This document shows positions 1 through 44,408 of a stretch of DNA of 44,408 bases, one piece after another. Positions within the stretch are counted from its first letter, which is position 1. Every line of letters begins with the position of its first letter. The notes under the pieces were generated by a model. That model worked only from the letters and a program-made list of their open reading frames with translations, searched no databases and was not told where the DNA came from. A program made the position numbers and the translations under genes. Location: positions 1 to 44,408 of the forward strand of contig NZ_JAICBZ010000027.1 of the NCBI RefSeq assembly GCF_020179405.1, in the 5' to 3' direction. The DNA comes from Xinfangfangia pollutisoli (GTDB taxonomy: Bacteria; Pseudomonadota; Alphaproteobacteria; Rhodobacterales; Rhodobacteraceae).

Positions 1-251
1 TGGCCGACGCGGCGCCGACCGTACCCGCGCGCGCCGATGCCGCGCCCGAACCTGCGCCCGAATCCGCGCAGACCGCGGGGCCGGTCTCGGTGACGGTCCA
101 GCCCGGCAACACGCTTTGGGCCATCGCCCGCGGCGCCCTGGGCGAAGGGGTGCTGTATGTCGAGGTCTATGAGGCCAATCGCGACCGGATCCGCGACCCG
201 GATCTGATCTATCCGGGTCAGGTCTTCACGATTCCCGCGCCGGCGCCGTAA
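1..251 (+). CDS. LysM domain protein, C-terminal fragment
   Basis: The reading frame is open from the left edge, and 82 residues are visible before a TAA at 249-251. About 28 residues of low-complexity Ala/Pro/Glu linker lead into a single LysM domain (visible residues 29-77) with the typical GNTLWAIAR start, the YEANRDRI helix and the [13 protein letters not shown] end. LysM domains bind N-acetylglucosamine polymers such as peptidoglycan, so the protein probably acts in the envelope. The LysM at the extreme C-terminus after a Pro/Ala linker is common in large alphaproteobacterial LysM proteins. The 5' part lies outside the window, so the total length and any other domains cannot be given. 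The last 26 bases overlap the end of the convergent arsR-type gene. Confidence 0.85.
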
Positions 252-642
252 GGTCCGGCGCGGCGCCCGCCTTCCCGCCCGCCTGCCCGCCTGAGGCCGG
301 CCGCAGCGAGGGGGTCTCGATCACGCGGCCATGCTGGCAGCAGGCCACGACTTCGGGATGGTCCATGCAGCAGTCGTTCAGAAGATAGGCGATGGTGCGC
401 CCCAGCCCGCCGGTGTCGATCGTGTAGATCACATTGCGCGCCGCCCGGCGCGAGGCGATCAGCCCGCCCTGTTCCAGCGCCGAAAGGTGGAAGGACAGGC
501 GCGAGGCCGACAGGCCCAGCTGACGCGCGATCTCGCCCGCGGCCAGGCCGTCCTCGCCGGCGCGGACCAGCAGCCGCACCAGATCGAGCCGGTCGCCATG
601 CGACAGCGCCGCCAGCGCGGCAAGGGCTTTACTCCGGTCCAT
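226..642 (-). CDS. ArsR-family metalloregulator with C-terminal Cys pairs
   Basis: This 138-residue protein has a winged-helix DNA-binding fold: residues 33-75 hold the recognition helix ([18 protein letters not shown]) and the wing ([12 protein letters not shown]). ArsR/SmtB proteins are dimeric repressors that leave DNA when they bind metals or metalloids. Two vicinal cysteine pairs, C91-C92 and C101-C102, sit just after the last core helix (YLLNDCC). Arsenite-sensing ArsRs of the Acidithiobacillus type carry C-terminal thiols in a similar place, so a thiophilic ligand such as As(III) is a reasonable inference; there is no N-terminal CVC site. The gene is divergent from the Atm1-type exporter across 84 bases with a perfect dyad beside its own start, which suggests it represses itself and the exporter. 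The last 30 residues are a disordered Gly/Ala tail that overlaps the LysM gene antisense. Confidence 0.87.
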
Positions 643-643
643 C

Positions 644-669
644 TTTCAACTACTCATGAAACGTTGAAA
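644..669. promoter_or_regulatory. Putative ArsR operator between arsR and Atm1 genes
   Basis: TTTCAAC (644-650) and GTTGAAA (663-669) form a perfect 7-base inverted repeat with a 12-base spacer. An overlapping shorter dyad is TTTCA (644-648) with TGAAA (657-661). The block begins two bases upstream of the arsR-type start codon and ends 57 bases before the preferred exporter start, in the AT-richest part of the interval. Position and symmetry fit an ArsR-type operator controlling both directions. Protein binding is inference. Confidence 0.5.
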
Positions 670-726
670 TATCATTAGCCCGCCCGGTCCCGCAAGGCAA
701 CCGTGCCGTGCCTTCCAGGACCGATT

Positions 727-2580
727 ATGCGTCGCTCGACCGCCACTTCCGCCGATCTTCCCGAACAATCAGCAAGCGGGGGGCAGACGATCCTGCGCGT
801 GCTGCCCTATCTGTGGCCCAAGGGGCAGCTTTGGGTGAAGCGCCGCGTCGCGCTGGCCATGGTGCTGCTGCTGCTGGCCAAGACCGTCTCGATCATCACG
901 CCGTGGTTCTACAAATACGCGGTCGACGCGCTGGCGGGCGAGACGGCGAAGGATCCGGTCTGGATGCTGTCGCTGGGTGCGGTGGGGCTGACGGTGGCTT
1001 ACGGTCTGGCGCGGCTGGGGGCGGTGGCCTTCGGCGAGATGCGCGATGCGGTGTTCGTGCGGGTGGGCCAGCGTGCGCTGCGCCGGCTCGCGCTGGAGAC
1101 CTTTACCCATATTCACGAATTGTCGCTGCGCTATCACATCACCCGCAAGACCGGCGGCCTGAGCCGGATCATCGAACGCGGGGTGAAGGGCGTCGATTTC
1201 CTGTTGCGCTTCATGCTGTTCTCGATCGGGCCCTTGATCATCGAGCTGACGCTGGTCTCGGTGATCTTCGCGCTGGTCTTCGGCTGGCAATATGCCGCGG
1301 TCGTGGTGGTGACGATCACGGTCTACATCGCCTTCACCTTCAAGGTGACGGAATGGCGGGTGAAGATCCGGCGCGAGATGAACGACCAGGACACCGATGC
1401 CAACCAGAAGGCGATCGACAGCCTGCTGAACTATGAAACCGTCAAGTATTTCAACGCCGAAGCGCGCGAGGCGGCGCGCTATGACGTGGCGATGCAGCGC
1501 TATGAGGTGGCGGCGGTGAAGACCGGCCAGTCGCTGGCGCTGCTGAATGCGGGGCAGAGCCTGCTGATCACCACAGGGCTGGTGATCGTCATGGTGATGG
1601 CGGCGCGCGGCGTGCAATCGGGGGTGCTGACCGTGGGCGATTTCGTCATGGTCAACGCCTACATGATCCAGATCACCATGCCTTTGGGTTTCCTGGGCAC
1701 GGTCTATCGCGAAATCCGTCAGGCGCTGGTCGATATGGGCGAGATGTTCGGGCTTCTGGGCCAGCCGGCCGAGGTGACCGATGCGCCCGATGCCAAGCCG
1801 CTGCAGGTTTCGGCGGGCGAGATCTGTTTCGACAATGTGCAATTCGGCTACGAGCCGGCACGGCAGATCCTGAAAGGCGTCAGCTTCACTGTGGCGCCGG
1901 GCCAGAAATTGGCGCTGGTCGGGCATTCCGGCTCGGGCAAGTCGACGATCGCGCGGCTGATGTTCCGCTTCTATGATGTGACGGGCGGGGCGATCCGCAT
2001 CGACGGGCAGGATCTGCGCGATGTCACGCTGGGCAGCCTGCATGCGCAGATCGGGGTCGTGCCGCAGGATACGGTGCTGTTCAACGACACGATCCACTAC
2101 AACATCGCCTATGGCCGCGACGGCGCGACCGAGGACGAGATCGTGGCAGCCGCCAAGGCGGCGCGGATCCACGATTTCATCTCGCGCCTGCCCGAGGGCT
2201 ATGAGACCCGCGTGGGCGAGCGCGGGCTGAAACTGTCGGGCGGCGAAAAGCAGCGGGTGGGCATTGCGCGCACCCTGCTGAAGAACCCGCCGATCCTGAT
2301 CCTGGACGAGGCGACCAGCGCGCTGGACAGCCAGACCGAGGGCTCGATCCAGGAAAGCCTGGCCGAGATGGGGCAGGGCCGCAGCCAGATCGTCATCGCG
2401 CACCGGCTGTCGACCATTGCCGATGCCGACCAGATCCTGGTGATGGAAGAGGGCGTGGTGATCGAACGCGGCCGGCATGAAGAGCTGCTGGCGCGCGGCG
2501 GCACCTACGCCGCGATGTGGGCGCGCCAATCGGATGAAGAGCGTGGCGGCCCGGCGCCGGATCTGGCCGCGGCGCAATAG
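727..2580 (+). CDS. Atm1/HMT1-type ABC exporter (fused permease-ATPase)
   Basis: This is a half-size ABC exporter of 617 residues with a six-helix membrane domain (about 25-320) followed by an ATPase domain. The ATPase has Walker A GHSGSGKST at 399-407, signature LSGGEKQR at 503-510 and Walker B ILILDEA from 523. It works as a homodimer in the inner membrane. The motif sequence, including TVLFNDTIHYNIAYG, matches the Atm1 (ABCB7/HMT1) group, whose members export glutathione-linked compounds; the bacterial relative NaAtm1 is linked to heavy-metal tolerance. ATG at 727 is preferred because AGGA (716-719) lies seven bases upstream; an in-frame GTG at 703 would add eight residues. A thiol-rich ArsR-type regulator is divergent, so metal-inducible export is likely, although a housekeeping Fe-S/glutathione role remains possible. 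Confidence 0.9.
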   Translation: MRRSTATSADLPEQSASGGQTILRVLPYLWPKGQLWVKRRVALAMVLLLLAKTVSIITPWFYKYAVDALAGETAKDPVWMLSLGAVGLTVAYGLARLGAVAFGEMRDAVFVRVGQRALRRLALETFTHIHELSLRYHITRKTGGLSRIIERGVKGVDFLLRFMLFSIGPLIIELTLVSVIFALVFGWQYAAVVVVTITVYIAFTFKVTEWRVKIRREMNDQDTDANQKAIDSLLNYETVKYFNAEAREAARYDVAMQRYEVAAVKTGQSLALLNAGQSLLITTGLVIVMVMAARGVQSGVLTVGDFVMVNAYMIQITMPLGFLGTVYREIRQALVDMGEMFGLLGQPAEVTDAPDAKPLQVSAGEICFDNVQFGYEPARQILKGVSFTVAPGQKLALVGHSGSGKSTIARLMFRFYDVTGGAIRIDGQDLRDVTLGSLHAQIGVVPQDTVLFNDTIHYNIAYGRDGATEDEIVAAAKAARIHDFISRLPEGYETRVGERGLKLSGGEKQRVGIARTLLKNPPILILDEATSALDSQTEGSIQESLAEMGQGRSQIVIAHRLSTIADADQILVMEEGVVIERGRHEELLARGGTYAAMWARQSDEERGGPAPDLAAAQ

Positions 2581-2595
2581 GGCGCAATAGGCTCT

Positions 2596-2655
2596 GGGGG
2601 CGCTTCGCCCCCCGGGCCCGCGCGCGCGCGCCCCTAGGATATTTGTGCCGAGAGG
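2596..2655 (+). repeat. Hairpin plus AGGATATTTG element, copy A
   Basis: Downstream of the exporter a hairpin GGGGG-cgcttcg-CCCCC (2596-2612) is followed by a GC-alternating run (2619-2630) and then AGGATATTTGTGCCGAGAGG (2636-2655). The same architecture, with AGGATATTTG followed by GC.GAGAGG, recurs on the minus strand at 29383-29431 after the DUF1513 gene. The copies share the hairpin and the downstream box but differ in loop and spacer. Both lie just 3' of a gene in the sense orientation, so a terminator or mRNA 3'-end element is the likely role. Confidence 0.55.
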
Positions 2656-2812
2656 TGGGCCAGGCCGATGGGCTTTGCGCCGATGGGCCTGCGGAATTCC
2701 TGACCTGGGCCGGGTCCGGCGCCCGGTGACAGGTTTTTTCCTTTGACCCTGCGGGAGGGCTTGGCCAAGATCGGGCCAATGATTTTCGGGGGCGATTTTC
2801 GGGGTCGACGCG

Positions 2813-5800
2813 ATGCTGCGCCGCGTTTTCATTGCGATATTTCTGGTCTTCGGATTGGCCAGCGCCGCCGCGGCCGAGCGGCGGGTGGCGCTGGTGATCG
2901 GCGTCAATGACTATGAACACATCCGCCCGCTGGACAATCCCGTCAACGATGCCCGCTCGGTCGAGACGCTGCTGCAGGGGCTGGGCTTCGAGGTCACGAT
3001 CGAGACCGACCGCGACCTGAAGCGGATGCGCCGCGCGTTGGAGGATTTCCGCGAGGATGCGATGGGCGCCGATGTGGCGCTGGTGTTCTTTGCCGGCCAT
3101 GGCGTCGCGCTGAACGGGGTGAATTACCTGTTGCCGACCGATGCCGAGGCCACATCCTCGGCGCGTCTGGCCGAGACCAGCCTGCCCTTGGAAGAGGTGC
3201 AGAAGGTGCTGGACGAGGTGGCGCCGGTGGGGATCATGCTGCTGGATGCCTGTCGCGACGATCCTTTCGCGCAGGCTGGCGGCGGCTCGGACGATGGGCG
3301 GGGCGCCAAGGCGCTGGCCGATGACCCGCCGGAAGCGGCCAAGCCCACGCCGGGCCTGGGGCGGATCGGGCGCTCGGACGGGGTGCTGTTCGCCTTTGCC
3401 GCGGCGCCGAACGAAACCGCCAGCGATGGCGACGACAAGAATTCGCCCTTCACCAGCGCGCTGCTGCGCCATTTCGGCACCAAGGGGGTCGAGCTGAAAT
3501 CGGCGCTGACCCTGGTGCAGCAGGATGTCTATGACCGCTCGCGCGGCGAACAGCTGCCCTATATCGAAAGTGGCCTGCCGGAACTGGTGTTCATCTCGGG
3601 CGAGGGCGATCTGCCGGAACGCGACCAGCTTTTGCTGGCGATGGCCGGGGTGACCCACGACATGCGGGTCGAGGTCGAGACGGTGGCCGAGGCCAACAAC
3701 ATGCCGCTGGCGCCGCTTTATGCCGCGCTGATCTCGGGCGACCTGACCGGGCAGTCGCCGGAAGAGCGGCGGCGGCAGCTGGAAGAGGCGGCGCGGGCCT
3801 ATGCGCGCTTCCAGTCGCAGCTGACCTCGTTCGACAGCGAGGATCCGCGGGTGGCCGAGTTGCGCGCCCAAGCCGAAGAGCAGCTGGTTCTGGGCTCGAT
3901 CGACGCCGCGCGGGCGCTGCTCGACCAGGCAACCGAGATCGACGCCGCGGCGCGGGCCGAGATGAAGCTTGGCATCGAGCAGACCGAGGCGGATCTGGCC
4001 GAACGCAAGGCCTCCTATGTCACGCGGACCCTGTCGCAGGCCTCCAGCCATCTGCTGAACGCATCGGCCGCGCGCACCGATCTGCGCTATGAACTGGCGA
4101 TCGGCGACCTGACCAAGGCGGTGGAACTGTTCGCCGAGGTCGAGGACCAGCTGCCCACGCGCGAAGCCAAGATGGATTACGTGGTGGCGCTGCAGGATCT
4201 GGGCGATCTGTATCTTGTCGCCGGCAATACCTATGGCGCGCTTGGGGCGGCGATGACCCAGGCCGAATTCCTGCAGGTCCAGGCCCAGGCCGAGCCGATG
4301 GATCTGGGCTGGACGCGCGAGCTGATCTGGGCGCTGAATTCGGTCGGCACGGTGCTGCAGGCCCAGGGCTATCTGCAGGAAGCCGAACAGGCGTTCATGA
4401 ACGCCTTCGAATTCAGCCAGTGGCAAAGCGACCAGAACCCCGACGATCCCGATCTGCAGCGCGACCGCGAGGTGATCCGCAACAAGCTTGGCGAGGTGCG
4501 CTTCGCGCTGGCCGATTACCCCGGCGCGCTGACCGCCTATCAGGAATCGCTGGCGATCGCGCAGAAGCTGCTGGACAGCGATCCGACGCGGATCACCTAT
4601 CTGCGCGATGTCAGCTATACCCAGGAACGCATCGGCGACGTCTATGTCGCGATGGGCGACCGGGAAAATGCCAGGGCCGCCTTCGACGTGGCGATGCGCA
4701 TCAGCCAGCAATTGGTCAATGAATTTCCGACCGACCAGGGATTCCGCCGCGATCTTTCCGTGGCTTATGAACGGCTTGGCGACATGATGATCGCCGAGCA
4801 GGATCTGGATTCCGCCCTGGCCGCCTATCTGGAGGCGCTGAAGATCCGCGACGACCTGATGGCGCTGGATCCGGCCAACCGGATGCGGCAGCGCGACAGC
4901 TCGGTCACCTATGAACGGATCGGCGACATCTATGCCTCGATGGGCGATGTCGGCTCGGCGCTGATGAGCCATCAGGAAGCGCTGGATCTGCGCGAAAAGC
5001 TGGTCACGCTTGACCCCAACAACAGCCAATGGGCGCGCGATCTTTCGGTCAGCCTGGAGCGGATCGGCGATCTTTATTCCGGCGAGGGCGAATATGAAGG
5101 CGCGCTCGGTTATTACGAGCGGTCGCGGGATACGCGGCTTGCGATCGTGACGCTTGACCCGTCGAACCTGCCGCGCCAGCGCGATCTGGGCGTGGCCTAT
5201 GAGAAGATCGGCGTGACGCTGATGGCGCTGGGGCGCGAGGATGAGGCGCTTGCCACTCATCAGCAGGCGCTGGATCTGCGCCGGCAGATGGCGGCGGCCG
5301 ATCCCAGCGTGGCGATGTATCGCCGCGATACCAGCTTCTCGCTGGGCAATGTGGCCGATGCGCTGCGCCGCAAGGGCGATCTGGCCGGGGCGGCCGCGCT
5401 TCTGGCCGAGGGCGTGGCGCTGCGCGAGGCGCTGCTGGCCGAGACGCCGCAGGATGTGACGGTGATGCGCGAGCTGACGCTGATGCAGAACGATTACGTC
5501 GCGGTTCTGTTGCAGGCGGGCGATTACGCGGTGGCGGTGCCGGTGGGCCAGGCCTCGCTTGCGGTGACCGAGCGGCTGCTGGCCAGCGATCCCGAGAATG
5601 CCGAATACCGCCATGACCGGCTGGTCGCCGCCAATCGGCTGGGCGATGCGATGAAGGGGGCGGGCGATCTGCAGGGCGCGATCGCGGCCTTCCAGGCCAT
5701 GGCCGAAAGCGGCTATGCGATCATGACGAAGGATCCCTACAACCAGTCGGTCGCCGCCGATTACGCCCTGGCGCTGGAGCGGCTGGGCGACAGCTATATC

Positions 5801-6214
5801 GCCTTGCAAAGCTATCCGGCGGCGCGCGGCGAATTCAGCAATGCGGTCGCGCTGCGGCAATGGCTGGCGGGGCAGGATCCGCAATCGCTGATCGCGCAGC
5901 GCAACCTGGCCTTCTCGATGCAGAAGCTGGCCGACAGCTGGTATTACGAGAACAATCTCGACCAGGGCCGCCCGATCGAGGAACAGGCGCTTGGCATCCT
6001 GCGCTGGGTGGCCGAGAAGGACCCGTCCGATCCCTGGAATGTGATCGACCTTGTCTCGGCGCTGGATCGCACGGCCAGCTATTACGAGGACAAGTCCAGT
6101 TATTTCAGCGAGGCGCTGGGGCTGTTGGAACAGCTGAAGGCCGAAGGCCGGCTGCCGAACGACAGCTATCTGGACTGGATGACGAATTATCGCAGCTATT
6201 TGGGCCAGAAGTAA
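2813..6214 (+). CDS. Secreted caspase-like (C14) peptidase with long TPR array
   Basis: This 1133-residue protein begins with a signal peptide (about 1-21, ending ASAAAA). A caspase-fold domain follows (about 24-260): RVALVIGVNDY opens the first strand, His96 lies in VFFAGHG and Cys147 in LLDACRDDPF, the expected catalytic dyad. A helical linker runs to about 400. The rest is a tetratricopeptide-like array with a period of about 48 residues, each unit carrying a version of RDLSVAYERIGD and ending near LDPxN. Bacterial C14 peptidases (orthocaspases) usually cleave after Arg or Lys; the TPR array would bind partners or substrates. The signal peptide implies periplasmic action, so cytoplasmic suicide defence is unlikely. 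It stands alone, with no toxin or gasdermin gene nearby. The substrate is unknown. Confidence 0.85.
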   Translation: MLRRVFIAIFLVFGLASAAAAERRVALVIGVNDYEHIRPLDNPVNDARSVETLLQGLGFEVTIETDRDLKRMRRALEDFREDAMGADVALVFFAGHGVALNGVNYLLPTDAEATSSARLAETSLPLEEVQKVLDEVAPVGIMLLDACRDDPFAQAGGGSDDGRGAKALADDPPEAAKPTPGLGRIGRSDGVLFAFAAAPNETASDGDDKNSPFTSALLRHFGTKGVELKSALTLVQQDVYDRSRGEQLPYIESGLPELVFISGEGDLPERDQLLLAMAGVTHDMRVEVETVAEANNMPLAPLYAALISGDLTGQSPEERRRQLEEAARAYARFQSQLTSFDSEDPRVAELRAQAEEQLVLGSIDAARALLDQATEIDAAARAEMKLGIEQTEADLAERKASYVTRTLSQASSHLLNASAARTDLRYELAIGDLTKAVELFAEVEDQLPTREAKMDYVVALQDLGDLYLVAGNTYGALGAAMTQAEFLQVQAQAEPMDLGWTRELIWALNSVGTVLQAQGYLQEAEQAFMNAFEFSQWQSDQNPDDPDLQRDREVIRNKLGEVRFALADYPGALTAYQESLAIAQKLLDSDPTRITYLRDVSYTQERIGDVYVAMGDRENARAAFDVAMRISQQLVNEFPTDQGFRRDLSVAYERLGDMMIAEQDLDSALAAYLEALKIRDDLMALDPANRMRQRDSSVTYERIGDIYASMGDVGSALMSHQEALDLREKLVTLDPNNSQWARDLSVSLERIGDLYSGEGEYEGALGYYERSRDTRLAIVTLDPSNLPRQRDLGVAYEKIGVTLMALGREDEALATHQQALDLRRQMAAADPSVAMYRRDTSFSLGNVADALRRKGDLAGAAALLAEGVALREALLAETPQDVTVMRELTLMQNDYVAVLLQAGDYAVAVPVGQASLAVTERLLASDPENAEYRHDRLVAANRLGDAMKGAGDLQGAIAAFQAMAESGYAIMTKDPYNQSVAADYALALERLGDSYIALQSYPAARGEFSNAVALRQWLAGQDPQSLIAQRNLAFSMQKLADSWYYENNLDQGRPIEEQALGILRWVAEKDPSDPWNVIDLVSALDRTASYYEDKSSYFSEALGLLEQLKAEGRLPNDSYLDWMTNYRSYLGQK

Positions 6215-6274
6215 GGGTCGGCGCCCGCCTCTGGGGCCACGCCGCCGGTCGGCGGGCGGGGCGGGGCGCGGGGC

Positions 6275-6302
6275 TTGGCAATCGCGGCGGAATCCCTGTA
6301 AG
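6275..6302 (+). promoter_or_regulatory. Candidate sigma-70 promoter for YfgM-BamB-Der block
   Basis: TTGGCA (6275-6280) and TGTAAG (6297-6302) are separated by 16 bases and lie 31 bases upstream of the GTG start at 6333. Just before them, CGCCCGCC and GGCGGGCG arms may end transcription from the caspase gene. The match is partial, so this is a tentative call. Confidence 0.3.
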
Positions 6303-6332
6303 ACGGGATGAACGGACATCAGAGGCCTGGGC

Positions 6333-7028
6333 GTGAGCAATCCCGACAGTTTCATCGACGAAGTAACCGAAGAGGTTCGGCGGGACCGGCTGTATGGGCT
6401 GTTCCGCCGGTATGGCTGGATCGGCGGCGTGCTTATTCTGGGCATTGTCGGCGGCACCGCCGCCAACGAATTCCTGAAGACCCGGGCCGAGTCGCGCGCG
6501 CAGGCCTTTGGCGATGCGGTAATCGACGCCTTCGACATGGGCTCGCCCGAGGAACGGCGCGCGGCGCTGGCCGCGGTGCCGGCCGATGGCGACCAGAAGG
6601 TGATTCTGGCGCTGATCGAGGCCTCGGACCCGGCGCAGGACAAGGCCGAAAGCCTGGCCGCGCTGGACCGGATCCTGGCCGATGCCGGGCTGGCGCCGGT
6701 CTATCGCGATCTGGCCGTGCTGCGGCGCGTGCTGGTGGCGGGGACGGATCAGCCCCTAGCCGATCGCCGCGCCGCGCTGGAGCCCATCGCCGTTGCCGGC
6801 CGGCCCTATCGCGGACTTGCGGCCGAGCAGCTGGCCTATCTTCTGCTGGAAGAAGGCAAGCCCGATCAGGCGATTGCGGCGCTGCAGGCGCTGACGCAGG
6901 CCAGCGACACGACCGCGGCGCTGAAAAGCCGCGCGGCGCAGGTGATCACCGCCCTGGGCGGCACACCGGCCCCGCAAGCGGCACCTGCCTCCGAGGCGCC
7001 GGCGGAAGCCGCGCCCTCGGGCGGCTGA
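6333..7028 (+). CDS. YfgM-like membrane-anchored TPR protein
   Basis: The 231-residue product has a charged N-terminal cytoplasmic segment (FIDEVTEEVRRDRLYGLFRRYG), one transmembrane helix at about 28-45 (WIGGVLILGIVGG) and a periplasmic helical domain of TPR type, ending in an Ala/Pro-rich tail. This matches the YfgM/DUF2133 family, described in E. coli as a SecYEG-associated subunit that helps hand proteins to periplasmic chaperones. GTG at 6333 is chosen because AGAGG (6321-6325) sits seven bases upstream. It is followed after 20 bases by a BamB-like lipoprotein gene and then der; this order is widely conserved and strengthens the call. Confidence 0.82.
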   Translation: MSNPDSFIDEVTEEVRRDRLYGLFRRYGWIGGVLILGIVGGTAANEFLKTRAESRAQAFGDAVIDAFDMGSPEERRAALAAVPADGDQKVILALIEASDPAQDKAESLAALDRILADAGLAPVYRDLAVLRRVLVAGTDQPLADRRAALEPIAVAGRPYRGLAAEQLAYLLLEEGKPDQAIAALQALTQASDTTAALKSRAAQVITALGGTPAPQAAPASEAPAEAAPSGG

Positions 7029-7048
7029 ACCCAGGGAAGGGCGGACAG

Positions 7049-8377
7049 GTGACGGTCCAGACGGCAAGGTTTTGGCTGGCAGGGCTCGCGGCGGCGGGTC
7101 TGTTGATCGGGTGTGCGCCGAAGGAAGTGATCCTTCCGGGCGAGCGGGTCGCCCTGCGCGAAGCGGTGGGCGCCGCGCCGGCAGAGCCCTCGGCGCCGCA
7201 GGGCGCGAAGATCGCGCTGCCCGCGATGCAATCCAATGCCGACTGGGCGCAGCGCGGCGGCAATGCCCGCCATGCCGCGCCGCATGCGGCGCTGTCTGCG
7301 AAGCCGCAGCTGATCTGGGCCACGGCAATCGGCCAGGGCGACAGCCGCAAGAACCGCATCGCCGCCGCGCCTGTCGTGGCGGGCGGGCGGGTCTTCACCA
7401 TGGATGCCGGCAGCACCGTCTCGGCGGTCTCGACCGGCGGCGCGTTGCTGTGGCAGGCCGATCTGGCCGCCGGTTTCGACCGGGGCGGCGGAAGTTCGGG
7501 CGGCGGGCTTGCCGCCGAGGGCGGGCGGCTTTACGTCACCACCAGCTATGGCGAGGTCGTGGCGCTGGATGCGGGCTCGGGCGCGGTGATCTGGCGCCAG
7601 CGGGTCGATTCCCCCGCCATCGGCGCCCCGGCCGTGGCCGACGGCGTGGTCTATGTCTCGGGTCGCGATGGCAGCGCCTGGGCGATCGAGGCGGCCAATG
7701 GCAAGGTGCAGTGGCAGGTCTTCGGCGCCCCCGCCAAGGCGGGCTATCTGGGCAGCGCGGCGCCGACCGTGGCCGACCGTTCGGTGATCTTTCCCTCGAA
7801 TGCCGGCGATCTGATGGCGGTGCTGCGCATCGGCGGCGGCACCAAGATCTGGAGCGCCTCGCTGGCCGGCAAGCGGCTGGGCCGGGCCTATGCCTCGGTC
7901 TTCGATGTGACGGGCGATGCGGCGCTGGTGGGCGGCGTTCTTTATGCCGGCACGGCGGCGGGCCGCACCGTGGCGATTGACGCCGCCAATGGCACGACGA
8001 TCTGGTCGGCCGATGAGGGCGCGCTTGGCCCGGTCGCGGTGGCGGGCGGCTCGGTCTTCGTGGTGACCGACGAGGCGCAGCTGGTGCGGCTGGATCAGGC
8101 CAGCGGCAAGCCGGTCTGGGCCGTCGACATGCCCTATTACGAGCCGACGAAGAAGGTCGTGCGGCGCAAGGCGATCTATGCCCATTACGGGCCGGTGCTG
8201 GCCGGCGGCAAGCTGTGGGTGGCCTCGTCCGACGGGCTGCTGCGGGGCTTCTCGCCGGTCGATGGCAGCCTTGCCGTCTCGGTCGAACTGCCCGGCGGCG
8301 CCTCGGCGCAACCGGCCGTGGCGGGGGGCACGCTTTATGTCGTGTCCGAGAACGGCCAACTTCTGGCTTTCCGCTAG
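7049..8377 (+). CDS. bamB: BamB-like outer-membrane assembly lipoprotein (PQQ-type propeller)
   Basis: The 442-residue product starts with a lipoprotein signal whose lipobox LLIGC places the lipidated cysteine at residue 22. The mature protein has repeated propeller blades of the PQQ-like type (for example VVAGGRVFTMDAGSTVSAV, RLYVTTSYGEVVALDAGSG, VVYVSGRDGSAWAIEA). BamB is the beta-propeller scaffold of the BAM complex that inserts beta-barrel proteins in the outer membrane. GTG at 7049 is the likely start, since it directly precedes the signal peptide and a purine-rich stretch (7034-7045) lies upstream; an open frame further upstream overlaps the yfgM-type gene and is not needed. The position between a YfgM-like gene and der is the usual one for bamB. 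Confidence 0.85.
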   Translation: MTVQTARFWLAGLAAAGLLIGCAPKEVILPGERVALREAVGAAPAEPSAPQGAKIALPAMQSNADWAQRGGNARHAAPHAALSAKPQLIWATAIGQGDSRKNRIAAAPVVAGGRVFTMDAGSTVSAVSTGGALLWQADLAAGFDRGGGSSGGGLAAEGGRLYVTTSYGEVVALDAGSGAVIWRQRVDSPAIGAPAVADGVVYVSGRDGSAWAIEAANGKVQWQVFGAPAKAGYLGSAAPTVADRSVIFPSNAGDLMAVLRIGGGTKIWSASLAGKRLGRAYASVFDVTGDAALVGGVLYAGTAAGRTVAIDAANGTTIWSADEGALGPVAVAGGSVFVVTDEAQLVRLDQASGKPVWAVDMPYYEPTKKVVRRKAIYAHYGPVLAGGKLWVASSDGLLRGFSPVDGSLAVSVELPGGASAQPAVAGGTLYVVSENGQLLAFR

Positions 8378-8423
8378 GCGCAGGGCAGTGTAAGGGGGCG
8401 GTTCCTTTTCCACAGGCGCAGCC

Positions 8424-9896
8424 ATGTCCTTTACTCTTGCCATCGTCGGGCGGCCCAATGTGGGCAAGTCGACCCTGTTCAACCGGCTGGTCGGCCGGAA
8501 GCTGGCGCTGGTCGATGACCAGCCCGGCGTGACGCGCGACCTGCGCGAGGGGGACGCAAGGCTGTTCGACTTGCGCTTCACCGTGATCGACACCGCCGGG
8601 CTTGAAGAAGTCACCGATGACAGCCTGCAGGGCCGCATGCGCCGCCTGACCGAGCGGGCGGTCGAGATGGCCGATGTCAGCCTGTTCCTGATCGACGGTC
8701 GCGTCGGCGTGACGCCCTCGGACGAAACCTTTGCCGAGATCCTGCGCAAGAAGGGCGCGCGGGTGATCCTGGGCGTGAACAAGGCCGAGGGCAAGGCGGG
8801 CGATTCCGGCGCGCTGGAAGCCTATGCCCTGGGCCTGGGCGAGCCGGTGCGGCTGTCGGCCGAGCATGGCGAGGGGATGGACGATCTTTACCACGCCCTG
8901 CAGCCCTATCGCGCCGAATTCGAGGCGCGCGAGGCCGAGATCCTGCCCGCCACCGAAGTGGACCTGTCCGAGGACGAGGCCGAAGGCGAAGGCGATGACA
9001 GCTGGCGCCCCTCGGCCGCGAAACCGCTGCAGATCGCGGTGATCGGCCGGCCCAATGCCGGAAAATCGACGCTGGTGAACCGCATCCTCGGCCAGGACCG
9101 CATGCTGACCGGCCCGGAAGCGGGCATCACCCGCGACGCGATCTCGGTCAAGGCCGACTGGATGGGCACGCCGGTGCGGATCTGGGACACGGCCGGCATG
9201 CGCAAGAAGGCGCGGGTGGTCGAGAAGCTGGAAAAGCTGTCGGTCGCCGATGGATTGCGCGCCGTGCGCTTCGCCGAAGTGGTGGTCGTGCTGCTGGATG
9301 TGGAAATCCCCTTCGAGACCCAGGACCTGCGCATCGCCGATTTCGCCGAGACCGAGGGGCGGGCGGTGGTCGTGGCGGTGAACAAATGGGATCTGGAAGA
9401 CGAGAAGCAGGAAAAGCTGGCTGATCTGAAAGAGATGTTCGAGCGTCTGCTGCCGCAGCTGCGCGGGGCGCCCTTGATCACCATCTCGGCCAAGACCGGC
9501 CGCGGCATGGACCGGCTGCATGATGCGATCGTGCGGGCCCATGCCACCTGGAATGCCCGCGTCACCACGGCGCGGCTGAACAGCTGGCTGGGCGCGATGA
9601 CCGAGGCGCATCCGCCGCCGGCGCCGGGCGGGCACCGGATCAAGCTGCGCTACATCACTCAGGCCAAGACCCGGCCGCCGGGTTTCGTGGTGAAATGCTC
9701 GCGTCCCGACGAATTGCCGGAAAGCTACAAGCGTTATCTGGTCAACGGGTTGCGCGACCATTTCGATCTGCCGGGCACGCCGATCCGGCTGTATTTCCGC
9801 AGCCAGGGCGACGAGAATCCGTGGAAGGAACGCAAGTTCCACACGCCGTCGCGGCTGCGCAAGCACACCGACAAGAAGAAGCCCGGCAAGGATTAA
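8424..9896 (+). CDS. der: Ribosome biogenesis GTPase Der (EngA)
   Basis: The 490-residue protein has two tandem GTPase domains, the hallmark of Der. P-loops are GRPNVGKST (residues 9-17) and GRPNAGKST (208-216), each followed by its DTAG and NK.D elements (VNKAEGKAG in the first domain, VNKWDLED in the second). An acidic linker (about 174-195) joins them, and a KH-like C-terminal domain ends in a basic tail rich in Lys. Der acts in the maturation of the 50S ribosomal subunit and is essential in many bacteria. The first-domain NKAEG departs from the canonical NKxD, as in some other alphaproteobacterial Der proteins. It ends 47 bases before the convergent FkbM/glycosyltransferase gene, with a palindrome between them. 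Confidence 0.95.
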
Positions 9897-9916
9897 GCGG
9901 GCGGGTCGGGCCGGGG

Positions 9917-9939
9917 GCGATCCTTCGTCGAAGGATCGC
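9917..9939. terminator. Palindrome with TTCG-T-CGAA centre (der / FkbM-GT)
   Basis: Perfect 11-base arms, GCGATCCTTCG (9917-9927) and CGAAGGATCGC (9929-9939), flank one T. It lies between two converging genes, where a two-way terminator is expected. No T-run follows on either side. The same arms recur at 15521-15543. Confidence 0.6.
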
Positions 9940-9942
9940 GCG

Positions 9943-11703
9943 CTACTCGGCCGCCTGCGCGTCGGTTTCGGACATGTCGCCCCAGGCCTCGCGCAGGGCC
10001 CAGTCGCGGCGTTCGCGGAAGACCGGATCCTGCACCAGCGCCGCGATCCGCGCCGCATGGGCCTTGCAGGCCTGATCCTGCAGCTGCATCAGGGTCTTGT
10101 CGCTGGAAAGATGCTGATCATACCAGGCTTTCGCGCGCTTCACCTGCGGCGCGTAACCCGTTGTGAACTCTTCCATCTTGTTGCGCTGGCGCCAGTACAG
10201 CCGGCTGACCTGCTTGCCGGTCACCACCACATCGCCGCGATACATCTTGGCCAGATAGCTGTCGAGCGAGCGCAGCGGGAAATGTTCCAGCCGCACCAGA
10301 TCGAAGCTGCCGCGGCAGTCATGGCCGTTTTCCGAACGGTCCGCCATGAAATGCCCGGTCGCCCGGCCCGATCCGTCCAGCCAGCGCACCGGCCCGCGAT
10401 CGGCATGCAGATCGGGGCGGTGATTGCGCAGCTTCTCGACCTTCTCCGACAGGCGCACGATGGATTTCACCCCGCGCCGCGCCTTGAACCGGCCGGGCGT
10501 GGTGGATTGGTGGCCCGGGAATTGTTCGGTCAGCCAGCCCGGTTCGAAATGCTCGTGCCCGTTCGAGCCGTGATTGACTTCGGAAACCGAGATCACGTCG
10601 AAGGGCCCGGTCGCCTGGAACAGCGCCTGAAAGCTGTGATCGCCGGGGATGACGTTCAGGAATTCGTCCACATCCATGGAAACGAAGACATCGGCCCGCC
10701 GCATCGCCGGCAGCTGATGGGCATAGGCCAGCGCCATGGGCTGGAAGGCGGTCGATCCGGCCAGGAAGGCCGGGTTCGGCAGGTGCTGGACATGGCCCAT
10801 CTCGGCCAGCCGGTCGAGGATCAGGTCGGTGCCGTCGGAACAGTCATTGGTGAAGACCGTGACCTCGCCCAGGCCCATGGCCTTGTGCCAGGCCAGCCAC
10901 TCCAGAATGAACGGGCCTTCGTCCTTCATGCAGGTCGCGGCAAAGACCCGCGGCTCGTGCAGCGGCCAGGGCCGGAAGTCGCGCTTGGGGAAGGGCAGGG
11001 TGCCCGTTCCCGTCCGCGTCCCGGCGGCGCGGTCGAAGAACTGGACCGACGAGCCTTCCTTGTTGTCGGGCGACAGCGGCAGGCCCTTGGCGGCCAGAAT
11101 GGCGATGATCCGGTCCAGTGCCGGCTGGCCATAGACCTTGGGGTGGAACTCGACCACCATCGCGCGCACGCCCGACAGATCCGCGCCGTCGAACAGGCCC
11201 AGCTCTCCCCCCTCGATATCCGAGACGATGACGGTCGGGTTCAGCTCGGCGATCAGCGCCGGCAGGTCATAGCGGCGCAGCCGGACCTTGCGGACATAGG
11301 CGCGGCTGTCAGGCTCCATCGACGAGGCCCAGAAATCCGCGCGCAGGTAGAAGTCGATTTCGGCGCCCGGTTCGGCCGTGGCCACGCCATTGCGCAGATC
11401 AACCGTTGCGACGCCGTTCAGCCGGTGGGTTTCGCGGATCAGCGGGATCAGGTCGGGATTGGCCTCGACCGTGGTGATGCTGCCGATCCCCGGCACCAGC
11501 CCCGCGACGGTCGACAGAAGCCCGACCCCGGCGCCCAGTTCCAGAACCCGGTCGCCGGCGCGCAGGATCCGCCGCAAGGCCGCGCATTCGCCACCCTCGT
11601 AGCGGTTCTTCCGCATCGGGCGTTCGATCTTCGGGGTGATGATCGCCGGAACGAAGGGGACCTTGATCCCCGAAGTAACGATCACTTCGTCATAAGCCAG
11701 CAT
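9943..11703 (-). CDS. FkbM-type methyltransferase fused to family-2-like glycosyltransferase
   Basis: This 586-residue protein joins two enzymes. Residues 1-230 form an FkbM-family SAM-dependent methyltransferase, with SAM loop VLELGAGVG (53-61), acidic ribose-binding VEANPD (79-84) and catalytic-region SDIEGGE (161-167). Residues 252-450 resemble a GT-A fold glycosyltransferase of the Glyco_tranf_2_4 group: AATCMKDEGPFILEWLAWH near the start and the metal-binding MDVDEF at 343-348. The C-terminal 130 residues are helical with no recognised domain. Such enzymes usually build or decorate polysaccharide or glycoprotein sugars in the cytoplasm; the fusion suggests one enzyme that both adds and O-methylates a residue. 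No other polysaccharide gene is adjacent apart from two acyltransferases beyond serS. The donor and acceptor are unknown. Confidence 0.82.
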   Translation of the reverse strand: MLAYDEVIVTSGIKVPFVPAIITPKIERPMRKNRYEGGECAALRRILRAGDRVLELGAGVGLLSTVAGLVPGIGSITTVEANPDLIPLIRETHRLNGVATVDLRNGVATAEPGAEIDFYLRADFWASSMEPDSRAYVRKVRLRRYDLPALIAELNPTVIVSDIEGGELGLFDGADLSGVRAMVVEFHPKVYGQPALDRIIAILAAKGLPLSPDNKEGSSVQFFDRAAGTRTGTGTLPFPKRDFRPWPLHEPRVFAATCMKDEGPFILEWLAWHKAMGLGEVTVFTNDCSDGTDLILDRLAEMGHVQHLPNPAFLAGSTAFQPMALAYAHQLPAMRRADVFVSMDVDEFLNVIPGDHSFQALFQATGPFDVISVSEVNHGSNGHEHFEPGWLTEQFPGHQSTTPGRFKARRGVKSIVRLSEKVEKLRNHRPDLHADRGPVRWLDGSGRATGHFMADRSENGHDCRGSFDLVRLEHFPLRSLDSYLAKMYRGDVVVTGKQVSRLYWRQRNKMEEFTTGYAPQVKRAKAWYDQHLSSDKTLMQLQDQACKAHAARIAALVQDPVFRERRDWALREAWGDMSETDAQAAE

Positions 11704-11810
11704 GACCCGCCCTGCGCCCCGATCCTGCGGCCCTGGCCCCGAAGGACGGGGCCCGACGCCGGCATATCACTGTTCTCCGGCCTTGCCGGCCGGTTGTATC
11801 ATTGCCCGAA

Positions 11811-11840
11811 ACTATGCGCGTGGCCGCGCCACCCGGTCAA
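11811..11840 (-). promoter_or_regulatory. Candidate promoter for FkbM/glycosyltransferase gene
   Basis: On the minus strand TTGACC (11840-11835) and CATAGT (11816-11811) are spaced by 18 bases, about 110 bases upstream of the start codon and just below the end of serS. A CCGGCC/GGCCGG hairpin lies in the leader. It would allow transcription independent of serS. Tentative. Confidence 0.35.
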
Positions 11841-11852
11841 GCGCGGCTGCGC

Positions 11853-13142
11853 CTAGACCAGCGCGCCTTCGGCAGAAATCCGGGTCTTGCCGCCCAGATA
11901 GGGATGCAGCGCCGCCGGCAGATCGACAGATCCATCCGCCTGCTGGCCGTTTTCCAGAACCGCGATCAGCGCGCGCCCCACCGCCAGGCCCGAGCCGTTC
12001 AGCGTGGCCACGAAATCCGGCTTTCCACCGGCCGCGCGGAAACGCGCATTCATCCGCCGCGCCTGGAACTGGCCGCAGGTCGAGACGCTGGAGATTTCGC
12101 GATAGCGGTTCTGGCCCGGCAGCCAGACCTCAAGGTCATGGGTCTTCTGCGCGCCGAAGCCGATGTCGCCGGTACACAGCACGACGGTGCGATAGGGCAG
12201 GCCCAGCTTCTCCAGGATCGCCTGGGCGCAGCCGGTCATCCGGTCATGTTCCGCAAGCGCCGTCTCGGGCGTGCAGATCGTGACCATCTCGACCTTTTCG
12301 AACTGGTGCTGGCGCAGCATGCCGGTCGTGTCCTTGCCCGCGCTGCCCGCTTCCGAGCGGAAGCATTGGGTATGGGCGGTCATGCGGATCGGCAGGGCGG
12401 CGGCGTCCAGCATCTCGCCCGCCACGGAATTGGTCAGCGTGACTTCCGAGGTCGGGATCAGCCACCAGCCATTGGTGGTCTGATAGCTGTCCTCGGCGAA
12501 TTTCGGCAACTGGTTGGTGCCATACATCGCCTCTTCCTTGACCAGGACCGGGGTCCAGGTCTCGGTCAGGCCGTGCTGTTCGACATGGGTGTCCAGCATG
12601 AACTGCGCCAGCGCCCGATGCACGCGGATCACCGCGCCCTTCAGCACCACGAAGCGGCTGCCCGACAGTTTGGCGGCGGTTTCGAAATCCATCCCGGGCT
12701 TCACGCCCTTGATGTCGAAATGTTCAACCGGAGAGAAATCGAAGCTGCGCGGCGTGCCCCAGCGGCGGATTTCCACATTGTCGTCTTCATCCGCGCCGTC
12801 CGGCACCTCGTCCAGCGGCAGGTTGGGGATCTGCATCAGCAGATCGCGCAGCCGCGCATCTTCTTCGGCGGCCTCGGCGGTCAGCCCGGCGATCTGCGCC
12901 TTCTTCTCGGCCACCAGCGCCCGCAGCCGTTCGAATTCGGCCTCGTCGCCGCGCGCCTTGGCGGCGCCCACCTCTTTCGAGGCGCGGTTCTGTTCGGCCG
13001 TGGCGGTTTCGGCGGCCAGGATCTTGGCGCGGCGATCGGCATCCAGCGCCAGCAACTCGGGCGAGGCGGCGGCCAGGCCCCGGCGGGCCAGCGCCGCGTC
13101 GAAAGCGGCGGGATTTTCGCGAATTGCTTTGATATCGTGCAT
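11853..13142 (-). CDS. serS: Seryl-tRNA synthetase
   Basis: At 429 residues this is full length for bacterial SerRS, the class II synthetase that charges tRNA-Ser (and tRNA-Sec) with serine. The N-terminal part (about 1-105) is the two-helix coiled-coil arm that holds the tRNA long variable arm, rich in Ala/Glu/Arg. The catalytic core has class II motif 2 ([21 protein letters not shown]) and motif 3 near the end ([14 protein letters not shown]). The start [11 protein letters not shown] is standard for the family. It is followed on the same strand, after 149 bases, by the FkbM/glycosyltransferase gene, which seems to have its own promoter. Upstream, 338 bases separate it from the divergent acyltransferase pair. 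Confidence 0.96.
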
Positions 13143-13480
13143 TGGCGCGGCCTTCGGCTGGGAACGGCCGCCTTATGCCAGATGGGGGGCGGCGGGGAAA
13201 GAGTGGTTCTCGGCCGGCGGCAGGCCGGGGCAAGGGCCTTGAAAGTCTTGGCTCTTCGCGCCTTGCGGCTGGGATCTTGCGGATCTTGCCCGCAAAGGTT
13301 GCGCAGCCGGAAACGCTGCGTTTGCAGATCGCCCGTTGCGCGAACCCGGTCCGCGCGCTACCGGAGATGTGACGGCGCGTCATACCGCGTGACATGTGCC
13401 CGGGAGAGGAGCCCGGACCCATCCCTCGCGCGGCAATTTTTGGCGCGGCCGCCGATGGGGCGGAGGGAATTCTAGGCGGT
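13143..13480. other. Intergenic region between serS and acyltransferase pair
   Basis: This stretch of 338 bases separates divergent genes and should contain both promoters. TTGCGG and CCGCAA arms near 13274-13297 could form a small hairpin, and GTGACG/CGTCAT/CGTGAC half-sites cluster at 13370-13393. Frames open here have no start with a good ribosome site; a purine-rich GGAGGGAAT at 13462-13470 serves the ATG at 13481. I see no RNA gene or small protein I can support. Confidence 0.5.
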
Positions 13481-14431
13481 ATGCTGGTGCTGGGCGCAAA
13501 AGCCGATTTGACCGAGACGGAAACCGAGACCGAAGGCCGGCGTGTCGCCGGTCTGGACCTGGGCCGGTTCATCGCGGCCTTCGGCATCGTCTGGGCCCAT
13601 GCCGGCGCGCCCGGGGCGCAGGCCGGCTATACCGCATTGGGGCTGTTTCTGGTCCTGTCGGGCTATCTGGCCGTCGGATCTTACCTGCGGGCGCCGGGGC
13701 CGGGTTTCTGGGCCACAAGGGCGCGGCGCATTCTGGTGCCCTGGCTGATCTGGTGCGCGATCTTCCGGCTTCTGTACGAAGGGGTGGGCGGCCATCCGTT
13801 CCGGCTGTTGACCGAACCCTTCAGCCTGCTGATCGGCCCCGCCATCCATCTGTGGTTCCTGCCGGCGGCGATGCTGGCGCTGGTCTTCGTGCCGGCCCTG
13901 GCCCAGCAGATCCAAAGCCGCGCCGGGTTGATCCGGGCCATGGCGGCGCTGGTCGTCGTCTCGGCGGGTCTGGGCATGGTGCATCTGTCGACCGGACCCC
14001 TGCAGGGCATCGCGCTGCCCGCGCCCTTCCCGCAATGGGCCTTCGCGCTGCCGATCTACCTGTGGGGCGTGCTGCATGCGCTGGCGCTGCGCCGGGGCGC
14101 GGGCTGGATCACCCTGTGCGGCGCGGTGCTGGCCTCGGGCGTGACCTGGGCGCTGGCGCCGGATCTGGGCTCGGTTCAGATGGCGCTGTCGGCCCTGGCC
14201 TTCGAGATCCTGCGCCGCCTGTCGCCGCAGGGTGCTGCGGGGCGGGCCTGCCTTTGGCTGGGCCAGCAGGCCTTCGGCATCTATCTGATGCATCCGATCT
14301 TCACCCTGGTCGCCTACAAGCTGTTCGGCCCCGATCTGGCCCGGGCGGATCTGGCGATCTTCTCCTTCCTCGGCGCCTTCGCGGCGACGGCAGCGCTGCA
14401 CCGGCTGCGGCTGGGGCGGATCGTGGCATGA
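13481..14431 (+). CDS. Acyltransferase family 3 membrane protein (first of pair)
   Basis: The 316-residue product is a polytopic membrane protein of the acyltransferase-3 family, with about ten hydrophobic segments. The family transfers acyl groups, often acetyl, to sugars in polysaccharides, lipopolysaccharide or peptidoglycan. Typical marks are the first-helix block GRFIAAFGIVWAH with its conserved His40, GYTALGLFLVLSGYL, RARRILVPWLIW and the late block FGIYLMHPIF. ATG at 13481 is preferred over an upstream ATG at 13394 because GGAGGGAAT lies about ten bases before it and the upstream residues look non-coding. Its stop overlaps the start of a second, clearly paralogous gene. The FkbM/glycosyltransferase gene beyond serS hints at a shared role in surface-sugar modification, but this is inference. 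Confidence 0.85.
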   Translation: MLVLGAKADLTETETETEGRRVAGLDLGRFIAAFGIVWAHAGAPGAQAGYTALGLFLVLSGYLAVGSYLRAPGPGFWATRARRILVPWLIWCAIFRLLYEGVGGHPFRLLTEPFSLLIGPAIHLWFLPAAMLALVFVPALAQQIQSRAGLIRAMAALVVVSAGLGMVHLSTGPLQGIALPAPFPQWAFALPIYLWGVLHALALRRGAGWITLCGAVLASGVTWALAPDLGSVQMALSALAFEILRRLSPQGAAGRACLWLGQQAFGIYLMHPIFTLVAYKLFGPDLARADLAIFSFLGAFAATAALHRLRLGRIVA

Positions 14432-15465
14432 AGGATCTGGCACAGCAGGGACGGCCGGGCAGGGGGGATGCGCCGGACGAGGCGACGGGCCCGGGCCCGG
14501 GCCTGGGCACGAACGGCGGCCTGCCCGAGACTGGCACCCCCGCGGCCCCGCCGGCGCAGAAGCCCAAGGATTATCGCCGCGCGATCGACCTGCTGCGCTT
14601 CGTGGCGGCGGCGGGGATCGTTCTGGATCACACGCTGGCCTGGGCGGTGGTCGGCTATACCGCGCTTGGGCTGTTCCTGATCCTGACCTCGTATTTCGGG
14701 GTGGGCAGCTATCTGCGGTCGGGCGGCGAGCGGTTCTGGTCCAGCCGCGCGCGGCGCATCGCGGTGCCCTGGCTGTTCTGGTGCGCGGTGTACCGGTTGA
14801 TCTGGGAGGTGATCTCGGACGCGCCGTTCCAGCTTCTGTCCAATCCCTTCACCCTGCTGATCGGTCCCTCGATCCATCTGTGGTTCCTGCCCTTTGCCAT
14901 GCTGGCGCTGGTCTTCATTCCGACCATCGCCCGCGATGTGGCGACGGTGACGCAGCTGCGCGCGGCTTCGGTCGTGCTGGCCTTCATGGCGGTGACGCTG
15001 GGGCTGATCCATGCGCGGGCGGGGCTGGAGGGCTGGCTGATCCCCAATGGCGGCACCATCCCGCAGCCGGTGCCGCAATGGGCCTATTCGCTGCCCTTCT
15101 ACATCTGGGGGGCGCTGGCCTCGGTCGGGCATCGGCTGAAGGCCAGCTGGATCCCGCTTCTCTGGGCCGCGATCGGCTCGGTCATCCTGACGCTGATCGA
15201 GCCCGGGCTGGCCAGCTATCAGCTGATCCTGTGTGCGGTGATCTTCGAGGCGGTCTGGCGCGCGCCGCAGCTGGGGATCTGGGCCACGCAGCTGGCGGGC
15301 TATGCCTTCGGCATCTATCTGATGCACCCGGCCTTCGCGCTTTTGGGCTACAAGCTGTTCGGTGCCGATGCATCGAAGACCGTGATCTTCCTGATCTCGT
15401 TCTTCGGGGCCTGGGCGGGAACCTGGGTCTTCAAGCGGCTGCCGGTGCTGAAGGGCATGGTCTGA
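14428..15465 (+). CDS. Acyltransferase family 3 membrane protein (second of pair)
   Basis: This 345-residue protein is a paralogue of the preceding one: the same blocks occur in the same order (GIVLDH with His68, GYTALGLFLILTSYF, RARRIAVPWLFW, IHLWFLPFAMLALVF, FGIYLMHPAF). It differs in an extra N-terminal cytoplasmic stretch of about 48 residues rich in Gly, Pro and Asp. Its ATG (14428) overlaps the TGA of the first gene in an ATGA arrangement, so the two are translationally coupled. The pair arose by tandem duplication and may form a heterodimer or act on different acceptors. The substrate cannot be read from sequence. A palindrome follows at 15521. Confidence 0.85.
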   Translation: MKDLAQQGRPGRGDAPDEATGPGPGLGTNGGLPETGTPAAPPAQKPKDYRRAIDLLRFVAAAGIVLDHTLAWAVVGYTALGLFLILTSYFGVGSYLRSGGERFWSSRARRIAVPWLFWCAVYRLIWEVISDAPFQLLSNPFTLLIGPSIHLWFLPFAMLALVFIPTIARDVATVTQLRAASVVLAFMAVTLGLIHARAGLEGWLIPNGGTIPQPVPQWAYSLPFYIWGALASVGHRLKASWIPLLWAAIGSVILTLIEPGLASYQLILCAVIFEAVWRAPQLGIWATQLAGYAFGIYLMHPAFALLGYKLFGADASKTVIFLISFFGAWAGTWVFKRLPVLKGMV

Positions 15466-15520
15466 CCCCGCAGGGGCCGAAGGACTGGCCGGGGCGAGAC
15501 TGGCCGGGGCGGGGCGGGGC

Positions 15521-15543
15521 GCGATCCTTCGGCGAAGGATCGC
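15521..15543. terminator. Palindrome with TTCG-G-CGAA centre (acyltransferase / yajC)
   Basis: Arms GCGATCCTTCG (15521-15531) and CGAAGGATCGC (15533-15543) are identical to those at 9917-9939; only the central base differs (G here, T there). It sits 56 bases after the acyltransferase stop and 82 bases before the yajC start, so it probably insulates the Sec operon from upstream transcription. Confidence 0.55.
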
Positions 15544-15624
15544 CGCGGGCCGTCGATGTCGCGCCCTCTGGCATAGCGGCGCAAAACCCCTTACATGGAC
15601 CGCGACACCGAGAGAGGATCCCGC

Positions 15625-15963
15625 ATGTTCGCAACCCCCGCCTTCGCCCAGGCTGCCGGCACCGCCGCCGGCGCCCCGTCGATCCTGAATTCCTTCCTGA
15701 TCCCGATGGTCCTGGTCTTCGGGATCATGTATTTCCTGATGATCCGCCCGCAGCAGAAGAAGATGAAGCAGCACAAGGCGATGATCGAAGCGCTGCGCCG
15801 GGGCGACCAGGTGGTGACGCAAGGCGGCATCCTGGGCAAGGTCTCGAAGGTGCAGGAAGACGGCATGGTCGAGGTCGAGATCGCCGATGGCGTCAAGGTC
15901 AAGGTGCTGCGCAGCACGATCGTTTCGGTGCTGAACAAGACCGAACCGACGCCCGCCGCCTGA
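15625..15963 (+). CDS. yajC: Preprotein translocase accessory subunit YajC
   Basis: The 112-residue product has a short periplasmic N-terminus, one membrane helix (about 20-40: LNSFLIPMVLVFGIMYFLMI) and then the family hallmark RPQQKK at its cytoplasmic end. A small beta-rich domain follows (GDQVVTQGGILGKVSKV...IADGVKVKVLRSTIVSVL). YajC associates with SecDF and the Sec translocon in the inner membrane. ATG at 15625 is chosen because GAGAGGA (15610-15616) gives proper spacing; an ATG at 15595 would add ten charged residues untypical of the family. A strong hairpin separates it from secD. Confidence 0.93.
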   Translation: MFATPAFAQAAGTAAGAPSILNSFLIPMVLVFGIMYFLMIRPQQKKMKQHKAMIEALRRGDQVVTQGGILGKVSKVQEDGMVEVEIADGVKVKVLRSTIVSVLNKTEPTPAA

Positions 15964-15971
15964 TCCTGCAA

Positions 15972-16025
15972 CCGGATCGGCCGCGCCGGCCCGCTGGCCG
16001 GCCCGGGCCCCGATCCGGTCTTTCC
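15972..16025 (+). terminator. Strong hairpin with T-rich tail between yajC and secD
   Basis: Outer arms CCGGATCGG (15972-15980) and CCGATCCGG (16010-16018) enclose a second stem, GCCGGCC with GGCCGGC, and are followed by TCTTTCC (16019-16025). This looks like an intrinsic terminator inside the yajC-secDF operon, 77 bases before the secD start. It may cut readthrough so that YajC is made in excess, or protect the yajC 3' end. Confidence 0.55.
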
Positions 16026-16101
16026 TGCGGTCGGGCCCCTGCCGCCCCGTGCCGGCGCCCGCACCGCGCGTTACCCGAAACCCTTCGCTTCGGACCCTGT
16101 C

Positions 16102-17769
16102 ATGACCTCTGCGCCCCTGTGGAAACGCATCCTGATCGGCCTTGTCTGTCTGTGGGGCCTTCTGGGGTCCTTGCCGAACCTGTTCTATACCCAGGTCGAG
16201 ACCCATAATGATGCGGTCGCGGCGATCTCACAGGCCGGCGGTGTCGGAACCCCCGAACAAGAGGCCGCGGCGGGGCTTTGGCCGTCCTGGCTGCCCTCGT
16301 CGCTGATGAGCCTGGGTCTGGACCTGCGGGGCGGGGCGCATCTTCTGGCGCGGGTGGAACTGACCGATGTCTACAAGGCGCGGATGGATTCGCTCTGGCC
16401 CGAAGTGCGCGACGCGCTGCGCGACATCCGTGACCAGGTCGGCGCCGTCCGCCGCGCGCCCTCGCCCGACGGGGTGCTGCGGGTGACCCTGACCGAGCCC
16501 GCGGGCATGTCGGCCGCGATTGCCGCGGTGCAGGCGCTGTCGCAGCCGGTGATCACCCTGACCGGCGTCGGCCAGTCGACGCTGAACATCACCGCCGATG
16601 GCAATGACATGGTGATCACCCTGTCCGAAGCCGAGCAGCGCGCGACCGACGACCGCACGATGCAGCAAAGCCTTGAGATCATCCGCAACCGGGTGGACGA
16701 GGCCGGAACGCGCGAGCCGACCATCCAGCGCCAGGGCGAGGACCGGATCCTGATCCAGGTGCCCGGCATCGGCTCGGCCTCGGAGCTGAAGGGGCTGATC
16801 GGCACCACGGCGAAGCTGACCTTCCACCCGGTGGTGCGCACCACCACCGATGCCGGCGCCAATGCGGGCGCGCGCAACCTGCTGCTGCCCTCGCGCGAGC
16901 AGAAGGGACTGTATTACATCGTCGAGGAAACGCCCGTCGTTTCGGGCGACGAGCTGGTCGATGCCCAGCCGTCCTTCGATCAGAACAACCGCCCCGCCGT
17001 GTCCTTCCGCTTTGACGGCACCGGCGCGCGCAAGTTCGGCGATTACACCGCCGCGAATATCGGCGCGCCCTTCGCCATCGTCCTGGATGGCGAGGTGATC
17101 TCGGCCCCGGTGATCCAGTCGCATATTGCCGGCGGGTCGGGGATCATCACCGGCAGCTTCACGGTCGAGGATTCCACCGAGCTTGCGGTCCTGCTGCGCG
17201 CCGGCGCCCTGCCGGCGAAGATGGATTTCCTGGAAGAACGCACCATCGGCCCGGAACTGGGCGCGGATTCGATCTCGGCCGGCAAGACCGCCGCGGTGAT
17301 CGGGCTTGTGGCGGTCGCCGCCTATATGATCGCCTCCTACGGCATGTTCGGCACCTTTGCGGTGATGGCGCTTGCGGTGAACCTGCTGCTGATCATCGCC
17401 ATCCTGTCGGCCATCGGCGCCACGCTGACGCTGCCCGGGATCGCGGGGATCGTGCTGACCATGGGGATGGCCGTCGACGCCAACGTGCTGATCTTCGAGC
17501 GCGTGCGCGAGGAATTGCGGGCGGGCCTGTCGCCGGGACGGTCGCTGGATGCGGGCTTCGAGCGCGCCTTCTCGGCAATCTTCGATTCTCAGATCACCGG
17601 GCTTCTGGTGGCGGTGATCATGTTCTTCATCGGTTCGGGCACGGTGCGCGGCTTTGCCGTCACCACCAGCATCGGCATCATCACCTCGATGTTCACCGCC
17701 GTCTATGTGACGCGGCTGATCATCGAACTGTGGTTCGGCTGGCGCCGTCCCAAAACGATCGTGGTTTGA
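16102..17769 (+). CDS. secD: Protein translocase subunit SecD
   Basis: The 555-residue protein is a six-helix RND-type subunit which, with SecF, uses the proton gradient to pull proteins out of SecYEG on the periplasmic side. One helix near the start (about 9-28) is followed by the DLRGGAHLLARVE motif (from about 74) and the large periplasmic P1 domain with LEIIRNRVDEAGTREPTIQRQGEDRILIQVPG. The C-terminal five-helix bundle contains GMAVDANVLIFERVREE, the conserved family block that carries functional acidic residues. The distance to secF is 13 bases and the pair is clearly cotranscribed. Length and motifs are normal for alphaproteobacteria. Confidence 0.96.
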   Translation: MTSAPLWKRILIGLVCLWGLLGSLPNLFYTQVETHNDAVAAISQAGGVGTPEQEAAAGLWPSWLPSSLMSLGLDLRGGAHLLARVELTDVYKARMDSLWPEVRDALRDIRDQVGAVRRAPSPDGVLRVTLTEPAGMSAAIAAVQALSQPVITLTGVGQSTLNITADGNDMVITLSEAEQRATDDRTMQQSLEIIRNRVDEAGTREPTIQRQGEDRILIQVPGIGSASELKGLIGTTAKLTFHPVVRTTTDAGANAGARNLLLPSREQKGLYYIVEETPVVSGDELVDAQPSFDQNNRPAVSFRFDGTGARKFGDYTAANIGAPFAIVLDGEVISAPVIQSHIAGGSGIITGSFTVEDSTELAVLLRAGALPAKMDFLEERTIGPELGADSISAGKTAAVIGLVAVAAYMIASYGMFGTFAVMALAVNLLLIIAILSAIGATLTLPGIAGIVLTMGMAVDANVLIFERVREELRAGLSPGRSLDAGFERAFSAIFDSQITGLLVAVIMFFIGSGTVRGFAVTTSIGIITSMFTAVYVTRLIIELWFGWRRPKTIVV

Positions 17770-17782
17770 GGAGGGAACACCT

Positions 17783-18757
17783 ATGGCCTGGCGTCTGAAA
17801 CTTGTCCCCACCCATACCAAGATCGACTTCTTCCGCTGGCAGGTCGGCACCTTCGGCGCCTCGGTCGCGGCGGTGATCCTGTCGCTGGTCCTGGTCATGA
17901 CCATGGGTCTGAACCTGGGCATCGACTTCAAGGGCGGCACCACGATCCGCACCGAAAGCACCACCCCGGTCGATGTCGGCGCGATGCGCGAGGCGTTGGC
18001 GGGGCAGGATCTGAACGATGTGACGATCACTGAAGTGACCGATCCCAGCTTCCGGGCCGATCAGCATGTGGCGCAGATCCGCATCGGGCCGCGCGATGGC
18101 GAAGAGGCGGTGACGCCCGAATCCATCGCGGTGCTGGAAGCGGCGCTGAAGGGCGTCGATCCGGCGATCACCTTTCCGGCGGTGGAATCGGTCGGGCCGA
18201 AAGTCTCGAACGAGCTGATGTGGAAGGCGGTCCTGTCGGTGGTCGCGGCCTCGGTCGGGATCCTGATCTATGTCTGGATGCGCTTCGAATGGCAGTTCGC
18301 CGTGGGGTGCGTGGCGGCGCTGGTGCATGACGTGGTGGTGACGGTCGGGCTTTTCTCGCTGTTGCAACTGAAATTCGATCTGTCGATCGTGGCGGCCCTG
18401 CTGACGATCCTGGGCTATTCGGTCAATGACACGGTGGTGATCTTCGACCGGCTGCGCGAGAACCTCGCCAAGTACAAGACCATGCCGCTGCGCGACATGA
18501 TGAACCTGACCACCAACGAAACGCTGAGCCGCACGATCATGACCGCGACGACGACCTTCCTGTCGCTGTTGGTGCTGTTCATCTTCGGCGGCGACGTGAT
18601 CCGCGGTTTCGTGTTCGCGATGCTGTTCGGCGTGGTGATCGGCACCTATTCGACGCTGTATGTCGCCAAGAACATCGTGCTGTTCCTGGGCGTGGATCGC
18701 GGCGACAAGCCTAAGAAATCGGCGACGCCGGACGAGTTCTCGAAAGTCGACGCCTGA
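17783..18757 (+). CDS. secF: Protein translocase subunit SecF
   Basis: The 324-residue protein is the partner of SecD. After a first helix at about 27-48 comes the LGIDFKGGTTI motif, the SecF counterpart of DLRGG. A short periplasmic domain (about 60-130) precedes the five-helix bundle, which includes YSVNDTVVIFDRLREN, the conserved block with the functional Asp. GAGG at 17769-17772 serves as ribosome site ten bases before the ATG. The gene is followed after 19 bases by the Mth938-like gene. Confidence 0.96.
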   Translation: MAWRLKLVPTHTKIDFFRWQVGTFGASVAAVILSLVLVMTMGLNLGIDFKGGTTIRTESTTPVDVGAMREALAGQDLNDVTITEVTDPSFRADQHVAQIRIGPRDGEEAVTPESIAVLEAALKGVDPAITFPAVESVGPKVSNELMWKAVLSVVAASVGILIYVWMRFEWQFAVGCVAALVHDVVVTVGLFSLLQLKFDLSIVAALLTILGYSVNDTVVIFDRLRENLAKYKTMPLRDMMNLTTNETLSRTIMTATTTFLSLLVLFIFGGDVIRGFVFAMLFGVVIGTYSTLYVAKNIVLFLGVDRGDKPKKSATPDEFSKVDA

Positions 18758-18776
18758 GCGCGCGGGGGGCAAGCAG

Positions 18777-19133
18777 ATGCGCCTGACCGAGATCAGCTAT
18801 GGCACGGCCCAACCGATTGCGGGCTATGGGCCGGGCTTTTTCCGGCTGGGCGAGCATGTGCTGCGCGGCGCCTGCCTGATCACGCCCTGGGATGCCGGGC
18901 CCTGGGGCGGGCTGGAAGACAGCGCCACGCCCCTGGCGCTGGCCGGGCGGATCGACGTGCTGCTTCTGGGCATGGGCACCGAGATCGCCCATCCGCCGGC
19001 CGCCTTCCGCACCGCGCTGGAAGAGGCGGGGATCGGGGTCGAGGTGATGAATTCGCCCGCGGCCTGCCGCACCTATAACGTGCTTCTGTCCGAAGGCCGG
19101 CGCATCGCGGTGGCGCTGCTGCCGGTGGGCTGA
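18777..19133 (+). CDS. Mth938-like domain protein (DUF498/NDUFAF3 family)
   Basis: This 118-residue protein has the compact alpha/beta fold of the Mth938/NDUFAF3 family: the GPGFFRLGEHVLRGACLITPW beginning, the central DVLLLGMGTE strand and turn, and the late NSPAACRTYNVLLSEGRRIAVALLP block. The mitochondrial relative NDUFAF3 helps assemble respiratory complex I; the bacterial role is not settled. It follows secF by 19 bases and probably belongs to the same operon, as in many alphaproteobacteria. ATG at 18777 fits the family start and is preceded by GGGGGGCAAG. A pair of palindromes follows and separates it from the convergent xth gene. Confidence 0.85.
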   Translation: MRLTEISYGTAQPIAGYGPGFFRLGEHVLRGACLITPWDAGPWGGLEDSATPLALAGRIDVLLLGMGTEIAHPPAAFRTALEEAGIGVEVMNSPAACRTYNVLLSEGRRIAVALLPVG

Positions 19134-19135
19134 GG

Positions 19136-19171
19136 CCCGGGTTTTCGACGAAAACTCGGGCGAAATTTCGC
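19136..19171. terminator. Palindrome pair with TTCG-A-CGAA centre (Mth938-like / xth)
   Basis: Arms CCCGGGTTTTCG (19136-19147) and CGAAAACTCGGG (19149-19160) pair over 12 positions with one G-T wobble around a single A. A second perfect 12-base palindrome, GCGAAATTTCGC (19160-19171), follows immediately. The site lies between converging genes, so a two-way terminator is likely. It is closely related to the element at 22482-22506. Confidence 0.65.
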
Positions 19172-19186
19172 AGAAATTCGGGCCGC

Positions 19187-19969
19187 TCAGGCGGCCAGCT
19201 GCACCCAGGCCGGCACATGGTCGGAGGGCTTGTCGCCGGCCCGCACCTGCTTGTCGATGCCCGCGCCCTGCATCAGATCGGCCGCCTGCGGCGACAAGAG
19301 CAGATGGTCGATGCGGATGCCATTGCCGCGTTCCCAGGCATTGGCCTGATAGTCCCAGAAGGTGTAAAGCCCCGGCCGCGGATCGCGGATGCGGATCGCA
19401 TCGGTCAGGCCCAGCCAGTGCAGCCGGCGCAAGGCGGCGCGGCTTTGGGGCAGGAACAGCGCGTCCTCAAGCCAGGCCTCGGGCTTGGCGGCGTCCTCGG
19501 GCTGGGGGATCACATTGTAATCGCCCAGAAACACCGTCGGCATTTCCTCGGCCAGCAGCGCGCGCACCCGCGCCTCCATCCGCGCCATCCAGCCGAGCTT
19601 GTAGTCGTATTTCGGCCCCGGCGCCGGGTTGCCGTTCGGCAGGTACAGGCCACAGACCCGCACCGCGCGCGCAGGCCCGATCACGGTTGCCTCGATCCAG
19701 CGCGCCTGTTCGTCGGCCTCGTCGCCGGGCAGGCCGCGGGTCACATCCTCGAGCGGCAGTTTCGACAGGATCGCCACGCCGTTGAAGCTTTTCTGGCCAT
19801 GGGTTTCGACCCGATAGCCCATGTCTTCAAAGATCTCGCGCGGGAAGCTTTCGTCCTGGCTTTTGATCTCTTGCAGGCAGACCAGGTCGGGCTGCGCCTC
19901 GGTCAGCCAGCGCGGCAGCGCCTCGATCCGGGCCTTGATGCCGTTGATGTTGAACGTGGCGATTTTCAT
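19187..19969 (-). CDS. xth: Exodeoxyribonuclease III (AP endonuclease)
   Basis: The 260-residue protein belongs to the exonuclease III group of the endonuclease/exonuclease/phosphatase fold. Visible catalytic elements are NINGIK (8-12), Glu34 in LQEIK, Asp150 and Asn152 in FLGDYNVIP, and His251 in SDHVPAW. It cuts DNA 5' of abasic sites in base-excision repair and removes damaged 3' ends. Length and motif spacing are normal. Its stop faces the Mth938-like gene across a palindromic terminator, and 63 bases separate its start from the end of the next minus-strand gene, which could share transcription. Confidence 0.93.
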   Translation of the reverse strand: MKIATFNINGIKARIEALPRWLTEAQPDLVCLQEIKSQDESFPREIFEDMGYRVETHGQKSFNGVAILSKLPLEDVTRGLPGDEADEQARWIEATVIGPARAVRVCGLYLPNGNPAPGPKYDYKLGWMARMEARVRALLAEEMPTVFLGDYNVIPQPEDAAKPEAWLEDALFLPQSRAALRRLHWLGLTDAIRIRDPRPGLYTFWDYQANAWERGNGIRIDHLLLSPQAADLMQGAGIDKQVRAGDKPSDHVPAWVQLAA

Positions 19970-20032
19970 CTGCGGATCCTGCGGCTTGCTTTGGCCGCAG
20001 TCTATCCGGGACCGGCCGGGGCGGCAACCGGC

Positions 20033-20752
20033 CTAGCGCTGGCGGCGTGCGGCCGGGATCTGCCCCGCGGCCAGCCAAAGCCCGTCCAGCCGGTCGATCT
20101 CGGCCGGATCGAAGCGGTGCAGCTCTTCCCAGTAGCGCCCCGAGGCGGTGACATAGCCCAGCTCGGCCTCGCGCGCGATGGCCTGGGTGGCGATCATGTT
20201 CCAGACCGGCAGCGGCCGGCATTGCGCCAGCGCCGCGGGGGTGGACCGGGGCAGGGCCAGCCGGGTGGGGCCGGTCGACAGGTTCACCACCGCCACGCCC
20301 TGCCGCGCCGCCAGCACCCGCAGCCGCGCGCTTTTCGCCTCAAGCGAGCGCAGGGTGATATCCTGCCGCAGCGGATCGGCGGTGCCGGTGCCGTAGAAAT
20401 GCGTGGGGCCGGTGGCCGGGTAATGCATGTCGCAGCCCATCAGCGCCAGGACCCGCGGCTTCAGCACCTGCAGCGCCCAATAGGCCGCGGTGAAGGCCAT
20501 GGTCGCGCCGGCATAGACGAAGCCGCCCCAGGCGTTCTGCGCCGGCACGAAATCGGCCTCGGTCACCAGCTGCTGGCCGGGGCGGCAGTCGGGCAGGCGA
20601 TCGGCGGGGAAATCCCAGGGGTGGATCAGATGGTCCCAGTCGGGCCGCACCCGCCAGGCATTGTTGATCGCGACGATCCGGTCAAAGCGGTGCCGCGGCC
20701 AGGCGGCGGCCCGCAGGGCCGGCAGGCCGGAGCCCAGAAGGAGGACGATCAT
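20033..20752 (-). CDS. Uncharacterised protein, possible MptE-like/DUF115-type fold
   Basis: I do not recognise this 239-residue protein with confidence. It starts with a hydrophobic strand and Gly-rich turn (MIVLLLGSGLPALRAAAW), then DRIVAINNAW and later LALMGCDMHYP, a pattern of a Rossmann-like nucleotide or sugar-nucleotide fold. Some MptE-like/DUF115 proteins and sugar-modifying enzymes share the N-terminal G.G.S/P and NNA elements. The start at 20752 is preferred because GGGAGAG lies six bases upstream; a longer frame begins at 20806. No membrane segment is seen. It lies between xth and the erpA-type gene, all on the minus strand. Function is unknown. Confidence 0.7.
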   Translation of the reverse strand: MIVLLLGSGLPALRAAAWPRHRFDRIVAINNAWRVRPDWDHLIHPWDFPADRLPDCRPGQQLVTEADFVPAQNAWGGFVYAGATMAFTAAYWALQVLKPRVLALMGCDMHYPATGPTHFYGTGTADPLRQDITLRSLEAKSARLRVLAARQGVAVVNLSTGPTRLALPRSTPAALAQCRPLPVWNMIATQAIAREAELGYVTASGRYWEELHRFDPAEIDRLDGLWLAAGQIPAARRQR

Positions 20753-20848
20753 GGCGCTCTCCCGTGTTGCAAGCCGCAGGGGCAGTCCCGGGACAATGCA
20801 TAGCACGAATCTTGCTGCAGTGCAGCGAAAACCACCGCATCGGCGGGA

Positions 20849-21181
20849 TCACACCGAGAAGGAGGTTCCACAGCCGCAGGAGGACGAGGCGTTGGGATTT
20901 TCGATCACGAAGCGCGCGCCGATCAATTCATCGGTGAAGTCGATCACTGCATTTTGCAGGAAGGGCAGCGAGACCGGATCGACCAGCACCCGCTGGCCGT
21001 TCTTTTCCAGGATCAGATCGTCGGCGGCCGGATCGTCCAGCTTGATGTCGTATTGAAAGCCCGAACAGCCGCCGCCCGAGACGCCGACGCGCAGCGGCTT
21101 GGTCTCTCCGGTCAGATCGGCGATTTCGGCCAGGCGCGCAAAGGCGCGGTCGGTGACCTTGGGCGGAAGGGTCAGTTCCAT
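20849..21181 (-). CDS. erpA: Iron-sulfur cluster insertion protein, ErpA/IscA type
   Basis: The 110-residue protein is an A-type Fe-S carrier. It has the three invariant cysteines: Cys39 in GGCSGF, and Cys102 and Cys104 in the C-terminal CGCGTSF. Conserved core elements DPVSLPFLQNAVIDF and ENPNASSSCGCG are present. Such proteins accept clusters from the Suf/Isc scaffold and pass them to target enzymes. It is divergent from dgt, a neighbour arrangement common in Rhodobacterales, and is not inside a suf operon, which favours a general carrier of the ErpA group over SufA. The exact subgroup cannot be fixed without a tree. Confidence 0.88.
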   Translation of the reverse strand: MELTLPPKVTDRAFARLAEIADLTGETKPLRVGVSGGGCSGFQYDIKLDDPAADDLILEKNGQRVLVDPVSLPFLQNAVIDFTDELIGARFVIENPNASSSCGCGTSFSV

Positions 21182-21267
21182 GGCTGTTCCGGTATCCTTA
21201 AGCGACAGGCTCGAATATAGGGGGGGCGGACCACTCCGACAAGACGACCCAACCGCCGAGGCCCGCT

Positions 21268-22470
21268 CTGACTGTCACCTATGCGCCTTTCGCCTGCCTG
21301 CCCGAAGCCTCGCGCGGGCGGCTGTACCCCGAGCGGATGTCTTCCTTCCGCAGCCCGTTCCAGCGCGACCGGGACCGGATCATCCATTCTTCGGCCTTCC
21401 GGAGGCTGAAGCACAAGACCCAGGTCTTCGTGGAACATGAGGGCGATTATTACCGCACCCGGCTGACGCATTCGATCGAAGTGGCGCAGGTGGCGCGGAC
21501 GATTTCGGGCGTGTTGGGGCTGAACACCGATCTGGCCGAGGCGATCGCGCTGGCGCATGATCTGGGCCATACGCCCTTCGGCCATACCGGCGAAGATGCG
21601 ATGGAGCGGCTGATGGCGCCTTACGGCGGCTTTGACCACAATGCCCAGGCCCTGCGGATCGTCACCCGGCTGGAACGGCATTATGCCGATTTCGACGGGC
21701 TGAACCTGACCTGGGAGACGCTGGAAGGCATCGCCAAGCACAATGGGCCGGTCACGGGTCCGAATGCCGACAAGAAGCATGCCGCGTCCGAAGACGGCAG
21801 CCCCTTGCCCTATGCGCTGGCCGAGGTGAATGCCGCCTGGGATCTGGAACTGGACACCCATGCCAGCGCCGAGGCGCAGGTGGCGGCGATTGCCGATGAC
21901 GTGGCCTATTCGCATCACGACCTGCATGACGGGTTGCGCTCGGGCCTGTTCGACGAGGCCGATCTGATGGAATTGCCGGTCACCGGCCCGGCTTTCGCCG
22001 AAGTGGACGCGCTTTATCCCGGGCTGGACCGGATGCGGCGCCGGCACGAGGCCTTGCGGCGGGTGTTCGGGCGGATGGTCGAGGATGTGATCGCGGTCGC
22101 GCAGAACCGGCTTGCGGCGGCGCAGCCCAAATCGGTGGACGAGATCCGCCATATGGGCACGACGGTGATCCGCTTTTCCAAGCCCTTGTTCCAGGAATTG
22201 AAGGCGGTGCGCAGCTTCCTGTTCCACCGGATGTATCGCGCGCCCTCGGTCATGGCGGTGCGGGCCAAGGTGACGCGGGTGGTGGATGATCTTTTCCCGC
22301 TGTTCTTGGCCGAGCCCGCGCTTCTGCCCGAGGAATGGCAGGATGATGTGGCGGCGGCGGCCGATCAGCAGGCGCTGGCGCGGGTGATCGCCGATTACGT
22401 GGCCGGCATGACCGACCGTTTCGCCATTCAGGAACATCAGCGGCTTTGCGGCGGGGTCGATCTGGGCTGA
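21268..22470 (+). CDS. dgt: Deoxyguanosinetriphosphate triphosphohydrolase-like protein
   Basis: This HD-domain dNTP triphosphohydrolase removes triphosphate from dNTPs. Conserved blocks are FQRDRDRIIHSSAFRRLKHK, RLTHSIEVAQVAR and the metal-binding AHDLGHTPFGHTGE. Reading from the first ATG (21337) gives 377 residues, but the frame is open upstream and encodes TYAPFACLPEASRGRLYPER, which resembles the N-terminal APYAC..P..SRGR segment of family members. No ATG, GTG or TTG lies in frame there; the best candidate is CTG at 21268, eight bases after a GAGG (21257-21260), giving 400 residues. I chose that start; ATG 21337 is the conventional alternative. The gene faces erpA divergently and dsbB convergently across a perfect palindrome. 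Confidence 0.9.
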   Translation: MTVTYAPFACLPEASRGRLYPERMSSFRSPFQRDRDRIIHSSAFRRLKHKTQVFVEHEGDYYRTRLTHSIEVAQVARTISGVLGLNTDLAEAIALAHDLGHTPFGHTGEDAMERLMAPYGGFDHNAQALRIVTRLERHYADFDGLNLTWETLEGIAKHNGPVTGPNADKKHAASEDGSPLPYALAEVNAAWDLELDTHASAEAQVAAIADDVAYSHHDLHDGLRSGLFDEADLMELPVTGPAFAEVDALYPGLDRMRRRHEALRRVFGRMVEDVIAVAQNRLAAAQPKSVDEIRHMGTTVIRFSKPLFQELKAVRSFLFHRMYRAPSVMAVRAKVTRVVDDLFPLFLAEPALLPEEWQDDVAAAADQQALARVIADYVAGMTDRFAIQEHQRLCGGVDLG

Positions 22471-22481
22471 CGCGGCGGGAA

Positions 22482-22506
22482 CCCGAATTTTCGTCGAAAA
22501 TTCGGG
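22482..22506. terminator. Perfect palindrome with TTCG-T-CGAA centre (dgt / dsbB)
   Basis: Arms CCCGAATTTTCG (22482-22493) and CGAAAATTCGGG (22495-22506) pair perfectly over 12 bases around a single T. The A/T-rich inner part would give T runs in both directions. It lies 11 bases after the dgt stop and 18 bases from the dsbB stop. A two-way terminator is likely. Confidence 0.7.
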
Positions 22507-22524
22507 CGCCCCTGGGGCCGGCCG

Positions 22525-22995
22525 TCAGGCGCGGCGGGTCGCGGCGAACAGCCAGACCAGCGCCAGCCCGGCCGAGACGATCGCATTCCAGCCCGCCATC
22601 GAGATCCCGGCGAAAGACCAGGGGATCTGGTCGCAGCGCGGCGCGGTGGGCAGGGTCTTCGACGGGTCCAGCAGATCGGCGGCGGAAAGCCCGGCGATCG
22701 AGCCCTGGGTGCAGGTCGAGATATATTCCCACCAGCCCAGTTCCACCCCGGCATGGAAAAGGCCGATCCCCGCGGTCGTCGCCGCCGCCAGCGCGCCCAG
22801 CCAGGGCCAGATCCGCCAGTTGGTGACCAGCGCCAGCGCCAGGATCAGCACCGCCGCCGCATGCGGCCAGCGCTGCAACAGGCACAGATGGCAGGGCTCC
22901 AGCCCGCCGATCAGCTGAAATCCGAAGGCCCCGGCCAGCATCGCCGCCGAGCCAAGCCCCGCCACCAGCATTGCCGTCTTGCGGCTGATCTCCAT
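22525..22995 (-). CDS. dsbB: Disulfide bond formation protein DsbB family
   Basis: The 156-residue product has four predicted membrane helices. The first periplasmic loop holds the redox pair Cys35-Cys38 in EPCHLCLLQR, typical of DsbB. The second loop holds Cys95 and Cys121 (STCTQG and PRCDQIPW). DsbB reoxidises DsbA and passes electrons to quinone. The start at 22995 has AGGCAGGTG directly upstream; ATGs at 23007 and 23028 are alternatives that add a few residues. It is divergent from the zinc metallopeptidase gene. No dsbA is visible in the window. Confidence 0.9.
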   Translation of the reverse strand: MEISRKTAMLVAGLGSAAMLAGAFGFQLIGGLEPCHLCLLQRWPHAAAVLILALALVTNWRIWPWLGALAAATTAGIGLFHAGVELGWWEYISTCTQGSIAGLSAADLLDPSKTLPTAPRCDQIPWSFAGISMAGWNAIVSAGLALVWLFAATRRA

Positions 22996-23129
22996 CACCT
23001 GCCTCATCGCTGAATTCGGCGCGACCATAGGCGCGTGCCGCAACGGGGAAAAGCCCGTTCGATACGCCCTTTCGGGAACCGGGGGGCCGGCGTTAGACTT
23101 TACACCGTATTGTGAGCGGGGAGCATGCG

Positions 23130-23978
23130 ATGGAATGGAAGGGCCGGCGGCAAAGCCGCAATGTCGAGGATCGGCGGATGATGCGCGGCAGCACCGGGGC
23201 GATCGGCGGCCTTGGGCTGGTGGCGGTGGTGGTCGTGTCGCTGCTTCTGGGCGTCGACCCGCGGCAATTGCTGGAAGCAACCGGCATGGAGCAGGATCAC
23301 GGCGGCACCCCGGCCGATCTGACGCCTTCGGAACAGGCGGCGGCCGAGTTCGTCTCGGTCACCCTGGCCGATACCGAACAGATCTGGACCCGGCTTTTCG
23401 CCGATCAGCTGAACGCGGTCTATGATCCGGCGGTGCTGGTTCTGTTCAAGAATTCAACCTCGTCGCCCTGCGGCCAGGCCTCGCAGGCGACGGGGCCCTT
23501 CTATTGCCCGCAGGACCGCAAGGTCTATCTGGACACCGGGTTCTTCGGCATGATGCGCGACCAGCTGGGCGCCGAGGGCGATTTCGCCGCCGCCTATGTG
23601 GTGGCGCATGAGATCGCCCATCATGTGCAGGACGAGATCGGCATCCTGGGCAAGGCCAATCAGGTGCGGGGGCAGGTCAGCGAAGCCGAGTCGAATCGGA
23701 TCTCGGTCATGATCGAGCTGCAGGCCGATTGCCTGTCGGGCGTCTGGGCGCATTGGGCCAAGGCCAGCCTGGGCACGATCGAGGCCGGGGATTTCGACGA
23801 GGCGGTGCATGCGGCGCAACAGATCGGCGATGACCGGCTGCAAGAGGCCGCCGGCCGCCGCGTCCAGCCGGAAACCTTCACCCATGGCACATCGCAGCAG
23901 CGGGCGTATTGGTTTACCCAAGGCCTGCGCAGCGGGCAGATCGCACAATGCGACACGTATTCGGCGCCGGATCTGTGA
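23130..23978 (+). CDS. Neutral zinc metallopeptidase (YpfJ family), membrane anchored
   Basis: The 282-residue protein begins MEWKGRRQSRNVEDRR, the signature start of the YpfJ/neutral zinc metallopeptidase family, followed by one membrane helix (about 22-41). The catalytic zinc motif HEIAHHVQ is at 160-167, and the downstream LQADCLSGVWAH helix supplies a conserved acidic residue. YPDYP-like family text is replaced here by a VYDPAVLVLFKN segment, within normal variation. The start at 23130 has GGGGAG (23119-23124 region) upstream; an earlier in-frame ATG at 23112 is less likely. Substrates of this family are poorly known. The catalytic domain is expected on the periplasmic side. Confidence 0.88.
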   Translation: MEWKGRRQSRNVEDRRMMRGSTGAIGGLGLVAVVVVSLLLGVDPRQLLEATGMEQDHGGTPADLTPSEQAAAEFVSVTLADTEQIWTRLFADQLNAVYDPAVLVLFKNSTSSPCGQASQATGPFYCPQDRKVYLDTGFFGMMRDQLGAEGDFAAAYVVAHEIAHHVQDEIGILGKANQVRGQVSEAESNRISVMIELQADCLSGVWAHWAKASLGTIEAGDFDEAVHAAQQIGDDRLQEAAGRRVQPETFTHGTSQQRAYWFTQGLRSGQIAQCDTYSAPDL

Positions 23979-24031
23979 TGGCTTCGGTCGCATCCGGCGC
24001 GCCCGGGCGACATCGGGCCTGACGGAGGGGC

Positions 24032-24061
24032 TTGAACAGCGCGGCCTGCCCCCTGTAGAGA
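24032..24061 (+). promoter_or_regulatory. Candidate promoter for tRNA-Leu
   Basis: TTGAAC (24032-24037) and TAGAGA (24056-24061) are separated by 18 bases and followed by a G/C-only discriminator (24062-24071), as expected for a stable-RNA promoter under stringent control. The tRNA begins about 50 bases downstream. Tentative. Confidence 0.4.
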
Positions 24062-24119
24062 GGGGGCGCCCCCGCGGCCGCTGCGCTTTGCGCCGGTCCT
24101 ACCAGGCGGGGGGCGCTGT

Positions 24120-24203
24120 GCGGGTGTGGCGGAATGGTAGACGCGACAGACTCAAACTCTGTTTCCGCAAGGAGTGTCGGTTCGAGTCCGACCACCCGCA
24201 CCA
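24120..24203 (+). tRNA. tRNA-Leu, anticodon CAA
   Basis: The acceptor stem GCGGGTG (24120-24126) pairs with CACCCGC (24193-24199), then comes discriminator A and an encoded CCA (24201-24203). The anticodon arm is ACAGA-CTCAAAC-TCTGT, which puts CAA at positions 34-36 and reads the leucine codon TTG. A variable arm with a short stem marks it as a class II tRNA, and the T loop reads TTCGAGTC. A small GCTTT...AAAGC hairpin lies just downstream (24205-24221) and may end the transcript. Confidence 0.96.
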
Positions 24204-24278
24204 CAGCTTTCCCCGGAAAAGCCGATCTGCCGCGCCCGAAAGCGCCTGCTGCGGTGGGTGCGGCCGCCCGCCCAGGCG

Positions 24279-24743
24279 CTATTCGCCCAGAATCTGCGCC
24301 GTCACCTGCGCGGCTTCCGGCCCCTGGCGCAGCATGTCTTCCAGCGTCAGCGATTCGATGATCACCAGATAGGACCAGAACACTTCGGCAAAGACCTTGC
24401 GGATCCGGCAGGTCGCCTCGTCGGTGCAATCCTCGCAGCGCTGATAGGCGCGGCGCGACAGGCAGGGCAGGGGGGCGATCGGCCCGTCGATGGTGCGCAA
24501 CAGTTCTGACAGCGAGATCTGCGCCGGCTTCTTGATCAGGCTGTAGCCGCCCGAGCGGCCGCGGATCGAGGCGATCACCCCGGCATTGCGCACTTCCAGC
24601 AGAATATGCTCCAGAAAGCGCTTGGGCGTGCCCGAGCGTTTGGCGATCTGTTCGATCGTCAGCGGCTCGGGTTGGTCTTTCGCGGCCTCGTCAGCCAGGA
24701 CCAGAAGCGCCTTCAGCGCGTATTTCATCTTCTGCGTGATCAT
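24279..24743 (-). CDS. Rrf2-family transcriptional regulator with Cys cluster
   Basis: The 154-residue protein opens with the Rrf2 winged-helix domain (MKYALKALLVLAD, then TIEQIAKRSGTPKRFLEHILLEVRNAGVI and the wing RGRSGGYSL). The second half holds four cysteines, C94, C103, C106 and C112 (PCLS...CEDCTDEATC), near where IscR, NsrR and RirA bind an Fe-S cluster with three. The N-terminal sequence differs from the usual IscR (MRLTT) and RirA types, so I do not assign one of those names. It probably senses iron-sulfur status, redox state or a thiol ligand. It is divergent from an Lrp/AsnC gene across an AT-rich interval. Confidence 0.87.
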   Translation of the reverse strand: MITQKMKYALKALLVLADEAAKDQPEPLTIEQIAKRSGTPKRFLEHILLEVRNAGVIASIRGRSGGYSLIKKPAQISLSELLRTIDGPIAPLPCLSRRAYQRCEDCTDEATCRIRKVFAEVFWSYLVIIESLTLEDMLRQGPEAAQVTAQILGE

Positions 24744-24932
24744 GAACCAAGCCTAGGGGCGCGAACCTCGGGAATCAACGTCGGGACTTAGGCCGTTCGG
24801 CCGCCTCTGGCCAGTCCGCAATGCCGCCGTTTCGTCGGGCGGCGGCTTCGGAGCATATACACGATAATAAAGGTAGACAATTAGAATATTTTCGTCATCC
24901 TGCGACTCAAGACCCTGAAGAAGGAGGCGCGG
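24744..24932. promoter_or_regulatory. Divergent regulatory region between Rrf2 and Lrp genes
   Basis: An AT-rich island (about 24853-24896) stands out in this GC-rich sequence. It contains the partial dyad GAATATTTTC (24884-24893), of a kind bound by Lrp/AsnC proteins, close to the Lrp-type gene start. GAAGGAGG (24919-24926) is a strong ribosome site for that gene. The rest has no coding signal. Confidence 0.4.
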
Positions 24933-25406
24933 ATGGACGCCCTTGACCTGATTGACCGCAAGATCGTGGCCGAATTGATGCGCGACGCCACGCTGCCGAT
25001 CGCGCAGATCGCCGATAAGGTGGGCCTGTCGCAGACCCCCTGCTGGAAGCGGATCCAGAAGCTGGAGGCGACGGGCGTGCTGACCGGACGGGTGGCTCTG
25101 GCCGATCCGGCGCGGCTGGGCTTCGGGCTGATGGTGTTTGTCGGCATCGAGGCGCCCGATCACGGCGCCGAATGGCGCGAAGCCTTTGCCACCGCGATCG
25201 CGGCCATTCCCGAAATCATGGCCGTGTGGCGGATGGCCGGCGAGATGGACTATCTGCTGCAGGTCGCGGTCGCCGACATGGCCTCGTATGACCAGCTGTA
25301 CAAGCGGCTGACCGATGCCGTGCCGATCCGCAACCTGACCTCGCATTTCGCGATGGAGCGGATCAAGTTCACCACCGCCTTCCCGGTCGATACCCGCAAT
25401 CGCTAG
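24933..25406 (+). CDS. Lrp/AsnC-family transcriptional regulator
   Basis: The 157-residue protein begins with the AsnC-type helix-turn-helix (LDLIDRKIVAELMRDATLPIAQIADKVGLSQTPCWKRIQKLEATGVL), followed by the RAM/ligand-binding domain (about 65-145) with the IPEIMAVWRMAGEMDYLLQV block. Members form octamers and sense amino acids. The SQTPCWKRI recognition helix is typical of the alphaproteobacterial Lrp-like subgroup. The ribosome site GAAGGAGG is seven bases upstream. Its target is unclear; autoregulation through the AT-rich interval upstream is plausible. Confidence 0.92.
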   Translation: MDALDLIDRKIVAELMRDATLPIAQIADKVGLSQTPCWKRIQKLEATGVLTGRVALADPARLGFGLMVFVGIEAPDHGAEWREAFATAIAAIPEIMAVWRMAGEMDYLLQVAVADMASYDQLYKRLTDAVPIRNLTSHFAMERIKFTTAFPVDTRNR

Positions 25407-25576
25407 GCGCCGGGCGGGGCAGGGGCAGGGCGGGCTGGGGGCGGGAGAAAGTCCTTGCTGCGCCGCGCCGGACCGGGACCGCGCCGTTCTCTGCAGCGGA
25501 CCAGCTTTGGAATGTTAAATCACGACTTCTTTGCTAGATTAATCCCATGCAAGGATGGCCCGTAAGGAGGTTTCCG

Positions 25577-26149
25577 ATGACCCAGACGCTGATCGTTCCC
25601 GGCCTTGACGGATCGCCTGCGCCGCATTGGCAGCATTGGTGGTCGGTGACCGAAGCAGATGCCCAGATGGTGGACCTGTCCGATCCCAGCCGGCCGGTGC
25701 CGGCCGTGTGGGAATATGAATTGGCGCAGGCGATTGTGGCTGCGCCCGACAGCATCCTGGTCGGCCATTCGCTGGGCGCGGTGCTGATCGCGCGGCTCTT
25801 GACGCGCTATCCCGATCTTCCGGTGCGCGCGGCGCTGCTGGTCGCGCCCGCCGAGACGCGGGGCAGCGACCGGATCGGCCAGTTCGGCCCGATCCCCGAG
25901 CGGCTGCTGCCGGTGCCGTCCACCGTGGTCGCCAGCCGCAACGACCCCTGGATGAGCCTTGGCCGCGCCAGCCAGCTGGCCTCGGCCTGGGGCGCGCGGC
26001 TGGTCGATCTGGGCGAGGCGGGGCATATCAACCGGGCCTCGGGCTTCGGTCCCTGGCCCGAGGGCAAGGTGCTGCGCGATGCGCTGATCCTGCGCAGTGC
26101 CCGTGCGCCGTTCCTGGCCGTGCCCCAGGCGGCCTGGCGCGCGATCTAG
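25577..26149 (+). CDS. RBBP9/YdeN-type serine hydrolase
   Basis: The 190-residue alpha/beta hydrolase begins MTQTLIVPGLDGSPAPHWQHWW, characteristic of the RBBP9/YdeN family. The triad is visible: Ser65 in GHSLGA, Asp123 in SRNDPW and His150 in GEAGHINRASG. Such enzymes hydrolyse small esters or amides; the natural substrate is not known here. AAGGAGG (25564-25570) six bases before ATG 25577 decides the start. An AT-rich stretch at about 25508-25545 probably holds the promoter, but I cannot place a convincing -35/-10 pair. A GC hairpin follows the gene. Confidence 0.88.
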   Translation: MTQTLIVPGLDGSPAPHWQHWWSVTEADAQMVDLSDPSRPVPAVWEYELAQAIVAAPDSILVGHSLGAVLIARLLTRYPDLPVRAALLVAPAETRGSDRIGQFGPIPERLLPVPSTVVASRNDPWMSLGRASQLASAWGARLVDLGEAGHINRASGFGPWPEGKVLRDALILRSARAPFLAVPQAAWRAI

Positions 26150-26154
26150 GCCCG

Positions 26155-26188
26155 CCGGCCCCGGTCGCCCTGGCGCGCCCGGGGCCGG
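26155..26188. terminator. GC hairpin after RBBP9-type hydrolase
   Basis: CCGGCCCCGG (26155-26164) and CCGGGGCCGG (26179-26188) pair perfectly over ten bases with a 14-base loop, six bases after the hydrolase stop. No T-run follows, so it may rather stabilise the 3' end. Just downstream a 12-base unit ending in CCTGAG is repeated twice (about 26194-26217). Confidence 0.4.
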
Positions 26189-26396
26189 TCCAGGTGCTAC
26201 CTGAGGCGCTGCCTGAGGTGCCGCGGCGACGCGACGCGGCGGCGGCAGGGCGATTTTCCGTGCAAAATATCTATAGACTTGGTAGATGAATGTCAGGCGA
26301 GTCGATGCGACCGCCACTGCGAGAAGGGGGTCCGCCTGCTGCCGGGCGGGCCTTTTGTCGGGGCGCTTCTGCCGCGCCCGCAACCCGAGGCCGATG

Positions 26397-26504
26397 ATGA
26401 ACCGCCTGTTCCGCAACCGCCGTCCTGGCCCCTCCGATTACGCGGGGCTGGCCGTTTTCGTTCTGATCTGGTTCGGCGCGCTGGCGCTGGTCTTCCTGCG
26501 CTAA
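26397..26504 (+). CDS. Possible small single-pass membrane protein (35 aa)
   Basis: The reading frame encodes a positively charged start (MNRLFRNRRPGPSDYAG) followed by one hydrophobic segment (LAVFVLIWFGALALVFL) and stops at 26502-26504. GAGG (26387-26390) is six bases before this ATG; an adjacent ATG at 26394 would add one Met. The charge pattern predicts an N-in, C-out membrane peptide. It is too short for homology by eye, and the call rests on ribosome site, amphipathic start and hydrophobic segment. Upstream, an AT-rich patch at about 26252-26290 could be its promoter. Confidence 0.45.
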   Translation: MNRLFRNRRPGPSDYAGLAVFVLIWFGALALVFLR

Positions 26505-26704
26505 GCCTGCTGTCCAGACGTTTTCACCGCCCGCCGGGCCTGCCCCCCGGGTGGGCCTGGCCGGGTGCTTCGATGCGGGCGCCGATGCAGGCGTCGATGC
26601 AGATCTCCGCCCCCTAGGCCCCTCCGGTTCCGCCCTGTCGGAAAGCGACCTCTGAGCGTCGCCGCTGATCGGCGAAATTTGCGCCCCGGGCTTATCTTCA
26701 GCCT

Positions 26705-26880
26705 TGCAAGGTGCCGCTGGCGACAGCGGAGAATTGGGAAGCCGGTGCAGGACCGGCGCTGCCCCCGCAACGGTGACGGGATCAGAGCATGGCACGGCCA
26801 CTGGGGAGAGGGAGCCCCGGGAAGGCGCCATGATCGGGGCCGAAAGGCCCATCCCCCAGCCCGGAAACCAGCCTTCGCAT
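26705..26880 (+). promoter_or_regulatory. Cobalamin (AdoCbl/B12) riboswitch
   Basis: All main elements of the cobalamin riboswitch aptamer appear in order: AAGGTGCC at 26708-26715; GGGAAGCCGGTG from 26736; the invariant GCTGCCCCCGCAACGGTGA spanning 26758-26776; GCCACTG at 26797-26803; GGGAAGGCG at 26818-26826; and a B12-box variant, AGCCCGGAAACCAGCC, at 26858-26873. It lies on the plus strand about 140 bases before the Rieske oxygenase gene, with no other gene in between. Binding of cobalamin normally turns such genes off. A hairpin close to the start codon may be the expression platform. Confidence 0.93.
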
Positions 26881-26983
26881 CGAACGCCAAGCCGCGGGTG
26901 GTGGTGTGGGCGAGGATTCGGGCTGCCTCCCCTCGGCGCGGCCCGCCCGCGCCCCAGTGCCGTCCGCATGACCCGATCCCTCC

Positions 26984-27015
26984 CCGTGCCACGGCACGGA
27001 TCTCAGACAGGTGCC
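26984..27015 (+). promoter_or_regulatory. Possible riboswitch expression platform at Rieske gene start
   Basis: CCGTGCC (26984-26990) and GGCACGG (26993-26999) form a tight hairpin. GGCAC (26993-26997) can instead pair with a second GTGCC at 27011-27015, directly before the ATG at 27018, which would bury the weak ribosome site CAGG (27008-27011). The two pairings exclude each other, as expected of a translation-level switch. This is inference from complementarity. Confidence 0.4.
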
Positions 27016-27017
27016 AC

Positions 27018-28256
27018 ATGCTCAGCCCGACCGACATCGCGGCCGAACTTGCCGCCCGCAAGGCCGGCTTCTCGCTTTCCCGCCCGCTTTACTGCGACGA
27101 GGGCACATTCGCCGCCGATCTTGAGCAGATCTGGTATCGCGAATGGCTGTTTGCGCTGCCGGCCTGCCAGCTGGACAAGCCGGGCGCTTATGCGACGCTG
27201 CAGATCGGCGCCTATCCGGTGGTGGTGGTGCGCGGCACCGACAACATGATCCGCGCCTTTCACAATGTCTGCCGCCATCGCGGCCAGCGCCTGTGTTCCA
27301 AGACCACGGGCACGACGCCGAAACTGGTCTGCCCCTATCACCAATGGACCTATGACCTTGACGGCAAACTGCAATATGCCCGCGACATGGGCGAGGATTT
27401 CGACCCCGCCGCCTTCGGTCTGAAGAAGGTGCATTGCGCCGATCTGGGCGGGATGGTCTTCCTCTGCCTGGCCGAGGTGCCGCCGCCGGTGGCCGATCTG
27501 GCCAAGAACCTGATGGCCTATACCGCGCCTTCGGGCCTGAAGGATGCCAAGGTCGCCTTCTCCTCGACCATCGTCGAGAACGGCAACTGGAAGCTGGTGC
27601 TGGAAAACAACCGCGAATGCTATCATTGCGGCGGCTCGCACCCCTCGCTGTGCCGGACCTATTCCGACAATCCGCGGATGACGGCGATGGACGGGCCCGA
27701 CAGCGCCAGCGCCGAGATCCTGGCGCATTGGCAGCGCTGCGAAGCCGCGGGCCTGCCGTCGCGCTTCCTGATGCATCCCAGCCATCAATGGCGGCTGGCG
27801 CGGATTCCGCTGCTGAACCACGCCGAAAGCTATACGATGTCGACCAAGGCCGCCGTGGCGAAACGCATGGGTACCATGCCCTTCAACGATGCCGGCAGCC
27901 TCTTGTTCTTCCACTACCCGAACAGCTGGAACCATTTCCTCGGCGATCACGCCATCACCTTCCGCGTGCTGCCGATCAGCCCGACGGAAACCGAAGTCAC
28001 CACCAGCTGGCTGGTGCACAAGGATGCGGTCGAGGGCGTGGATTACGATCTGAAGACCCTGACCGAGGTCTGGATCGCCACCAATGACGAAGACCGCCAG
28101 GTGGTCGAGGAAAACCAGAAGGGCATCCTGTCGCCCGCCTACGAACCCGGCCCCTATTCGCCGCTGCAAGAAGAGGGCGTGATCCAGTTCGTCGACTGGT
28201 ATTGCGCGCTGATGGCGGGCCGCCTGGCGCCGCGTCCTGCGCTGGCGGCGGAGTGA
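27018..28256 (+). CDS. Rieske oxygenase of quaternary-amine type (GbcA-like)
   Basis: The 412-residue oxygenase has a Rieske [2Fe-2S] site with Cys85 and His87 (CRHRG) and Cys105 and His108 (CPYHQW). The mononuclear iron site is NRECYHCGGSH: His203 and His208 are ligands, and Glu200 occupies the bridging position that is Asp in ring-hydroxylating dioxygenases. Glu at this point marks the group that demethylates or cleaves quaternary amines (GbcA for glycine betaine, CntA for carnitine, Stc2 for stachydrine). The REWLFA and FHNVCRHRGQRLC text is closest, by memory, to GbcA. The likely reaction is O2- and electron-dependent N-demethylation of glycine betaine to dimethylglycine and formaldehyde. 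It is cotranscribed with its reductase and controlled by a cobalamin riboswitch. The exact substrate is unproved. Confidence 0.87.
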   Translation: MLSPTDIAAELAARKAGFSLSRPLYCDEGTFAADLEQIWYREWLFALPACQLDKPGAYATLQIGAYPVVVVRGTDNMIRAFHNVCRHRGQRLCSKTTGTTPKLVCPYHQWTYDLDGKLQYARDMGEDFDPAAFGLKKVHCADLGGMVFLCLAEVPPPVADLAKNLMAYTAPSGLKDAKVAFSSTIVENGNWKLVLENNRECYHCGGSHPSLCRTYSDNPRMTAMDGPDSASAEILAHWQRCEAAGLPSRFLMHPSHQWRLARIPLLNHAESYTMSTKAAVAKRMGTMPFNDAGSLLFFHYPNSWNHFLGDHAITFRVLPISPTETEVTTSWLVHKDAVEGVDYDLKTLTEVWIATNDEDRQVVEENQKGILSPAYEPGPYSPLQEEGVIQFVDWYCALMAGRLAPRPALAAE

Positions 28257-28260
28257 TCCG

Positions 28261-29352
28261 ATGGCCAGGCAAAGGATGAACTGGTCGGCCGAACCCTGGA
28301 GCGACGCCGAGCCGCTGGAATGCGCCATGGTCGTGCCGGAAACCGGCGACACCGCAACCTTCACCTTCCGGTCGCCCTCGGGCGCCTGGTTCGACTATCA
28401 GCCCGGCCAGTTCATCACCCTGGATCTGCCGGTCGATCCGAAGAAAGGCGCCAAGGGCAATATCCAGCGCACCTATACGATCTCCTCCTCGCCCTCGCGG
28501 CCCCTGTCGATCTCGATCACCGTCAAGGCGCAGTCGACCAGCCAGGGCACGCGCTGGATGCTGGACCATCTGAAGCCCGGCATGCAGATCCGCGCCTTCG
28601 GGCCCTCGGGCATCTTCTCGTTCCACCGCCATCCGGCGCAGAAATACCTGTTCATCTCGGCCGGCTCGGGCATCACGCCGATGATGTCGATGACGACCTG
28701 GGCCTGGGATTCGGGCGAAATGCCCGACATCACCTTCGTGCATGCCGCCCGCCGCCCCTCCGAGATCATCTTCCGCGAAAGGCTGGAGCAATTTGCCAAT
28801 CGCGTGCCGGGGCTGAAACTGCGCTTCACGGTCGAGGAACCCGATCCGTTCCGCGCCTGGCCCGGCTATCTGGGTCGGCTGAACCAGATCATGCTGGGGC
28901 TGATGGCGCCCGATTACCTCGACCGCGAAGTCTTCTGCTGCGGCCCCGAGCCCTTCATGCAATCCGTGCGCGAGATGCTGGTGTCGATCGGCTATGACAT
29001 GGAGCGTTACCACCAGGAAAGCTTCGGCGCCCCGGTCGCGACCGAAGCCGAAGCCCCGGTGATCGACGATGTCGCCCCGGTCGAGGGGGCACGGGCCGAG
29101 ATCGCCTTCACCGCCTCGGGCGTCACCGCGCGCTGCGATGAAACCGACACCGTGCTGGCGGTGGCCAAGGCCTCGGGGCTGAACATCCCCTCGGGCTGCA
29201 CCTTCGGCCTGTGCGGCACCTGCAAGGTCAAGAAGACCGAGGGCGAGGTGCATATGGTCCATAATGGCGGGATCAGCGACGACGACATCGCCGCGGGCTA
29301 TATCCTGGCCTGTTGTTCGCGCCCGCTGGGCCGGATCGCGGTCGAGGTCTAG
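28261..29352 (+). CDS. FAD/[2Fe-2S] oxidoreductase, partner of Rieske oxygenase (GbcB-like)
   Basis: The 363-residue reductase has an FAD-binding barrel with RTYTISS (70-76), an NAD(P)-binding domain with SAGSGITPMM (about 138-147) and a C-terminal plant-type ferredoxin domain with Cys313, Cys318, Cys321 and Cys351 or 352 (CTFGLCGTC...ACC). It carries electrons from NAD(P)H to the Rieske oxygenase encoded just upstream; the genes are four bases apart. This domain order matches GbcB and related reductases. A ribosome site GGAG at 28249-28252 lies inside the end of the upstream gene. A second in-frame ATG at 28276 is an alternative start. The gene is followed by the convergent DUF1513 gene. Confidence 0.88.
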   Translation: MARQRMNWSAEPWSDAEPLECAMVVPETGDTATFTFRSPSGAWFDYQPGQFITLDLPVDPKKGAKGNIQRTYTISSSPSRPLSISITVKAQSTSQGTRWMLDHLKPGMQIRAFGPSGIFSFHRHPAQKYLFISAGSGITPMMSMTTWAWDSGEMPDITFVHAARRPSEIIFRERLEQFANRVPGLKLRFTVEEPDPFRAWPGYLGRLNQIMLGLMAPDYLDREVFCCGPEPFMQSVREMLVSIGYDMERYHQESFGAPVATEAEAPVIDDVAPVEGARAEIAFTASGVTARCDETDTVLAVAKASGLNIPSGCTFGLCGTCKVKKTEGEVHMVHNGGISDDDIAAGYILACCSRPLGRIAVEV

Positions 29353-29382
29353 GCACCGGGCATCCGCCCGCGCTTTGGCCTT

Positions 29383-29431
29383 CCTCTCTGCGCAAATATC
29401 CTGCGGGGGTCCGGGGGTGCAAAACCCCCGG
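29383..29431 (-). repeat. Hairpin plus AGGATATTTG element, copy B
   Basis: Read on the minus strand, CCGGGGG-TTTTGCA-CCCCCGG (29431-29411) is followed by CCCCCGCAGGATATTTG and GCGCAGAGAGG down to 29383. It lies just 3' of the DUF1513 gene in the sense orientation. Copy A at 2596-2655 has the same design, sharing AGGATATTTG-GC-GAGAGG after a G5/C5 hairpin. Probable terminator or 3'-end element for the imelysin operon. Confidence 0.55.
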
Positions 29432-29454
29432 CGACCGGCCCGAAGGCGCGCCGC

Positions 29455-30516
29455 TCAGGCTGTCAGCCCCACCGGCACAAGGTGGTTGTCCCAGGCCACG
29501 TCGGCCCGGCTCAGCGGCTCCAGCGCCTCGGGCGTCGCCCGCCACAGGCCGCCCGCGCCATCGGTGGCGATGAACGCGGTGCCCAGCGGCGCCACGCCGC
29601 ACAGATCGGCGCGGCGATGGGTGGCAAGCGGCGCGCCGGTTTCCGAGAAGATCATCACCGCGCCGCCCCGGGGCGAGGTCAGCGCGACCCGGCCGCCCGC
29701 GCAGGCGATCGAGCCGGCATAGCCCTGCAGGGTGAACATCTCGGCCTCGGCCGCGGGGCACAGCACCGGCGCCGCGCCCGGGGTCCACAGCCCCAGCAGC
29801 GGCACAGGTTCGGCCGGGTCGCCCTGCCATTGCATCGCGAAGGCCACGCCGGTTGCGGTCAGGGCCAGATGCCGGATCGAGTTCTGCCGCAGCTCTTCGG
29901 GCAGTTCGGCCAGGTCCAGCAGCGCGCCCTCGGCCGAGAACAGCGCCAGATTGGGCCGCATCGTATCGAGGTTCAGCAGGGTGCGGTCGGTCGGATCGGT
30001 CTCGATCCCGCCATTGGCCACCACGATGCGCCCGCCGGGCAGGCGGCGCAGCTCATGCGGGCCCAGACCATGGCTGTCCCATTCGCCGATCCGGGTAAAG
30101 CCCGCCGTTTCCCACAGGCCGACCCGGCCCGCCGATCCTTCGGCCACCACTTCCGAGGTCATCAGCAGGCTGCCATCTTCGGAAAAGGCGCCATGGCCGT
30201 TGAATTGCCGGCCCTCGGGCGGGGTCAGCCGATGCGCGATCTCGCCGGTGCGGCAGTCCAGCACCAGCGCGAAGACGCCCGGGCGGCGGGCGAAGGCCAC
30301 GGCCAGCGGCCGGGTCGGATGCGCCGCCGCGGCATGGCCGCGCGCGGGCAGGGGCAGGGTGAACAGCGTGGCCCCGCTGCCGTCCAGCCCGTGCAGGACG
30401 AAATCATCGCCGATCTTTCCGGCGGCAAGATATTCCGGGCTGCCCGCATCGGCCCAGCTGGGCACCGGCAGGCTCAGCGCGGCCAGACCGGCCAGAAACC
30501 CACGTCGCGTTGCCAT
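29455..30516 (-). CDS. DUF1513 protein, Tat-exported beta-propeller
   Basis: The 353-residue product starts MATRRGFLAGLAALSLPVPSWA, a Tat-type signal peptide with the twin arginine, so it is exported folded to the periplasm. The rest is a beta-propeller-like repeat protein, with HPTRPLAVAFARRPG, FNGHGAFSEDGSLLMTSE, WDSHGLGPHELRRLPGG and VVANGGIETDP typical of DUF1513. Its biochemical function is unknown, but it is the regular last gene of imelysin operons. The start at 30516 follows the upstream stop by one base, with GGGGA as ribosome site, so translation is coupled. The Tat route suggests a bound cofactor or metal. Confidence 0.87.
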   Translation of the reverse strand: MATRRGFLAGLAALSLPVPSWADAGSPEYLAAGKIGDDFVLHGLDGSGATLFTLPLPARGHAAAAHPTRPLAVAFARRPGVFALVLDCRTGEIAHRLTPPEGRQFNGHGAFSEDGSLLMTSEVVAEGSAGRVGLWETAGFTRIGEWDSHGLGPHELRRLPGGRIVVANGGIETDPTDRTLLNLDTMRPNLALFSAEGALLDLAELPEELRQNSIRHLALTATGVAFAMQWQGDPAEPVPLLGLWTPGAAPVLCPAAEAEMFTLQGYAGSIACAGGRVALTSPRGGAVMIFSETGAPLATHRRADLCGVAPLGTAFIATDGAGGLWRATPEALEPLSRADVAWDNHLVPVGLTA

Positions 30517-30517
30517 C

Positions 30518-31522
30518 TCAATCCCCATCCGCCGCGTTGAAGCCCAGATCCACGCCCAGATCGCGGGCCAGCTCCGACAGCGCCTTCTGCCGCGTCGCAT
30601 CCACCGCCTGCTGCAGGATCTGCAGCTTCAGCCAGCCCGACGGATCGGCGATGCCCGAGAAATCCGGGTCGTCCAGCGCCTGGGCCAACTGGATCGCATG
30701 ATCGAAGGCCGCCAGCGTCTGCGGCGCGTTGGGGCTGAGCGTTTCGGTCATCGCCCGCAGCGCCTGCAGCGAGACCAGAACATTGCGCAGGCTGCGCCCC
30801 GAGGCGCGGGCCTCGGCCAATTCGGGGCGCGGCTTGTCGAATGTGCCCAGCGGGCGGCCGATCCGCTGGTCCTTGATGAATTCCAGCCCGGTCGCGATCT
30901 GGGTGAACAGCGCCTGGCGCACTTCGGATTCGGTCAGGAAGGTCGCATTGCCGGGCGCGCCGGCGGTCAGCATCACATCGGCATAAGACCCGGTCCAGTC
31001 GGTCTCGATCGCCGCCGCCATGCGCGCGAGATCATCGGCCGTGGCGCGGATCAGCGGGCAGGTGTCGGCGGCAAGGGGCGTGGCGGGATAGAGAAGCCGC
31101 TCCAGGCTGAAAAAGCCCCGCGCCGCGACCGATTGCTGGGCGAAGGCCTCGGGTGCAAGCAGGGCCGGGTCGGCCCCGATCAGCGCCTTCTGCGCCTTGG
31201 CGCCCATGCCCTTGGGGTCGGGCCAGAAGGCGATCGCCAGCGCGCGGCCCTGATCCTCGGCCGGGCCCAGGCGCAGCCATTGCACCTCAAGCCAGGCATC
31301 CCAGGCGGCGTTGAAGGGTGCGGCAAGCGCGGCGGGATCGCAGGTCTCGGCCGCTTTGGCCGCCAGATCGGCGGTGGCGGCACGGAAATCGGCATAGCCG
31401 GGCAGCAGCGTCTGCCTTACCGCTTCGGGATAATCGGCCCGGGCCGGGCCGGCCCCCAGCGCAAGGGCGCCGCCGGCGGCCAGGAAACAGGCAAGAACGG
31501 CAAGGCGGATGCGGATCGTCAT
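30518..31522 (-). CDS. Imelysin-family periplasmic protein (second)
   Basis: The 334-residue product has a signal peptide (about 1-29, ending ARA) and the helical imelysin (peptidase M75-like) fold. Imelysin-like proteins bind or help take up iron and are usually iron-repressed. In place of the family GxHxxE motif, this copy has GFFSLE (in ARGFFSLERLLYP), so the histidine is missing; this fits a distinct subfamily that may have lost or changed metal binding. Its ATG overlaps the stop of the di-heme gene by four bases. It stands third in the operon. Confidence 0.86.
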   Translation of the reverse strand: MTIRIRLAVLACFLAAGGALALGAGPARADYPEAVRQTLLPGYADFRAATADLAAKAAETCDPAALAAPFNAAWDAWLEVQWLRLGPAEDQGRALAIAFWPDPKGMGAKAQKALIGADPALLAPEAFAQQSVAARGFFSLERLLYPATPLAADTCPLIRATADDLARMAAAIETDWTGSYADVMLTAGAPGNATFLTESEVRQALFTQIATGLEFIKDQRIGRPLGTFDKPRPELAEARASGRSLRNVLVSLQALRAMTETLSPNAPQTLAAFDHAIQLAQALDDPDFSGIADPSGWLKLQILQQAVDATRQKALSELARDLGVDLGFNAADGD

Positions 31523-33060
31523 AGGCTCTCCAGAAAGGCGATCAGATCGGCGCGGTCCCCGGCCGGCAGCGCCATGAAAGCATCGCGCTGGGTCTGGGCC
31601 TCGCCCCCGTGCCAGAGGATCGCTTCGGTCAGGTCGCGGGCGCGGCCATCATGCAGGAACTGGCTGTGATTGGAAACCTGCCGGGTCAGCCCGATGCCCC
31701 AAAGCGGCGCCGTGCGCCATTCGCTGCCCGAGGCGCGGCCTTCGGGCCGGTCATCGGCCAGGCCGGGGCCCATGTCATGCAACAGAAGGTCGCTATAGGG
31801 CCAGATCAGCTGAAAGCTTTGCTCGGGCCGGTCCTGCAGCCGGGCGGTGACGAATTTCGGCTGATGGCAGCCCTGGCAGTTCAGCCCGTAGAACAGCTCT
31901 TTGCCACGCAGCACCGCGGGATCGTCCAGCGCCACCCGTTCTGGCACGGCAAGGTTGCGCGAATAGAAGGTCACCAGATCCAGGCTTTCGCCATCCACCT
32001 CCAGCCCGTCGCGCTTGTCGGGTTCCTGGCCCACGGCGGCCGCCCGGCAGGCGGTCTGCGCGGCGGTGCAATCGCCATAGGGATCGGGATGCAGCCAAGT
32101 CGACAGGCCCATATCGCCGGAAAACGCCCCGGCCGATTGTTCCTTGATGGTGGGCGCCCCGGCCTTCAGCCCGAAACGCCCCAGCATCGGCACGCCGAAT
32201 TCAACCGAGGGCACGATCTGCGCCCGGCCCGAAATCCCGTCGCCATCGGCATCGTCGGGATCGGCCAGCGCCAGGATGTCGGCGGCGGGAATGGCCTCCA
32301 GAAGCCCCAGGCCGATCATCTGCGGCGCCACCCGCGGCGACAGCATCAGATCCGGCGCCGGCGCGCCATGGGCGGGGTCGGTGAAGGCATAGGTGGGCTT
32401 GCGCAGCGTCACCACCGTGCCATCCGGGAAGGTCACCGGCAGATCCTGATAGGCGATGTCCATCCGCCCCTCGGCCGGCTGGCCCGGCACGGCCAGATCC
32501 TGCAACTGCCCGCCATAGGTCGGGTCGGGCTGGGTCGCCAGCCACTCGGCGATCCCCTCGGGCGAGGGGCCGCCCGGCACGGACAGGCGCAGGAACATCG
32601 AGACCCGGCCGTCCTCGGGGCCTTCGGGCGGATGGCCACGGCCGTCCTTCACATGGCAATCCTGGCAGGCGCGGGCATTGTAATAGGGGCCCAGCCCGTC
32701 CGAGGCCTTGGTGGAAGACGGCGCCGCGACCCAGGTCTTGCGAAACAGCGCATTGCCCAACTTGAACATCATCTCGCCCTCGGGCGAGGTATTGGCCGAG
32801 AATTGCGAAAAGGCATCGGCCGTCGCGATCCGCCGCACCGTGGCCGCGCCGCCCGGCTTGGCCTCGAAGGGTTCGGGCTTCGAGAAATCCGCGGGCGCGG
32901 CCAGAACACCGGCGATCCGGGCCGTTTCGGCCTTGGTGCGCGGGATCATGTTCAGATGGGGATTGCCCAGGTCGGGAAGGGCGGTTTCGGCACGAAGGCC
33001 GGGGCTGGGCAGGGTGGCCGCGAGGGCAAGAAACGAGGTCAGGGAAAGCCGGCGAAGCAT
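31519..33060 (-). CDS. Di-heme c-type cytochrome oxidoreductase
   Basis: The 513-residue protein has a signal peptide (about 1-24) and two heme c motifs, CQDCH (in NARACQDCHVKDGRGHPP) and CQGCH (in GLNCQGCHQPKF), fitting the di-heme thiol-oxidoreductase/DUF1111 family related to MauG and cytochrome c peroxidase. It should act in the periplasm, receiving or passing single electrons. In imelysin operons it may change the redox state of iron or of a siderophore; that is inference. Its stop overlaps the next gene by ATGA. The upstream imelysin gene is separated by 102 bases holding an intrinsic terminator, so its level may be set by readthrough. Confidence 0.9.
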   Translation of the reverse strand: MLRRLSLTSFLALAATLPSPGLRAETALPDLGNPHLNMIPRTKAETARIAGVLAAPADFSKPEPFEAKPGGAATVRRIATADAFSQFSANTSPEGEMMFKLGNALFRKTWVAAPSSTKASDGLGPYYNARACQDCHVKDGRGHPPEGPEDGRVSMFLRLSVPGGPSPEGIAEWLATQPDPTYGGQLQDLAVPGQPAEGRMDIAYQDLPVTFPDGTVVTLRKPTYAFTDPAHGAPAPDLMLSPRVAPQMIGLGLLEAIPAADILALADPDDADGDGISGRAQIVPSVEFGVPMLGRFGLKAGAPTIKEQSAGAFSGDMGLSTWLHPDPYGDCTAAQTACRAAAVGQEPDKRDGLEVDGESLDLVTFYSRNLAVPERVALDDPAVLRGKELFYGLNCQGCHQPKFVTARLQDRPEQSFQLIWPYSDLLLHDMGPGLADDRPEGRASGSEWRTAPLWGIGLTRQVSNHSQFLHDGRARDLTEAILWHGGEAQTQRDAFMALPAGDRADLIAFLESL

Positions 33061-33090
33061 CGGTGGGCTCCTTTCGCCGCTTTCGATATT

Positions 33091-33146
33091 CTTTTTCCTG
33101 ACCGTTTCAATCGGAAAAAGAAGCCTGCGGCATTTCGGCCGCAGGC
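33091..33146 (-). terminator. Intrinsic terminator after first imelysin gene
   Basis: On the minus strand, GCCTGCGGC (33146-33138) pairs with GCCGCAGGC (33131-33123) across a six-base loop and is followed by TTCTTTTTCC (33122-33113). This is a textbook intrinsic terminator 17 bases after the stop. A second inverted repeat pairs the T-run block CTTTTTCC with GGAAAAAG (33098-33091), so two structures compete. The downstream genes would depend on partial readthrough or a promoter not seen. Confidence 0.85.
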
Positions 33147-33162
33147 AGGGGCTTGAAGCGGC

Positions 33163-34443
33163 TTACTGGAAGACGGCGTTCGGGTTGTCGAGGCTGTCCG
33201 AGCCTTCGAAGTCGATCTTCGACAGGCCCAGGGCCGCCACGGCGCGCTCGATCGAGGCGGTCTGGGTCACCAGCGCATTGACGCCGCCCATGATCAGCTC
33301 TTCGCCGCGTGCATCGCCCGGGGCAAGCATCTGGTCATAGGCGAAACCGCCCTCGGCCGCGGCCTTGATCGCGCCCAGGGCCGCGACCGAGGCATCGAGC
33401 TGGCCCTTCAGCTGGGTGTCCAGCGCCGCATCCTTGGCCGCCACCAGATCCGACAGCGATGGGCCCGACACGACGCTGCCATCGACGCGGGTATAGCTGC
33501 CCAGATAGACGTTCCGAATGCCAAGCCCATCATAATAATGGCTGTTATGGGTGTTGTCCGAGAAGCAGTCATGCTCTTCCTCGGGGTCGTTCAGCATCAG
33601 GCCCAGCTTCATCCGCTCGCCCGCCAATTCGCCGTAAGACAGGCTGCCCATGCCGGTCAGCATCGCCAGAAGCCCGGCCTCGGGATTGGCCAGCACGACC
33701 GCGCGGGCATCGCCGCCCTCGGCCCATTGCTTGGCCATTTCGTCCAGATCGCTGACAAGCAGATCGGTCGCGGCGACCAGATAGGCGGCGCGGCGGTCGC
33801 AATTGCCATGGGTGCAGCCGTCGCCCTGAACGTAATCGGTCCAGGGCCGGTCGCCCGCGCCCGGGCCGGTGCCGTTCAGATCCTGGCCCCACAGCAGGAA
33901 TTCGATCGCATGATAGCCCGAGGCGACATTGGCCTCGATCCCGTCGGCCTCGTGCAACGTCTCGCCGATCAACGCCGGGGTGATTTCGGTCGCGTCGATT
34001 TCGGTGCCCGACAGGGTGAATTTCGGCGTGGCGATCACGTCCAGACCGGCCAGGGCGTTTTCTTCATTCTCGGCCGAGCCGGCCTCGACATAGTCGATCA
34101 GGCCTTCGTCCAGCGGCCAGGCATTCACCTTGCCTTCCCAATCATCGACGATCGGATTGCCGAAGCGGAAGGCTTCGGATTGCTGATAGGGCACGCGGGC
34201 AGCCTTCCAGGCCTCGCGCGCGGCGGCCAGGGTTTCGGCGCTGGGGGCGGCGACGAAAGCGTCGACGGCGGCTTTCAGCACCTGGGCGGTGGTCAGCGCA
34301 TCGCCATAGGTGGCGGCGGCGATATCGACATAGGTCGTCACCACCTCGGCCGGTTCGGCCGCCAGCACGGGGGCGGACAGCGCGGTCGACAGCGCCAGAG
34401 CGGCGGTCAGCGAGCGGGGCAGGGTCAGGGACAGGCGGGGCAT
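33163..34443 (-). CDS. Imelysin-family iron-related periplasmic protein (first, IrpA-like)
   Basis: The 426-residue protein has a signal peptide (ending near SAPVLAAE) and an imelysin fold (M75 family). The GxHxxE motif is intact: GYHAIEFLLWGQD with His178 and Glu181. The family includes IrpA of cyanobacteria and ICMP of Pseudomonas, which are needed for growth in low iron. NSHYYDGLGIRNVYLG near residue 285 and PPTDYVQ-like text are typical of the long form. Start 34443 is preferred over 34449 because GAAGAGG is then six bases upstream. It heads the operon and is followed by a strong terminator, so it should be the most expressed gene. Confidence 0.9.
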   Translation of the reverse strand: MPRLSLTLPRSLTAALALSTALSAPVLAAEPAEVVTTYVDIAAATYGDALTTAQVLKAAVDAFVAAPSAETLAAAREAWKAARVPYQQSEAFRFGNPIVDDWEGKVNAWPLDEGLIDYVEAGSAENEENALAGLDVIATPKFTLSGTEIDATEITPALIGETLHEADGIEANVASGYHAIEFLLWGQDLNGTGPGAGDRPWTDYVQGDGCTHGNCDRRAAYLVAATDLLVSDLDEMAKQWAEGGDARAVVLANPEAGLLAMLTGMGSLSYGELAGERMKLGLMLNDPEEEHDCFSDNTHNSHYYDGLGIRNVYLGSYTRVDGSVVSGPSLSDLVAAKDAALDTQLKGQLDASVAALGAIKAAAEGGFAYDQMLAPGDARGEELIMGGVNALVTQTASIERAVAALGLSKIDFEGSDSLDNPNAVFQ

Positions 34444-35446
34444 CGGCATCCTCTTCGGCCAGGGGGGCGGGCCATGGGTGCCGACCCCGCAGGGCCGGGC
34501 CGCCAGTCCCGCCGAAAACGTTCAGATCACTCCGGCTCGCCTTGTAAGGCTGGCATGGTCGATCCCTATTTCTGACAAAAACAATAAGTCGTAAAGCGAA
34601 ATCCGGGCTGGGGTGCCTGACGGGGCTCGGGCGGTGCGGGCGGGGAAGGGGCGGCCACCGGAAGGGGCATTGCAACCGGCGCTTGCAAATTGCAGTGATC
34701 TTTATCTTTTCAGCTGAGTGGCGCGGATGGCCGGGTGATTCGCGGAAAGTGACGTGGCGTTATGGGTGACCTGTGGTCAGCCGTGATCAGCGCGCCGGTT
34801 TTTCCACAATTGATGCGAAATTGCGAACGACCTTTTAGTGCGGTGCCAAAGTTTCGCCCAGATTCTCTGCGCTGCCGAAACCGGCGCCGGGCCCGGTCCC
34901 AGGCGGCCCGGCTGTGGCTGGATTTGGAAACAATCCTCTGGCAAGCCGGTCAGCGTTTCGGCGCTAATCCCATAAATCAGGCCGAAACCGCCCGGAAGAC
35001 TTTGCTGCGGACCGGAAACAATCCGCCCGCGACGCGACACAGCGCCAGCGGCAAATCGCCCGCAAAACCCTGCATCTGAAAACCGGGATCGCCGCAATCC
35101 CGCCGTTTTCCGCTTCACGACAAGGCAAACGAAAGGTAATCAGAAAAGGTCAGTTTAGACGTATTGGCCGTGGGGGCGGTCGTATGTTGGTGACGCGCCA
35201 GAGCAATCTGGCGTGGAACGGTGACGAAGGTGCTGCCATTCCCGGCCGATCCGGGACAAACGCCGCTTTTCTGCGGCCGGTCCGTGCTGGACCGGGCAAA
35301 TCCCTCATCCCATCACCTCATCCGTCCGGCCCGTGCGGCGCACGGCGCAGGTCTATGCCCGTTGCGTGGAGGGGAGGTCCGGCTCTACCGGACCGACGAA
35401 ATGGAACGCAGCCGGTTTGCGCCGGCGCCATGTACGGGGATAGGTC
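34444..35446. other. 1-kb intergenic region between imelysin operon and RTX genes
   Basis: No convincing gene lies in these 1003 bases; open frames here have no ribosome site or recognisable product. Visible structures are: the AT-rich dyad at 34574-34590; three TTGCA boxes, TTGCAA (34670-34675), TTGCAA (34683-34688) and TTGCAG (34690-34695), followed by the AT-rich TGATCTTTATCTTTTC; and repeated GGAAACAATCC motifs (34926-34936 and 35016-35026) amid several CCGAAAC/GGAAAC words. GGGGATAGG at 35434-35442 serves the RTX start at 35447. The length suggests a complex promoter or long leader for the RTX gene, or an unrecognised small RNA. Confidence 0.45.
34574..34590. promoter_or_regulatory. AT-rich dyad upstream of imelysin operon
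   Basis: GACAAAAACAATAAGTC (34574-34590) has outer GAC/GTC symmetry around an A/T core, about 130 bases upstream of the first imelysin start. Iron-responsive operators in Rhodobacterales are AT-rich dyads of similar size, so this is a candidate, but I cannot match it to a defined consensus. Confidence 0.25.
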
Positions 35447-37666
35447 ATGCCGGTTTTCGCGCTGTACAATTTCAACGACGCTTCGACCGTTGTCGACGAT
35501 GCGCCGATCAATGGGGTGCAGAACGGCATCTACCTGAACGGTGCGACGGCCGAGAATGGCAATCTGCTGCTGGACGGGCAAAGCGCTTTCGTCAAGATCT
35601 ACCCGGCCAGCCAGTTCCAGATGCCGCAGGGCACGCTGGAGATCAATTTCACCCCCACGGGCACCGATCTGACCGAACCGCAGACGGTTCTGTCGCGCGA
35701 CTCGGCCGGTGAGAACCAGGGCAGCTACCAGATCCAGGTCTATCCCGACGGCTCGGTGCAGATCACCCATGAAAGCGAAGGCGCAAGCACCGTCTTCACC
35801 ACCGGCCCGGGCTTCTACAGCCCCGGCGACGAGATCAACGTCACCTATTCCTGGGACGAAGGCGGCACCGGCGGGGCGCTGCAGATCGAGAATGCCGCGA
35901 CCGGCGGCAGCTATGCGGCGGCCGTGCCGAACGCGCTGACCATGGACATGGCCGACCAAAGCCAGCCCTGGATGATCGGCACCGGCCAGGCCGGCAGCGA
36001 TCCGGGCATGCTGAACAACCTGGACGGCTATTTCCAGGGCACGGTCGATTTCTTCTCGCTGTCGGACACGGTCGACAATCCGCCCTATACCGGGCCCGAT
36101 GGCATCGTGCGCGGAACCGAGGATGGCGATCTGATCGACACCTCTTATGTCGACCCCTATGACGGCGACCGGATCGACGCGAATGACGCGCTGATCCCGG
36201 GCGACGGCCCGAATGACGACCGCGTTGTCGCGGGTGGCGGCAACGATACGGTCTATTCCGGCGCGGGCAACGATACGGTCTATGGCGGCGATGGCGATGA
36301 TCTGATCGTCACCCATCCCGACACCATCCCGCTGCCCGATATCGGCTATCCGGGCCTGTACCCGGCGGATTCCGACCCGAACAACGATCTTGATCTGGTC
36401 TATGGCGGGGCGGGCAATGACACGATCCGGACCGGCGACGATGCCGACACGATCTATGGCGGCACCGGCAATGACCTGATCGACGCGGGCATCGACGCCG
36501 ATCTGGTGCATGGCGACGCGGGCGACGACACGATCGTCGGCGGCGAGGGCGCGGACACGATCTATGGCGGCGACGGCGACGACCTGATCTATGGCGGGCT
36601 GAACGACGTCATCGGCGATGCGCTGGACATTCCCGATGACAACGGCGACCTGGTTCCGAACAACAATACCGACCTGCTTTATGGCGGGGCGGGCAATGAC
36701 ACGATCTATGGTCGCGACGATGACGACACGCTGTATGGCGGCGCCGGCAATGACCTGCTCTATGGCGGGGTCGATGACGACGAGATCCATGGCGATGCCG
36801 GCAATGACACGCTGCATGGCGATCATGGCGCCGACAGCATGTATGGCGGGGCCGATCGCGACGTGTTCGTGATCGCCAATGGCACCGACGGGATCGGCGA
36901 TTTCATCGATGGCGGCGAAGAGGGCGACGATTACGACACGCTCGACCTGTCGGAAGCCGGCCCGCTGACCATCGACTATGATCAGGACAATCCCGAAAAC
37001 GGCGTGGTCACGTTCTTCGATCCCGATGGCAATCCCACCGGCACGCTGAACTTCATCAACATCGAGAATGTCATTCCGCCGATCTGCTTCACCCCCGGCA
37101 CGCTGATCGCGACGCCGCGGGGCGAGGTTCCGGTGGAATCGCTGCGGCCCGGCGACAAGGTGGTGACGCGCGACAACGGCATCCAGGAGATCCGCTGGAC
37201 CGGCGCCAAGACCGTCTCGGGCCAGGACCTGCGCCGCCATGCGCATCTGAACCCGGTTCTGGTCAAGGCCCACAGCCTGGGCAATGGCCTGCCGGAACAG
37301 GACATGCTGCTGTCGCCGAACCACCGCGTGCTGGTCGCCAATGACCGCACCCAGCTGTATTTCGACGAACATGAGGTTCTGGTCGCCGCCAAGCATCTGG
37401 TCGGCCTGCCGGGCGTGCATGCCGTGGCCTCGATCGGGGTGACCTATATCCACTTCCTCTGCGACCGGCATGAGGTGGTTCTGTCGAATGGCGCCTGGAC
37501 CGAAAGCTTCCAGCCCGGCGATTACTCGCTGAAGGGCTTGGGCAATGCGCAGCGCAACGAGATCATGGAACTGTTCCCCGAGCTGAAGACGGAAGCGGGT
37601 CTGGACGGCTATCAGGCCGCCCGGCGCACGCTGAAGCGGCACGAGGCCAAGATCCTGGCGAAGTAA
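35447..37666 (+). CDS. RTX protein with LamG-like N-domain and C-terminal Hint module (1)
   Basis: This 739-residue acidic protein has no N-terminal signal peptide. Residues 1-210 form a LamG/concanavalin-like beta sandwich (starting FALYNFNDASTVVDD). Calcium-binding RTX nonapeptides (GGxGxDxxx) run from about 255 to 480, broken by short inserts. A linker with PENGVVTFFDPDG precedes Cys547, the first residue of a Hint_2 domain (CFTPGTLIATPRGEVPVESL...GDKVVTRD), which has SPNHRVLV as the block B-like His motif. A conserved tail (TESFQPG...LFPEL) ends the protein. RTX proteins leave by type I secretion and fold on calcium; Hint domains can self-cleave at the cysteine. It is the first of three such genes; a terminator follows. 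Confidence 0.88.
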   Translation: MPVFALYNFNDASTVVDDAPINGVQNGIYLNGATAENGNLLLDGQSAFVKIYPASQFQMPQGTLEINFTPTGTDLTEPQTVLSRDSAGENQGSYQIQVYPDGSVQITHESEGASTVFTTGPGFYSPGDEINVTYSWDEGGTGGALQIENAATGGSYAAAVPNALTMDMADQSQPWMIGTGQAGSDPGMLNNLDGYFQGTVDFFSLSDTVDNPPYTGPDGIVRGTEDGDLIDTSYVDPYDGDRIDANDALIPGDGPNDDRVVAGGGNDTVYSGAGNDTVYGGDGDDLIVTHPDTIPLPDIGYPGLYPADSDPNNDLDLVYGGAGNDTIRTGDDADTIYGGTGNDLIDAGIDADLVHGDAGDDTIVGGEGADTIYGGDGDDLIYGGLNDVIGDALDIPDDNGDLVPNNNTDLLYGGAGNDTIYGRDDDDTLYGGAGNDLLYGGVDDDEIHGDAGNDTLHGDHGADSMYGGADRDVFVIANGTDGIGDFIDGGEEGDDYDTLDLSEAGPLTIDYDQDNPENGVVTFFDPDGNPTGTLNFINIENVIPPICFTPGTLIATPRGEVPVESLRPGDKVVTRDNGIQEIRWTGAKTVSGQDLRRHAHLNPVLVKAHSLGNGLPEQDMLLSPNHRVLVANDRTQLYFDEHEVLVAAKHLVGLPGVHAVASIGVTYIHFLCDRHEVVLSNGAWTESFQPGDYSLKGLGNAQRNEIMELFPELKTEAGLDGYQAARRTLKRHEAKILAK

Positions 37667-37711
37667 GCCTTAGCAGCGCGGCCGGCCCCTTCGGGTGGGC
37701 GGGCCGCACCC

Positions 37712-37752
37712 CCGGGAAAGAGGCTGCAAGCGGCCTCTTTCCCGGATCTTTT
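37712..37752 (+). terminator. Intrinsic terminator after RTX-Hint gene 1
   Basis: CCGGGAAAGAGGC (37712-37724) and GCCTCTTTCCCGG (37733-37745) pair perfectly over 13 bases with an eight-base loop, then ATCTTTT (37746-37752). It lies 46 bases after the stop and should separate RTX gene 1 from RTX gene 2. Confidence 0.85.
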
Positions 37753-38079
37753 CACCGGACGCAGCGGGGGTGTGCGGCCGGAATTGCAAGACCGTTCATC
37801 GGCTGGCACAGCAGGTCATGACCCCCATTTACCTTTCCCGCGCCACAAATCCCCCGCCGTTCCGCCGCATTGGCGGGCTAGACCGGCATCATTCGCTCGG
37901 CTCGCCGTCGCATTTCGACGCGGACCGGAGGTCTTGGTTTGAGGATTGGATCGGCTGCGGCCGGGTAGGGGGCTTGGCATGATGGGTGCCTGCGAACGCG
38001 CCAAGGGCGGTACGGTCCGGCAAGGGCCGGGGGCGGGGCTGCATTCCGATCCTGGCCCGATGCGGCGGGGGGCTGCGGC
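37753..38079. other. Upstream region of RTX-Hint gene 2
   Basis: These 327 bases lie between the terminator of RTX gene 1 and the ATG of RTX gene 2 and should hold a promoter, since the first gene is terminated. I see no clear -35/-10 pair. The bases before the ATG are G-rich (GGCGGGGGGCTGCGGC) and offer only a weak ribosome site. No small gene is supported. Confidence 0.4.
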
Positions 38080-41000
38080 ATGATCTCGACAGGTGGCGAT
38101 GACAATGACAGCCTGACCGGCGGCGCCGAAGCCGATCTGATCAGCGGCGCCGGCGGCAATGATACGCTGTCGGGCGAGGATGGGGCCGATACGCTGTACG
38201 GCGGCGCGGGCGACGATCTGGTCTATGGCGGTGCGGGCGATGACAGTCTGGTCGCGGGCGGCCCGGGCGGCCCGGCCAATGACAGCCTGTTCGGCGGCAG
38301 CGGCAATGACACGATCAGCGTCTACAGCGATGCCGGTTTCCTGCAGGTCGATGGCGGATCCGATCCCGGCGACCGCGATGTCCTGACCCTGGTCGATGTC
38401 GGCGCGGGCGGGGTGAACCTGAACTATACCGGCGATGGCGCTGGCAGTTTCGGCTTCATGGCCGGCTCGGGCAGCGGCAATTTCACCGGGATCGAGGCAG
38501 TGGTCGCCACCGAGAACGGCGATTTCGTCAATGCCTCGGCCGCAAGCGAAGGCATCGACCTTCAGACCCTGGGCGGCAATGATTTCATCACCGGCAGCGC
38601 CGGGGCCGATCGGATCGACGCGGGCGCCGGTGTGGACGAGGTCTATGCCGGGGCGGGCAATGACACGGTCTATGGCGGCGCCGATACCGATTACCTTTAT
38701 GGCGGCGACGGCGATGACAGCCTGCAGGGCGGCACCGGCAATGACTATATGCAGGGCGATGCCGGCAATGACACGGTCGAGGCCGGCGAGGGCGACGATT
38801 TCCTGCGTGGCGATGCCGGCAATGACTTTGTCTATGGCGGCGACGGCAATGATTCCGTCTATGGCGGGGCCGGCGACGATATGGTCTTCGGTGGCGCCGG
38901 AAATGATGAAATCTATGGCGGCTATGACACCGACACGGTCTATGGCGGCGATGGCGACGACACGATCACCGGATCGGGCGGCAATGACATTGTCTATGGC
39001 GATGCCGGCAACGATCTGATCCATGGCTCGAACGGCGCCGACACGATCTATGGCGGCGCCGGCGCCGATACGATGCTGGGCGAAGAGGATGCCGACACCT
39101 TCCATGCCGGTTCGGGCGATTACGTCGACGGCTATGAAAGCGTCACCACCGGCACCGACGATGACAGTCTGTATCTGGTCGATGTCGACCGCATCGACTG
39201 GGACAGCGCCAATTCCGAAAACGGCACGGTCCATTTCACCGATGGCGGCTCGCTGGTGTTCTACAATATCGAGCATGTCTATGTGGATGGCGTGCGGGTC
39301 GACCCGCCGGATGGGCCGGATACCGGCTCGGGCGGCAGCGGCACGAATGATTTCGTCATGGGCACCGACAATGACGATCTGATCGACACCGGCGGCGGCG
39401 TGGATGAGGTCTTTGCCGGGGCGGGCAATGACACGGTCTATGGCGGCGCCGATACCGATTACCTTTATGGCGGCGACGGCGATGACAGCCTGCAGGGCGG
39501 CACCGGCAACGATTACATGCAGGGCGATGCCGGCAATGACACGGTCGAGGCCGGCGAGGGTGACGATTTCCTGCGCGGCGATGCCGGCAATGACTTCGTC
39601 TATGGCGGCGATGGCAATGATTCCGTCTATGGCGGGGCCGGCAATGACATGGTCTTCGGCGGCGCCGGCAATGACGAAATCTATGGCGGCTATGACACCG
39701 ACACCGTCTATGGCGGCGATGGCGACGACACGATCACCGGCTCGGGCGGCAATGACATCGTCTATGGCGGCGACGGCAATGATTTCATCCATGGCTCGGA
39801 CGGCGCCGACACGCTTTATGGCGGGCCGGGCGCCGACACGATCCTGGGCGAGGAAGACGCGGATTCGATCTATGCCGGCTCGGGCGATTATGTCGACGGC
39901 TACGAATCCGTCACCACCGGCACGGATGACGACCGCCTGTATCTGACCGATGTCGACTGGATCGACTTCGACGATCTGAACCGCGAAAACGGCATCGTGC
40001 ATTTCAACGATGGCGGCACGCTGAACTTCTACAACATCGAGCATGTCTATGTGGACGGCGCCCTGATCGGAGAGTCGGATGGCGTGGTCTCGGGGACGGC
40101 GGGCGATGACCTGATCGACGGTTCCTATACCGGCGATCCGGGCGGCGATCTGGTCGATGGCGGCGATGCGACCGCGCCGGGGGCGGGCGCCGATGACGAT
40201 GTGATCCAGGCCGGCGCCGGCAATGACTGGGTGCTTGCCGGGGCGGGCGACGATCTGGCCTATGGCGGCACCGGCAATGACACGCTGAAGGGCCAGACCG
40301 GCGCCGACACGCTGCTGGGCGAAGAGGGCAACGATGTTCTCTGGGGCGGCGAAGACAATGACGCGCTTTATGGCGGCGATGGCGACGACCAGGCCGATGG
40401 CGGCACGGGCGACGATCTGCTTGACGGCGGCGCCGGCAATGACACGCTGACCGGCGGCGACGATCGCGACACCTTCCTGGGCGGCATCGGCGACAGCATC
40501 GATGGTGGCGAGGGCGGCGACGATCACGACACGCTGGATCTGCGCGGCTATACCGGCGGCGGGGTGCATGTCCTTTACGATGCGGCCAACCCGGAAAATG
40601 GCACGGTCGAATTCCTGGATGGCGAGGGTGCGGTCGTCGGCACGCTGACCTTCGAGAACATCGAGAATGTCGTCCTGCCCTGTTTCACCCCCGGCGCGCG
40701 CATCGCGACGGCGCGGGGCGAGATGCGGGTCGAGGCGCTGCGCGAAGGCGACCTGGTGCTGACCCGCGACCACGGCTATCAGCCGATCCGCTGGATCGGC
40801 AGCCGCAGCCTGTCTTCCGCCGAACTTGCGGCCGAGCCGCGCTTCCAGCCGGTCCGGATCGCGCGCGGCAGCCTGGGTCTGGATCTGCCCGACCGCGACC
40901 TTGTGGTCTCGCCCCAGCACCGGATGCTGATGCTGGGCAGCCGGGCGGAACTGCTGTTCGGCGAGCATGAGGTTCTGGTCGCGGCCACCCATATGGTCGG

Positions 41001-41256
41001 GCAGGGCGGCATCACCCGCGATACGGCGACCGAGGTGACCTATATTCACCTGCTGTTCGACCGGCACGAGATCCTGCGGGCGAATGGCTGCTGGAGCGAA
41101 AGCTACCAGCCGGGCGAACTGACGCTGAAGGGCATGGAAGACGACCAGCGCGACGAGCTTCTGGCACTGTTTCCCGAGTTGAAACTGAATCTTCTGTTCC
41201 CCGCCGCGCGGCTGAGCCTGAAGAAACACGAGGTTGCGGCGCTGCTGCGGACCTGA
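38080..41256 (+). CDS. Large RTX protein with duplicated repeat module and C-terminal Hint (2)
   Basis: The 1058-residue product begins directly in RTX nonapeptides (GGDDNDSLTGGAEADLISG), with no signal peptide. Nonapeptide tracts alternate with beta elements. Residues about 185-440 and 441-663 are two copies of one module (768-base period in DNA, from 38632 and 39400); each ends in ENGxVxF.DGG.L.FYNIEHVYVDG. A third RTX tract leads to PENGTVEFLDGEG and then Cys868 of the Hint domain (CFTPGARIATARGEMRVEAL, SPQHRMLM), followed by the shared tail. Calcium-dependent folding and type I secretion are expected of the family; the target is unknown. The long frames open on the opposite strand are a by-product of the repeats. 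An intrinsic terminator follows. Confidence 0.87.
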   Translation: MISTGGDDNDSLTGGAEADLISGAGGNDTLSGEDGADTLYGGAGDDLVYGGAGDDSLVAGGPGGPANDSLFGGSGNDTISVYSDAGFLQVDGGSDPGDRDVLTLVDVGAGGVNLNYTGDGAGSFGFMAGSGSGNFTGIEAVVATENGDFVNASAASEGIDLQTLGGNDFITGSAGADRIDAGAGVDEVYAGAGNDTVYGGADTDYLYGGDGDDSLQGGTGNDYMQGDAGNDTVEAGEGDDFLRGDAGNDFVYGGDGNDSVYGGAGDDMVFGGAGNDEIYGGYDTDTVYGGDGDDTITGSGGNDIVYGDAGNDLIHGSNGADTIYGGAGADTMLGEEDADTFHAGSGDYVDGYESVTTGTDDDSLYLVDVDRIDWDSANSENGTVHFTDGGSLVFYNIEHVYVDGVRVDPPDGPDTGSGGSGTNDFVMGTDNDDLIDTGGGVDEVFAGAGNDTVYGGADTDYLYGGDGDDSLQGGTGNDYMQGDAGNDTVEAGEGDDFLRGDAGNDFVYGGDGNDSVYGGAGNDMVFGGAGNDEIYGGYDTDTVYGGDGDDTITGSGGNDIVYGGDGNDFIHGSDGADTLYGGPGADTILGEEDADSIYAGSGDYVDGYESVTTGTDDDRLYLTDVDWIDFDDLNRENGIVHFNDGGTLNFYNIEHVYVDGALIGESDGVVSGTAGDDLIDGSYTGDPGGDLVDGGDATAPGAGADDDVIQAGAGNDWVLAGAGDDLAYGGTGNDTLKGQTGADTLLGEEGNDVLWGGEDNDALYGGDGDDQADGGTGDDLLDGGAGNDTLTGGDDRDTFLGGIGDSIDGGEGGDDHDTLDLRGYTGGGVHVLYDAANPENGTVEFLDGEGAVVGTLTFENIENVVLPCFTPGARIATARGEMRVEALREGDLVLTRDHGYQPIRWIGSRSLSSAELAAEPRFQPVRIARGSLGLDLPDRDLVVSPQHRMLMLGSRAELLFGEHEVLVAATHMVGQGGITRDTATEVTYIHLLFDRHEILRANGCWSESYQPGELTLKGMEDDQRDELLALFPELKLNLLFPAARLSLKKHEVAALLRT
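38632..40066 (+). repeat. Tandem 768-base duplication inside RTX-Hint gene 2
   Basis: Copy 1 starts at 38632 (GTGGACGAGGTC) and copy 2 at 39400 (GTGGATGAGGTC), exactly 768 bases apart (256 codons). Long stretches are identical in DNA, for example GGGGCGGGCAATGACACGG and the following region to about 38760 against 39528; differences grow toward the end. The second copy ends near 40066. A recent in-frame tandem duplication explains it. Confidence 0.8.
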
Positions 41257-41283
41257 TCCTGCCACAATCCCGCCGGATTTGTG

Positions 41284-41323
41284 CGGCCCGTCGCCTGGAT
41301 TGAGGCGGCGGGCCGTTTCCTTT
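41284..41323 (+). terminator. Intrinsic terminator after RTX-Hint gene 2
   Basis: CGGCCCGTCGCC (41284-41295) pairs with GGCGGCGGGCCG (41304-41315) over 12 positions with one wobble and an eight-base loop, followed by TTTCCTTT (41316-41323). It lies 27 bases after the stop. Confidence 0.82.
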
Positions 41324-41370
41324 GCCGAAACAAACCCCAAAGCTGCCGTCTTGCTGCCGTCCGGTCACGG

Positions 41371-41398
41371 TTAATTCAAGCTTGAGTTTAACTTGAAT
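41371..41398. promoter_or_regulatory. Dyad/CtrA-like site before RTX-Hint gene 3
   Basis: ATTCAAG (41374-41380) and CTTGAAT (41392-41398) form a perfect inverted repeat; TCAAGCTTGA (41377-41386) is itself palindromic, and CTTGA recurs 11 bases apart. The same stretch has TTAA (41371-41374), seven bases, then TTGA (41382-41385), one mismatch from the CtrA consensus TTAA-N7-TTAA. It ends 11 bases before the ATG, so a bound protein would block or control transcription or its start. Confidence 0.45.
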
Positions 41399-41409
41399 GG
41401 TCCCCGGTC

Positions 41410-43968
41410 ATGGCCACGATCTCTGGCAACAACAACAGCAACACGCTGAACGGCACCTCGGGCGATGACCTGATCAACGCCAATGGCGGGCAGGACACCG
41501 TCAATGCCGGGGCGGGCAATGACACGGTCTATGGCGGGACGGGCAATGACAGCCTGTCGGGCCAGGCCGGCGACGATTCCCTGTTGGGCGAGGCCGGGAA
41601 TGACCGGCTGTTCGGCGGCGACGGCAATGACACGCTGGATGGCGGCGATGGCAATGACAGTCTGGATGGCGGGACCGGCAACGATCTGCTGACCGGCGGC
41701 GCCGGGAATGACACGCTGATCGGCGGCGCCGGGGTGGATACGGCCGATTACAGCTATGGCGGCGCCGGGCTGACCGCCAATCTCACCACCGGAACGGCCA
41801 GCATCGGCGGCACCGATGTCGACACGCTGTCCGGGATCGAGAACGTCACCGGCACCGCCTATGCCGACAACATCACCGGCAGCGCCGACAGCAACCTGAT
41901 CGACGGTGGCGGCGGCGCGGATACGATCACCGCGGGCGCCGGCAATGACACGATCTATGGCGGCGACGGCGCGGATTCGATCAGCGCCGGCACCACCTCG
42001 ACCGGCCCCGTCTCGCTGGACATGAACTGGAACCAGGCCGGCGCCGACGAGGCCGATGTCTCGGGCGGGGTCAGCCAGGATACCGGCGGCATCATCGTCC
42101 GGATGAGCTATTCCGACGACGGCGCCGGGACCGAGGCTTCGATCGAAAGCAACAGCCCGGTCTATGTCGCCCCGGGCGAGACCTTCAATCCGAATTCGAA
42201 CCTGTATCTGGGTGGCACCGGCGCGGGCGATACCTCGACGACGCGGATCGACTTTTCGGCCGCCCCCGGCAGCGGCTTTGCCGGCGAGGTGACCAACGTC
42301 GCCTTCCGGCTGAACGATGTCGACATGCAGTCGAACAGCTGGCAGGACATCATCACCATCACCGCCTTCGATGCCAACGGCAATGCAGTGACGGTGACGA
42401 TCACCCCCTCGGGCAATGACAGCGTCAACGGCAATGTCATCAGCGCGGGTCCAACATCGGATTCCGCGACTTCGGCGGCGGGCTCGGTCCTGGTCACCAT
42501 TCCCGGGCCGGTCGCCTATTTCGTGATCGACTATAACAACGCCTATTCCAGCGGCCAGCTGATCTATGTCTCGGACATCCAGTTCCAGGCGACGCCGGTC
42601 GATGACGACCTGGTCTATGCCGGGGCGGGCAATGACACGGTCACGGCCGATGCCGGCAATGACTCGCTTTATGGCGGCACGGGCGATGACAGCCTGTCGG
42701 GCGGGGCGGGCAATGACCTGCTGCAGGGCGACGAGGGCAATGACACGCTGCAGGGCGATGCCGGGAATGACTCGCTTTACGGCGGCGATGGCGCGGATTC
42801 GCTGCTGGGCGGCCTGGGGGATGACCGTCTGGATGGCGGCGTCGGCCATGACACGCTGGACGGGGGCGACGGCGCCGACACGCTGTATGGCGGGGCGGGC
42901 GATGACAATCTGGACGGCGGCGATGGCCAGGACCGGCTGGAGGGTGGCGATGGCAATGACACGCTGTCCGGCGGCGCGGGGAATGACAGCCTGGACGGCG
43001 GCGCCGGCCATGACCGGCTTTATGGCGGCGATGGCAATGACAGTCTGTCGGGCGGCGATGGCAATGACCTTCTGTATGGCGGGGCCGGAACCGACACGAT
43101 CACGGGCGGCGCGGGCAATGACCTGATCGACGGCGGCGCCGATACGGTCGCGGATTACCTGTATGGCGGCGACGATCGCGATACGATCATCGGCGGCATC
43201 GGCGACCAGGTGTTCGGCGGCAGCGGCGGCGACGATTTCGACGTGCTGGACCTGTCGGCCTGGGGCAAGGCGCTGACCAATATCTACAAGGATCCCAGCA
43301 ATCCCGAGAATGGCACGGTCGAGTTCCTGGACCAGTACGGCAATGTCATTGGCACGCTGAACTTCACCGATATCGAATCGATCATCCCCTGTTTCACTCC
43401 GGGCACGCTGATCCAGACCGCCCGCGGCGAGGTGGCGGTTGAAACGCTGCGCGCGGGCGATCTGGTGGTGACCCGCGATGGCGGCTTGCGGCCGCTGAGC
43501 TGGGTCGGGCGGCGCGACCTGTCGGTGGTGGATCTGCTGGTCAATCCGGCGCTGCGCCCGGTGCGGATCGCCGCAGGCGCGCTGGGCGCGGGCTTGCCTG
43601 TGCGCGACATGCTGGTCTCGCCGCAGCATCGCATGCTGATCGAGGGGCCGCGGGCCGAACTTCTGTTCGGCGAGGCCGAGGTTCTGGTGGCCGCGCTGCA
43701 TCTGATCGGCCAGCCGGGCATCACCCAGGACGGGCCCTGCGCGGTCAGCTATGTGCATGTGATGTTCGACCGGCATGAGATCGTCTGTTCCGACGGCACC
43801 TGGTCGGAAAGCTTCCAGCCCGCGCAGCGGATGCTGGGCGCGATGGATCAGGGCCCGCGGGACGAGATCCTGACCCTGTTCCCCGATCTGGCCGCGCGCG
43901 ATATGGCCTTTCCCGCGGCCCGGCTGACGCTGAAGGCGCATGAGGCGCGGGTGCTGCTGGCCGCCTAG
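41410..43968 (+). CDS. RTX protein with internal beta insert and C-terminal Hint module (3)
   Basis: The 852-residue product starts MATISGNNNSNTLNGTSGDD, then RTX nonapeptides to about residue 195. Residues about 197-397 are a Ser/Thr/Asn-rich, beta-predicted insert without RTX motifs (SLDMNWNQAGADEADV to IQFQATPVDD). A second long RTX tract (about 400-600) follows, then NPENGTVEFLDQYG and Cys661 of the Hint domain (CFTPGTLIQTARGEVAVETL, SPQHRMLI) and the common tail (SESFQPA...LFPDL). No signal peptide is seen. It is expressed from its own promoter region after the gene 2 terminator. The passenger differs from those of genes 1 and 2, while the Hint module is nearly the same length (192 residues). 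Its stop overlaps that of the convergent nucleotidyltransferase gene. Confidence 0.87.
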   Translation: MATISGNNNSNTLNGTSGDDLINANGGQDTVNAGAGNDTVYGGTGNDSLSGQAGDDSLLGEAGNDRLFGGDGNDTLDGGDGNDSLDGGTGNDLLTGGAGNDTLIGGAGVDTADYSYGGAGLTANLTTGTASIGGTDVDTLSGIENVTGTAYADNITGSADSNLIDGGGGADTITAGAGNDTIYGGDGADSISAGTTSTGPVSLDMNWNQAGADEADVSGGVSQDTGGIIVRMSYSDDGAGTEASIESNSPVYVAPGETFNPNSNLYLGGTGAGDTSTTRIDFSAAPGSGFAGEVTNVAFRLNDVDMQSNSWQDIITITAFDANGNAVTVTITPSGNDSVNGNVISAGPTSDSATSAAGSVLVTIPGPVAYFVIDYNNAYSSGQLIYVSDIQFQATPVDDDLVYAGAGNDTVTADAGNDSLYGGTGDDSLSGGAGNDLLQGDEGNDTLQGDAGNDSLYGGDGADSLLGGLGDDRLDGGVGHDTLDGGDGADTLYGGAGDDNLDGGDGQDRLEGGDGNDTLSGGAGNDSLDGGAGHDRLYGGDGNDSLSGGDGNDLLYGGAGTDTITGGAGNDLIDGGADTVADYLYGGDDRDTIIGGIGDQVFGGSGGDDFDVLDLSAWGKALTNIYKDPSNPENGTVEFLDQYGNVIGTLNFTDIESIIPCFTPGTLIQTARGEVAVETLRAGDLVVTRDGGLRPLSWVGRRDLSVVDLLVNPALRPVRIAAGALGAGLPVRDMLVSPQHRMLIEGPRAELLFGEAEVLVAALHLIGQPGITQDGPCAVSYVHVMFDRHEIVCSDGTWSESFQPAQRMLGAMDQGPRDEILTLFPDLAARDMAFPAARLTLKAHEARVLLAA

Positions 43969-44408
43969 GGGCGGCTGGCGCGCCAGTCCGCCCAATCCTC
44001 GGGCGTGTCCAGATCGGTTGTCGCATGGGCGCCGGGCAGGGGCACCGGGCGCAGCCGGTCGCGATGGCGCGCAAGCAGGCTGCGCGCGCCTTCATCGCCG
44101 TTCAGCGCCAGCAATTCGGCCCGCAGATCGGCCGGGAACAGCACCGGATGGCCCGGCCGACTATCCTGCGCCGTGCCGCGCAGGATGGCCCGGCGGTCCC
44201 CCGCATGGGCGCGCGCCATCTGGCGCAGGTCTTCGGCGGTGATCTCGGGCAGGTCGGCCAGCAGCAACATGATCGCCTTGTCCAAGGGCAGGGCGGCGAC
44301 GCCGGCCTTCAGGCTTTCGGCCATGCCTTCGGCGGCGCGGGCGGCGATCACATGGGGCAGGCCGGCGGCCTGGACCAGGTAGATGTACTTGTCATAAAGC
44401 AGCAGCCC
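43965..44408 (-). CDS. MobA/MocA-like nucleotidyltransferase, C-terminal part
   Basis: The frame is open from the right edge to a TAG at 43967-43965 and shows about 147 residues. The text fits the MobA-like NTP transferase (MocA/CTP:molybdopterin cytidylyltransferase) group: LLLADLPEITAEDL corresponds to the metal-binding D-P element, RPGHPVLFP to the conserved GHP block and DLDTPEDWADW to the C-terminal signature. The N-terminal nucleotide-binding GG.S.R.G.dK loop lies outside the window. MocA transfers CMP to molybdopterin for xanthine dehydrogenase-type enzymes; related proteins use other sugars or cofactors, so the substrate is open. The end overlaps the RTX gene 3 stop by four bases. Confidence 0.85.
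   Translation of the reverse strand, partial: GLLLYDKYIYLVQAAGLPHVIAARAAEGMAESLKAGVAALPLDKAIMLLLADLPEITAEDLRQMARAHAGDRRAILRGTAQDSRPGHPVLFPADLRAELLALNGDEGARSLLARHRDRLRPVPLPGAHATTDLDTPEDWADWRASRP

Follow-up and report, generated by a model that had tools for sequence, protein, structure and literature searches.

Glycine betaine matters both as an osmolyte and as a nutrient. In 2025 a corrinoid-dependent pathway for removing its first methyl group was described in an aerobic marine bacterium (PMC12478193). The proteins of that pathway in Ruegeria pomeroyi, MtgB, MtgC and MtgD, carry out the same kind of reaction as that considered here, and the genome we analyzed has MttB-family and MtgC-like genes; unlike the enzymes below, they work by corrinoid-dependent methyl transfer and are unrelated to the Rieske oxygenase and reductase. 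The word "riboswitch" appears in that paper solely within the title of a reference. The rule that cobalamin riboswitches stand ahead of genes for B12-independent isozymes is stated in a passage of PMC2211319, excerpts of PMC3766115 list such isozymes as a functional category of riboswitch targets, and the metE/metH case is tested in work excerpted from PMC9600662. The locus described here resembles the metE and nrd systems in having a full RF00174 aptamer, a B12-independent enzyme and a B12-dependent counterpart in the same genome, and it differs in that its enzyme is catabolic, depends on O2 and is unrelated to its proposed B12-dependent counterpart. B12-riboswitch control of B12-independent isozymes is known, and a Rieske demethylase as the target appears to be new: searches of open-access PMC turned up no paper that names it and no title or abstract dealing with this riboswitch-oxygenase link, although the regulon tables of PMC3766115 (15 Rhodobacterales and 15 Rhizobiales genomes) may list the gene.

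The window, by which we mean the whole 44,408-nucleotide stretch of Xinfangfangia pollutisoli DNA that was analyzed, contains one match to RF00174 by cmscan, at 26692-26891 on the + strand (98.1 bits, where the gathering score is 31.5; E 2e-23), and all of the model is aligned (positions 1-189 of 189). Our own aptamer model, R1, gives the window copy 158.2 bits, a value that includes the fact that this copy is one of its 24 training sequences. The initial annotation had the position nearly right, placing the start at 26705, 13 nt inside the actual one. A 126-nt leader (26892-27017, +), the presumed expression platform, separates the aptamer from the ATG at 27018, which puts the aptamer on the oxygenase gene's coding strand, within its 5' leader; the gap holds no credible gene, in agreement with the earlier statement that no other gene intervenes. 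The oxygenase gene (27018-28256, +; 412 aa) encodes Rieske and Ring_hydroxyl_A Pfam domains, and the adjacent reductase gene (28261-29352, +; 363 aa) encodes FAD_binding_6, NAD_binding_1 and Fer2 domains and is an FAD/NAD/2Fe-2S partner of the Stc4/GbcB kind; it scores 365 bits with NF058606, under the cut-off of 500. The cmscan and Pfam results thus bear out the original observation of a full cobalamin aptamer before a Rieske oxygenase and its reductase.

The oxygenase has the four Rieske ligands (C85, H87, C105 and H108) and, as the initial annotation had noted, Glu rather than Asp at the iron-bridging position (E200 in the motif NNRECYHC). The residue rules for group Vb enzymes in the excerpted parts of PMC7948474 and PMC10952381 call for the Rieske ligands, the iron histidines, the bridging Glu, a Cys pair and Asn at the position of CntA Tyr203, and the whole set is found (C85, H87, C105, H108, N198, E200, C201, H203, C204, H208 and D357), with the CntA Tyr203 equivalent, an Asn, placed by motif spacing rather than by alignment. 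Ten of these 11 positions are invariant in 48 of 48 aligned sequences; at the remaining one, 357, 46 of the 48 have Asp. By domains, residues and tree position the protein is a predicted group Vb quaternary-amine demethylase (Stc2/GbcA-like), nearer to the Stc2 type (59% identity) than to GbcA (44-50%). The earlier label "GbcAB-type" is too narrow: the oxygenase scores 502.9 bits with the GbcA model NF058607, below its curated cut-off of 670 and similar to the 498.5 bits of the Stc2-type Sinorhizobium meliloti protein, and the ten proteins over that cut-off, which have the same motif residues, are of group Vb, and have a reductase of the same family, form a separate clade (support 100/99) that excludes it. 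Score and tree together rule out GbcA membership, and the aptamer is absent from all ten loci of the over-cut-off proteins. In the tree the window oxygenase branches with the Stc2-type S. meliloti protein, whose locus shares the active-site residues, the two-gene order and a reductase annotated Stc4 (64% identical over 350 aa); unlike the window, the S. meliloti copy lacks an aptamer, and its neighbors are stc3 and a LysR gene. PDB entries 3VCA and 4QUP are, we presume, Stc2. As to substrate, glycine betaine is somewhat favored and proline betaine (stachydrine) is a less likely candidate.

The search for RF00174 near oxygenase homologues that had been proposed as a check was run, and the arrangement recurs; the orthologous pairs do not consistently lack the aptamer. 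An aptamer directly precedes the homologue in 16 of the 40 sampled family genomes that have one, and stands before the Rieske gene in 16 of the first 30 loci and 20 of 53 sources (the window included in both). Of the plasmid loci read, 4 out of 12 show it, and of the named loci, which are the best 80 of 593 relatives, 31 do. Within those best 80, the named switch-bearing loci span Rhodobacterales, Rhizobiaceae, Phyllobacteriaceae, Rhodospirillaceae and others, soil and marine bacteria among them. Recurrence at 16/30, 20/53 and 31/80 is more than chance would give. Across 48 switch-bearing loci, 54-217 nt (median 114; some start codons are guesses) separate the aptamer's end from the Rieske start; because of this, and because the arrangement recurs across several families, the reading in which an overlooked B12-related gene is the real target is ruled out. 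An aptamer tree of 62 sequences (43 of 55 Rieske-linked aptamers and, from 21 distinct other ones, 19; most near-copies were omitted) places the 43 on one side of a branch, apart from the 19 others, with a support of 99/100 from a rough bootstrap; on this sequence comparison, the Rieske-linked aptamers are shown to be one lineage. All 25 named genomes that lack the switch carry RF00174 elsewhere, and as RF00174 is present in 50 of 50 genomes, its absence from the Rieske locus is not due to a genome's using no cobalamin riboswitches.

How might the leader act? A small GC hairpin (CCGTGC-CACG-GCACGG, 26984-26999, +) ends 18 nt before the ATG. In the Rhodobacteraceae set, 26 of 30 leaders have a stem of at least 5 pairs, differing in sequence, that ends 11-18 nt before the start, and in 7 of 13 Rhizobiales leaders GTCCTT pairs with a Shine-Dalgarno-like GAGGAC as a hairpin. 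Compared with shuffles sequence by sequence these stems are not significant, since the observed scores are reached by an average of 17% of the shuffles in the Rhodobacteraceae set and 23% in the Rhizobiales, so translational control is only a guess. We infer that cobalamin, when plentiful, would be bound by the aptamer and that the oxygenase/reductase pair would then be repressed, perhaps at translation.

Is the switch related to the presence of the corrinoid route? Among the named genomes, MttB (PF06253) is encoded by all 25 that have the switch and by 5 of the 25 that lack it (Fisher p 2e-9); it is also encoded by the genomes of 41 of 41 switch-bearing and 26 of 50 switch-lacking labelled loci (n=91, p 2e-8; the MttB label is absent for 36 of the 127 tree rows); it follows from the latter counts that 0 of 24 loci of MttB-less genomes have the switch. 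Roseibium aquae carries two copies, one of them with the switch and the other lacking it; this genome is entered once, as switch-bearing, in the 50-genome table and twice among the 91 rows, and genome G091 is also counted twice there. MttB is not sufficient for the switch, as the 26 of 50 switch-lacking loci in MttB-bearing genomes attest. PF06253 is nearly universal in the family (190 of 198 genomes), and within the family sample alone the presence of MttB (16/16 vs 20/24, p 0.14) and of MtgC (15/16 vs 20/24, p 0.63) does not differ significantly. The mean number of MttB copies there is 4.25 with the switch (n=16) and 1.46 without (n=24; p 6e-5, counts above 7 entered as 7), and an ortholog (at least 60% identity) of the MttB that adjoins DmgDH-like genes is present in 10 of 16 vs 3 of 24 (p 0.0017), one of the ten (in G100) being a contig-edge fragment with a stop; it is missing from 6 of the 16 switch-bearing genomes. 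Switch labels cluster by lineage, and well-supported branches offer only eight independent pairs that are unlike in the switch; in a sign test that takes the tree into account, a median of 3 pairs behave as predicted for switch and MttB, 0 go against and 5 are uninformative, which is not significant (median p 0.25). In the trees and neighbor counts, L078 was left out for an in-frame stop in its homologue (its genome, G077, is kept among the 24 switch-lacking), and L152, L154, L155, L188 and L220 were left out of the tree and neighbor counts as duplicates of sampled genomes.

The window's own genome carries eight RF00174 elements, five MttB genes, one of which adjoins GcvT-fused FAD dehydrogenases (the second of these lies near that MttB in 11 of the best 12 loci read), and a gene for an MtgC-like corrinoid protein, with DUF1638 after it; in R. 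pomeroyi the MtgC-like corrinoid protein and DUF1638 rose on betaine (PMC12478193). The five MttB proteins and the MtgC-like protein supply a B12-dependent counterpart in this genome, and the substrate shared with the Rieske pair is putative. Another of its aptamers lies ahead of nrdHIE, which encodes class Ib ribonucleotide reductase, and the same B12-switch logic appears to apply to that enzyme in the same genome; nrdH is not significantly enriched near the switch-bearing Rieske pair (6/48 switch-bearing vs 5/79 switch-lacking, p 0.33).

We consider it likely that the pair does with O2 and without B12 what MttB/MtgB do with a corrinoid, the demethylation of betaines, and that it is repressed under plentiful B12. 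Betaines would then be demethylated via MttB/MtgB and the corrinoid protein MtgC to give methyl-tetrahydrofolate; under scarce B12, repression would be lifted and the methyl group would be removed as formaldehyde with O2 and NAD(P)H, which would spare corrinoid for methionine and deoxyribonucleotide synthesis. The switch is found solely alongside MttB in the genomes checked, so the O2 route may be a backup for times when B12 is short. The initial annotation had suggested that the oxidative route is shut off and a corrinoid route used when B12 is plentiful; the 41 switch-bearing loci with MttB and the MttB, MtgC-like and DUF1638 genes of the window's genome speak for this, and the clustering by lineage tempers it, as does the report that gbcAB homologues are limited in marine bacteria (PMC12478193). 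A wider proposition, to which we would give about an even chance, is that B12 status decides by which chemistry Alphaproteobacteria demethylate betaines (corrinoid to methyl-tetrahydrofolate, or switch-induced Rieske to formaldehyde). This would be an ancient fork, controlled by RNA, in the flow of osmolyte carbon and nitrogen; it would persist only as long as both routes do and would free the shared corrinoid protein for methionine synthesis. If true, vitamin B12 would decide whether betaine methyl groups leave as methyl-tetrahydrofolate or formaldehyde where both routes coexist.

The same data bear on other explanations. The pair could be an ordinary stachydrine demethylase (Stc2) whose riboswitch was kept by chance, unconnected to any corrinoid route, and it is true that the closest characterized protein is of the Stc2 type and nested among switch-bearing relatives and that the MttB association clusters by lineage. 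We think this highly improbable: the aptamer is intact and linked across several families, is never found in the 24 loci of MttB-less genomes, and did not turn up at loci with HpbA nearby (0/48 switch-bearing vs 27/79 switch-lacking copies, p 6e-7). A divergent LysR gene adjoins 20 of 79 switch-lacking copies and 1 of 48 switch-bearing ones (p 4e-4). Cobalamin riboswitches mostly govern B12 synthesis and uptake genes, and the pair might be feedback-repressed like one of these if glycine and one-carbon units from betaine fed corrin synthesis (5-aminolevulinate by the Shemin route, SAM methylations). Other aptamers of the window's genome stand ahead of BluB, CbtA and a CobW-containing cluster, and Cereibacter azotoformans has cobalt transporter genes a few kb from its pair; such a supply role offers no reason for the switch to track MttB, and B12 synthesis genes are absent among the scanned neighbors of the window pair (the wider neighbor count over all loci had no cob queries), and we judge it to have very little chance of being right.

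A link to methionine is also unlikely, if slightly less so. Here the pair would yield one-carbon units or spare corrinoid specifically so that methionine can still be made where B12 is missing from MetH or MtgCDE. Methionine synthesis from formaldehyde-derived methyl-tetrahydrofolate would still require MetH or MetE. MtgC and MtgD of R. pomeroyi do serve in both betaine demethylation and methionine synthesis (PMC12478193), and among 48 switch-bearing loci four (L056, L070, L071 and L092) have metH nearby, but so do two (L074 and L153) of the 79 switch-lacking copies, and the two groups do not differ significantly (p 0.20); the suggestion in the initial annotation that the pair supplies methyl or one-carbon units when methionine synthesis fails thus found little support.

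The B12-repressed counterpart of the corrinoid route, if that is what the pair is, would help to assign substrates to uncharacterized MttB and Rieske genes, PDB 3N0Q included. The 3N0Q chain is apparently identical (printed stretches compared by eye) to the oxygenase of Ruegeria sp. TM1040, whose gene is also behind such a switch. Of switch-lacking loci, no aptamer remnant was seen in G046 (L074), and in Pseudotabrizicola formosa (L069/L152) the 5' third of an aptamer, which the model scores at only 6.8 bits, is visible by eye adjoining the start codon.

A full-length cobalamin aptamer (RF00174, 98.1 bits, E 2e-23), the only one in the window, lies at 26692-26891 on the + strand and is followed on the same strand by a 412-aa Rieske oxygenase gene (27018-28256), which begins 126 nt past the aptamer, and, 4 nt past the oxygenase stop, by a 363-aa FAD/NAD/2Fe-2S reductase gene (28261-29352). 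The initial annotation had placed such an aptamer before this pair, and this is borne out with its 5' edge shifted by 13 nt. The preceding gene, also on the + strand, is serine hydrolase-like and ends at 26149, and the four genes next after the reductase run in the opposite direction. At 29455-34449 (-) a row of DUF1513, imelysin (M75), di-haem oxidoreductase (DHOR) and second imelysin genes is apparently one operon and probably iron-related, and the 739-aa protein encoded at 35447-37666 (+) combines RTX calcium-binding repeats with a Hint_2 domain.

In the window oxygenase, C85, H87, C105 and H108 are the Rieske ligands, H203 and H208 the histidines that bind iron, and E200 the glutamate that bridges; it also has N198 and the cysteine pair C201/C204. 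All ten of these active-site positions are identical in the 48 proteins of an alignment that included five GbcA proteins and one Stc2-type protein, and D357 is retained in 46 of the 48. Among solved chains the oxygenase comes nearest to 3N0Q, 3VCA and 4QUP (E values of about 1e-170 to 1e-172), of which we take 3VCA and 4QUP to be Stc2, and its match to CntA is far weaker (114 bits). The 3N0Q chain is titled just putative dioxygenase and is, by eye, the same as the Ruegeria sp. TM1040 protein (L063) that lies behind a cobalamin aptamer. Passages of two papers whose subject is carnitine monooxygenase (PMC7948474, PMC10952381) say that group V and clade Vb are characterised by the bridging Glu, the Cys pair and an Asn replacing Tyr203, and that clade Vb comprises the demethylases acting on glycine betaine (GbcA) and on stachydrine (Stc2). 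The pair had initially been labeled GbcAB-type; the residues of a quaternary-amine demethylase are indeed present, but identity with GbcA itself was rejected because the oxygenase scores 503 bits with the NCBIfam GbcA model (cut-off 670) and falls outside the separate clade (100/99) formed by ten proteins above that cut-off. The tree places it (99/97) with other alphaproteobacterial proteins and with L066, an S. meliloti protein encoded beside an annotated stc4 gene that stands in for Stc2 here and scores 498.5 bits with the same model. It is 59% identical to the L066 protein and 44-50% identical to the ten above the cut-off. The residues, structure matches, GbcA score, tree and identities thus make it a putative group Vb betaine demethylase of the Stc2-like alphaproteobacterial branch.

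How often does the aptamer occupy this position? Oxygenase homologues (E <= 1e-80) are present in 40 of the 198 genomes in our family sample (41 copies), and 16 of the 40 have the switch directly before the oxygenase, as called by Rfam on the first 30 loci and by R1, a model of our own trained with 24 aptamers, for all 41 copies. It also precedes the oxygenase in 31 of 80 named loci (the best 80 of 593 relatives), including those of Mesorhizobium, some Rhizobium, Roseibium, Ruegeria, Shimia and Sulfitobacter, and a Rhodospirillaceae MAG among these best 80 bears it as well, so the search for RF00174 before oxygenase homologues that the initial annotation proposed finds a recurrent arrangement. 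Among 12 annotated plasmid loci four carry it, those of Gemmobacter fulvus, Cereibacter azotoformans, Phaeobacter gallaeciensis and Ruegeria sp. TM1040. It was found in none of the ten loci above the GbcA cut-off and in four of six relatives below it. The aptamer-to-start spacing is 54-217 nt (median 114, n = 48, some start codons being guessed). In a 62-aptamer tree, which took in 43 of 55 Rieske-linked and 19 of 21 distinct other aptamers, a single branch (99/100, the bootstrap being unsettled) separates the 43 from the 19, and this speaks for a single origin of the switch that would have been followed by losses. On a 127-oxygenase tree, switch presence needs 12 changes versus about 39 after shuffling. 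At L069 (genome G135; Pseudotabrizicola formosa L152) an apparent 5' third of an aptamer, only 6.8 bits with the model, lies just before the oxygenase start, cut off and with a ribosome site immediately after it.

The portions of Mausz et al. 2025 (PMC12478193) used here state that growth of Ruegeria pomeroyi on glycine betaine requires a cobalamin-type system, that the need for MtgC (corrinoid) and MtgD was shown by mutation and both are common to betaine demethylation and methionine synthesis, that MtgB is proposed to be the PF06253 proteins of the MttB family, that MtgC is SPO2160 and its predicted recharging partner the DUF1638 protein SPO2162, and that gbcAB homologues are limited among marine bacteria. 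The window's own genome has five PF06253 (MttB) genes, one after a pair of GcvT-fused FAD dehydrogenases similar to dimethylglycine/sarcosine dehydrogenases and another directly after an old-yellow-enzyme-type gene (Pfam Oxidored_FMN; L120:3455-7026, C166), as well as a separate MtgC-like corrinoid protein (best NCBIfam match MtgC NF047996, 206 bits, below the cut-off of 370) followed by DUF1638. The L120 Oxidored_FMN gene presumably resembles HpbA/DgcA demethylases. In Rhodobacter sp. CZR27 (L060:7191-11233) an MttB-family gene adjoins a LysR gene and an Stc2-like pair, and this one locus holds demethylases of both kinds. G077 has an oxygenase homologue (L078) with an in-frame TGA and without an aptamer, and retains the MttB type found beside DmgDH-like genes.

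Are the switch and MttB found together? The isozyme rule, as worded in the part of PMC2211319 consulted, is that cobalamin represses the B12-independent enzyme where a genome holds both isozymes, and we tested it with PF06253. Among 50 named genomes (best 80 of 593), all of which have RF00174 somewhere (control), MttB is present in 25/25 with the switch versus 5/25 without (p 2e-9); over all 91 labelled loci the values are 41/41 versus 26/50 (p 2e-8). Within the same best 80, MttB was found in none of eight tested switch-lacking Rhizobium, Agrobacterium and Martelella genomes, eleven switch-bearing Rhizobium and Mesorhizobium genomes have 2-9 MttB each, and nine of ten Paracoccus genomes from the window's branch, none with the switch, are without MttB. 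Switch-bearing genomes of the family sample (n=16) average 4.25 MttB genes and switch-lacking ones (n=24) 1.46 (p 6e-5; counts truncated at 7), and the dehydrogenase-adjacent MttB type occurs in 10/16 (one of them a contig-edge fragment) versus 3/24 (p 0.0017), two of these three being G135, with the apparent aptamer remnant, and G077, with the broken oxygenase. Presence alone is not significantly different in that sample for MttB (16/16 versus 20/24, p 0.14) or MtgC (15/16 versus 20/24, p 0.63). Both traits cluster by lineage, and in a tree-aware pair test the median numbers of pairs were 3 concordant, 0 discordant and 5 uninformative (p 0.25). Thus the switch is always accompanied by MttB in this sample, MttB is not sufficient for the switch, and their link may reflect shared ancestry; the co-occurrence suggested initially holds over the loci, but not in family-sample presence or the tree-aware test.

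An HpbA-type N-methylproline demethylase gene is near 27/79 switch-lacking versus 0/48 switch-bearing copies (p 6e-7), a divergent LysR gene adjoins 20/79 versus 1/48 (p 4e-4), and a DmgDH-like gene is near 9/79 versus 1/48; the switch-lacking neighbourhoods are such as substrate-induced betaine catabolism would lead one to expect. Neither nrdH (near 6/48 switch-bearing versus 5/79 switch-lacking copies) nor metH (4/48 versus 2/79) differs significantly, so the proposed metH association, run as a neighbour count, shows no significant enrichment.

Cobalamin riboswitches generally repress on B12 binding. We infer the ligand, direction of control and substrate here as follows: oxygenase and reductase form a two-gene unit with the aptamer in its leader, and B12 binding should repress both; when B12 is scarce the oxygenase would be made and would then take over the first demethylation, using O2 and NAD(P)H. 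A hairpin that ends 5-6 nt upstream of the start codon pairs a Shine-Dalgarno-like GAGGAC with GTCCTT in 7 of 13 Rhizobiales leaders, and in 26 of 30 Rhodobacteraceae-set leaders a stem of varied sequence ends 11-18 nt before the start; these stems hint that the switch may control translation, but in both sets they are not significant versus shuffles.

The sections consulted of PMC2211319, PMC3766115 and PMC9600662 present B12-riboswitch control of B12-independent isozymes as an established category, and a literature search, with the supplementary tables of PMC3766115 outside its scope, found no paper naming a betaine-demethylase target; we therefore rate the Rieske demethylase pair as a new addition to a known category. 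It is of above-average interest because the switch would make what happens to a major osmolyte depend on a vitamin, and because this is directly testable. The own genome has eight cobalamin aptamers; besides that of the Rieske pair, they precede a DUF1636 gene, nrdHIE (class Ib RNR, 1218 bits), an EitA-like ABC substrate-binding gene, a BtuB-like receptor, CbtA, BluB, and a CobW-containing cluster, whose small first gene and CobN-like third gene were identified just by eye. Two of the eight, those of nrdHIE and the Rieske pair, therefore precede B12-independent enzymes. At L092:6310-6893 and at L204:5386-5880 two divergent cobalamin aptamers lie back to back, one leading to the oxygenase and the other to nrdH/nrdE. 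At L070:1-1892 (G118; same contig as L154) a cobalamin aptamer is followed by nrdH- and nrdI-like genes and then by a gene with a weak MetE catalytic-domain match (PF01717, 28.9 bits), in the place taken by nrdE in the own genome.
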